From an uncultured Alphaproteobacteria bacterium (GTDB taxonomy: Bacteria; Pseudomonadota; Alphaproteobacteria; Caulobacterales; Caulobacteraceae), in the NCBI GenBank assembly GCA_903892305.1, contig CAITHQ010000225.1:1-47633 (forward strand): a DNA stretch of 47,633 nt, in the 5' to 3' direction. Positions within the stretch are counted from its first letter, which is position 1; each line of letters begins with the position of its first letter. The notes beneath the pieces were generated by a model, which saw only the letters and a list, made by a program, of their open reading frames with translations, was not told where the DNA came from and did not search any database. A program made the position numbers and the translations under genes. Shown here piece after piece: positions 1-47,633 of the stretch.

Positions 1-1
1 G

Positions 2-370
2 GTCACGGGGCTCTACTTCTACGACAATCGCGTCGTAGACTTGGCCAAACAGGTCAAACCCTCGGCGCGGGGCGAATACGAAATCACGGATCTGAACCGC
101 GCCTATATGGACATGGGCGAGCTCTATGTGGAGCAGCTATCGCGGGGCTATGCTTGGCTCGATACGGGCACCCACGAGAGCCTGATTGAGGCGTCTGAGT
201 TTGTCCGCGCTGTCCAAAAGCGCCAGGGCGTCCAGGTGGCCTGCCTCGAAGAAATCGCTTTCCACAACGGCTTCATCTCCCGCGACCAGCTGAAGGCGCG
301 GGGCGAGGTGTTCGGCAAGACCGCCTATGGCCGCTACCTGCTGGACGTTGTCGCTCAAGCGGGCGGCTAG
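2..370 (+). CDS. rfbA: Glucose-1-phosphate thymidylyltransferase, C-terminal part
   Basis: This is the 3' end of a gene that begins before the window; the frame is open from base 2 and the stop is at 368-370. RfbA (RmlA) joins glucose-1-phosphate and dTTP to make dTDP-glucose, the first step of dTDP-L-rhamnose synthesis for surface polysaccharide. The visible ~122 residues carry the family's C-terminal signature: [15 protein letters not shown], then [20 protein letters not shown], then the terminal helical segment ([15 protein letters not shown]). The nucleotide-binding N-terminus is outside the window. The TTG at 41 is only an internal codon. The gene runs tail-to-tail into the LysR gene with a 4-bp overlap of the two ends. 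Other rhamnose genes may lie upstream, out of view. Confidence 0.93.
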
Positions 371-1284
371 CCCTTCAGCTTGCGCTCCTCTGCCAGGAAG
401 GATGACAGGCCCTCGGCCAAATGATCGAACATGAGTCGCATGCGGCGCGACCCTTTAAGATTCTCATGCATGGCGACCCAGACTTCCAACTCGAAATGGA
501 AGGCGTTAGGCATGATCGGCACCAAGCCCCAGCGGCGGGCCAGGGTACTTTGCACAGCGCCAATGCCCAGCCCCGCGCGCACAGAAGCCGCCTGGGCCAA
601 GTTATTGTCCGTCCGCACTTGGAAGGTGTTTCGCGAGATTTCGATGTCGCCAAAGTCCACGTGCCGCAGGGCCTCTAGGTCAATACGCTCACGGTCATAA
701 CCGATCAGGGTGTGACCCTTGCGCAGATCCTCAAACCCTGACGGCACACCGTGGCGGGCCACGTAACTTTCTGAGGCATAAAATGCCAGTCGGATCGCGC
801 CGATCTTCCGGGCGACCAAGGCACCCTGGGTTGGTCGCACCATGCGAACGGCGATATCGGCGTCCCGTCGTGACAGGTCCTCAGTGCGATCGGAAAGCAC
901 CATTTCGATGACAATGTCAGGGTGCTTGTCGTGAAAGCTCGACAGGATCGGCGGGAGAACCTCAACGCCCATGAACTCACTCACGGCGACCCGGACCACC
1001 CCCTGTTCCCCATCGGCTGCGCCTGAGGCATCCCGGAGGGCTGCGCCCGCGGCGGCAGCCATTTCTTCCAAATGTGGTCGGAGGGTTTCTGCAAGATCCG
1101 TCGGCGTCAGCCCCCTGGAGCTACGCAGAAAGAGTGGTGCCCCAAGACCCTGCTCCAGGGACTCAATGTGACGCCCCAGGGTCGGTTGGGTCAGCCCCCG
1201 CGCCCGGGCAGCCGCAGAGAAACTGCCGGTCAGAAGGACGGCATGCAGGCTTTGATAGAGGTCCCAAGCGGGTTCTGAGCTCAT
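367..1284 (-). CDS. LysR family transcriptional regulator
   Basis: A 305-aa LysR-type regulator of the usual family length. The N-terminal winged helix-turn-helix is at about residues 8-66 ([20 protein letters not shown] is the recognition region). The rest is the periplasmic-binding-protein-like effector domain, beginning near [20 protein letters not shown]. The ATG at 1282-1284 fits the family N-terminus. It is divergent from the NAD(P)-binding protein gene at 1380, with 95 bp between them. LysR regulators commonly control the divergent neighbour, so that gene is the most likely target. The effector is unknown. The C-terminal end overlaps the end of rfbA by 4 bp on the other strand. Confidence 0.93.
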
Positions 1285-1379
1285 ACGATTATGAATATCA
1301 GAGCCACATCAAAGCGCAATTCCGCAGGTCAAAGGCTTCGCAGATAGTCCCCGGCATCAGACAGGAAAGGAAGAAACCC

Positions 1380-2357
1380 ATGTCCTCTAGGCCGCTCGCC
1401 CTCGTTATCGGCGCCACCGGATCCATTGGCGGGGCTGTGGCCGCTGCCCTTCTTGGGCAAGGTTGGCGGGTCCGCGGGCTGAACCGGTCCTCCAGCCGCC
1501 CAGACCGTCCGGACCTCAGGGGCGTCGAGTGGTTCACCGGCGACGCCATGAAGCCTGCTGACATTCTAACAGCAGCAGAAGGGGCCCAAATCATCTTCCA
1601 GGGTGCCAATCCGCCCGGCTACGCCAATTGGGCCAAGCTCCAGCCGGGCATGATGGAGTCATGTATTGCGGCAGCAAAGGTCACCGGCGCCCGCATCGTC
1701 TTGCCCGGCAATGTCTATAATTATGGGCCAGATGCCTGGCCTCGGGTGACCGAAGCGTCGCCACAAAATCCCAAGACTCGAAAGGGTGCCATTCGGGTGG
1801 CCCTGGAGACGCGCCTGGCTGAGGCATCGTCGATAGGGGTTCGCAGTCTTGTGGTCCGGGCAGGGGACTTTTTCGGCCCCGACAGCGGATCGTCCTGGCT
1901 GACGGAGGGCTGGGTCGCCAAGGGCAAGCCCTTGAAGACCGTCACCCTGCCTGGGCCTGCACACGCCGTGCATACCTGGGCCTATCTTCCCGACTTCGCT
2001 CAAAGTATTGCGCGGCTTATCTCCATGGAAGCAGATCTGCCGACCGTGGCGGTTTTCAACCATGGGGGCCACCAGATGACGGGCTTAGCTTTGGCGCAGG
2101 CTCTAGACCGCGTCGCTGGCCGTAAACTGGCCCGCCGGAACCTGCCTTGGTTCGCATTTTCCGTTGCTGCGCCCTTTGTGGAGATGGTGCGGGAGATGCT
2201 GGAAATGCGCTATCTCTGGGACGTCGATTTGCTGCTGGAGAACGCAAAGCTGGTCGCCACCCTTGGGGAAGAACCCCATACGCCCCTAGACGAAGCCCTA
2301 AGGACAACCCTGATCGGTCAGGGATGTTTAAGCCCTACACTCTTGAACGCCGCCTAG
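1380..2357 (+). CDS. NAD(P)-binding epimerase/NmrA-like protein
   Basis: A 325-aa protein of the extended short-chain dehydrogenase superfamily. The Rossmann motif GATGSIGG lies at about residues 10-17 near the N-terminus (LALVIGATGSIGGAVAAALL). A typical epimerase core follows (IVLPGNVYNYGP, then LVVRAGDFFGP). The frame stays open upstream to 1074, but the ATG at 1380 is preceded by a purine-rich AGGAAAGGAAG and starts directly at the Rossmann strand, so I take it as the start. No signal peptide is visible. The substrate cannot be deduced; relatives include NAD-dependent epimerases and NmrA-like redox sensors. It is divergent from the LysR gene, its probable regulator, and lies 56 bp before leuC, though no functional tie to leucine synthesis is evident. 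Confidence 0.85.
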   Translation: MSSRPLALVIGATGSIGGAVAAALLGQGWRVRGLNRSSSRPDRPDLRGVEWFTGDAMKPADILTAAEGAQIIFQGANPPGYANWAKLQPGMMESCIAAAKVTGARIVLPGNVYNYGPDAWPRVTEASPQNPKTRKGAIRVALETRLAEASSIGVRSLVVRAGDFFGPDSGSSWLTEGWVAKGKPLKTVTLPGPAHAVHTWAYLPDFAQSIARLISMEADLPTVAVFNHGGHQMTGLALAQALDRVAGRKLARRNLPWFAFSVAAPFVEMVREMLEMRYLWDVDLLLENAKLVATLGEEPHTPLDEALRTTLIGQGCLSPTLLNAA

Positions 2358-2378
2358 GTTTACGCCGAAACTCTGGAG

Positions 2379-2413
2379 GATCAGCGGTTTCCTCGCCTTG
2401 GAAAATGCTCTAG
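2379..2413. repeat. Possible degenerate copy of the AGAGC/GCTCT repeat
   Basis: This stretch ends in ATGCTCTAG directly before the leuC ATG. It aligns, in reverse orientation and without gaps, with the intact copy at 20907-20960 at about 27 of 35 positions. A short TTTCC/GGAAA stem is kept. The outer left arm is not recognisable. It also supplies the only Shine-Dalgarno-like purines (GGAAAA) ahead of leuC. The assignment as a decayed repeat is an inference from a hand alignment. Confidence 0.4.
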
Positions 2414-3850
2414 ATGCCGCCCATGTCCGGTAAGACCCTTTACGACAAAATCTGGGATGCACACCTCGTCGCCGAACAGGACGGCGAGGCCATTCTCTAT
2501 ATCGACCTGCATCTGATCCATGAGGTCACCACCCCTCAGGCCTTTGCGGGTCTGCGGGCAGACAGACGCCCTGTTCGACGACCTGACAGGACCCTGGCTG
2601 TGGCCGACCACAATATCCCCACGGAGGGGCAGGCCAAGGGCGTCGGCGCGGTCGCCGATGAGGAAGCCCGCCTTCAACTCCAGACCCTGGAGCGAAACGT
2701 CAAAGACTATGGGATCGAGTTCTTTCCCATGGGCGATGTGCGCAATGGCATTGTCCACGTGGTCGGACCCGAGCAGGGCCGGACTCAGCCGGGCATGACC
2801 ATTGTCTGCGGCGACAGCCATACCTCGACCCACGGGGCCTTCGGGGCCCTGGCCCACGGCATCGGAACCTCTGAGGTCGAACACGTGCTGGCCACCCAGA
2901 CCCTGCGGGCCAAGAAGGCCAAAAACATGCGGGTGACACTTCACGGAGCCCCCGCCCCTGGCGTCGGGGCCAAGGATTTCGCCCTGGCGGTGATCGGCGA
3001 GATCGGCACAGCCGGCGGCACGGGCTATGTGATCGAATATGCCGGCGAGGCGGTGCGGGCCCTGTCCATGGAAGGCCGTATGACCCTGTGCAACCTGACC
3101 ATCGAGGGCGGTGCCCGGGCGGGTCTGGTAGCACCGGACGAAACCACCTTCGCCTATTTGCTGGGGCGGGCCTCAGCACCAAAGGCTGGAGCCTGGGATA
3201 TGGCCCTCAGCTATTGGAAAACTCTGGTCACGGATGAGGACGCCGTCTTCGACCGCGAAGTGGTGCTCAATGCTGCCGATATCGCACCCCTGGTAACCTG
3301 GGGAACCAGCCCTGAGGACGTCGTCGCCGTTACGGGCAGCGCCCCGAACCCCGACCAATTTGCCGCAGCAGACAAAAAAACTGCTGTTCAGCGTGCACTG
3401 GACTATATGGGCCTCGTCCCTGGCCAGGCGATGACCGATGCGAAGGTCGATGTGGTCTTTATCGGCTCCTGCACAAATAGCCGGATCGAAGACCTGAGGT
3501 CGGCCGCCGCCATCGTCGAAGGCCGCAAGGTTGCAGACCATGTCCGCGCCCTCGTGGTTCCCGGATCGGGCCTCGTTAAGGCCCAGGCGGAGGAAGAGGG
3601 TCTGGACGAGATCTTCATCGCCGCTGGATTTGATTGGCGCGAACCGGGCTGCTCTATGTGCTTGGGCATGAACCCCGACCGTTTGGCGCCGGGCGAGCGG
3701 TGCGCCTCCACCTCAAACCGCAATTTCGAAGGCCGCCAGGGCCGCGGCGGTCGCACCCATCTGATGAGCCCCGCCATGGCCGCCGCTGCCGCCGTGGCGG
3801 GACATATTGTCGACGTCCGGGACTTTTTGCAGGGCAAGTCTGAGGCATGA
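2414..3850 (+). CDS. leuC: 3-isopropylmalate dehydratase, large subunit
   Basis: LeuC, with LeuD, isomerises 2-isopropylmalate to 3-isopropylmalate in leucine biosynthesis. It is an aconitase-family protein with a [4Fe-4S] cluster. The full-length 478-aa product shows the family start ([11 protein letters not shown]), [19 protein letters not shown], and the three cluster cysteines in [13 protein letters not shown] and [11 protein letters not shown]. Two starts are possible: ATG 2414 has GGAAAA about 10 bases upstream, while ATG 2423 ([11 protein letters not shown]) matches the usual family N-terminus. The stop overlaps the next gene's start (ATGA), so leuC, the VOC gene, leuD and leuB are almost certainly translated from one mRNA. 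leuA is not in the window. I saw no leader peptide or attenuator upstream. Confidence 0.97.
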
Positions 3851-4698
3851 TCACCCAGATCGACCATATCGCCCTGGCGGTGAAGGACCTCGACGCCGCC
3901 ATCGCCGCCTACAGCCGCATGCTTGGCCTTGAACCCAATTGGATTGGTGGGGGCGGTGGCGCGCGCCACGCCTGGTTCCAACTGCCGAACATGGCCTTGG
4001 ACGTCATTAGCCCGAGCGGAGAAGGGGCCTTTGGCGACGTCATTCGCAGCCACCTGGAGACCCAAGGTGAAGGCATGTGGGCCCTAGCCTTTACCAGCGA
4101 CAATGTCGCGGCTGATCAGGCCCTTATGACGCGCCGGGGAATATCAGGAACGGCCCCCGCCACCACAGGGTCGACCCATGACGACGGGCGAAAGCGCTAT
4201 TGGACCACCAGTGCCCTAAAGGTCGAAGACACTGCAGGCGTGAACCTCCTTCTGGTGGACCCGTCGCGGGACGGCCAGCCTTGGCCCCTCTCGACGGCAA
4301 GCAGCAGCTCGCCCATCACTGAGCTGGACCATATTGTCATCCGCACCCCAAACCCCGATCGGGCCCTGGGGATTTATGGGGCGAAGCTTGGTCTGGACCT
4401 CAGACTGGATCGCTCCAATGCCGACTGGGGCGTGCGCCAGCTATTTTTCAGATGTGGCGGCGGCGTTGTCGAGTTCGGTGCCAGCCTGAAGCACCCTGCC
4501 AGCGAGGCCCCTGACAGCTATGGCGGCCTAGCCTGGCGGGTTAAGGACGCCGAAGCGGCCCGTGATCGCCTCATCGCTTCAGGCTTTGATGTGTCCGACG
4601 TCCGCAAAGGCCGCAAGCCCGGCACCAAGGTCCTGACCGTCCGCTCCGGCGTCCCTGCCGGTCCGGCCCTGCTCATTGAACAGAACGCCCAGACATGA
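3847..4698 (+). CDS. Two-domain VOC (glyoxalase-like) protein in the leu operon
   Basis: A 283-aa protein with two vicinal-oxygen-chelate modules. The first begins [27 protein letters not shown] (shown only to mark the fold: [19 protein letters not shown]) and the second [18 protein letters not shown] at about residue 158. Each starts with a His in the first beta strand, a usual metal-ligand position. VOC proteins include glyoxalases, dioxygenases and epimerases, so the reaction cannot be named. Its start overlaps the leuC stop and its stop overlaps the leuD start, both as ATGA, so it is translationally coupled to both halves of isopropylmalate isomerase. That placement suggests a role tied to the pathway, for example handling a damaged intermediate, but this is inference. 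Confidence 0.85.
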
Positions 4699-5306
4699 AA
4701 GCCTTTACCCGCCTGGACGCCCGCGGCGTCCCCCTGCAGATCGCCAATATCGACACCGATCAGATCATCCCCAAACAGTTCCTCAAGACGGTGGAACGGG
4801 AGGGCCTGTCTAAGGGACTGTTCTACGATTTTCGCTTCGACCCAGAGGGCAAGGAAAAGCCGGACTTCATCCTCAACCGGCCGGAATACCAGGGCGCTGG
4901 CGTCCTGGTGGCCGGAGATAATTTCGGCTGTGGTTCGTCCCGAGAACATGCGCCCTGGGCTCTACTGGACTTCGGGATCAGCTGCGTGATTTCCACCAGC
5001 TTTGCCGACATCTTCTATAATAACTGCTTCCAGAACGGCCTGCTGCCGGTGGTCCTGAAACCCGATGAGGTCGCAGCCCTGATGGATGAGGCCAAGGGTG
5101 GCAATCACATGGTCAGCATTGACCTGGAGACCCAGACCGTCACCTCCCCATCGGGCAAGGCCTTCACCTTCGAGATCGACGCCCAGCGCAAGACCAAGAT
5201 GCTGAAGGGCCTGGATGCCATTGGCGAGACCCTGACGGCGGTCACCAATATCGATGTCTACGAGGCCAAGCGGGCCCTCGACCAACCCTGGCTGGAACGC
5301 GCATGA
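4695..5306 (+). CDS. leuD: 3-isopropylmalate dehydratase, small subunit
   Basis: LeuD is the swivelling-domain partner of LeuC in isopropylmalate isomerase and completes its active site. The 203-aa length is typical. It shows [15 protein letters not shown] near the N-terminus and the hallmark [16 protein letters not shown] around residue 80, which binds the substrate. The start overlaps the stop of the VOC gene (ATGA) and the stop overlaps the leuB start in the same way. In most genomes leuC and leuD are adjacent; here a VOC gene separates them. Confidence 0.97.
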
Positions 5307-6370
5307 CTGACCTTCTGCTTTTGCCCGGGGACGGAATCGGCCCCGAAGTCACGGCTCAGGTCCGGCGGGTCGCAGAAACCCTGACCCCGCACCTGTCGCT
5401 GGATGAGCGCCTGTTTGGCGGATGCAGCTATGACGCCCATGGGGTGCCACTCACCGAGGAAGCTCTCCAAGCAGCTAAGTCCTCTCGCGCTGCCCTGATG
5501 GGCGCGGTGGGTGGCCCGCAATGGGCGGGCGTCCCCAGGGATAAGCGGCCAGAAGCTGGCCTGTTAAACCTGCGGGCCGGCATGGAAGTGTTCGCCAACC
5601 TGCGACCTGCCCTCTGTTTCCAACCCCTGGCCGACGCCTCCAGTCTCAAGCGGGAGCTGGTAGAGGGTCTGGACTTTATGATCGTTCGGGAGCTGACCGG
5701 CGGCATTTATTTCGGCAGTCCGCGCTTCATAGAAGACCTCCCCGGCGGCGGCCGCAGGGCTGTGGATACCCAGGTCTACACCACCGCCGAAATCGAGCGC
5801 GTGGCGAGAGTGGCCTTTGAACTGGCCCGGGGTCGGCGCAACAAGGTTCACTCTGCCGAAAAGTCTAATGTCATGGATTCTGGCCTATTGTGGCGCGAAG
5901 TGGTCACCGACCTGCACAGGCGCGACTATGCCGATGTGCAGCTGGAGCATATACTAGCCGACAACGCCGCCATGCAGATCGTCAAGGCCCCCAAGCAGTT
6001 CGACGTCATGGTCACCGACAACCTGTTTGGGGACATACTGTCCGACGCGGCGGCCCAGTTGACCGGCTCCCTGGGCATGCTGCCGTCTGCAGCCCTTGGC
6101 GTTGCCGGAAAGCCGGGCCTCTATGAGCCGATCCACGGATCGGCCCCCGACATTGCCGGCCAAGGGTTGGCCAATCCTCTGGCGGCGATCTTGTCCTTTG
6201 AAATGGCCTTGCGATGGTCGCTCGATGAGGTTGCTGCAGCAGATCATCTCAAGGCCGCCGTGATCCGCGCTCTTGAAGATGGGGCCCGCACCCGTGATCT
6301 CGGCGGTCAGCTGTCGACGGCCAAGATGGGCGATGCGGTTCTCAAGGCACTGGAGCAGACTGCGGTCTAA
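5303..6370 (+). CDS. leuB: 3-isopropylmalate dehydrogenase
   Basis: LeuB oxidises and decarboxylates 3-isopropylmalate with NAD+ to 2-oxoisocaproate, the precursor of leucine. The 355-aa product is full length. Visible family features are [11 protein letters not shown] at the N-terminus, [11 protein letters not shown], the Lys and Asp residues of [11 protein letters not shown] and [12 protein letters not shown], and the NAD-binding [19 protein letters not shown]. It is coupled to leuD by an ATGA overlap and is the last gene of the operon. Its 3' end overlaps by 4 bp the 3' end of the convergent DUF6134-like gene, leaving no room for an intergenic terminator. Confidence 0.97.
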
Positions 6371-7008
6371 AGTCTTCGGTATTCGATGATTGAGCCGTCC
6401 TGGAGTTTGCCCTTGAGGCCAGCCCAAACGCCGGCGGCGTCATACCAATCGTCGATCTCCGTCTCGCCGCGGATCGACCAGAGCTGAGCGTCGATCTTGC
6501 GGCCATTGGCGAGCAAGACCGGGGATGTGCCCCTGCGGCTGGCCGAAACCTTCAAAACCTTGCCTTCCTGGGGATTGAACAAGGGCTTGCCGAAGACGTC
6601 AGCGTTCCAGTGCGTAAAGGGTGCCGCAGTCGGCGGGGCGATGACCGGCCCCTTTAGGGTCTCAATGGACAACCCCTCAGGTGAGCGGCGAGCCGTAACC
6701 TTTTCGCGCTTTCCGTTAGAATTGGTTGTGGTGTCGAGGCTGGCAAAGCGACCGCCAGCCCAGCGTTCGATGGCGTGGTGTGTGTAACGATAGACCGGCA
6801 CGGGTCCGAGCCTGACCAGCATGGAGACATCTGTTGTCACAACAGGGGCTGACGGATCATCCCCAAAAACCATCACATGCTCGCCGACCTTCAAATTATT
6901 CCTAAAGACCGCAAAGCTAAGGTGCCTGCCGCTGGATCCAGCAGCAAGGGCGGTGGGCGCGGCCATAGCCAAGCCTGCGGCAAGGACGGCGCGGCGGGAA
7001 TAGATCAT
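6367..7008 (-). CDS. Exported DUF6134-like protein with Tat-type signal
   Basis: A 213-aa protein of unknown function. The first ~23 residues form a signal peptide with a twin-arginine-like motif (SRRAVLAAG) and an AxA cleavage site (ALAAGSS). The mature part is beta-rich and resembles the DUF6134 family: a conserved [17 protein letters not shown] start, then repeated beta strands such as [14 protein letters not shown] and a C-terminal DGSIIEYRR. Relatives are periplasmic proteins with no assigned reaction. The ATG at 7006-7008 is the only start that keeps the signal peptide. It stands alone on the minus strand between leuB and the EVE gene and is convergent with leuB. Confidence 0.7.
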
Positions 7009-7146
7009 CTCGACCCCTTTAGAAGTCCCAGCAGACTCTCATAACTATACCGAGCCAAGGCATGCGCGAAACGGGTTAATCTGACCTTTCACGACTTCGA
7101 TTGCGGGTGCGGCATGCTAGTCTAGTGACACACTTGGGAGGTCACG

Positions 7147-7569
7147 GTGACGGATACAAGATCCTACTGGCTGGTTAAGTCTGAGCCCACCACTTTCAGC
7201 TTTGAAGCCCTGGTGCGCGACGGGCGGACTGTCTGGGACGGCGTCCGCAATAATGCTGCGGCCCTGCATCTTAAGGCCATGATGGTCGGGGATCAGGTCT
7301 TCTTCTATCACTCTCAGGAAGGGCTCGCCGTCGTTGGGATTGCCGAGGTCTCGCAGCCGGCTTTTCCAGATGCCTCCGATCCCACGGGTCGGTTTGTTGC
7401 CGTGGAGCTCATCCCTGTCCGCGCCCTGAAGGTGCCGGTCACCCTTGCCCAAATGAAGGCCAACCCAGCCCTGGCAGATATGGCCATGCTGAGACAGTCA
7501 CGGCTTTCGGTGTCTCCGATCAGCCCCGAAGCCTGGTTTGAAATCCTAAAAATGGCCGACGAGGTCTAA
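7147..7569 (+). CDS. EVE (PUA-like) domain protein
   Basis: A 140-aa single-domain EVE protein. The fold is related to PUA and YTH domains, which bind modified bases in RNA or DNA; some EVE domains are linked to modified-cytosine restriction. Signature segments are YWLVKSEPTTFSFEAL, WDGVRNNAAALHLKAM and GDQVFFYHSQEG, together covering the binding pocket. The start is GTG at 7147, supported by TTGGGAGG seven bases upstream. It precedes asd by 69 bp on the same strand. No restriction or toxin partner is adjacent, so a housekeeping nucleic-acid reader role is more likely than defence. Confidence 0.9.
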   Translation: MTDTRSYWLVKSEPTTFSFEALVRDGRTVWDGVRNNAAALHLKAMMVGDQVFFYHSQEGLAVVGIAEVSQPAFPDASDPTGRFVAVELIPVRALKVPVTLAQMKANPALADMAMLRQSRLSVSPISPEAWFEILKMADEV

Positions 7570-7638
7570 ACCGACGAGATTGCAATTCGCGCCCCTGGGG
7601 CGTAGACGAACGCTCCCTTTCAATCAGGAGAAACCACG

Positions 7639-8670
7639 ATGGGCTATCGCGTCGCCGTCGTTGGGGCCACAGGAAATGTGGGCCGCGAAATGTTGAACAT
7701 CCTGGAGGAGGTCGAATTTCCTGTCGATAAGATCCACGCCATTGCCAGCCGCAAGTCCATTGGCGTCGAGGTCTCCTTCGGCGAGAAGATCGTGAAATGC
7801 GAGGACGTCGAACAGTTCGATTTTTCCAAGGTCGATCTGGTGCTGATGAGCGTGTCCGGCAGCTTCTCCAAGATCTGGTCGCCGAAGATTGGCGAGGCCG
7901 GCCCCATTGTCATCGATAATTCCTCGGCCTTTCGCATGGACCCTGACGTTCCCCTGGTCGTGCCAGAAGTGAATCCTGACGATGTGGAATGGGCCGACCG
8001 CAAGAACATCATTGCCAATCCCAACTGCTCTACGGCCCAGCTGGTGGTGGCGCTGAAGCCACTTCACGATCGGGCCCGCATCAAGCGGGTGGTGGTCTCG
8101 ACCTATCAATCGGTGTCTGGCGCCGGCAAGGAAGGCATGGACGAGCTTTGGGATCAGACTAAGGGCGTCTTCGTGCTCGGCGCGCCGGAACCCAAGAAGT
8201 TCCCCAAGCAGATCGCCTTTAATGTCATTCCCTTCATCGGAGCCTTCAACGACGACGGCTATACCGATGAAGAAGCCAAGATGTGGAATGAAACCCACAA
8301 GATGATCGACCCTGAGATCAAGCTGACCGTCACCTGCGTGCGCGTGCCGGTCATGGTCGGCCATTCCGAGGCGGTAAATGTTGAGTTCTGGGAGCCCCTA
8401 GACGAGGAAGAAGCGCGAGACCTGCTGCGCGAAAGCCCAGGCATCGTCGTCATCGATCAGCGCAATGACAAGGGCTATATCACCCCCAAGGAAGCCCAAG
8501 GCGAATTCCCGGTCTTTATCAGCCGTATCCGCAATGACACGACGGTGGAATACGGCCTGAACATGTGGGTGGTCGCCGATAACCTTCGGAAGGGTGCGGC
8601 GCTTAACGCCGTACAGATCGCCCAGTTGCTGCACGAGCGGGGTCTGATCCGCCAAGCCGCTCTGGCCTGA
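7639..8670 (+). CDS. asd: Aspartate-semialdehyde dehydrogenase
   Basis: Asd reduces aspartyl-4-phosphate to aspartate semialdehyde with NADPH, the branch point to lysine/diaminopimelate, threonine and methionine. The 343-aa product has the N-terminal NADP-binding GATGNVGREMLN, the catalytic cysteine at residue 130 in IANPNCSTAQL, and the active-site histidine region CVRVPVMVGHSEAVNVE. The ATG at 7639 follows a clear AGGAG. It is probably essential because diaminopimelate is a cell-wall component. rarD follows 20 bp downstream on the same strand and may be co-transcribed. Confidence 0.97.
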   Translation: MGYRVAVVGATGNVGREMLNILEEVEFPVDKIHAIASRKSIGVEVSFGEKIVKCEDVEQFDFSKVDLVLMSVSGSFSKIWSPKIGEAGPIVIDNSSAFRMDPDVPLVVPEVNPDDVEWADRKNIIANPNCSTAQLVVALKPLHDRARIKRVVVSTYQSVSGAGKEGMDELWDQTKGVFVLGAPEPKKFPKQIAFNVIPFIGAFNDDGYTDEEAKMWNETHKMIDPEIKLTVTCVRVPVMVGHSEAVNVEFWEPLDEEEARDLLRESPGIVVIDQRNDKGYITPKEAQGEFPVFISRIRNDTTVEYGLNMWVVADNLRKGAALNAVQIAQLLHERGLIRQAALA

Positions 8671-8690
8671 GACCTGCCCATGGCAAGACG

Positions 8691-9602
8691 ATGACCGACC
8701 ACAAGCCAGCAACACCGCTCCTTGCGGGGGTCATCTGCTATGTGATCTGGGGATTTGTTCCCCTGGTCTTTCAGGCCATGGATCGGCTTGGCATGGGGTC
8801 CTGGGAGATCCTCGCCCATCGTTCTATTTGGGGGGCACCCACCGCCCTGCTGTTCGTTCTGATGGCAGGCCAGGGGGCTCAAGCCCTCGCCGTTTTCCGA
8901 AATCCGCGACTTCTTGCGGGGCTATTCTTTTCGGCCCTGCTGATCGGCTCTAACTGGGCCCTCTATGTTTGGGCCGTGAATTCGGGCCGAGTCCTAGAGA
9001 CCAGCCTTGGCTATTATCTAACGCCCCTGCTGAACATGGCAGCCGGGGTTGTGTTCTTCCGCGAGCGCCTGGATCGAGTGGCCATCGCCGCCATGGTGCT
9101 GGCAGCGGTCGGAGTCATCATTCAAGGACTGGCCGTCGGCCATCTGCCCTGGGTGTCACTGATCCTGGCCGTGTCCTTTGGGGGCTATGGCATTGTGCGC
9201 AAGCAGATCGCCGCGGATGCCCAGACCGGCCTCTTTATCGAATGCCTCATGCTGGCGGTTCCGGGCTTGATCTATGCCCTTTGGCTTCCGACTACCGGCG
9301 GCGCGCATTTTGGCCTGACCCCGACCGATACCCTCTGGCTGCTGGCGGCGGGGCCGATTACTGCGGTACCGCTGGTGCTATTTTCCTGGGCGGCCCGGCG
9401 CATACCCCTGTCGACCATTGGCTTTCTACAGTTCATCGGCCCGACCATCGCCTTCACCATCGGCGTGGCGGAGGGGGAAGCTTTCACCCCCCTGCGCGCC
9501 CTGTCCTTTGTCTTCATCTGGGGTGGAGCGGCGGTTTACGCCTTTGGCGCCTGGCTGCGTATGCGGCAGGTGTCTGCCGCGATCGAGGCGGTAGCAGACT
9601 GA
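8691..9602 (+). CDS. rarD: EamA-family transporter, RarD type
   Basis: A 303-aa inner-membrane protein of the drug/metabolite transporter superfamily with about ten hydrophobic segments in two EamA-type halves. The N-terminus (LLAGVICYVIWGFVPLVFQA) and the segment LIGSNWALYVWAVNSGRVLE are typical of RarD, as is LGYYLTPLLNMAAGVVFFRE. RarD was named for chloramphenicol resistance in Pseudomonas, but the native substrate is not established. It starts 20 bp after the asd stop, so co-transcription is plausible. The composite repeat lies shortly downstream. Confidence 0.9.
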   Translation: MTDHKPATPLLAGVICYVIWGFVPLVFQAMDRLGMGSWEILAHRSIWGAPTALLFVLMAGQGAQALAVFRNPRLLAGLFFSALLIGSNWALYVWAVNSGRVLETSLGYYLTPLLNMAAGVVFFRERLDRVAIAAMVLAAVGVIIQGLAVGHLPWVSLILAVSFGGYGIVRKQIAADAQTGLFIECLMLAVPGLIYALWLPTTGGAHFGLTPTDTLWLLAAGPITAVPLVLFSWAARRIPLSTIGFLQFIGPTIAFTIGVAEGEAFTPLRALSFVFIWGGAAVYAFGAWLRMRQVSAAIEAVAD

Positions 9603-9668
9603 CCTAGGGGCCAAGACAAAGGGGACGCTTGGGCTGCGCCCCCTTCACCGCTGGAGAAGCGGGTTCTT

Positions 9669-9784
9669 CTAGAGCTCTTTCCGTTTAGATAGGCGCATCT
9701 AACGCCAAAAAAGTAACTCTAATTCAAAGTGTTAGAGCATGTTTGAATCCGATAACCAGATCCCCCTTACCGGAACATGCTCTA
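9669..9784. repeat. Composite interspersed palindromic repeat (copy A)
   Basis: The right part (9733-9784) has perfect 11-bp outer arms, TAGAGCATGTT and AACATGCTCTA. The last three bases are the ahcY stop codon on the minus strand. The left part (from 9669) begins CTAGAGCTC and has an imperfect stem CGTTTAGAT (9682-9690) / ATCTAACG (9697-9704). A GAATC site, matching the CcrM target GANTC, lies at 9745-9749. Two similar elements are at 20907 and 40411. From memory, AGAGCATG...CATGCTCT composites are frequent in Caulobacteraceae and rhizobial intergenic DNA. At this site it may act as a two-way terminator between rarD and ahcY. Confidence 0.75.
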
Positions 9785-11173
9785 GTAGCGATAATGGTCC
9801 GGCTTGAACGGGCCCGCTTCCGGCACGCCGATATAGTCGGCTTGATCCTTCGACAATTGGGTCAATTTGGCACCCAGCTTGGCGAGGTGCAGCATGGCGA
9901 CCTTTTCATCCAGATGCTTGGGCAAGGTGTAGACCTTGGTCTCGTACTTCGCTCCATTGGTCCACAGCTCTATCTGAGCCAGGGTCTGGTTGGTGAAGGA
10001 TGCGCTCATCACAAAGCTAGGGTGGCCCGTAGCATTGCCGAGGTTCACCAGACGCCCCTCTGACAGCAGAATGATCTTCTTGCCGTCTGGGAATTCTACG
10101 TGGTGGACCTGATCCTTGATCTTGTCCCACTTGAAATTCTTGAGGCCAGCCACCTGAATTTCGCTGTCGAAGTGACCGATATTAGCGACGATGGCATTGT
10201 TCTTCATGGCCCGCATATGGTCCACGGTCAGAACATCCTTATTGCCCGTTGCGGTGACGAAGATGTCGCCCTTGTTGGCAACGTCTTCCATGGTCTGGAC
10301 TTCATAGCCCTCCATAGCCGCCTGCAGGGCGCAGATCGGGTCGATTTCCGTGACGATCACCCGGGCACCGCCATTGCGCAGGCTGGCCGCAGAGCCCTTG
10401 CCCACATCGCCATAGCCCAGGACCACGGCGACCTTGCCCGAAAGCATGACGTCGGTGCCGCGACGAATGGCGTCCACCAGGCTCTCGCGGCAACCATAGA
10501 GGTTGTCGAACTTGGACTTGGTCACGCTGTCATTGACGTTGATGGCTGGGAAGGGCAGTTCGCCCCGCTCGGCCATTTGGTACAGGCGATGGACGCCCGT
10601 GGTGGTTTCCTCCGACACGCCTTTACAAGCATTGCGGATGGCGGTGTAGAAGCCCGGCTTTGCAGCAAGGTAGCGCTTCATCACCTTGAACAGGGCTTCT
10701 TCTTCTTCGTTTTGCGGGTTGGACAGGACCGAGGGATCCAGTTCTGCCTTGGGCCCCAACACACACAGCAGGGTGGCGTCGCCTCCGTCATCAAGGATCA
10801 GATTGGGATACCCACCGTCCGACCATTCGAAAATGCGGTGGGCATAGTCCCAGTACTCTTCAAGGGTTTCGCCCTTAATGGCGAACACCGGCGTACCGCT
10901 GGCGGCGATGGCGGCGGCAGCATGGTCCTGGGTCGAGAAGATATTGCAGGAGGCCCAACGGACGTCAGCGCCCAGGGCTTCCAGGGTCTGGATCAGCACT
11001 GCTGTCTGAATGGTCATGTGCAAGGAGCCCGCGATCCGGGCCCCCTTCAGCGGCTGATCCTTGCCGAATTCAGCACGAACCGCCATCAGGCCGGGCATTT
11101 CAGTCTCAGCAATGGCGATCTCCTTATTGCCGAAATCGGCCAAGGAAATGTCTTTCACCACATAGTCGGTCAT
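9782..11173 (-). CDS. ahcY: Adenosylhomocysteinase
   Basis: AhcY hydrolyses S-adenosylhomocysteine to adenosine and homocysteine, removing the product inhibitor of methyltransferases and feeding methionine resynthesis. It uses tightly bound NAD+. The 463-aa product is full length. Visible features are [19 protein letters not shown], the substrate-binding [18 protein letters not shown], the NAD Rossmann loop [10 protein letters not shown], and the conserved C-terminus ending in DHYRY. ATG at 11171-11173 is preceded by a short leader. A 16-bp palindrome at 11239-11254 lies about 65 bp upstream and is a candidate operator. The stop codon sits in the right arm of repeat A. ahcY is often close to chvI-chvG-hprK in alphaproteobacteria; here two other loci separate them. 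Confidence 0.97.
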
Positions 11174-11238
11174 TGGAGGCGTCCTGTCAGCAAGTTGAGG
11201 GGCCTATACCCGCAAGACAGGACACCCGCAAGATGCAT

Positions 11239-11254
11239 ATAAAGAAGTCTTTAT
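11239..11254. promoter_or_regulatory. Candidate ahcY operator palindrome
   Basis: ATAAAGA-AG-TCTTTAT is a perfect 7-bp inverted repeat with a 2-bp spacer, 66 bp upstream of the ahcY start. It overlaps the stop codon of the preceding CYTH-CHAD gene (11251-11253). Palindromes of this form have been described upstream of SAM-cycle genes and ascribed to ArsR-family, S-adenosylhomocysteine-responsive regulators (SahR type). That link is from memory, and no such regulator gene is in this window. Confidence 0.55.
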
Positions 11255-12733
11255 GTCGCCCAGGGTGGTGTTTGTCCGAGAAGCCGCTTGAGCTGCCGAT
11301 TAGAGGCGGCCACCCGTTGCTCCAGGCTACTGGCCGTATCGCGGACAAGTCGCCGTGCGGGGACCTCGAGGTCGCCTAAATTAAGGCTATCAACCAGGTG
11401 CTCTGCGGTCGCCGAGTCATTGAGATCGCCAAGGTAAGATTGGATCGCCCGAAGGCTCCTAAGATAGGGCGCGGAGTCACCCGATGCGAACAGGGATGCA
11501 AAGGCTTCAAGGGCGTAACGAAGACGCTTGATCTTCAGGCGGACCTCATGCCTGGCCTCTGGATCGAGGGTTCGCAGGTTGCCTGTGCGTCGAGTCAGGC
11601 TTTCCAGGCGACGGGATAGACTTTTGCGGGCGAAGCGCTTGATTTTTCCCCCTAGGGCCCGATTGGCACGGTCTGTCCGCCCCCGCCAAGCGTGTGTCTC
11701 TAGCCAGGACACAATATCAAGAAGAAGACCGCGAAAGCGCGCAGAAGCCAAAACCCCTCGGGTCCTGGCATGGGCCGCTGCACCCGCCGCCATCACCACC
11801 GTGGCAAGGTCAGCCGGGGACTGGGCGTGGAGATAGGTCTGGGCAAAGACATCGATATTTCGCGCCTCGGCACTGACCTTGAGCAGCCAGTTCAAGTGTT
11901 GGCGGACCCTCTTGGCACCGGTCTCGTCCAGGAGCCGGTCGAAGGTGGCCAGATAGCTCTTCAGCCGACGGGTAGAAACCCGTAGGGCGTGGAGCGCGCG
12001 GGGCTCGCCAAATTCGCTATAGGCCTCGGCGTGCAGGGCCAGATCGACAATGGCGCGATGAGCGAGGGTCTGGAAGGCGTCCACCAGAAGGGTGTCTCGG
12101 GTCAGGGCAAGGGACGTGTCCTGGGAAAACGAGGGGGCGTGCTGGAGAAGCATCTGGCCCTGTGACGCCTTGCCCAGAAAGGATAGCCGCAGGGGCGCGG
12201 CCTTGGACAAGACCTGAGCTAAGTCAAACAAATCTGCGCGGGAGCCCGCCTTCAGTTCCAGCTCCACCTCGCAGATGGGCCGCCTCTGGTCGCCCTTGCA
12301 AACTTCGCCCTGGTCGAGGGCCAGCTCAATTCGCGCGCCCTTATAATCGAAGGTCCTTTGACGGCGGTGGATCGTAACCTTGAAGACCGGCACAAGGGCC
12401 TTTCGAAGGGGTGCCTTGAGCAAAACCCGTAATTCAGCGTGCTTTAGGTTCAGCCCACCTGGTGCCGACCATTCGAGTTCTTGCCGACTCAGACCCTGCC
12501 CGCATTTGAAGGTCTGGACAGGCACGCCGCCAAAGTCCTCTCGCAGGCGAAGGGACATGTGCCGTCGGCTCAGGGCACCATCAGGGGTGTCAAAATAGGT
12601 GGAGGTCAGCGCTCGGGTCTCCAGCCCCGTGCCGGGGGCGACCGCCAGCACTGCGTCCAGATCCCGCGCCTCACAGCGAAACTTAAGTTCTATTTCCCGA
12701 CCAGTCAGCGACGCCCCCTGACGTTCGTGCCAT
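11251..12733 (-). CDS. CYTH-CHAD protein with an apparent start-proximal frameshift
   Basis: The product joins an N-terminal CYTH (triphosphate tunnel metalloenzyme) domain to a C-terminal CHAD helical domain. CYTH proteins hydrolyse inorganic triphosphate; CHAD domains bind polyphosphate. The CYTH metal-binding EIELK motif is encoded at 12682-12696, then basic and acidic strand motifs (RLRE, YFDTPDGAL, CEVELELK). The CHAD part starts near ALHALRVSTRRLKSYL. The open frame has no ATG or GTG before 12651, which lies after the EIELK motif. An ATG at 12733 with GAGG upstream is in frame only if the run of five G (minus strand, 12714-12718) is shortened by one. Either the assembly has an extra base, the gene is frameshifted, or translation uses the CTG at 12708. 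Confidence 0.8.
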
Positions 12734-12827
12734 TGTAGGCCTCAAAACCAAGGCCCATAAAACCTAGCCCAAAAAGCAACCCAAACCCTAGGACGACGAC
12801 GTCGCCCTGGCGTCGAAGGCAGAGGCG

Positions 12828-13787
12828 ATGCAGTCTATTGGCCAGCCGCCGAGGACCACCGTGACCCCAATCATTCAAGTAACTGACCTCAACAAGACCT
12901 ATGCCGGTGGTCTATCCGCCTTGAGGTCGATCAATTTGGAGATTTTCAAGGGCGAGATTTTTGCCCTACTGGGCCCTAATGGTGCTGGAAAGACCACCTT
13001 GATCAGCATTATCTGCGGCATCGTCAATGCCTCTTCAGGCCAGATTCGCGCGGATGGCTTCGACATCATCGCCGACTACCGTGCCGCCCGCAGCCGGATC
13101 GGCCTGGTTCCACAGGAACTGCACACGGACGCCTTCGAAACGGTCTGGGACACGGTGACATTCTCCCGCGGACTTTTCGGTAAGGCACCCAATCCAGTCT
13201 ATCTGCAAGCCGTCCTCACCGACCTTAGCCTATGGGACAAACGCTCTGAGAAGATCATGACCCTATCTGGAGGCATGAAGCGGCGCGTTATGATCGCCAA
13301 GGCCCTGTCTCACGAGCCCACCATCCTTTTCCTCGATGAGCCCACGGCTGGTGTCGATGTCGAGTTGCGGAGGGACATGTGGCGGATGGTCCGAAACCTG
13401 CGGGATCGCGGCGTCACCATTATACTCACCACCCATTATATCGAGGAGGCAGAGGAAATGGCTGACCGGATAGGGGTTATTTCCAAGGGCGAGATCATTT
13501 TGGTCGAGGACAAGGCACAGCTCATGTCCAAGCTTGGTAAGAAGCAACTGATCCTATCTTTGGTGGAACCCCTGTCGGAAACGCCCAAAGCCCTGGCTGA
13601 TGTGTCCCTGGAACTGTCCCCGGACGGATCAGAGCTCATCTTCACATTTGACGGTCAGTCGGATCAAAAAAATGTCGCAGGACTTTTGCGGCGGCTGAAT
13701 GACCTTGGCATTGAGTTCCGAGATTTGAAAACGCAGGAGAGCTCTCTTGAGGATATTTTCGTCAGCCTGGTGAGGGCCGCCGCATGA
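12828..13787 (+). CDS. ABC transporter ATP-binding protein, ABC-2 type
   Basis: A 319-aa ATPase that powers an ABC-2 exporter. It shows Walker [10 protein letters not shown] at about residue 49, the ABC signature LSGGMKRRV, Walker [13 protein letters not shown] and the H-loop [13 protein letters not shown]-terminal ~80-residue extension follows the ATPase core ([13 protein letters not shown] at the end), usual for the YadG/DrrA type. The first ~18 residues before [11 protein letters not shown] are not conserved, so a later start is possible. It overlaps the permease gene by ATGA, so the two are one transport system. Substrate unknown; YadG/YadH relatives are also unassigned. Confidence 0.93.
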
Positions 13788-14545
13788 ACCTCTATGCTGT
13801 GAGGGCCATCTATCACTTCGAACTGGCCAGAACCTGGCGCACGCTTATCCAGTCTATCGCCTCACCCGTTATTTCCACCTCGCTCTATTTCATTGTCTTC
13901 GGCGCGGCCATTGGCGCGCGCATGGCCAGGATTGACGGGGTCAGCTACGGCGCCTTCATCGTCCCCGGATTGATCATGCTGTCGATCCTGACGGAGAGCA
14001 TTTCCAATGCCAGCTTTGGTATCTACATGCCAAAATACGCAGGAACGATCTACGAGGTGCTCTCAGCACCGATATCTGCCCTAGAGATTGTCATCGGATA
14101 TGTGGGTGCCGCGGCGACCAAATCGATCATTTTGGGTCTGATTATCATGGCCACAGCCCGGCTTTTTGTGCCCTATGGGATCATCCACCCCCTTGTGATG
14201 GTCAGCTTCCTGATCCTAACCTCGGTGACCTTCAGCCTCTTTGGCTTTGTCATCGGCGTCTGGGCAGATGGCTGGGAGAAACTTCAGATCATTCCCATGA
14301 TGATCGTGACTCCTCTGACCTTTCTGGGCGGCAGTTTCTATTCGATCAACATGCTGCCTGGGATCTGGTCCAAGATCGCCCTGTTCAATCCCGTGGTCTA
14401 TCTGGTTTCGGGATTCCGCTGGTCATTCTATGGGGTTTCGGACGTCTCGGTGGGTCTGAGCTTGGCTGCGACCTTCGGCTTTATGGTGGCCTGCCTCATC
14501 GCCATCACCATCATTTTCCGCACGGGCTACAAGCTGAAGGTCTGA
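13784..14545 (+). CDS. ABC-2 type transporter permease
   Basis: A 253-aa integral membrane protein with about six hydrophobic segments. The ABC-2 hallmark is near the C-terminus: [20 protein letters not shown] followed by [17 protein letters not shown]. The N-terminal [20 protein letters not shown] is the cytoplasmic coupling helix that precedes the first membrane span. It resembles E. coli YadH and is coupled to the upstream ATPase by an ATGA overlap. It would form a homodimer with two ATPase subunits to export an unidentified lipid, polysaccharide or drug. Its 3' end is 8 bp from the convergent HPr gene. Confidence 0.92.
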
Positions 14546-14566
14546 AGGCTTATCTATTCGCCTTCA
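14543..14566. terminator. Hairpin between convergent permease and HPr genes
   Basis: A 7-bp inverted repeat, TGAAGGC and GCCTTCA, with a 10-base loop spans the two stop codons. No T-run follows on either strand, so it would be at best a weak or factor-dependent two-way terminator. Confidence 0.3.
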
Positions 14567-14826
14567 TCAAAGCGGCCTTCCACCAGGGCCTGTAACGCCG
14601 CGACGGCGGCCTGCGCCTGCGGGCCTTCAGCGGAAATGTCTATGCAGCAGCCGACCCCCGCCGCCAGCATCATGAGGCCCATAATCGACCGGGCATCTAC
14701 GCTTTGACCATCCTTGGTCACAGTCACCTCGGCATCGAAGCCGGAGGCCAGTTTGACGAACTTCGCCGAGGCGCGTGCATGGAGACCGCGCTTATTCGTG
14801 ATTTCAACGATGGCCTTTACCGTCAC
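14554..14826 (-). CDS. ptsH: HPr-type phosphocarrier protein
   Basis: A 90-aa HPr. The phosphorylation site is His16 in NKRGLHARASAKF. The regulatory serine, target of HprK, is Ser47 in DARSIMGLMML. In alphaproteobacteria this HPr belongs to a regulatory phosphorelay (with EI-Ntr, EIIA and HprK) and not to sugar uptake; no sugar permease is nearby. The start is GTG at 14824-14826, overlapping the stop of the upstream EIIA gene (GTGA), so the two are translationally coupled. It ends the minus-strand cluster chvI-chvG-hprK-EIIA-HPr. Confidence 0.95.
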   Translation of the reverse strand: MTVKAIVEITNKRGLHARASAKFVKLASGFDAEVTVTKDGQSVDARSIMGLMMLAAGVGCCIDISAEGPQAQAAVAALQALVEGRFDEGE

Positions 14827-15227
14827 TTGTCCCCTGCCAAGACATAGGAGGCCACGGAAATATACTTTCGCCCGGCCTCTTGGGCTTGGGCGACGCAGTC
14901 CTCAAGACTAAGTTTGGTGCGCAGACTGGCCAGCTTGATCAGCATGGGCAGGTTAAGTCCGGCGATCACTTCGGCCCGGGTCTGCTCCATGACCGAAATT
15001 GCGAGATTAGAGGGTGTCCCCCCAAACATATCGGTGAGCAGTATGACGCCGGAGCCTGAATTGACCCGCTCGCAAGCAACCAAAATGTCTTGTCGGCGCT
15101 TTTCCATATCATCGTCAGGGCCGATACAGATGGCCGACACCGACGCCTGCGGACCTACCACGTGCTCCATGGCGAAGACGAATTCCTCAGCCAGTCGCCC
15201 GTGCGTTACGATCACGAGGCCGATCAT
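14823..15227 (-). CDS. PTS EIIA component, mannose/fructose family
   Basis: A 134-aa EIIA-Man-like protein. The active-site histidine is His9 in MIGLVIVTHGRLAEEF; GVILLTDMFGGTPSNLA is the family's second signature. The frame is open for 35 more codons upstream, but that stretch is unlike the family and the ATG at 15227 begins the first beta strand exactly. In alphaproteobacteria this protein (often called ManX or PtsM) receives phosphate from HPr and acts in regulation, with no EIIB or EIIC. It follows hprK by 64 bp and overlaps the HPr start. Confidence 0.92.
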   Translation of the reverse strand: MIGLVIVTHGRLAEEFVFAMEHVVGPQASVSAICIGPDDDMEKRRQDILVACERVNSGSGVILLTDMFGGTPSNLAISVMEQTRAEVIAGLNLPMLIKLASLRTKLSLEDCVAQAQEAGRKYISVASYVLAGDK

Positions 15228-15291
15228 TGCAAGTCTCTCAACGGGAATCCCCACCCGACCGGAGCGAGGCGCTGCTCGCAAGGCCGTCTCT

Positions 15292-15732
15292 TTACGCGCC
15301 TTCCGCGCCGCGTCCAAGATGCCAGAGGGCATGACTTAGCTTTGGTACGGCGGAAACTTCGAGAAGGGATAGCGTAAGGCGCGGAATCTGCAATCCCAGA
15401 TACGCGTCGTATTCAGGGTCAGGCCAACGTTCACTGGTTCCATTGTGAACTGCCAGAACAATGCGGCACTGGCGGCAGACCTGCTGGCCCGAAAAAATGC
15501 CTTGCCCTCGGACCTCGAGGCGACCGACGAGGGGGTCTGGAGCACGGCCGAACAGAAGGCCGCCAGATGCCCAGATGAGGGTTCGATCATCGGCGACCAG
15601 CCTATAGCCCGCCGCCAACATCCGCAGGGCCAGATCGCTCTTGCCAGATCCAGACGGTCCCGCGATCAGGACGCCCCGCCAGAACCCGTCATGATGGATG
15701 GCCATCAGGCCGGCATGCAGGATCTGGTCCAT
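15292..15732 (-). CDS. hprK: HPr kinase/phosphorylase, short alphaproteobacterial form
   Basis: HprK phosphorylates or dephosphorylates the regulatory serine of HPr. This 146-aa form lacks the N-terminal domain of Bacillus HprK and consists of the catalytic domain only, as is normal in alphaproteobacteria. Walker A is GPSGSGKSDLALRML, followed by the paired aspartates of RLVADDRTLIW and the VRGQGIF segment. The frame extends 18 codons further upstream into chvG, but ATG at 15732 (MDQILHAGLMAIHHDG) matches the family and lies 4 bp past the chvG stop. It probably tunes the PTS-like relay, and through it ChvG-ChvI signalling, to metabolic state. Confidence 0.93.
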   Translation of the reverse strand: MDQILHAGLMAIHHDGFWRGVLIAGPSGSGKSDLALRMLAAGYRLVADDRTLIWASGGLLFGRAPDPLVGRLEVRGQGIFSGQQVCRQCRIVLAVHNGTSERWPDPEYDAYLGLQIPRLTLSLLEVSAVPKLSHALWHLGRGAEGA

Positions 15733-15736
15733 GGGA

Positions 15737-17335
15737 TCAGCGCCGTGCCAGGGGAATGCGCACGGTGAAGCGCGCACCAGAAACAACGCCTGCCTGATCC
15801 TGTCGATTGGTGGCGCAAAGCGTGCCGCCTTGTGACTCGATAATCTGCCGGGCGATGGACAGGCCTAGACCTGAATTGCCCCCGAAGGCGGACCCCTTTG
15901 GCCGGGAAGTATAAAACCGCTGGAATATGGTCTCGAGATTATCGGGTGGAATACCCGGCCCGTCGTCTTCCACTGTGACCACGGCCTCGCCGCGGACGGA
16001 GTCGAGGGCGAGACGCACCTCTCCCCCAAGGGGACTGAAGGACTTGGCATTGTCGATCAGATTGCGGAAGACCTGCCCCAAGGAGCCCTCGGCGCCTAAG
16101 ACCGTGACCACATCCTGGCTATCGGAGATCGTAACGACGGGCCGCGCTTCACCTGCTCGCAGAGAATCTTGATAGGTCTGGACGATATCGGTGAGCAGTC
16201 TTCCCAGGTCGATAGGCCTAGCGTCTTCCCGGGACAGCTCGGCGTCCAGACGGGAGGCGTTGGAAATGTCGGTGACGAGTCGGTCGAGCCTTTGAACGTC
16301 CTGCTTGATGATCCCCAGAAGCTTCTCACGGGGTGGCCCGTCACGGACCAGATCCAAGGTCTCCACCGCCGATCTCATAGAGGTTAGCGGGTTCTTGATT
16401 TCGTGGGCCACGTCCGCCGCGAAACGCTCGATGGCGTCCATGCGCTCGGATTGGGCGTCAGTCATGGCCTGCAAGGCGCGGGTGAGGTCGCCCAATTCAT
16501 CATCGCGCTTGGCGATATCGGGCAGGGTAATTGATCGGGCCCGCGAAAGCCGCACAGTGTCTGCGGCGCGGGCGAGACGCCGAACTGGCCGCGCGATCAG
16601 GGTGTTGAGCACCAGGGACGAGGCCGCTGTGACGATCATGGAGAGTAGAATAAAGGGAACCAGCGCGGCTCTCTGGCGGGCGATAATCTGGTCGACATCA
16701 TTTGCCTCAAGGGTCAGCACGCCGAGAATCGCCTGAACGTGCTGGATTGGCATGGAGACAGACACCACCAATCGACCATCTTCGGATCGGCGCGTGTCGG
16801 AGACATGTTGTCCAGAGAGGGCTCGCGAAACTTCATCCCTCAGCGATTTGGCGACCCTCGCGGCTCTGGAGGCCTTAGGGCCCGTTTGGCTGGCGGCTTC
16901 ACCTGATCGACCCGACGCCTTTGGCTTTGCAGCTGGCAAGGCCTTGGAGTCCACCCTGTCGACCACCCAATCGCTGTCGGCGATCAATCGGCCGTCCTTG
17001 TCGAAAAGCCGCGCCCGCTGGGTCTTCGGATTAGAAAGGAGCTGCAGAATCTGGCTGGCATACCCCGCGTCCATGGCTGGCACAGGCTCCCCAACCGTCG
17101 CCGCCTGATCGATGATGGTGGTGATCAGCTCGCCCTGCGTGGTCAGGCTGTCCATCCGCGCGTTGACCAAACCTTGGCGCAGTTCGTTCAGCACCAGGGC
17201 GCCGCCAATCACAATGGCCAGGCCCAGCATATTCAGCACGATGATCAGCCGCCCCAGGCGGGAGCCTGGCAGCCAATTCAACAGCCCGAAGCCAAGGCCT
17301 CGGTCAGGATTCGCGGTATCGATATCCGACGCCAT
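15737..17335 (-). CDS. chvG: Sensor histidine kinase, ChvG type
   Basis: A 532-aa membrane kinase from the ATG at 17335. Domains in order: a transmembrane helix at ~29-50, a periplasmic sensor of ~170 residues, a second helix at ~223-246, HAMP, HisKA with the phospho-accepting His311 in [12 protein letters not shown], and HATPase with [19 protein letters not shown] and [11 protein letters not shown]. It pairs with ChvI, which is upstream and overlaps it by 32 nt. ChvG-ChvI (ExoS-ChvI, BvrS-BvrR) controls envelope and acid-stress responses. The periplasmic part holds a long Ala/Lys/Ser-rich stretch (residues ~130-165) that looks like a flexible insertion. The frame is open further upstream inside chvI, but those residues are not family-like. 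Confidence 0.93.
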
Positions 17336-18011
17336 AAAGGGTTTCGATCGCATCGAACTCGGGAGCCACCTCCCGGAACTTTTTACGCATGCGCTTAATG
17401 TGGCTGTCGATGGTGCGATCGTCCACATAGACTTGATCGTCGTAAGCCGCATCCATCAGATTATCCCGGCTTTTTACAAACCCTGGCCGCTGAGCCAAAG
17501 ATTGCAGAAGTAGGAATTCTGTAACGGTCAGCTTGACCGGCTTGCCCTCCCAAAGGCAGTCGTGTCGCGCTGAATCTAAGGTGAGTTTTCCGCGCTGAAG
17601 GGCGCGGGACGCGGGGTCGCCGGTTGGGGGCGGCGCCTCCTCGCCATCGGCACCAGAGCGCCTCAGTAGAGCCTTGACCCGTTCAATCAGCAGTCTCTGA
17701 CTGAAGGGCTTATGCATATAGTCATCGGCACCCAGATTGAATCCGAGGATTTCATCAATTTCTTCGTCCTTGGACGTCAGAATAATCACCGGCATGTCGG
17801 AGGTGCGGCGCAGCCGACGCAAGACCTCCATGCCGTCCATGCGGGGCATTTTCACATCTAGAATAGCCAGATCGGCTGGGTCATTTTCCAATGCCGCCAG
17901 GCCGCTTGCCCCATCGTGATAGGCCTTGACCACATGGCCGTGGCTCTCGAGGGCGAGACTGACGGACGTCACGATGTTCTCGTCGTCATCGACTAGGATG
18001 ATCTTGGCCAT
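17304..18011 (-). CDS. chvI: Response regulator, ChvI type
   Basis: A 235-aa OmpR/PhoB-class regulator. The receiver has the acidic pocket VDDDEN, the phosphorylation site Asp52 in [13 protein letters not shown] and the lysine of ILTSKDEE. The C-terminal winged helix ends [30 protein letters not shown] (in short, the [14 protein letters not shown] motif typical of ChvI). It is the first gene of the minus-strand cluster with chvG, hprK, EIIA and HPr. In many alphaproteobacteria pckA is divergent from chvI; here that position is taken by a 572-aa unknown protein starting at 18207, with 195 bp between the two genes. Confidence 0.95.
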
Positions 18012-18206
18012 GGTCTCTCGTCAGTTCCCTAAAATCGACCTGCACCCGCGCAGGATAGAGCCTCTTGCCTGATTAGTCGGCCCACACCGTGGCCTCAATG
18101 GGGCGCGATCTGGGCAAGGTGCAAATCGGCGACCTCCGACGAAAAACTCAAGATCAATCAGACTTTAAGCTAATTACGCCAAAGTGGAACATAACTGAGG
18201 TGTTCT

Positions 18207-19925
18207 ATGTCGATGTCGGCGCAAATTCATTACGAGCTCTATACCCGAAAGGGTAGGACCGACGACTGGTCCTTAGAGCTGGCAACGGAAGACCGCGGAC
18301 AGGCCGTGACCACAGCTGAGACCATGATGGCCCAAGGAAAAGCCATTGGCGTAAAGGTTACAAAGGAAACCCTGAATTCCGAGTCACGGGAATTTCAGAC
18401 GATCAACATCCTCACCCTTGGTGAGCAGTCATCGGGCAAGAAAAAAAAGGCGCGCGAGCATATAGAGCCGCTGTGTATGGCGCCTCAGGACCTCTATACC
18501 AGCCACGCCAGAGACCGGATTGGTCGATTGCTTGAGGGGTGGCTGAGCGCCAATGGCATAACGCCCTTCGAACTCTTGCACCGGGCCGATCTTGCGGAAT
18601 TGCTTGAGTCCTCAGGGACGGAGCTCCAGCACGCCGTTCAAAAAATAGCTGTCCCAGAAGCCCAGGCCCGAGGGACAGGAGTCCATGAATTTGTCCGCAG
18701 CTTTCAAAGCCTCGCGGATCGCAGCATTCAGCGCCTGATAAAAGACGCCCGTCAGAAGGCCTTTCCAAATCTCGCCACCGAGTCCTTTGCCGACGCGGCA
18801 CAGCGGATTTGCCATCACCCGGAGCGCGGCTATCTGCTTGGCTGCGCTGTCGCCAATGCTATGGCCCTGGCAAAATCCCGCCGAGAAAAAATCCAGAGCC
18901 TTCTTGTCCTGGCAAGTTCAGCGCCCGCGGCAGGGCCTCCGCGTGCCTTGGCCCTGGGCGTGATTGAGCAGGCGCTTTCCGAACAGCTGGCCAGTCGCAC
19001 GGGCTTGGAGGACTTATTCGGAGCCGGCCATGATCTTGGCGCGAGGCTGGCCATCATGACCAGGCTGGCCTTCCACAAGAACGTCGAAGCCTTGATGAAG
19101 ATCGAGCCCCGGATGGCCAAAGCCATGCCGGACTTCAATGCCACCTGCAACGATTTGGCCAAGTGGCTTGCGACCGAAGACTTCCTGGACGTGCGTACGG
19201 CGCTTGCAAAGAATGTCATGGCCGAACTGGTGGGTCAGCGGCGCTTGAGGCCTGGCGATCCCGCCGGCGAGATCGAAATCATCCGGGTCCTGGCCATGGC
19301 ACTTACGGCAGGGGCTGGGGACACCATCCTGCCGGAAGATATACAGGAAGCCTTCACCCTCCGATCTCGGATGCTGGTGACCGCGGATTTCATCGAGGAC
19401 TATCTCAAGCCATCGCGTTTCGCCTTCGATGACGCCATGAGCATGATCTACCTGGTTGAGAACGTCATCGGGGCGGCAAATAAGCGGCAGGCGGCCAGAT
19501 ACCTTTCAGCCGGCGTGGCGAGCATGCGCTTCGAAAATGAGTTCAGATTTAGTGTTGAAACGGCAAGGGCCCGCTTACAGTCCCTGGCGAAACTTCACAG
19601 AAGCCTTTCCCGATGCGGCTTAGCCCCTGAGGATGCTAAGCCAATACAGGCCAAGATTGCGGCCGTCGCCACGCAGACTGAATCGGAGGCAAAGCTCATT
19701 CAGCAACTCGCGCGGGCGCAAAAAGCACCGGTTCAGCGCTTAATCCTCTTGCTTGAAATGGCGATCGGCGAAGCTGCACCCCTGGGGCCTGTCTCTGAAA
19801 AGGCGGCGACCGAAGCCCTAAAGCTCGCACGCCAGGACGATCTCAGGTCCGAATTGGTCAAGAACCCTGATCAAACAGCGCTGGTCCGCACACTCCTCCA
19901 GCAGGTCACCCGCGCTGCTGCCTGA
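18207..19925 (+). CDS. Uncharacterised 572-aa protein divergent from chvI
   Basis: I do not recognise a named function. The first ~70 residues ([19 protein letters not shown] onward) look like a small alpha/beta module found at the start of other alphaproteobacterial unknowns. A KKKK linker follows at about residues 75-80. The remaining ~490 residues are predicted mostly helical, rich in Ala, Leu and charged residues, with no membrane span, signal peptide or nucleotide-binding motif. The ATG at 18207 has GAGG about 9 bases upstream. It is divergent from chvI and could be a ChvI target. Its 3' end overlaps the end of the convergent gshB by 20 bp. Confidence 0.8.
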
Positions 19926-20856
19926 GGGCTTCAATACGGTCCCACATGATTTCAGTGGCGTCGACCCCAGTGAAGCCCTTCAAGGCTCGGGCCCCCGTGG
20001 GTGAGGTGACGTTGATCTCAGTGAGATAGTCGCCAATCACGTCAATACCGACGAACATCAGGCCTCTTTGCTTCAATTCTGGACCGATAATGTCACAGAG
20101 CTCTCGATCACGGGATGTTAGCTCGACGGCGACGGCGCTGCCCCCGACAGCGAGATTGGAGCGGATCTGCCCGGCCTTGGGTACGCGATTAATGGCGCCC
20201 ACGGGTTCGCCATCCACCATGAGAATGCGCTTATCGCCCTTGACCACTGCCGGGATAAATTTCTGTGCGATGACAGGCTCGCGGCCAATCATTTTGTGGA
20301 GATCCAATAGAGCGTCGAGGTTTGGGTCATCAGCCAGTAGACGCGCCACCCCTGACCCGCCGCCGCCATAAAGGGGCTTTAGGACGATATCGCCATGCCG
20401 AGCCCGAAAGTCGTAGATCGCTTCGATATCTGAGGTGACCAGGGTTGGGGGCTGCACCCCGGCAAAGGTCGTTACGTACAGTTTTTCAGGCGCATTGCGG
20501 ACTTCCGTCGGATTATTCACCACCAGGGTCTTAGGATGAATGGCGTCCAGGAAATGGGTCGAGGTGATATAGGCCATATCGAAGGGGGGGTCCTGGCGTA
20601 GCAGAACCACATCCATCTCCGACAGGTCGCAAACCTCCCAGGGGCCGAACTTGGCGTGATCGCCCTCGACATCTTGCACCGTAACGGCGCGGCCGCGGGC
20701 CAATAGACGCCCATCCTCCAGAGACAGCTTTTCGGGGGTATAAACAAACAGACTGTGTCCCCGAGCCTGGGCGTTGAGCATCATCAGAAAGCTGGTGTCC
20801 CCAGCAATACGGATGGTCTCCAAGGGATCCATCTGGATGGCGACCTTTAGCGACAT
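19906..20856 (-). CDS. gshB: Glutathione synthetase
   Basis: GshB joins gamma-glutamylcysteine and glycine with ATP to make glutathione. The 316-aa length is standard. It is an ATP-grasp enzyme: N-terminal [19 protein letters not shown], the glycine-rich ATP loop [14 protein letters not shown], and the C-terminal metal/ATP segment [19 protein letters not shown]. It is the last of a minus-strand series (rdgB, hemW, rsmI, yraN, gshB). A 121-bp gap with repeat copy B separates it from yraN, so it may have its own promoter. Its end overlaps the convergent 572-aa gene by 20 bp. Confidence 0.97.
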
Positions 20857-20906
20857 GGTTCAGCTCCTAGGCGATTGCGATCTTTTAGATAACAGCAGGA
20901 TGGCCC

Positions 20907-20960
20907 CTAGAGCATGTTCCCATACGTGGGAACCGGTTATCGGAACCAAACCCGCTCTAG
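20907..20960. repeat. Interspersed palindromic repeat (copy B)
   Basis: The outer ends are CTAGAGC and GCTCTAG. Inside is a hairpin GTTCCCA-TACG-TGGGAAC (20916-20933), then CCGGTTATCGG. It fills most of the gap between yraN and gshB. It shares the AGAGCATGTT end with copy A and the GGTTATCGGA core with copies A and C. It may be an RNA processing or attenuation site between the two genes, or simply a mobile relic. Confidence 0.75.
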
Positions 20961-20977
20961 CTATCGGCAGGAGAGCC

Positions 20978-21352
20978 CTACCCCCCACGCCAAGCGTCCT
21001 GGATGTGGGTGGGAAAACGGCCCGGGGACATGGCGATTAAGTCGAGACGGATGGCGCTTTCTGCCAGTTGCGGGCGACTGGTGGCAATGGCGCGCCCGGC
21101 CCGGCGCAGGCGCTCTCTCTGATCTTGGCCTACGGCTTCCAGGGCGGCCATTGGCGTCGTCCTAGATTTGACCTCGACCACCGCGAGAACCGGACCCTTC
21201 TGAGCCAGAATGTCGATCTCAGCTTGGGGGGTCTTCAGTCGGAAGCCCAGAATGCGGTAGCCACGGAGCATGAGCCAGATCATCGCCAAGACCTCGGCCT
21301 GGCGACCCGCCTTACGGCTGGCGGCACCCCGAAGGCGGCGGGCCTGGTTCAC
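20978..21352 (-). CDS. yraN: YraN family (UPF0102) protein
   Basis: A 124-aa protein with the restriction-endonuclease-like fold seen in Holliday-junction resolvases. Family features are GRQAEVLAMIWLMLRGYRIL, the acidic QAEIDILAQ and the VVEVKSRTT motif that together form the nuclease-like metal site. No function is proven, though its constant position beside rsmI suggests a housekeeping role. The start overlaps the rsmI stop by 4 bp, so the two are translationally coupled. Copy B of the repeat follows. Confidence 0.93.
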   Translation of the reverse strand: MNQARRLRGAASRKAGRQAEVLAMIWLMLRGYRILGFRLKTPQAEIDILAQKGPVLAVVEVKSRTTPMAALEAVGQDQRERLRRAGRAIATSRPQLAESAIRLDLIAMSPGRFPTHIQDAWRGG

Positions 21353-22221
21353 CTGCCTTCCGCCCTAAGGGCCATGACCCGGTTATAGAGCTCGCGTCTT
21401 GGCAAACCGAAGGCCTTGCTCACCTCAGCTGCGGCGTCGGCTGGCCTTAGGCGCGCCAGAGCGTCGCGCAGGGCCTGATCGACCTGATCGGCGGTGGCGA
21501 TCGCCGCCACCCCTGGCCCAACAAGAATGACGAACTCGCCCTTGGGGTCCTCGAAATCTGGATTGATGGCCAGGTCCCTAAGCGATCCACGTAGAACGGT
21601 TTCGTAGAGTTTGGTCAGCTCGCGCGCGACAGCGGCGTCTCGCGGCCCGAAGACTTCAGCCATGTCCTTCAGGCAGGCTGCGACACGGCTAGCCCCCTCA
21701 AAAAACACCAGGGTCGCCGGGATGTTGAGCAGGGACTCGAAAAAAGTCTTCCGGGCCGCGCTCTTGGGCGGAGGAAAACCGGCAAACATGAACATGTCCG
21801 TGGGCAGTCCAGCGACAGCCAGGGCCGCCAGGACAGCCGAAGCGCCCGGTGCGGGAAATACGCTTGATCCCTGGGCCAAGGCGTCACGGGCCAGTCGGAA
21901 ACCTGGATCAGAGACCATGGGCGTGCCAGCATCTGACACCAGAGCGACCCGGGCTCCATCTGCCAGGGCCCTTAAAATCTTCGGTGCTGCCCGCTCTGCC
22001 GCGTGCTCGTCATAGCGTTCCAGCTTCTTAGACAAGCCATAGGCGTTCATGAGCTTGGCGGTGACCCGCGTGTCCTCAGCCAAAACCATGTCCGCCGCTG
22101 ACAAGATATCAAGCGCTCTTAAGGTAATGTCTCGCAGGTTCCCGATTGGGGTCGCCACAAGATAGAGGCCAGGTGCCAAGGGGGTTTCAGACAGCTGGGG
22201 GGGCGGCGGGTGTCGCGACAT
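21349..22221 (-). CDS. rsmI: 16S rRNA (cytidine-1402-2'-O)-methyltransferase
   Basis: RsmI methylates the ribose of C1402 in the ribosomal P site using SAM. The 290-aa product is full length. It shows the tetrapyrrole-methylase-fold motifs LYLVATPIGNLRDIT, VLAEDTRVT, ALVSDAGTPMVSDPG and VFFEGASRV. A C-terminal extension ends FGLPRRELYNRVMALR, which resembles the helix-turn-helix tail typical of RsmI. It is coupled to yraN by an overlap and begins 27 bp after the hemW stop. Confidence 0.96.
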   Translation of the reverse strand: MSRHPPPPQLSETPLAPGLYLVATPIGNLRDITLRALDILSAADMVLAEDTRVTAKLMNAYGLSKKLERYDEHAAERAAPKILRALADGARVALVSDAGTPMVSDPGFRLARDALAQGSSVFPAPGASAVLAALAVAGLPTDMFMFAGFPPPKSAARKTFFESLLNIPATLVFFEGASRVAACLKDMAEVFGPRDAAVARELTKLYETVLRGSLRDLAINPDFEDPKGEFVILVGPGVAAIATADQVDQALRDALARLRPADAAAEVSKAFGLPRRELYNRVMALRAEGR

Positions 22222-22248
22222 GACCTAGGCATCGCCGGTTCGGGGCGC

Positions 22249-23397
22249 TCACGCAAGAGCGAGACGACCGGTCAGCCAATTCAACACAAGTCGACCGGCA
22301 GGGGTTGCCCTAAGTCGATCTGAGTCTGGGACGAGGAGGCCCGAGTTAGTCAAGGTGCGGACTTCCGCGCTGTGGGGATGCAGGTCGAGGGCGGCCAGGT
22401 CTGAATAGGCGACCCCCTGGACAATTCGCAGGCCTGACAAGAGGCGCTCTTCGGCCATAGCAATCGGGCTGAGACTTTCAGACTCCGCAACCCCAAGGCC
22501 CGTCAGGCCCACCCGCTCAATATAGGCTTTTGGGGTAAGGGCTGCGATCGTGGCCTGCCGCGCGCCGCCCCGTGTGATCCGTCCATGCGCCCCCGGACCA
22601 ATCCCCAGATAGTCTTCGCCCTGCCAATAGACGAGATTGTGCCGAGATTGATGATCGGCCCCGCGGGCATGGTTGGAGACTTCATAGGCTTCAAACCCAG
22701 CCTGACAGAGAATGTCCTGGGTCGCTTCATAGAGGTCTGCCGCGAGATCTGGCCCAGGAGGGGTCAGACGCCCGCGCCCAACAGCCCGCTCAAAAGCTGT
22801 CCCAGCCTCAATGGTCAGCTGATAGGGCGAGATGTGCTGAGCGCCGAGCTTGAGCGCAGCGTCAAGTTCGGCGGCCCACATGTCCACGGTCTGGTTTGGT
22901 CGGGCATAGATCAGATCAATCGACAGACGCGGGAAGATGCTGGCGGCCAGCTGGGCTGCCCTCTGGCCCTCTTCGGCGGTATGATCGCGACCCAGGACCT
23001 TCAAGTCCTGATCATTGAGCGCCTGCAAGCCTAAAGACAGACGATTGACGCCTGCGCCTTGGAATGCCTGAAACTTCGCAGCCTCGGCATCGGTAGGATT
23101 CGCCTCGAGGGTGACTTCTAGGTTTGACGCACCTGGCCACAGGCCTTGGCAGGTCTCAATGATTTCGGCGACCCATTCGGGTGCCATCAAGGAGGGCGTT
23201 CCACCGCCGAAAAACACCGATACCAGGGTTCTCGGTCCCAGACTGGCAGCCTGGGTCTCAAGGTCTTTCAGAATGGCGGTCTTGAGACTAGCGCCTTGAT
23301 CTTCACGCCCCCGGTGCCGGTAAACATTGAAGTCGCAATAGGGGCAGATCCGCGCGCAGAACGGCCAGTGGATATAGATGCCGAGGGCCGGACTCAA
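22249..23397 (-). CDS. hemW: Radical SAM heme chaperone HemW
   Basis: HemW is a radical-SAM protein related to oxygen-independent coproporphyrinogen oxidase but acting as a heme-insertion chaperone. The 382-aa product has the CX3CX2C cluster motif at Cys14, Cys18 and Cys21 ([13 protein letters not shown]) and [10 protein letters not shown]. It lacks the extra N-terminal region of true HemN, which supports the HemW call. The start overlaps the rdgB stop by 4 bp. The rdgB-hemW adjacency is widely conserved in proteobacteria. Confidence 0.94.
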
Positions 23398-23993
23398 AGT
23401 ATGGCGGCCCGGAGCTGGGCGAAGGCAAGCGCGCGATGGCTCATCGCGTCCTTCTTAATCGGATCCATTTCCCCAAAGGTTTGGCTTTCGCCCTTGGGTA
23501 CAAAGATCGGGTCATAGCCAAAGCCACGATCCCCGCGGGCCGGGAAGACCACGTCCCCGTCTAAACGACCCTCGACCACCACTGCCGGCCCCTCAGGCCA
23601 GGCCACGGCTAGGGCACAGGTGAACCAGGCGCTGGACTCTGAAGTACCCGCAGCACGCAAGTCCTGCTCGACCCTCGCCATGGCCAGACTGAAGTCCTTG
23701 GTCTCGCCAGCCCACCGGGCCGAATAGATTCCCGGTGCACCGCGAAGGGCTGTGACCGAAAGTCCTGAATCATCAGCTAGGGCAATGAGGCCACTGGCGC
23801 GCGCCGCCGCCCGGGCCTTCAGAAGGGCATTGCCCTCAAACGTGGTTTCGGTTTCCTCTGGCTCTGGCAGGCCCAAGGCTCCGGCTGTCACCAAGTCGAA
23901 GCGATTTTCAAGGATTTCAGCCAACTCGCGGGCCTTGCCTGGATTGTGGGTCGCCACAACGATTCGGGTGCCGGGCTGCAGGATCAATGACAT
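23394..23993 (-). CDS. rdgB: XTP/dITP diphosphatase (RdgB/HAM1)
   Basis: RdgB hydrolyses dITP, ITP and XTP to keep deaminated purines out of DNA and RNA. The 199-aa length is normal. It shows [17 protein letters not shown] near the N-terminus, LADDSGLSV, and the C-terminal [13 protein letters not shown] and MSHRALAF. It heads the minus-strand series. In Caulobacter-type genomes rph is normally its neighbour; here the ~1.5-kb microprotein island lies between them. A TGC-rich palindrome (24039-24050) sits about 45 bp upstream of its start, so it may share control with the island. Confidence 0.96.
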
Positions 23994-24038
23994 GTCGAAC
24001 TCCAGGGATCAGACACCAATCTAATGGGTCGCACCCGA

Positions 24039-24050
24039 TGCTGCATTGCA
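24039..24050. promoter_or_regulatory. TGC-palindrome site 1
   Basis: TGCTGCATTGCA, followed by AAAA, lies 46 bp upstream of the rdgB start and ~150 bp upstream of the first microprotein. It is identical in core to site 4 at 25267-25282. It could control rdgB, the divergent microprotein, or both. Confidence 0.5.
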
Positions 24051-24163
24051 AAATTGTAATTTCATTGCGTAAGTTTAATATCGAAAAACAATAAAAATAT
24101 GGATCGAAAAGCGATGTGGAGCTATTGAATCTCTCCATCGGAGGCATATGTCTCCCCCATAAT

Positions 24164-24178
24164 TGCTGCATCGCAGCA
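24164..24178. promoter_or_regulatory. TGC-palindrome site 2 (CTGC-N3-GCAG)
   Basis: TGCTGC-ATC-GCAGCA is a perfect 6-bp inverted repeat with a 3-bp centre, 23 bp upstream of the first microprotein start. It contains CTGC-N3-GCAG, the form reported for the polyhydroxybutyrate-sensing repressor PhaR. A CATAAT hexamer at 24159 overlaps it and could be a -10 element. Confidence 0.6.
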
Positions 24179-24201
24179 TTTTTAACCTACGGAGATATCT
24201 G

Positions 24202-24309
24202 ATGTTTAGTCCTTTTATGACCCTTATGGATCGTGTGACCATGGCCCTTGTGGTCGTTCTGGCCGCTATTCCAACCCTGGCGATCGCCGTTAACAGCTTG
24301 ATGGCCTAG
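24202..24309 (+). CDS. Unlisted 35-aa membrane microprotein
   Basis: An open frame of 35 codons plus stop, too short for usual gene callers. ATG at 24202 has GGAGA at 24191-24195, a good distance for a ribosome-binding site. The product begins MFSPFMTLMDRVTM and continues as one hydrophobic helix of about 20 residues (ALVVVLAAIPTLAIAV) with a short polar end. This predicts a single-span inner-membrane peptide. It lies just downstream of the perfect TGC-palindrome at 24164. I know of no named family. A toxin-like peptide, a membrane regulator or a structural small protein are all possible; the good ribosome site and the operator are the evidence that it is real. Confidence 0.6.
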   Translation: MFSPFMTLMDRVTMALVVVLAAIPTLAIAVNSLMA

Positions 24310-24407
24310 ATCAAGGTCGGAGTGGCTCGAATCCAAACCCGTTTGAAGGCTGTTAAAGTCCAGCTATCGAGGTTTGTGCCGCTGGATTCGCCTGGGGGAG
24401 ATTGGAC

Positions 24408-24947
24408 ATGCAGTTGATGCGCACCCTCGGGCCCGGCTCGATTTCCAGCCTGCTGAAAATCATCCTCGATGTCGTTTATGTGGCTCTTTGGATCGGAATT
24501 GGTGCCGTAGGCCTTGGAGCCCTAAGCGCCCTCCTACTTAGCTTTAATCCAGACCTCCTGGGCAGCTTCACGATGAACTTCAATGGCGACAAGCTGGTGC
24601 GCAAGTGGCCTGCGATTATCGCCCTGCTGATCACAGTGTCTTTTTACCTAGCGGGCATACTTGTCATCGTCAGTCGCCTGCGCAGGATCTTCGCCACCCT
24701 CATGGCTGGAGATCCCTTTCAACCCGACAATGTGTCCCGGCTTCGGGTCATTGGGCTGGCCCTGGCGGCTTTGGAGCTCATCCGATACGCGCTTTGGGGG
24801 CTTAGCCTCTGGGCAATCCCAGGCGAGACCCGGGTCGGCCCGACCCTGTCGACCACACCCTGGTTCTCTGTGCTTGTGGTCTTCGTTCTGGCAGAGGTAT
24901 TCCGAGAAGGTGCCAGACTGCGGCGCGAAGCTGAGCTGACCATCTAG
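24408..24947 (+). CDS. DUF2975 membrane protein
   Basis: A 179-aa protein with four predicted membrane helices (about residues 15-45, 65-88, 108-130, 147-165). The segment RIFATLMAGDPFQPDNVSRL (ending RLRVIG) is the DUF2975 hallmark. The frame opens at a TTG at 24402, but GGGGGAG at 24394-24400 is correctly spaced only for ATG 24408. DUF2975 proteins are usually paired with a small YozG-like Xre regulator, as here, 2 bp downstream. The biochemical role is unknown; the pair may sense a membrane or cell-state cue. It lies inside the island that interrupts rdgB-rph. Confidence 0.85.
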   Translation: MQLMRTLGPGSISSLLKIILDVVYVALWIGIGAVGLGALSALLLSFNPDLLGSFTMNFNGDKLVRKWPAIIALLITVSFYLAGILVIVSRLRRIFATLMAGDPFQPDNVSRLRVIGLALAALELIRYALWGLSLWAIPGETRVGPTLSTTPWFSVLVVFVLAEVFREGARLRREAELTI

Positions 24948-24949
24948 CC

Positions 24950-25183
24950 ATGCACATTCAGATTCAATTGGACCGGATGCTCTTAAAGCGCCGCATGTCG
25001 CTGACAGAGCTCGCCGATCGGGTTGGGGTCACCATCGCCAACTTGTCGATCTTGAAAACCGGCAAGGCCAGAGCTGTTCGGTTTTCGACCCTCGCGGCCT
25101 TGTGTCGGGAATTGGAGTGCCAGCCAGGGGACTTGATTTCCTATGATCCCAGCTCAAGCGAAGAGGATAATGCCTTCGACTAG
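24950..25183 (+). CDS. Small Xre-type (YozG-like) regulator
   Basis: A 77-aa helix-turn-helix protein of the Cro/C1 class. The DNA-binding domain covers residues ~5-66 (LLKRRMSLTELADRVGVTIA, then LSILKTGKARAVRFSTLAALC), followed by ECQPGDLISY, typical of the YozG type, and an acidic tail. It starts 2 bp after the DUF2975 stop and is surely co-transcribed. Such regulators are often autoregulatory and may be held or modulated by the membrane partner. A degenerate TGC-palindrome begins right at its stop codon. Confidence 0.9.
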   Translation: MHIQIQLDRMLLKRRMSLTELADRVGVTIANLSILKTGKARAVRFSTLAALCRELECQPGDLISYDPSSSEEDNAFD

Positions 25184-25196
25184 CCGCGATGCAGCA
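25182..25196. promoter_or_regulatory. TGC-palindrome site 3 (degenerate)
   Basis: AGCCGCGATGCAGCA overlaps the stop codon of the Xre gene. It matches site 2 read on the other strand except in its left end. With a good right half and a weaker left half, it is the least certain of the group. Confidence 0.35.
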
Positions 25197-25226
25197 TTTT
25201 TTTCACGAAATCTGGCGGATGAAGTG

Positions 25227-25255
25227 TTGAATTCATAGGACTCGTTCGCTATGTG
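25227..25255 (+). promoter_or_regulatory. Candidate sigma-70 promoter for microprotein 2
   Basis: TTGAAT (25227-25232) and TATGTG (25250-25255) are separated by 17 bases. The -10 hexamer touches the first of two TGC-palindromes, so a bound protein would block transcription start, expected near 25262. Confidence 0.5.
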
Positions 25256-25282
25256 CACTGCAACATTTGCTGCATTGCACAA
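25252..25282. promoter_or_regulatory. TGC-palindrome site 4, tandem pair
   Basis: TGTGCACTGCAACA (25252-25265) and TTGCTGCATTGCACAA (25267-25282) are inverted versions of one another, about 12 of 15 positions matching. Centres are ~16 bp apart. Their position between the candidate -10 and the ribosome-binding site fits a repressor pair. The motif resembles PhaR targets upstream of phasin genes. Confidence 0.55.
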
Positions 25283-25293
25283 GGATGCTCCCC

Positions 25294-25401
25294 ATGGCCC
25301 GTGCCATTGAAAGCCTGATCGACCGCCTCATGGCACCCTTCGCCGAAGAACTGGCCCGTATGCCCGCCTCGGCCTTTCGCCAATTGCTCGCCTACCGCTA
25401 A
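25294..25401 (+). CDS. Unlisted 35-aa microprotein with its own promoter and terminator
   Basis: A 35-codon gene with a complete transcription unit. AAGGA lies at 25281-25285, 8 bases before ATG 25294; a candidate promoter, twin palindromes and a strong terminator flank it. The product begins MARAIESLIDRLMAPFAEEL, continues ARMPASAFRQLLAYR, and is predicted to be one or two amphipathic helices with no membrane span. ATG 25285 is in frame but lacks spacing for a ribosome site. No named family is known to me. Amphipathic helices of this size can coat surfaces such as storage granules or membranes, which would suit a PhaR-like operator, but that is speculation. The strong terminator argues for real, perhaps high, expression. 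Confidence 0.62.
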   Translation: MARAIESLIDRLMAPFAEELARMPASAFRQLLAYR

Positions 25402-25426
25402 GCTAATCTGGCGGACAAAAAAGAAG

Positions 25427-25456
25427 AGCGACCGGGGCAAACCGGTCGCTTTTTTT
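25427..25456. terminator. Strong intrinsic terminator, probably two-way
   Basis: AGCGACCGG (25427-25435) pairs with CCGGTCGCT (25442-25450) over a 6-base loop GGCAAA and is followed by a run of T on the plus strand, ending microprotein 2. On the minus strand the hairpin is followed by CTTCTTTTTTG, so it should also end rph transcription. Confidence 0.9.
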
Positions 25457-25479
25457 ATGCCCCAATCCCGGAGCCGAAT

Positions 25480-26196
25480 TTAGAGGCCAACTGCCCGCTT
25501 CTGAACTTGGCAAAGGTCTGTAATGCCAGATCTCGCCAGGGCAAACAGGGCCTCGAATTCGGATTGATCAAAGCCCCGCTTCTCACCGGTCGCCTGAATT
25601 TCGACGATGGAACCTGAACCTGTCAGGACGAAATTGGCATCGGCTTCGGCGTTGGAATCTTCCTCATATTCAAGGTCGAGCACGGGTAGGCCATTGTAAA
25701 TGCCGCAGGAAATTGCAGCGACCTGGTCAAGGATCGGGTCCTTGCTGATGACGCCCTCGGACAGCAGCTTCTGCGTCGCCAGACGAAGCGCAACCCAGGC
25801 CCCGGTGATAGCCGCCGTCCGCGTCCCGCCATCGGCCTGAACGACGTCGCAATCGAGGGATATTTGCCGCTCGCCAAGGGCAGTTGGATCGATGATGGCG
25901 CGAAGGGACCGCCCAATAAGCCTTTGTATTTCCTGGGTTCGGCCCGATTGTTTGCCTTCAGAGGCCTCACGGCGACCGCGTGTGTGGGTGGCGCGCGGCA
26001 GCATACCGTATTCGGCCGTGACCCAACCCTGACCCCGACCGCGCATGAAGGGGGGCACCCGCTCTTCTACACTGGCGGTGATCAGCACCTTGGTGTGACC
26101 AAAGCTTGCCAGGCAGGAGCCTTCGGCATAGCGATTCACGTCGGTCTCGAGGGTGACGTTGCGAAGCTGGTCGGCCAGCCGATCTGAAGGGCGCAT
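25480..26196 (-). CDS. rph: Ribonuclease PH
   Basis: RNase PH trims the 3' ends of tRNA precursors using phosphate. The 238-aa product is full length, with [20 protein letters not shown] at the N-terminus, the [20 protein letters not shown] strand, [20 protein letters not shown], and [19 protein letters not shown]. It is divergent from hrcA (79 bp between starts), as in Caulobacter. Its stop lies just left of the strong hairpin at 25427-25456, which can serve as its terminator. Confidence 0.97.
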
Positions 26197-26275
26197 AGGT
26201 TTCCTTGGATATGAGCGACTTGCGCCCGGGGTTTGCGCGCTTATCCTAGATCAGAGAGGCTTCGTCCATGTTCCC

Positions 26276-27358
26276 ATGCGACCCAACGACTTGACCCATT
26301 CCCTGCTGAGCGCGGGCCCAACCCTGATGGAGCTGGACAGCCGGGCCCGAGAGATATTCCGGCGTGTGGTCGAGAGTTACATCGAAACCGGTGAGCCTGT
26401 GGGTTCCAGGACCCTGTCCAAGGGTGGAGTGCAGCTGTCTCCGGCCTCTATCCGCAACACCATGCAGGACCTGACAAGTCTTGGCCTGCTGGGGGCCCCG
26501 CATATCAGCGCCGGGCGACGCCCCACCCATGCCGGCCTCAGGCTGTTCGTGGACGGGCTGATGGAGGTTGGTCATGTCAGCGAGGAGGAGCGACGGACCA
26601 TAGAAACTCGGCTCGCGGCAAAAGGCGGATCCTTTGATGACGCCCTCACCGAAGCAACCGCGCTCCTGTCGGGCCTTGCTGGCGGCGCAGGAATCGTTGT
26701 CACCCCGGTGCGGGATGCCGGCGTCAAGCATGTCGAGTTCGTTGCCCTGGGCAGCGATCAGGCCTTGGCGGTGATGGTGTTTGAAGATGGCACGGTGGAA
26801 AATCGGGTTATGGCCCTCACGGCTGGGATCACCCCCTCATCCCTTCAGGAGGCCTCAAACTTTCTGAATTCACGGCTGCGCGGCAAGACACTGGCGGAGG
26901 CCGGCGCTGACATCCGGATCGAACTGGAGCATGCCCAGCGGCAGCTGAATGAAGCCGCCGCACGTCTGGTTGAGGATGGATTGGCGGCCTGGGGCGGAGG
27001 TGAAGGAACCGATCGCGCCCTGATCGTCAGGGGCCGCGCCAATCTGCTGACCGATCGTGAAAGTATTGATGATCTTGAGCGTGTCCGCATGCTTTTCGAC
27101 GACCTGGAACAGAAAGAGCATCTGATCGGTTTGCTGGACGGTGTGCGCGAGGCCCAGGGCGTCCGCATTTTTATTGGGGCTGAGACGAGGTTGTTTTCGC
27201 TTTCGGGTTCCGCCGTGATCGCAGCACCCTATATGACGGGACGACAAAAGGTCCTGGGTGCAATCGCTGTGATTGGACCGGCCCGACTGAACTATGCCCG
27301 GGTGATCCCGCTGGTGGACTATACCGCCCGCATGCTCTCCCAGGTCACGAATGGATAA
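26276..27358 (+). CDS. hrcA: Heat-inducible transcription repressor HrcA
   Basis: HrcA represses heat-shock genes by binding CIRCE elements and needs GroEL for activity. The 360-aa product begins at ATG 26276; the frame is open 41 codons upstream, but that stretch reads through the rph start region. Features are [31 protein letters not shown] with a winged-helix segment [18 protein letters not shown], and the later GAF-like core ([18 protein letters not shown]). No CIRCE palindrome is visible upstream, so it may not repress itself. grpE follows 12 bp downstream in the same operon. Confidence 0.96.
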
Positions 27359-27370
27359 GAGGTTCTAGAC

Positions 27371-27988
27371 ATGTCCGAAGATGAAACGGCGACCGAAGAG
27401 TTCAACGCCGTGGCCGATGCGGCGCTCGATCATATGGAAGCCTTGGCGGCAGAAAATGCGTCGCTGAAGGAACAGGTGCTGCGCTTTGCTGCGGACGCTG
27501 AAAATACCAAGCGCCGGGCAGAGCGAGAGGCCAATGACGCGCGGGCTTACGCGATTCAGAAATTTGCCCGGGACCTGCTGACCGTCGCCGATACCCTGGG
27601 GCGCGCCCTCACCGCCCCGCCAGCCAATGAAGACCCGGCTGTGAAGAATTTTCTTGTGGGCGTTGAGATGACGGAAAAGGCATTGCTTTCGGCTTTCGAA
27701 ACCAATGGCTTGAAGCGGGTTGACCCCACCGCAGGTACGAAGTTTGACCCTCACCAGCATCAGGCCGTGATGGAACAGGTTTCAAATGAGGTCGGGGCCG
27801 GAAGCGTGATCCAGACCCTGCAGCCCGGCTATGAGCTCCTAGGTCGGCTCGTCAGACCCGCCATGGTCGTGGTCGCTGCAAAGGGGTCGATAGGGGAGGT
27901 TCCTGTCGATTCTCAAGGTACCAACCCCTACGCCGCCCAAGATGATGCAGAGGCCGAGACAGGCAGTGCCTACGATACTCGGGCCTAG
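27371..27988 (+). CDS. grpE: GrpE nucleotide exchange factor
   Basis: GrpE releases ADP from DnaK in the chaperone cycle. The 205-aa product has a long N-terminal helix (residues ~15-65, ENASLKEQVLRFAADAENTK), a four-helix bundle and the C-terminal beta domain with the family signature VIQTLQPGYELLGRLVRPAM. ATG at 27371 is 12 bp after the hrcA stop, with AGAGG near that junction. dnaK is not in the window. The last ~25 residues are acidic and poorly conserved. Confidence 0.97.
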   Translation: MSEDETATEEFNAVADAALDHMEALAAENASLKEQVLRFAADAENTKRRAEREANDARAYAIQKFARDLLTVADTLGRALTAPPANEDPAVKNFLVGVEMTEKALLSAFETNGLKRVDPTAGTKFDPHQHQAVMEQVSNEVGAGSVIQTLQPGYELLGRLVRPAMVVVAAKGSIGEVPVDSQGTNPYAAQDDAEAETGSAYDTRA

Positions 27989-28109
27989 CTGTATTTTCTC
28001 GCGCGTGCGCCCTTCCGCGCTGGACGGAATTCGCTAAAGTCACAGGTCCCTCCAGACTTGGGGACGGTGGCGAATCGCTTGCCGGCGCTTGGAGATTTCG
28101 GACGATAAA

Positions 28110-29228
28110 ATGAAGCTAACGATTGAACGCGCTGCCCTGCTAAAGGCTCTGGGACATGTTCAGAGCGCCGTTGAGCGCCGCAACACCATTCCGATCCTGT
28201 CAAATGTCCTGTTGTCAGCCGACCGGGATCGTTTGAGCTTTTCGGCGACGGACCTTGATCTGGAAATTATCGATGAGGCCCTGGCCCAAGTCGATCAGCC
28301 CGGTCAGATCACCGCGCCGGCCCACACGCTCTATGAAATCGTCCGTAAACTGCCCGAGGGATCTGACGTGTCTCTGTCCTTCACGGGGGAGGATCCGCGC
28401 CTGACCGTGGCGGCGGGGCGCTCGCGCTTCAACCTGCCGGTCCTGCCGGCGGGGGATTTCCCGGTCATGTCGTCCGACGGCCTGTCGGGCCGCATTAGCG
28501 TGGATGTGGGCGACCTGATCCGCCTGATCGACAAGACCAAGTTCGCGATCTCCACCGAAGAGACGCGGTATTATCTGAACGGCCTCTATATCCACACAGT
28601 GGTTGAAGGCGGGGTCGCCAAGCTGCGCGCCGTCGCCACCGACGGCCACCGCCTCGCCCTGGCTGAAATGCTGGCGCCGGAAGGCTCCGCCGGGTCGCCT
28701 GGCGTCATCGTGCCCCGCAAGACCATCAACGAAGCGCGCCGATTGCTGGAGGACGCTGGCGAGTCCCTGGAGCTGGCCCTTAGCCCGCAAAAGATCCGCT
28801 TTGAGTTCGGCGGCGCAGCCCTGACCTCCAAAGTGATTGACGGCAACTTCCCCGACTATGTCCGCGTCATTCCTCGGGACAATGACAAGGTCATGATGGT
28901 GGACAACAAGCTGTTTGCCCAAGCTGTCGACCGGGTCGCCACCATCTCTGCTGAAAAGAGCCGGTCCGTGCGCATGGCCATCGAACCTGGCCGGGTCATC
29001 CTGACCGTGCGCAATATGGAAGCAGGCCAGGCGGTCGAGGAGATCGAGGTCGACTATGCCGGCGACAGTTTCGAACTGTCCTTCAACGCCCGCTATCTCC
29101 TGGATGTCACTGACCAGATCACCGCCGAGCAGGCCGAATTCCGCTTCGGCGGGCCCAACGACCCGGCTCTGGTGCTGGATCCGACGGACCCCGACGTCCG
29201 CTATGTGCTGATGCCGCTGAGGGTCTAG
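28110..29228 (+). CDS. dnaN: DNA polymerase III beta clamp
   Basis: DnaN is the sliding clamp that tethers DNA polymerase III to its template. It is 372 aa from ATG 28110 (MKLTIERAALLKALGHVQ), the family start; an upstream in-frame TTG at 28089 is not family-like. The three clamp domains are visible: NTIPILSNVLLSAD, ATDGHRLALAEM, and the C-terminal VRYVLMPLRV that ends almost all clamps and helps form the partner-binding pocket. recF and gyrB follow on the same strand, an old replication cluster. dnaA is absent, as in Caulobacter. Confidence 0.98.
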   Translation: MKLTIERAALLKALGHVQSAVERRNTIPILSNVLLSADRDRLSFSATDLDLEIIDEALAQVDQPGQITAPAHTLYEIVRKLPEGSDVSLSFTGEDPRLTVAAGRSRFNLPVLPAGDFPVMSSDGLSGRISVDVGDLIRLIDKTKFAISTEETRYYLNGLYIHTVVEGGVAKLRAVATDGHRLALAEMLAPEGSAGSPGVIVPRKTINEARRLLEDAGESLELALSPQKIRFEFGGAALTSKVIDGNFPDYVRVIPRDNDKVMMVDNKLFAQAVDRVATISAEKSRSVRMAIEPGRVILTVRNMEAGQAVEEIEVDYAGDSFELSFNARYLLDVTDQITAEQAEFRFGGPNDPALVLDPTDPDVRYVLMPLRV

Positions 29229-29273
29229 GCCATCGGATTTCCCGGTCCGACCAAACCGGGCTAAGACCCTCGT

Positions 29274-34674
<5,401 letters not shown>

Positions 34675-34712
34675 GGCCTCCCTATGGCGTGCGTCGCTGC
34701 GGACGCGAAGAC

Positions 34713-36467
34713 CTATTCCGCTGCCAGTGGAACGGGCGCGGCCTGACTTCCCCTGAGCAACCGGCCAGGTAGGGCCCCCGTGGGTTCGCCGTCTCGATAG
34801 GTCACAACCCCAGCCAGGATTGTGGCCACATAACCCTGGGCCCTCTGGACCAGGCGACGGCCGCCGGCTGGCAGGTCATAGGCAACCCCAGGCGCCTCTA
34901 GGGTCAGGGCGTCATAGTCGATGACATTGAGATCTGCTCGATAGCCAGGCGCAATTAGGCCGCGGTCGTAAAGGCCAACGGCCTCTGCCGTATCGCGGGT
35001 CTGCATGCGGACCATGGCCTCTAAGGGGATCTTTGCGCCCCGGGTCCGATCTCGGGTCCAATGGGTAAGGTTAGAGGTTGGGAAGCTGCCGTCACAGATC
35101 ATGCCCACATGGGCGCCGCCGTCCGACAGGCCAGGCACCGTGTCCCTGTGGGTCAGCATGGCATAGCTGGGGTCTAATGAGCCATCGGCATAGTTCAGGA
35201 AGGGCAGATAGAGCATGCCCTTGCCGCCATTGGAGAGCATGTGGTCAAGGGCCAGCTGATCTGGGGTCACACCCTTAGCCTGTGCCATGGCAGCGATGGT
35301 CTGGTCTGGGGTCTGCTCATAGTCAGGCTGATCCCCCATCAGGAACATGGTCGACCAGTTCCGGGTTAGGCCCGCGGCAATGGCGTGGCCACCAGCCGGT
35401 GTCGCCTGAGTCAGCAAGGCCGTCTGGAAGGTCTTGTCCTTTAGCCGGGCCAGACGTTCGGCAAAAGGCAGGTCGATAAGGGTCCGATAGGCCTCGGTAT
35501 GGCTGAAGGGATTGAGCGTGAGTTCAAAGCCCAGAAGGACGCCCACCGGTCGACCGCAGACCTGGGCCTTCATGGGCAGGCCGGCCTCTGTGGCATCTGA
35601 TAGGGCATCAAGCATGATGCGCCAGGCATTGGGGCCCCGTGCACTCTGGACCAGACTAAAGGACAGGGGCCGGCCAGAGGCCTCGACCATCCGCCGCAGC
35701 ATGGCAAACTCTGTCCGGGGATCGGCAAAGTCAGAGACCACCTGCAGGACACCCTTGCCGGCTGCAGCAAGGCCCTGGGCAATCCCCGTCAGCTCGTCCT
35801 CGCCAGCCGTGAGCGTCGGGGTTGGCTGACCATCTGAGGTTCGGTGATTGAGGGTGCGGGAGGTCGAAAAGCCCAGGGCACCGGCCTCCATGGCCTTTTG
35901 CGCTATGGCTGCCATGGCGGCGATGTCGGCAGGGGTCGCAGGCTCACGATTGGCACCGCGCTCGCCCATCACAAAAACCCGCAGGGCAGCATGGGGCAGC
36001 TGAGCCCCGATATCCACGTCAAAGGCACGGGACCCAAGAGCGTCGAGATAGTCTGGAAAGCTCTCCCAATTCCAGGGCAAGCCCTCTGTCAGCACTGGAA
36101 AAGGAATATCCTCGACCCCTTCCATCAGGCGGATCAGCCGATCATGGTCTTCGGGCCGACAGGGTGCGAACCCGACGCCGCAATTGCCCATGACCACGGT
36201 GGTCACCCCATGCCAAGCCGACGGAGTCATTTGGCTGCCCCAGGTGGCCTGGCCGTCATAATGGGTGTGGATGTCGACAAACCCAGGGGTCACCAGCCGC
36301 CCTGCCGCGTCCAGTTCCTCTTGGCCCTGTCCAGTAACCTTTCCGAGCTGGGCAATGTGTCCGTCCCGAATGGCGATATCAGCCTGAAAAGCAGCACGAC
36401 CAGAGCCGTCAATGACCAAACCATTGCGGATCACGAGGTCCCATGGGGTCTCGGCTTGCCTAGCCAT
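34713..36467 (-). CDS. Amidohydrolase, N-acyl-D-amino-acid deacylase family
   Basis: A 584-aa metal-dependent amidohydrolase. The metal-binding strand is [11 protein letters not shown], the family cysteine lies in [15 protein letters not shown], and the C-terminal end closes the small beta domain ([14 protein letters not shown]). It resembles D-aminoacylases and related cytosolic hydrolases of N-acyl-D-amino acids; a substrate cannot be fixed from sequence. Two ATGs are close together; GGGAG is correctly spaced for the second (36467), while the first (36473) is one base from it. No signal peptide is present. It precedes recQ on the same strand and is divergent from the methyltransferase gene. 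Confidence 0.88.
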
Positions 36468-36560
36468 GCACATCTCCCAATTTTCGTTTTTCTTGGGCGC
36501 GATTACCGACCTTCCGAGGGGGACGGGTCAAGGCCTTGTCACAGCAAGCTGGCCCCCATT

Positions 36561-36586
36561 GACGCAAATTTTTCCAAAACTGCGTC
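36561..36586. promoter_or_regulatory. Interrupted palindrome between divergent genes
   Basis: GACGCA and TGCGTC, 14 bases apart with an AT-rich centre, lie in the 189-bp gap between the amidohydrolase and methyltransferase genes. It might be an operator for either; six-base arms are short and chance cannot be excluded. Confidence 0.25.
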
Positions 36587-36656
36587 CCCACAGAGATCAA
36601 AGCCCTAACCGCGATGCGCCAAGACGGCACCCAAAGGCCTCGCTAATCTCCAGGAG

Positions 36657-37784
36657 GTGAGTCGGACCTTTTATGAATTCTTCGCCGGCGGCGGCATGGC
36701 GCGATTGGGCCTTGGGGACGGCTGGACCTGCGCCTTTGCCAATGACTTCGATTCCAGCAAGGCCGCAGCCTATCGGGAGAATTTTACAGACGCTGGCGCT
36801 CATTTTGTCGAAGGCGACGTTTGGGGACTGACCACCCAGGACCTGCCCGGCCGCGCCGATCTCGCCTGGGCCTCCTCGCCCTGTCAGGATTTCAGCCTCG
36901 CAGGGGGGCGTGCCGGCTTGGCCGGAGGCCGATCCTCAGCTTTTTACGGGTTCTGGAAGCTCATCGAGGCCTTGGTGGCCGAAGAACGCCCACCCAAGGT
37001 CCTGGTGATCGAGAATGTGACGGGCCTTTTAACCTCGAACGGAGGTGCGGACTTTACTGCCCTTTGCCAGGCCCTGGCCCTTCAAGGCTATTGCTTTGGT
37101 GCCCTTGAGATTGATGCCGCACCCTTCCTCCCTCAATCCCGACCGCGGGTCTTTGTGATTGCCGCCCATGGAGAGCCTAGGGGCCAGGTTGGCCCAAATC
37201 CGTTCCGGACGCCCGCGATTGCCAAGGCCTATGATCGCTTGCCGCCAGCCCTTCAAACGCTTTGGCAGGATTGGGCCGGATCGGCACCGTCCATACGCAA
37301 TACGCGTCTGTCCGATATCCTCGACCCTGACGGGGAGGTGGTTTGGAATACGCCAGCAAAAACAGATCGCCTGATCGCTTTGATGAGCCCTCGGCACCAG
37401 GCGCAAATTGATGGGCTGAAGGCATCTGGTGATCGCGCTGTCGGGGCCCTTTTCCGTCGGACGCGCCTGATAGAGGGTCGGCGCCAGCAGAGGGCGGAGA
37501 TCCGGTTTGACGGCTTGGCCGGATGCCTGAGGACCCCGCGCGGCGGGTCATCACGGCAAACCCTCGTGGTGGTCCAGGCAGACGAAGTTCGCTCGCGGTT
37601 GATCAGCCCCCGAGAGACCGCACGTCTGATGGGGCTATCGGAAACCTACAAATTGCCCAGGTCGACAACAGCAGCCCTGCATGTGACCGGCGACGGCGTT
37701 GCCATTCCCGTGGTGCATTGGCTGGCGGGGCAAGTCATTGAACCCCTCTTGTCTGCCCTTGCGAGGCAAAAAGGTGAAGCCTAG
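36657..37784 (+). CDS. Orphan DNA cytosine-C5 methyltransferase
   Basis: A 375-aa C5-cytosine methyltransferase. Motifs in order: I FYEFFAGGGMARLGL (SAM binding), IV with catalytic Cys76 in SSPCQDFSLAGG, VI VIENVTGLL, VIII QSRPRVFVIA, a target-recognition region at ~190-310, and X GDGVAIPVVHWLAGQ. The start is GTG 36657, the only start that keeps motif I; the AGGAGG before it overlaps the GTG itself, so initiation may be leaderless. No restriction endonuclease or Vsr gene is adjacent, so this looks like a solitary methyltransferase. The recognition site cannot be read from the sequence. Codon use looks like that of its neighbours. Confidence 0.94.
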   Translation: MSRTFYEFFAGGGMARLGLGDGWTCAFANDFDSSKAAAYRENFTDAGAHFVEGDVWGLTTQDLPGRADLAWASSPCQDFSLAGGRAGLAGGRSSAFYGFWKLIEALVAEERPPKVLVIENVTGLLTSNGGADFTALCQALALQGYCFGALEIDAAPFLPQSRPRVFVIAAHGEPRGQVGPNPFRTPAIAKAYDRLPPALQTLWQDWAGSAPSIRNTRLSDILDPDGEVVWNTPAKTDRLIALMSPRHQAQIDGLKASGDRAVGALFRRTRLIEGRRQQRAEIRFDGLAGCLRTPRGGSSRQTLVVVQADEVRSRLISPRETARLMGLSETYKLPRSTTAALHVTGDGVAIPVVHWLAGQVIEPLLSALARQKGEA

Positions 37785-37892
37785 GCTTGGCCTGTTAGAT
37801 TTCCTGCACGCCCTAGCCCACAAGCTCCCTTCCAAATCCTGACGGCAGGCCTAAGTTCAGTCTAACAACGCCATCTTGCAGGGATAACGGCC

Positions 37893-38867
37893 ATGGCCAC
37901 CTATGACGCCTCCAATCACAAGCGTACCGGCCGGGGGAAGATCTACGCTTCCATCATCGACACCATTGGCGATACCCCGCTGGTCGCCCTGCCAAACCTG
38001 ACCAAGGCTCTCAAGCCCAAGGGCATCGTCCTGGCCAAGTTGGAATTCTTCAATCCGATCTCCTCGGTGAAGGATCGGATCGGGGTTAGCCTGATCGAAA
38101 GCTTGGAAGCCCAAGGCATTCTCAAGTCCGGCTCGACAATCGTCGAGCCCACCAGCGGCAATACCGGCATCGCCCTGGCCTTCGTGGCGGCATCCAAGGG
38201 CTATAAGCTCATTCTTTGCATGCCTGAAAGCATGTCCGTGGAGCGTCGCAAAATGCTCCTCTTGCTGGGTGCCCAACTTGAGCTGACCCCTGCCGAACGG
38301 GGCATGGCTGGTGCCGTGGCAAGGGCCAAGGAACTGGTGGAAGCCATTCCAGGAGCGGTCCTGCCCCAACAGTTCGACAATGCTGCAAACCCCCTGATCC
38401 ACCGGGTGTCTACCGCCGAAGAAATCTGGAATGACACAGAGGGCAAGGTGGATGCCGTCGTTTCAGGCGTCGGCACAGGTGGAACCATAACCGGGATCGG
38501 ACAGGTCCTTAAGGCGCGCAAACCATCCCTCAAAATGGTGGCCGTCGAGCCCTCCGCCTCCCCAGTGCTGTCTGGCGGGGCTCCGGCACCCCATAAGATT
38601 CAGGGCATTGGTGCAGGCTTTGTGCCCTCCATCCTGGATCGGGGCGTCATTGATGAGATCATCCAGGTCTCAAATGATGACAGCTTTGCCATGGCCCGGC
38701 GCGTGGCCCGGGAGGAAGGCATTCCGGTAGGCATTTCTTCCGGTGCCGCCCTGACCGCTGCCTTTGATCTCGCGTCGCGGGATGATTATGCAGGCAAGAC
38801 CATCGTCGCCATTATCCCAAGCTTTGCCGAGCGCTACCTCTCCACGGCTCTATTTGATGGTCTTTAG
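37893..38867 (+). CDS. cysK: Cysteine synthase A
   Basis: CysK makes cysteine from O-acetylserine and sulfide using pyridoxal phosphate. The 324-aa product shows the PLP lysine at residue 60 in NPISSVKDRIG, the substrate loop EPTSGNTGIALAFV, and the phosphate-binding GVGTGGTITGIGQVL. ATG at 37893 follows AGGGA about 8 bases upstream. It is about 10-15 residues longer at the N-terminus than E. coli CysK, as in other alphaproteobacteria. It is 108 bp from the methyltransferase stop and 99 bp from the monooxygenase gene. Confidence 0.96.
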   Translation: MATYDASNHKRTGRGKIYASIIDTIGDTPLVALPNLTKALKPKGIVLAKLEFFNPISSVKDRIGVSLIESLEAQGILKSGSTIVEPTSGNTGIALAFVAASKGYKLILCMPESMSVERRKMLLLLGAQLELTPAERGMAGAVARAKELVEAIPGAVLPQQFDNAANPLIHRVSTAEEIWNDTEGKVDAVVSGVGTGGTITGIGQVLKARKPSLKMVAVEPSASPVLSGGAPAPHKIQGIGAGFVPSILDRGVIDEIIQVSNDDSFAMARRVAREEGIPVGISSGAALTAAFDLASRDDYAGKTIVAIIPSFAERYLSTALFDGL

Positions 38868-38966
38868 GGCGGTTTCGCACGGCTAGACCCAGGGGGACAA
38901 AGAGGCTCTTGCTCCGCAAGGGACGCCGTCCGATAAGCGGGCCTGAAACCCGAGGAGTCTCCCCCC

Positions 38967-40412
38967 ATGGCACTGGATCATTTTGACGTCGTCATCATCG
39001 GTGCTGGTTTGTCTGGCGTCGGCGCGGCCCATCACCTGCAGACCAATTGCCCGGACCGAGCCTACGTCATCCTTGAAGGGCGGCAGGCGATCGGCGGTAC
39101 TTGGGACCTGTTCCGCTATCCTGGCATCCGGTCGGACAGCGACATGTACACCCTGGGCTATGCCTTCAAGCCCTGGACCGAAGCCAAGGCCATAGCCGAT
39201 GGCCCCTCCATCCTGAAGTATGTGCGGGATACAGCCAAGGACGAGGGGATAGAAGGGCATATCCGCTTTGGCCATAGGGTCCAGACCGCGGCCTGGTCGA
39301 CCACCGACGGGCTCTGGACCGTCGAGTCTCAGGTGGACGGCAAGCCTGTTCAGGTCACCTGCCAGTTCCTGTTCCTGTGCGGCGGTTATTACAATTACGA
39401 CAGGGGCTATACCCCCGACTTTCCTGGGGCCAAGGACTTCAAGGGCGACCTCGTCCACCCCCAGCACTGGCCCGAAAATCTAGACTATGCCGGCAAGAAG
39501 GTGGTGGTCATCGGCTCGGGGGCCACGGCTGTGACCTTGGTACCGGAAATGGCCAAGACCGCCGCCCACGTCACCATGTTACAGCGCTCACCGACCTATG
39601 TGGTTTCCCGCCCGGCTGAGGACACCATGGCCAACAAGCTGCGCAAGTGGCTGCCCGCCATGCTGGCCTATCAGATCATCCGCTGGCGCAATGTGCTGGG
39701 CGGCATGGTCTTCTATAACCTTGCCCGCAACCGCCCTGACCGTACCAAGGCGGGCATTATCAATATGGTGAAGGCCGAACTTGGCCCCGACTATGACGTG
39801 GCGACCCATTTCACGCCAAGCTACAACCCTTGGGATCAGCGCCTCTGCTTGGTCCCGGACGCCGACCTCTTTATTGCCATCAAGGGGGGCAAGGCTGCGG
39901 TGGTCACTGACCATATCGAGACCTTCACGCCCACCGGGATCAAGCTGAAATCAGGGGCTGAACTGCCAGCCGACGTGGTTGTCACGGCAACGGGTCTGAA
40001 TCTGCAGGTCTTCAATGGCCTGCAGTTGATCGTCGATGGCAAGGCGATCGATCCTGGCACCACCCTTAGCTATAAGGGCATGATGTATTCTGACGTGCCG
40101 AACCTAGCCTCGTCCTTCGGCTATACGAATGCCTCATGGACGCTGAAATGCGATCTGACCTGTGAATATGTCTGCCGGCTTTTGAACCACATGAAAAAGA
40201 CCGGTACCCATCAGGCGACACCCCGGAATACGGACCCCGACATGGGCCTGGAACCCTGGCTCGATTTCTCGTCTGGCTATGTCCAGCGCTCTATCGCCGA
40301 CTTCCCCAAGCAGGGATCCAAGGCGCCCTGGAAGCTGCATCAGAACTATGCCCGCGATATGATGAGCCTGAGATTTGCGGCTCTGGACGACGGTGTCCTG
40401 ACGTTTTCATAG
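38967..40412 (+). CDS. Flavin monooxygenase, Baeyer-Villiger type
   Basis: A 481-aa FAD/NADPH monooxygenase. The FAD Rossmann motif is GAGLSGVGAAHHL (residues ~12-24), the NADPH Rossmann motif is GSGATAVTLVPEMA (~183-196), and between them, at residues 158-168, FKGDLVHPQHW matches the Baeyer-Villiger fingerprint FXGXXXHXXXW. Such enzymes insert an oxygen beside a ketone or oxygenate nitrogen or sulfur; the substrate is unknown. ATG 38967 follows CGAGGAG about 10 bases upstream. The stop codon lies at the first bases of repeat copy C. No partner hydrolase is adjacent. Confidence 0.93.
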   Translation: MALDHFDVVIIGAGLSGVGAAHHLQTNCPDRAYVILEGRQAIGGTWDLFRYPGIRSDSDMYTLGYAFKPWTEAKAIADGPSILKYVRDTAKDEGIEGHIRFGHRVQTAAWSTTDGLWTVESQVDGKPVQVTCQFLFLCGGYYNYDRGYTPDFPGAKDFKGDLVHPQHWPENLDYAGKKVVVIGSGATAVTLVPEMAKTAAHVTMLQRSPTYVVSRPAEDTMANKLRKWLPAMLAYQIIRWRNVLGGMVFYNLARNRPDRTKAGIINMVKAELGPDYDVATHFTPSYNPWDQRLCLVPDADLFIAIKGGKAAVVTDHIETFTPTGIKLKSGAELPADVVVTATGLNLQVFNGLQLIVDGKAIDPGTTLSYKGMMYSDVPNLASSFGYTNASWTLKCDLTCEYVCRLLNHMKKTGTHQATPRNTDPDMGLEPWLDFSSGYVQRSIADFPKQGSKAPWKLHQNYARDMMSLRFAALDDGVLTFS

Positions 40413-40460
40413 AGCCTGTTTTGGTCCGATAACGGGATGGCAGTTATCGGACCCTGCTCT
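40411..40460. repeat. Interspersed palindromic repeat (copy C)
   Basis: AGAGC and GCTCT ends enclose a perfect 11-bp stem GGTCCGATAAC (40423-40433) / GTTATCGGACC (40443-40453) with a 9-base loop. The left end overlaps the monooxygenase stop codon, and the right end is 5 bp from the stop of the convergent coiled-coil gene. It is well placed as a two-way terminator. The core resembles copies A and B. Confidence 0.75.
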
Positions 40461-40465
40461 GTGGT

Positions 40466-41812
40466 CTACTGATCTCGCTCTGGGCTCAGGAGCTTGGAAC
40501 GCTTTGAGGACTCAAGGGCCCCACGCATCATGCCCAGCTCGGTCTTCTGGCGCGCTACCAGACCGCTCAGCTCCTGGATTTCCTGGTTGGTCCGGGCCTT
40601 GTGATCTTCAAAGCTGTCTGTCAGGTTTTTGAACGCGGCCATCCGACTGATCAGGCCCATTTCAGCACGATCAGCTCGGGATTCCAGAACGCTGTTCTCT
40701 TTCGCAAGGGTTTCGGCGCGGGTAATCGCCGTTGCCCGGGCGGACTCAACATCGCTCATGCGCGCTCTGAGTTCACCCATCGCGCTGTCGAGATTATCTG
40801 CACGACTGCGAAGTTGGTTCAGCTCGAGGTCCTTGGCCGACAGGGTGCGGATCAGGGAGGCGCGCTCCTCAGTAATGGCCTGCAGGTCTGCAGCCCGGGT
40901 CTCACGGGCCGTCTCCAGCCGAGCACTTCTGGCCTGGGCGTCTTCCAAGCTATCCTTCAGCTTCTGAATTTCCGTCAGCTTCAAGGCTTCAGCTGCCTGA
41001 TAATCGGAGATGTTACGTCCATATTCAGCCCGCAATGTCGCCAATTGGGCTTCCAGAACCGAACGCTCCTCAGTCACGCTCTTCAGGGCATATTCCATCT
41101 CGCCCGCGCGGCGTTCTGAGTCCGTAGCCTCTGCACGCACCTGCTCGCATCGACGGCGCAGGGTGTCCACCTCTGAGAGGACCCGGGCGTTTTCCTCCTC
41201 GAGCTTTTCTTTATGGGCGGCTGCTTCCCGCTCGTAAGCAACATATTGCGCAACACGGGCCGAGAGCGAGGCGTTTTCAATGCCCAGAGCGCTATGGCTG
41301 TTCAGGCTGATTTGTCTTTCGACCTTGAGCTCCTCGTTCTCTGACCGCAGCTCTTGGAGGGCAGCGCGAAGTTCAATGATATCCCGTTCACAGGACTGCT
41401 TGGTCGCCGTCAAAAGCTCATTTGATTCCATCGTTGCATTGAGGTTTGCCTCAAGCTCGGTGGCGCGAGCCAGGGCCTGTTTGAGCTCAGCTTCACGCTC
41501 ATTCAGTCGGTTCTGCGTCAGGCCGAGCTTGGAATTAACTGAGGCCAGTTGCGCATTATCCTTAATCCGCGCCTTGAACTCCGCGCGAAGGGGTTCGGTC
41601 AGGGACTCAAGGGCAGCACGGGCCTGGTCCAGCTTCAGAAGTTCGCGAGAGGCTTCGTCTATGACTCTGGAGATCTCTTCAAGACGCTCGCCGCCTTCAG
41701 CCGCCAGCATTTCAATGCTATCAGCTTCCAGGGCTGGATTTTCGTCAGGTTTCGCAGTCAGGGCAGCCGATTTACCCTTCAACATATTCATGAAAACCAG
41801 ACTATTACTCAT
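40466..41812 (-). CDS. Crescentin-like coiled-coil protein
   Basis: A 448-aa protein that is almost entirely coiled coil, residues ~35-435, with regular heptads rich in Glu, Leu, Ala, Arg and no Pro after residue ~75. A short unstructured N-terminus (MSNSLVFMNMLKGKSAALTA) carries basic residues. The segment KLDQARAALESLTEPLRAEF, followed by NAQLASVNSKL, resembles the crescentin family, intermediate-filament-like proteins that set cell curvature in Caulobacter and also occur in rhizobia. The match is from memory and coiled coils mislead easily. No membrane span is seen. It is a single-gene unit with a perfect palindrome about 30 bp upstream and repeat C downstream. Confidence 0.65.
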   Translation of the reverse strand: MSNSLVFMNMLKGKSAALTAKPDENPALEADSIEMLAAEGGERLEEISRVIDEASRELLKLDQARAALESLTEPLRAEFKARIKDNAQLASVNSKLGLTQNRLNEREAELKQALARATELEANLNATMESNELLTATKQSCERDIIELRAALQELRSENEELKVERQISLNSHSALGIENASLSARVAQYVAYEREAAAHKEKLEEENARVLSEVDTLRRRCEQVRAEATDSERRAGEMEYALKSVTEERSVLEAQLATLRAEYGRNISDYQAAEALKLTEIQKLKDSLEDAQARSARLETARETRAADLQAITEERASLIRTLSAKDLELNQLRSRADNLDSAMGELRARMSDVESARATAITRAETLAKENSVLESRADRAEMGLISRMAAFKNLTDSFEDHKARTNQEIQELSGLVARQKTELGMMRGALESSKRSKLLSPERDQ

Positions 41813-41841
41813 GTCGATTCAAAGCCCCAATAATTATTTTA

Positions 41842-41862
41842 CGAACACTATGGTCGTGTTCG
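41842..41862. promoter_or_regulatory. Palindrome upstream of the crescentin-like gene
   Basis: CGAACAC (41842-41848) and GTGTTCG (41856-41862) form a perfect inverted repeat with a 7-base centre, 30-50 bp upstream of the gene start. It is a good candidate operator or, if transcribed, a leader hairpin. It is not the alphaproteobacterial LexA direct repeat. The rest of the 41813-42092 gap is AT-rich and shows no convincing gene. Confidence 0.45.
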
Positions 41863-42092
41863 GAAGGGTCAGCGTAAAGCTTGCAGTCTCTTATTGAAGG
41901 CGCTTTGCTGTCTGCAGGAATGGCGACAGCGGAACACCTAAAATTCACTCTGAATCACTGCCTCTTCTGCCCAAAGACAAAAGTAGAAAACCAGTCCCCC
42001 GTCAATCCCGCCAAAAGTCACCCCGCGGCATATTCAATGGGGGTTTCAAATTGCGATGCGCGGGCGCTCAGGCTGCCAAAACCAATGTCTGC

Positions 42093-42551
42093 TCAGCTTG
42101 AGGAGACGACGATCTCGGTCCGTACGGAGTTTGCGATATAGCACTCTTCGTGGGCAGCATGATGCAGGGCGGTAAGTTGAGCCGGGGTCGGGGATATGCC
42201 CTGCCAGGTGATGTCGGGCTTGAGCCAAACCTTGGTGACAGCCAAGCGGCCTGGAGAGGTCTCTCCCATGATCCCTTCAGGATGATCGGCGTAACGGGTC
42301 ACGATAAATCCGGCCAATCGCGCCTTGTGCAAAAAGGTTAGCATGTGACAGTTGGACAGTGCCGCCACGAGCATTTCTTCAGGATCGACAGCAGACGCAT
42401 CAGCCCACTTGCCAACCACATGGGGTGAGGCTGAGGCCGGGACTGTGACCCCGCCGTCGAAGGTCAGGCTATGGGCGCGGCTATAGCGGCCATTGGCGAA
42501 GTCCTCCCCCTCTTTGAGGGTCCACACCACCTCGGCGGTATAGGTCGCCAT
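42093..42551 (-). CDS. OsmC-like peroxidase-family protein
   Basis: A 152-aa OsmC/Ohr superfamily protein. The two redox cysteines are Cys68 in ALSNCHMLTFLH and Cys137 in AAHEECYIANSV, the usual spacing and context. OsmC-family enzymes reduce organic hydroperoxides with thiols. ATG at 42549-42551 comes one base after the acyl-CoA dehydrogenase stop, so the two are surely one transcript. The pairing suggests protection against fatty hydroperoxides formed by flavin-dependent acyl-CoA oxidation, but this is inference. Confidence 0.93.
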   Translation of the reverse strand: MATYTAEVVWTLKEGEDFANGRYSRAHSLTFDGGVTVPASASPHVVGKWADASAVDPEEMLVAALSNCHMLTFLHKARLAGFIVTRYADHPEGIMGETSPGRLAVTKVWLKPDITWQGISPTPAQLTALHHAAHEECYIANSVRTEIVVSSS

Positions 42552-42552
42552 A

Positions 42553-44340
42553 TCAGAAGGCGTCCGCCGGGAGGGCCATCATAAGCTCGGATCCCGACTT
42601 CAGCTTGGCCAGATGGCTAGCTGCATCCGGCAGGATACGCTGCAAGTAGTAACGTCCAATCACCAGCTTATTGGCAAAGAAGGGATCGGTATCCCCGGCC
42701 GCGATCTTGGTCTGGGCCACTAGGGCGATTTTGGCCCACATATAGGCCAGGGCCGTAAGGCCAAAGAGGTGCATGTAATCGGTGGAGGCAGCGCCGGCAT
42801 TGTCGGGGTTGGCCAAGCCATTCTGCATGAGCCACATGGTACCGTCTTGAAGCTGGACCTTTGCGGCATCAAGCCCTTCGACAAAAGGCTTCAGGATGAG
42901 ATCCTCCCCATGGGCTGCAACAAAGGCGTCAATTTCTGCAAAGAAACTCATCACGGCGCGACCGCCGTCGGCGGCCAGCTTGCGCCCGACAAGATCGAGG
43001 GCCTGAACCCCATTTGTCCCTTCATAGATCAGGGAGATACGCACATCACGCATGTACTGGCTGGCCGGGAAGTGCTCGGTAAACCCGGACCCACCATGAA
43101 TCTGTAGGGCGTCGGAACAGACCTTCAGGCCCCGATCGGTGAGGTAGCCCTTCAGCACCGGGGTCATCAGGGCCATGTAGTCTCCGGCCTTCTGGCGCAC
43201 TGCTTCATCAGGGTGCGAATGGGCCAGGTCTCCGTGCATCGCCGTCCAAAATAGAAAGGTGCGGCCAGCCTCGATAATGGCGCGGCTATCCATCAGCATA
43301 CGCCGGACATCAGGGTGCACAATAATGGGATCTGCGGGGCCCTCTGGGTTCTTGGGACCCGTGAGTGAGCGCCCCTGCAGCCGATCCTTTGCGAAGGCAG
43401 CCGCTGCCTGATAGGCGGCCTCGGCCTGGGCTATGCCCTGCAGCCCCACCCCGATCCGCGCCTCGTTCATCATGACGAACATGATGCGCAGGCCCTGGTT
43501 CTCAGTTCCGACTAACCAGCCCGTAGCCTCTTCATGCCGCATTACGCAGGTAGCATTGCCATGAATGCCCATCTTCTCTTCGAGGCCGTCGCAATAGACG
43601 CCATTGCGCGCGCCGGGCTTGCCCTCTGAGTCAGGTAGGAATTTCGGCACAATGAATAGGGAAATCCCGCGCACCCCCTCCGGGGCACCTTCAATACGGG
43701 CCAGAACCAGATGGACGATGTTTTCGGCAAGGTCGTGTTCGCCGCCGGAGATCCAGATCTTGGTTCCGGAAATCTTATAACTGCCGTCGGCCTGAGGCAC
43801 CGCCTTGGTGCGCAGGAGGCCAAGGTCTGTCCCACAGTGGGGCTCGGTCAGATTCATCGTCCCGCCCCACTGACCTGAGGCCAGTTTGGGCAGATAGAGA
43901 TCCTTCTGGTCTTGGGTTCCACCGGCGAGGATGGCCGAATAGGCACCGTGGGTCAGGCCCGGATACATACCAAAGGCCATATTGGCCGAGGAGCACATCT
44001 CCGTGAATGACAGATTGATCACGTGGGGCAGGCCCTGTCCGCCATAGGCAGGCTCTGCTCCCAGGGCCGGCCAACCGCCTTCAACCAGTTGGGCATAGGC
44101 TTCCTTAAAGCCCTTGGGGGTCGCCACCGTATGGTCAGGAAACCAGTGGCAGCCCTCCTTATCGCCCACGGCGTTTAGGGGGGCCAGAACTTCAGCGGTG
44201 AATTTTCCAGACTCTTCAATGATCTGCGACACCACATCCATGGGCGCATCGGCAAAGCCGGGCAGGTCGCCATACTGATCGATATTCAGAATATCGGCCA
44301 GGATGAAGATATGGTCGCGAACAGGGGGCTGGTAGGTCAT
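42553..44340 (-). CDS. Acyl-CoA dehydrogenase, long form
   Basis: A 595-aa FAD enzyme that introduces the alpha-beta double bond in acyl-CoA. It has the N-terminal extension (YQPPVRDHIFILADILNI) and C-terminal extension typical of the ~600-aa class (FadE-like, also seen in DMSP-CoA dehydrogenases). Core motifs are MNLTEPHCGTDLGLLRT, KIWISGGEHDL and the catalytic-region IYEGTNGVQALDLVGRK. GTG 44346 and ATG 44340 are both possible; GGAG is spaced for the ATG. It follows the MerR gene by 97 bp on the same strand and is followed by the OsmC-like gene. Confidence 0.95.
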   Translation of the reverse strand: MTYQPPVRDHIFILADILNIDQYGDLPGFADAPMDVVSQIIEESGKFTAEVLAPLNAVGDKEGCHWFPDHTVATPKGFKEAYAQLVEGGWPALGAEPAYGGQGLPHVINLSFTEMCSSANMAFGMYPGLTHGAYSAILAGGTQDQKDLYLPKLASGQWGGTMNLTEPHCGTDLGLLRTKAVPQADGSYKISGTKIWISGGEHDLAENIVHLVLARIEGAPEGVRGISLFIVPKFLPDSEGKPGARNGVYCDGLEEKMGIHGNATCVMRHEEATGWLVGTENQGLRIMFVMMNEARIGVGLQGIAQAEAAYQAAAAFAKDRLQGRSLTGPKNPEGPADPIIVHPDVRRMLMDSRAIIEAGRTFLFWTAMHGDLAHSHPDEAVRQKAGDYMALMTPVLKGYLTDRGLKVCSDALQIHGGSGFTEHFPASQYMRDVRISLIYEGTNGVQALDLVGRKLAADGGRAVMSFFAEIDAFVAAHGEDLILKPFVEGLDAAKVQLQDGTMWLMQNGLANPDNAGAASTDYMHLFGLTALAYMWAKIALVAQTKIAAGDTDPFFANKLVIGRYYLQRILPDAASHLAKLKSGSELMMALPADAF

Positions 44341-44437
44341 GAGCACTCCGGGTCTTGCACCGACGCACTAGAGCATAGTCTAAGCCGCGAGAGCCAGTTC
44401 TCAGACCAAAACCATCCTATACTTTTGAATTCGAGTC

Positions 44438-44911
44438 CTATTTGGTGTGCTCAAGGTCCCCAAGCCGTGCCCGCAGGACCTGGTCGTAATCGGCAGCCTG
44501 GGGCAGGAGGTCTGGACGGGTCTGCGCCAGATGGGTCTCCAGACGCTTGCTGGCGTCTTCCAGTTCCTGAATGGCGTTGTCGATATCTTCTCTTTGGGCC
44601 TGGAGGGCGACAATGCGTTGCCGGAACTTGGCCAAGGACTTGGCATTCTGGGTCGCCCCGCCATCATCGACTTCGTAAAGATCAAGGATTTCGCCAATCT
44701 CGGCCAGGGCGAGACCAACCCGCTTGCCCCGCAAAATCAGCTGAAGCCTTGCCCGGTCTCGATAGGAATACACCCGGTTCATACCATCGCGGGCCGGGGT
44801 CAACAGCCCCTTGTCTTCGTAGAACCTCAGGGCGCGAGGCGTGCACTTAAATTCCTGGCAAAGCTGTCGGATCGTGAAGGTCCGTATAGGACGGCGCAGA
44901 TCAGTCGGCAT
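44438..44911 (-). CDS. MerR family regulator of acyl-CoA metabolism type
   Basis: A 157-aa MerR regulator from ATG 44911, which has GAGGAAG 6 bases upstream; a 22-codon upstream extension in frame is unlikely. The winged helix-turn-helix is FTIRQLCQEFKCTPRALRFY with EDKGLLTPARDGMNRVYSY; a dimerising helix follows (residues ~100-140). It lacks the metal-binding cysteines of MerR and CueR and resembles LiuR-like regulators of branched-chain and fatty-acid degradation. It precedes the acyl-CoA dehydrogenase gene on the same strand, its probable target. An inverted repeat at 44950-44968 could be its own operator. Confidence 0.88.
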   Translation of the reverse strand: MPTDLRRPIRTFTIRQLCQEFKCTPRALRFYEDKGLLTPARDGMNRVYSYRDRARLQLILRGKRVGLALAEIGEILDLYEVDDGGATQNAKSLAKFRQRIVALQAQREDIDNAIQELEDASKRLETHLAQTRPDLLPQAADYDQVLRARLGDLEHTK

Positions 44912-44949
44912 TGGAACTTCCTCCCCGAAGGTCATTTTACCTTCCGGGA

Positions 44950-44968
44950 ACGTAAGTCTAGCTTCCGT
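44950..44968. promoter_or_regulatory. Candidate MerR-family operator
   Basis: ACGTAAG-TCTAG-CTTCCGT is a near-perfect inverted repeat (6 of 7 pairs) with a 5-base centre, 39-57 bp upstream of the MerR gene start. A further CTTCCG half lies at 44941-44946. ACGTAA halves resemble sites of LiuR-type regulators. Confidence 0.45.
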
Positions 44969-44993
44969 GCACGTCAATATGAACGATGATCAC

Positions 44994-46694
44994 TTATTCC
45001 GCCGCTGCCCCGCTGACCAGGTGCCCAGCCAGGGCGCTTTCGATCAAATCTATGGTGCGATCCAACCCGAATATGGCGGCAAAGGAGCCAAACCGTGGGC
45101 CCTGGCTCTGGCCCAACAGGACCTCGTAAAGTGCGGTGAACCAAAGACGCAGGGGCTCAAAGCCTGCCGTCTTGCCTGCCTCATAGACCTCAGCCTGAAT
45201 CAACTCCGCGTCCTGGCATCCCGATGGAAGAGCTCTGAAGCGTGCCGCCAGATCCTCAATGGCTGCGCGCTCCATCGCATCAGGCACCCGAAAGCGCTTA
45301 TTCGGCTTTACGAAGTCTTCGTAGTAATGGATCGCATACCCAGCCAGCCGGTCCAGCAAGGGCTGGGTTTCCGCCGTCGCGCCCGGAATATAGGTCCGGA
45401 TAAAGCCCCAGAGGATGTCCTTGGTCGAGGCATCGGCGGCTGACACCAGGTTCAGCAGCAGGGAAAATGACACGGGCGAACCGGCTTCAGGCGGCGCGCC
45501 CCGGTGGACGTGCCATGCCGGATTGTCGATGGCCGGGGCAACTGAAGTCTCGACCCGGGACCGGTTGAAGGCATCCAGCTGCTGCAGATATTCATCCGTC
45601 GCCTTGGGAATGACGTCGAAATACAACCGCTTGGCCGATTTGGGCGATTGATACATGTAGTAGGCGAGGCTTTCCGGCGCACCATAGCGCAGCCACTCCT
45701 CCATGGTCAGGCCATTGCCCTTGGTCTTGGAGATCTTCTGATTGTTCTCGTCCATGAAGAGCTCGTAGTGGAACCCCGCAGGGGGTGTGCCACCCAGCAC
45801 CTTGCAGACCTGATTGGACAGTCGGACGCTGTCGATCAGGTCCTTACCGCTCATTTCATAGTCGATCTCCAGGGCCGTCCACCTGAGGGCCCAATCAGGA
45901 CGCCATTGCAGCTTGACGTGCCCCCCCGTCACGGGAACTTCAGCCAAGGACCCGTCTTCATCTCGGAAGGTAATCGTACCCCGGTCCACGTGACGCTCCA
46001 AAGTCGGCACATAGAGCACCCGCCCGGTGGACGGGCTGATCGGGATGAAGGGCGAATAGGTTGCGCGGCGTTCCTCCCCCAAGGAGGGCAGCATGATCTT
46101 CTGGATGCCGTCAAAGCGCGCCAGGGCGGTACGCAAGGTCTCATCGAACACGCCGCTCCGATAACACTCGGTCGAGGAGGCGAACTCATAGTCAAAGCCG
46201 AAGGCGTCAAGAAAGGCGCGCAGTCTGGCGTTATTGTGCGCCCCGAAACTGTCATGGGTTTCATAGGGATCACGGACCACCGTCAGGGGCTTGTCCACGT
46301 CTTCGGCCAACCGGTCAGAATTGGGCAGGCCCGGCGGGATCTTCCGCAAGCCGTCCATATCGTCGCTGAAGGCAATTAACCGGGTCGCCATGGCGTCATC
46401 GGTGAGGCCCCGGAAGGCCATCCGCACCATGGTGGTCCGCGCAACCTCACCGAATGTGCCAAGATGCGGCAGACCGGATGGGCCATACCCCGTCTCGAAT
46501 ACGACCGGCCTTTGCAGGGCTTCAAACGTCTTGACGGCCTCGTCGGCCTTGCCCTGGGAAATCAGGGACGCGGCGAGGTCCCGCTCACCGTCAGAGAGGC
46601 GCAGACGCAATATGCGATCCAGCAGAAGCCGGGCCTGTTCGAAGGGCCAGCTCTTGGCGTCGCGGGCGGAATGGGAGAGACCTTGCAGTGACAT
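44994..46694 (-). CDS. lysK: Lysyl-tRNA synthetase, class I
   Basis: LysK charges tRNA-Lys. It is of the class I (Rossmann) type found in archaea, spirochetes and many alphaproteobacteria, not the usual class II LysS. The 566-aa product from ATG 46694 has the HIGH-type motif [20 protein letters not shown] and the KMSKS-type motif [11 protein letters not shown] 12-codon upstream extension of the frame is not family-like. The C-terminal helical anticodon-binding domain covers residues ~380-566. It is a single gene, with its 3' end 25 bp from the MerR operator region. Confidence 0.95.
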
Positions 46695-46794
46695 GGTCCG
46701 CGCGTTAGCCCTCAATGGCGACGGCCTCAAGCAGACAATTCATAAGACCGACACGAAACGCAGCGCAAACTATAAAAAAGGAGAGCCAGACCCC

Positions 46795-47633
46795 ATGAAT
46801 AATGCCGCCAAACCCTCGCGCACATCCGGAATGGCCCTGGCGCTTTTGCTGCTGATTTCAGCCTGCGGAAAGGCCCCAGAAAACGCCACGGACACTGTGC
46901 GGTTCTCGATCATGTCGACCGAAAACGCCCAGGCGGCGCAAAAATCCTGGGCGCCCTTCCTGGCCGACATGGAAAAGGCAACGGGCCTGAAGGTTCAGCC
47001 ATTTTTCGGATCCAACTATACCGCCCTGATCGAAGCCATGCGCTTCAAGCAGACCGAAATGGGCTGGTTCACCAATCAGTCGGGCCTGGAGGCCGTGCGC
47101 CGATCCGGCGGCGAGGTCTTTGCCCGCACCACCAAACCCAGTGGCCCAGATGGCTATCAGTCCGTGGTCATTGTGAAGAAGGGCAGCGGCCTGACCCTTG
47201 ATAAGATCATGGCCTGCGACAAGACCCTAAACTTTGCCATGGGGGATGCAAAATCCACCTCAGGCACCCTGGCCCCCATGACCTATCTGTTCGCGCCAAA
47301 GAATGTGACGCCGGGCAACTGTTTCAAGACCGTGAAAAGCGCCAACCACGAAGCCAACCTCTTCGCCGTCGCTATGGGTCAGGTGGACGCCGCCACCAAC
47401 AACACGCAATCCATCGTTCGCCTGTCGACCAAAACCGAGCCCACCGCCAAGCAGGCCCTGGCCAATATCGAGGTTGTTTGGACCTCGCCAACCATCCCTG
47501 AAGATCCGATGATCTGGCGCAAGGACGTGCCGGAATCCGTTAAGGCCAAGGTTCGCGCCTTCATCTTTTCCTATGGCGTCGGCACCTCACCAGAGGCTGC
47601 CCGCCAGCGGGAAATCCTCAAGGGCATTGAGAC
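46795..47633 (+). CDS. PhnD-like phosphonate/phosphate-binding lipoprotein, 5' part
   Basis: The frame is open from ATG 46795 to the window end, giving ~279 residues without the C-terminus. AGGAGAG lies 9 bases upstream. A lipoprotein signal ends LLLISACGK, with the lipobox ISAC, so the protein is anchored on the periplasmic side of the membrane. The mature part shows PhnD features: [19 protein letters not shown], the segment [20 protein letters not shown], a ligand-site region [17 protein letters not shown], and [14 protein letters not shown]. PhnD binds phosphonates or phosphate esters for an ABC importer (PhnCE), expected just beyond the window. No Pho box was recognised upstream. Confidence 0.9.

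What the first reader, a model, noticed from the sequence alone, without database searches (positions are those of the whole stretch)
23994..25479. Microprotein island inserted between rdgB and rph
In Caulobacter-type genomes rdgB and rph are neighbours in the block leading to hrcA-grpE-dnaN. Here about 1.5 kb intervenes and holds two 35-codon genes, a DUF2975/Xre pair, four TGC-palindrome sites and a strong terminator. The sequence shows a coordinated set of signals around genes that standard callers miss. A shared regulator for both microproteins is inferred from the shared motif.
Basis: partly seen in the sequence, partly recalled or inferred. Interest (0 to 1): 0.72.

Follow-up and report, generated by a model that had tools for sequence, protein, structure and literature searches.

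The report
Bioplastic-controlled microprotein pair in Phenylobacterium
Two tiny conserved genes beside a membrane-protein/regulator pair carry the DNA switches of the bacterium's bioplastic (PHB) regulator, so they look like unrecognised small parts of its carbon-storage machinery.

Summary
Between rdgB and rph lie two 35-codon ORFs (m1, m2), a DUF2975/HTH_26 pair and a bidirectional terminator. The palindromes match PhaR, the PHB regulator: with a matrix from 17 Sinorhizobium PhaR sites (PMC12542648), the five best positions of the 47.6-kb window all lie in this 1.5 kb. Own-genome phaP and genes that read as phaZ, hbd and scoA carry such boxes too. Across 71 Phenylobacterium loci, 188 of 191 strong boxes lie upstream of m1 or m2; m2 has one within 100 bp in 66 of 68. 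m2 occurs in 78 of 95 Phenylobacterium genomes and credibly nowhere else searched, and is under purifying selection; m1's coding evidence is weaker. A second motif, ATCG-N5-CGAT, marks 62 of 70 rdgB-DUF2975 gaps and is missing with divergent Xre (one exception), so it is probably the Xre operator.
Best reading: two PHB-derepressed units, m1-DUF2975-xre and m2, with m2 an amphipathic peptide at granules or on a PHB enzyme. Regulation is well supported by sequence; peptide functions are inferred. 'Shared regulator' is right; 'inserted' is not, this being the genus norm.

The parts
24036..24056 (.). PhaR box A, upstream of the m1 promoter and also 43-63 bp upstream of rdgB
   Evidence: Score 20.3 with a matrix from 17 S. 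meliloti PhaR sites; conserved TTGCATTGCAAAA in relatives
24080..24092 (.). First ATCG-N5-CGAT-like element (here ATCGAAAAACAAT, one mismatch)
   Evidence: Aligned with the conserved ATCG-N5-CGAT of relatives
24103..24115 (.). Second ATCG-N5-CGAT element (ATCGAAAAGCGAT), candidate Xre operator
   Evidence: Motif in 62 of 70 rdgB-DUF2975 gaps, 2 in 240,891 bp elsewhere in the same loci
24100..24128 (+). Candidate m1 promoter: -35 TGGATC (TTGATC in relatives), 17 bp, -10 TATTGA
   Evidence: Read from the sequence and conserved in alignment; not reported by the simple promoter scan
24161..24181 (.). PhaR box B, between the m1 promoter and its ribosome-binding site
   Evidence: Score 21.9; perfect palindrome TGCTGCATCGCAGCA, a form found in the whole genome only here and at phaP
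24202..24309 (+). m1, 35-codon ORF for a predicted membrane-spanning peptide
   Evidence: 40 homologues above 30 bits all start with ATG, 35 of 40 have exactly 35 codons; maximum 19-residue hydropathy 2.59
24408..24947 (+). DUF2975 membrane protein
   Evidence: PF11188, 4.5e-13 (run on 24429-24944)
24950..25183 (+). Xre/HTH_26 regulator, partner of DUF2975
   Evidence: PF13443, 2.3e-20
25179..25199 (.). PhaR box C, distal and weak, at the xre stop codon
   Evidence: Score 11.6; a distal box of score 12 or more at -85 to -140 of the m2 model start in 24 of 68 loci (counted)
25227..25255 (+). m2 promoter: TTGAAT, 17 bp, TATGTG
   Evidence: TTGNNN-N16-18-TATNTG in the 90 bp upstream of m2 in 59 of 68 loci, spacer 17 in 58
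25248..25268 (.). PhaR box D, overlapping the -10 of m2
   Evidence: Score 17.6
25265..25285 (.). PhaR box E, directly downstream of box D
   Evidence: Score 22.5, best of the whole window
25294..25401 (+). m2, 35-codon ORF for a two-helix peptide, probably amphipathic
   Evidence: 78 of 95 Phenylobacterium genomes; median dN/dS 0.505; AlphaFold2 mean pLDDT 85.6, helices 2-22 and 25-34
25427..25450 (.). Bidirectional terminator shared by m2 and rph
   Evidence: 9-pair stem, T tract on each side

Best explanation
Both microproteins belong to the PHB (polyhydroxybutyrate) regulon. While no polymer is present, PhaR sits on paired boxes over the m2 promoter and on two boxes that flank the m1 promoter, and holds both off. 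When granules form, PhaR is drawn to the polymer and both units are switched on together with phaP and phaZ. m2 then acts as a very small amphipathic peptide at the granule surface or on a PHB enzyme (a micro-phasin-like role). The m1-DUF2975-xre operon makes a membrane peptide, a membrane protein and their own repressor; Xre limits the operon by binding ATCG-N5-CGAT over its -35 region. Shown here by sequence: the conserved ORFs, the PhaR-type boxes with their fixed placement, the presence of PhaR, and the Xre-linked second motif. Inferred: direction of regulation (from other proteobacteria), operon structure, DNA looping at m1, and what the two peptides do.
For: A matrix from 17 published S. 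meliloti sites ranks the five best window positions inside the finding. Own-genome promoters score alike: phaP 22.1 and 18.8, and genes that read as phaZ 20.9 and hbd 16.1 and scoA 13.1. The exact 12-mer TGCTGCATYGCA occurs at 4 places in the genome, three here and one before the phaZ-like gene. In 71 loci, 188 of 191 boxes of score 12 or more lie within 260 bp upstream of m1 or m2; the other 3 lie between rdgB and DUF2975 where m1 was not called. m2 has a box within 100 bp in 66 of 68, two or more in 42. The m2 -10 overlaps box D. Boxes stay with each unit after rearrangement in five genomes. PhaR gene in 76 of 80 genus genomes. m2 coding signal: 97.9% of 1400 pairs with dN/dS below 1. m2 model: two helices. 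ATCG-N5-CGAT in 62 of 70 gaps; the 8 without it have Xre 62-72% identical to the window's and no m1.
Against: No binding, transcript or protein data. m1 has a box of score 12 or more within 100 bp in only 31 of 53. 17 of 95 genus genomes have PhaR but no m2 match, and 4 m2-positive genomes show no PhaR in the assembly. No box of score above 6.5 in the fetched phaR region. Of 15-bp matches with up to two mismatches in the genome there are 55 sites, and 24 for the reversed control pattern, so loose matches are about half background. One locus with Xre at 71% identity (L108) does carry ATCG-N5-CGAT. m1 dN/dS is 0.72 and one shifted frame looks as constrained. The m2 hydrophobic moment is not exceptional (187 of 2000 shuffles reach it for the window's m2, 65 for a homologue). 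m2 shows no similarity to PhaR by profile (probability 1.3) and no Pfam or NCBIfam match, so granule binding is a guess from regulation and shape.
Confidence: 0.66

Rival explanations
1. The m2 unit (and perhaps m1) is a PhaR-controlled small regulatory RNA, like S. meliloti MmgR, and the ORF is incidental or secondary.
For: A PhaR-type box controls mmgR in S. meliloti (PMC12542648 section 18). The m2 transcript would be about 200 nt with a strong terminator, and folds somewhat better than shuffles (z -2.07, terminator included).
Against: m2 keeps frame and length (33-36 codons from the model start to the stop in 68 of 68), with second codon positions most conserved and dN/dS about 0.5. In six loci with an apparent in-frame N-terminal extension the boxes keep their distance to the new start. 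No Rfam match in the window.
Confidence: 0.12
2. m1 and m2 are PhaR-controlled, but m2 regulates PhaR, PhaC or PhaZ as a soluble partner (for example an anti-repressor or enzyme modulator) rather than coating granules.
For: Regulation evidence is the same. The invariant residues of m2 in 22 homologues (M1, P15, A17, L20, R22, P24, R29) may suit a specific protein contact better than loose surface coating. PhaR has a MF[ST]PF stretch in all 21 sequences aligned that recalls the LMAPF/LFAPL core of m2.
Against: Profile comparison of m2 and PhaR finds nothing. No partner has been identified.
Confidence: 0.3
3. m1-DUF2975-xre is a self-contained mobile or toxin-like module and the PhaR boxes beside it are only there for m2 and rdgB.
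For: m1 is a short hydrophobic peptide beside a regulator; Xre has weak matches to regulators in PADLOC. G003 lacks m1, DUF2975 and xre at this place but keeps m2.
Against: PhaR boxes stay with m1 when it is separated from m2 in G021, G022, G179, G209 and G271. rdgB and DUF2975 lie in the same fetched piece in 61 of 71 loci. No defence family for DUF2975 or m2.
Confidence: 0.1
4. The palindromes belong to a regulator other than PhaR that happens to bind a similar sequence.
For: No binding test was possible, and 4 m2-positive assemblies show no PhaR.
Against: The same boxes mark phaP and genes that read as phaZ, hbd and scoA in the same genome and match sites bound by S. meliloti PhaR.
Confidence: 0.05

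Closest known systems
PhaR/AniA regulon of alphaproteobacteria (S. meliloti, PMC12542648)
   Same: Same palindrome (published WNWD2NYGCRNYGCRNH2WNW); PHB genes with boxes; small PhaR targets of unknown function exist there (SMc03998, SMc02051)
   Different: m1 and m2 were not credibly found outside Phenylobacterium in the genomes searched; relation to SMc03998 or SMc02051 was not tested
Phasins (PhaP, Phasin_2 PF09361) and PhaH of Caulobacter crescentus (PMC13052382, passages)
   Same: Helical, probably amphipathic protein under the same boxes as phaP
   Different: 35 residues against about 144 for the own PhaP; no Phasin_2 or other Pfam match; granule binding untested
DUF2975 plus HTH_26 Xre pairs
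   Same: Adjacent membrane protein and small Xre regulator, both with Pfam matches. That such pairs are common is recalled, not tested
   Different: Here tied to a third peptide (m1), to ATCG-N5-CGAT sites and to PhaR boxes; the search for DUF2975 listed 2 papers, neither opened
MmgR small RNA of S. meliloti
   Same: Short transcript under a PhaR-type box, linked to PHB
   Different: m2 carries a conserved ORF; no sequence comparison with MmgR was made

Membership tests
PhaR (PHB) regulon | PhaR-type palindrome at the promoter | tested here: met
   Top five window positions; within 100 bp in 66 of 68 m2 loci and 31 of 53 m1 loci
PhaR (PHB) regulon | PhaR encoded in the same genome | tested here: met
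   C70:2161-2340; 76 of 80 genus genomes; not found in 4 m2-positive assemblies
PhaR (PHB) regulon | PhaR binds the promoter and changes expression | not testable with these tools
   Needs binding assay and phaR mutant
Phasin (PHB granule coat protein) | Phasin_2 or other phasin domain | tested here: not met
   No Pfam or NCBIfam match up to E 1 for m2
Phasin (PHB granule coat protein) | Amphipathic helical protein | tested here: inconclusive
   AlphaFold2 helices 2-22 and 25-34; hydrophobic moment reached by 187 and 65 of 2000 shuffles for two homologues
Phasin (PHB granule coat protein) | Binds PHB granules | not testable with these tools
   Needs granule isolation or tagged peptide
DUF2975/HTH_26 pair | Adjacent genes with PF11188 and PF13443 | tested here: met
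Anti-phage defence system | Match to PADLOC models | tested here: not met
   None for DUF2975 or m2; only weak HTH matches for Xre, best E 0.00099; m1 was not scanned
Small regulatory RNA of a described family | Rfam match | tested here: not met
   0 matches in the window at gathering thresholds

The most novel reading that the evidence does not exclude
A genus-specific PHB-status module: m2 is among the smallest granule-associated or PHB-enzyme-regulating peptides, made only when polymer titrates PhaR away, while the m1-DUF2975-xre operon is a membrane switch read out by two inputs at one promoter. In it a PhaR tetramer bridges boxes about 9, 10, 11 or 12 helical turns apart around the promoter, and Xre binds inside the loop, so that carbon-store status gates a membrane-peptide system.
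Probability: 0.3. Interest if true: 0.8.

Novelty: new variant of a known kind. Interest (0 to 1): 0.6.

Why it matters
PHB granules are a main bacterial carbon store and a bioplastic. Two 35-codon genes under the same switch as phaP, conserved across a genus and without a matching family in Pfam or NCBIfam, would add a micropeptide layer to granule biology. They would also give DUF2975, for which the paper search listed only two papers (neither opened), a physiological context. The case also shows that a regulator's boxes can reveal small genes: in 71 loci nearly every strong box points at one of the two ORFs.

Tried and rejected
MF[ST]PF stretch of PhaR as kin of the m2 core: seen by eye, profile comparison negative, kept only as a lead. 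m1 and m2 as relatives of each other: not supported (probability 5.3). m1 as cytochrome oxidase subunit IV: PF07835 at E 0.27 only. m2 outside Phenylobacterium: two weak hits inside long frames in the family (G135, G206, judged from the listing only) and two in the class; the two class loci hold no PhaR box of score above 5.1, rejected. m1 outside the genus: one weak hit in another genus (G254, 3.1e-4), not followed. Loss of m2 together with PhaR: not seen, PhaR is nearly universal, so co-occurrence says nothing. Simple promoter scan: 1 site against 1.1 in shuffles; aligned promoters are more telling. For the m2 promoter pattern the only background count is 30 in one strand of the 71 unoriented loci (280,119 bp), which includes those m2 promoters that lie on that strand. 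Helical phasing of the m1 boxes rests on few spacing classes (94, 105-107, 114, 125-126) and is only suggestive: the concentration is 0.80-0.81 for periods from 10.0 to 10.5 and 0.72 at 11.0.

Rows dropped or chosen before counts: the PhaR matrix uses 17 of the 20 sites that I count in promoters marked Efficient in the published table; three of the four exoH sites were left out, and the acyP row is the reverse complement of the rpoE8 site. The 71 loci were chosen because a search had found m2 or m1 in them, so 68 of 71 for m2 is not a prevalence; prevalence is 78 of 95, of which two are weak (G032, G358). PhaR was sought in 80 of those 95 genomes: all 17 without m2 and 63 of 78 with it. dN/dS used homologues above 30 bits, unique sequences and ATG starts only, and pairs with pS between 0.1 and 0.6. 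m1 in 53 loci counts model scores above 8 bits, some doubtful. The 70 gaps are 61 of the 71 loci plus nine loci added.
Full report
What is there. The window is contig C225 of a 3.19-Mb draft genome. A protein search in named genomes places the finding's second ORF in Phenylobacterium, including P. aquaticum, P. haematophilum and a MAG labelled P. zucineum (15 loci, some labelled only as alphaproteobacteria or bacterium). Between rdgB (23394-23993, minus) and rph (25480-26196, minus) lie, all on the plus strand: m1 (24202-24309), DUF2975 (24408-24947), an HTH_26 Xre regulator (24950-25183) and m2 (25294-25401). A stem of nine pairs with T runs on both sides follows (25427-25450).

The microgenes are conserved. 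m2 has matches in 78 of 95 Phenylobacterium genomes among 348 genomes of the family, and no credible match in the other genera of that search nor, apart from the window's own, in 385 genomes spread over the class (checked). m1 has matches in 48 genus genomes among 299 family genomes, plus one weak match in another genus. In 68 loci the m2 model region has 33 to 36 codons to the stop; 62 have ATG at the model start. The other six can be read from a GTG or ATG 15 codons upstream, in frame, as 51-codon proteins. m2 shows purifying selection: median dN/dS 0.505 and 97.9% of 1400 pairs below 1, with second codon positions least variable. In an earlier count on 24 loci, 274 of 276 pairs had pN below pS in the true frame, 189 and 0 of 276 in the two shifted frames. 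For m1 the median is 0.716 and 79.5% of 633 pairs are below 1, and one shifted frame looks similarly constrained (79 against 82 of 91 pairs). The case for m1 as a gene therefore rests on constant length (35 of 40 have exactly 35 codons), start, ribosome-binding site and position. No Pfam or NCBIfam family matches the window's m1 or m2, nor, in Pfam, one homologue of each, except m1 to PF07835 at E 0.27.

The palindromes are PhaR boxes. A systems study of S. meliloti PhaR (PMC12542648; find passages and section 18 part 1 of 2 read) gives the motif WNWD2NYGCRNYGCRNH2WNW and tested sites. From 17 of these sites I built a symmetric matrix. Scanned over the window, the five best positions all fall in the finding: 25265 (22.5), 24161 (21.9), 24036 (20.3), 25248 (17.6) and 25179 (11.6). 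The next best is 10.5; the mean maximum of 20 mononucleotide shuffles is 10.7 and the largest 13.0. In the same genome the promoters of phaP (22.1, 18.8; Phasin_2), of a PHB depolymerase-like gene (20.9) and of a 3-hydroxybutyryl-CoA dehydrogenase-like gene (16.1) carry boxes, as does a 3-oxoacid CoA-transferase-like gene (13.1). Names other than phaP are my reading of the translations. The exact 12-mer TGCTGCATYGCA occurs at four places in the genome, three of them here and one before the depolymerase-like gene. The perfect 15-bp palindrome occurs at two places, phaP and m1; with up to two mismatches there are 55 sites against 24 for the reversed control pattern. PhaR itself is present, next to a divergent thiolase-like gene; no box was found there (best score 6.5).

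Conservation of the boxes. One locus from each of 71 genomes was scanned: 278,699 positions gave 191 hits of score 12 or more. All but three lie within 260 bp upstream of m1 or m2, and those three lie in the rdgB-DUF2975 gap of loci where m1 was not called. m2 has a box within 100 bp in 66 of 68 loci, two or more in 42. m1 has one in 31 of 53; the rest are weaker or absent. A distal third m2 box lies 85 to 140 bp upstream of the model start in 24 of 68 (counted). A promoter TTGNNN-N16-18-TATNTG lies upstream in 59 of 68 m2 loci, spacer 17 in 58, and in the window its -10 lies within box D. Box placement over the -10 and just after it is what a repressor that blocks the promoter would need.

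Two units. In G021, G022, G179, G209 and G271 rdgB-m1-DUF2975-xre is found at one place and m2 with rph, without rdgB, at another; each half keeps its boxes. G003 keeps m2 between rdgB and rph but lacks the three others there. In G028 m2 lies with its boxes in a 10-kb piece without rdgB or rph. So m2 and the m1 operon are separate members of one regulon. G281 has m1 and the ATCG-N5-CGAT sites but no PhaR box of score 8 or more in the gap.

A second operator. Upstream of m1 a conserved stretch holds one or two ATCG-N5-CGAT elements, the second over the -35 region. At least one is present in 62 of 70 rdgB-DUF2975 gaps; elsewhere in the same loci there are 2 in 240,891 bp. The eight loci without it have an Xre only 62-72% identical to the window's and lack m1 as well. 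The match is not perfect: L108, with Xre at 71%, has two such sites; all other measured Xre proteins beside the motif are 75-100% identical. No tree was made, so these eight may reflect few events. The simplest reading is autoregulation by Xre. PhaR boxes flank this promoter at 94, 105-107, 114 or 125-126 bp, near 9, 10, 11 and 12 turns of 10.5 bp. Since PhaR of Bradyrhizobium behaves mainly as a tetramer (PMC10888616, passages), a loop is possible; this is only suggestive.

How it most likely works. In Ralstonia-type systems PhaR represses phaP and moves from DNA to the granule when polymer forms (starts of the abstracts of PMC3079617 and PMC3570403). By the same logic m2 and the m1 operon would come on as granules form. 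m2 is predicted as two helices with a break at P24 (mean pLDDT 85.6). With its control this suggests a granule-surface peptide or a modulator of a PHB enzyme. m1 is predicted to span the membrane (hydropathy 2.59 over 19 residues) and may serve DUF2975. These functional steps are inference.

Against. No experiment exists here. PhaR was found in all 17 m2-negative genomes tested, so m2 is dispensable to a PhaR-bearing cell. Four m2-positive assemblies show no PhaR even with the full protein as query; gaps in drafts are the likely but unproved reason. The moment of the m2 helix is not exceptional.

Known or new. The regulon is known; the two peptides and their cassette were not met in the titles and abstract starts listed by the searches, which cover open-licence papers only. 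Three papers were opened in part (PMC10888616, PMC12542648, PMC13052382). I rate it a new variant of a known kind.

Noticed in passing
L146:1498-1518 (G000:C255:4435-4455): A strong PhaR-type box (21.9) lies between genes that read as lpxC and ftsZ in the own genome, hinting at a link between PHB status and envelope or division.
   Followed up: no
L148:1498-1518 (G000:C14) and L150:1498-1518 (G000:C20): Further PhaR-type boxes (16.8 and 18.3) near an acyl-CoA thioesterase-like/trmD-like pair and upstream of an exbB-like gene.
   Followed up: partly
L149:1498-1518 (G000:C15): PhaR-type box (13.1) at the start of a gene that reads as 3-oxoacid CoA-transferase subunit A, which fits PHB mobilisation.
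   Followed up: partly
PhaR proteins of 21 genus genomes: After the central domain PhaR has a conserved F[DS]xAM[KQ]MF[ST]PF stretch, present in all 21 sequences aligned.
   Followed up: partly
L093, L096, L098, L193, L194, L195: A group in which m2 carries an apparent in-frame N-terminal extension (51 codons), Xre is divergent (62-69%), and m1 and the ATCG-N5-CGAT motif are missing.
   Followed up: partly
window:24036-24056: PhaR box A lies also in the presumed rdgB promoter region, so rdgB may be under PhaR influence.
   Followed up: no
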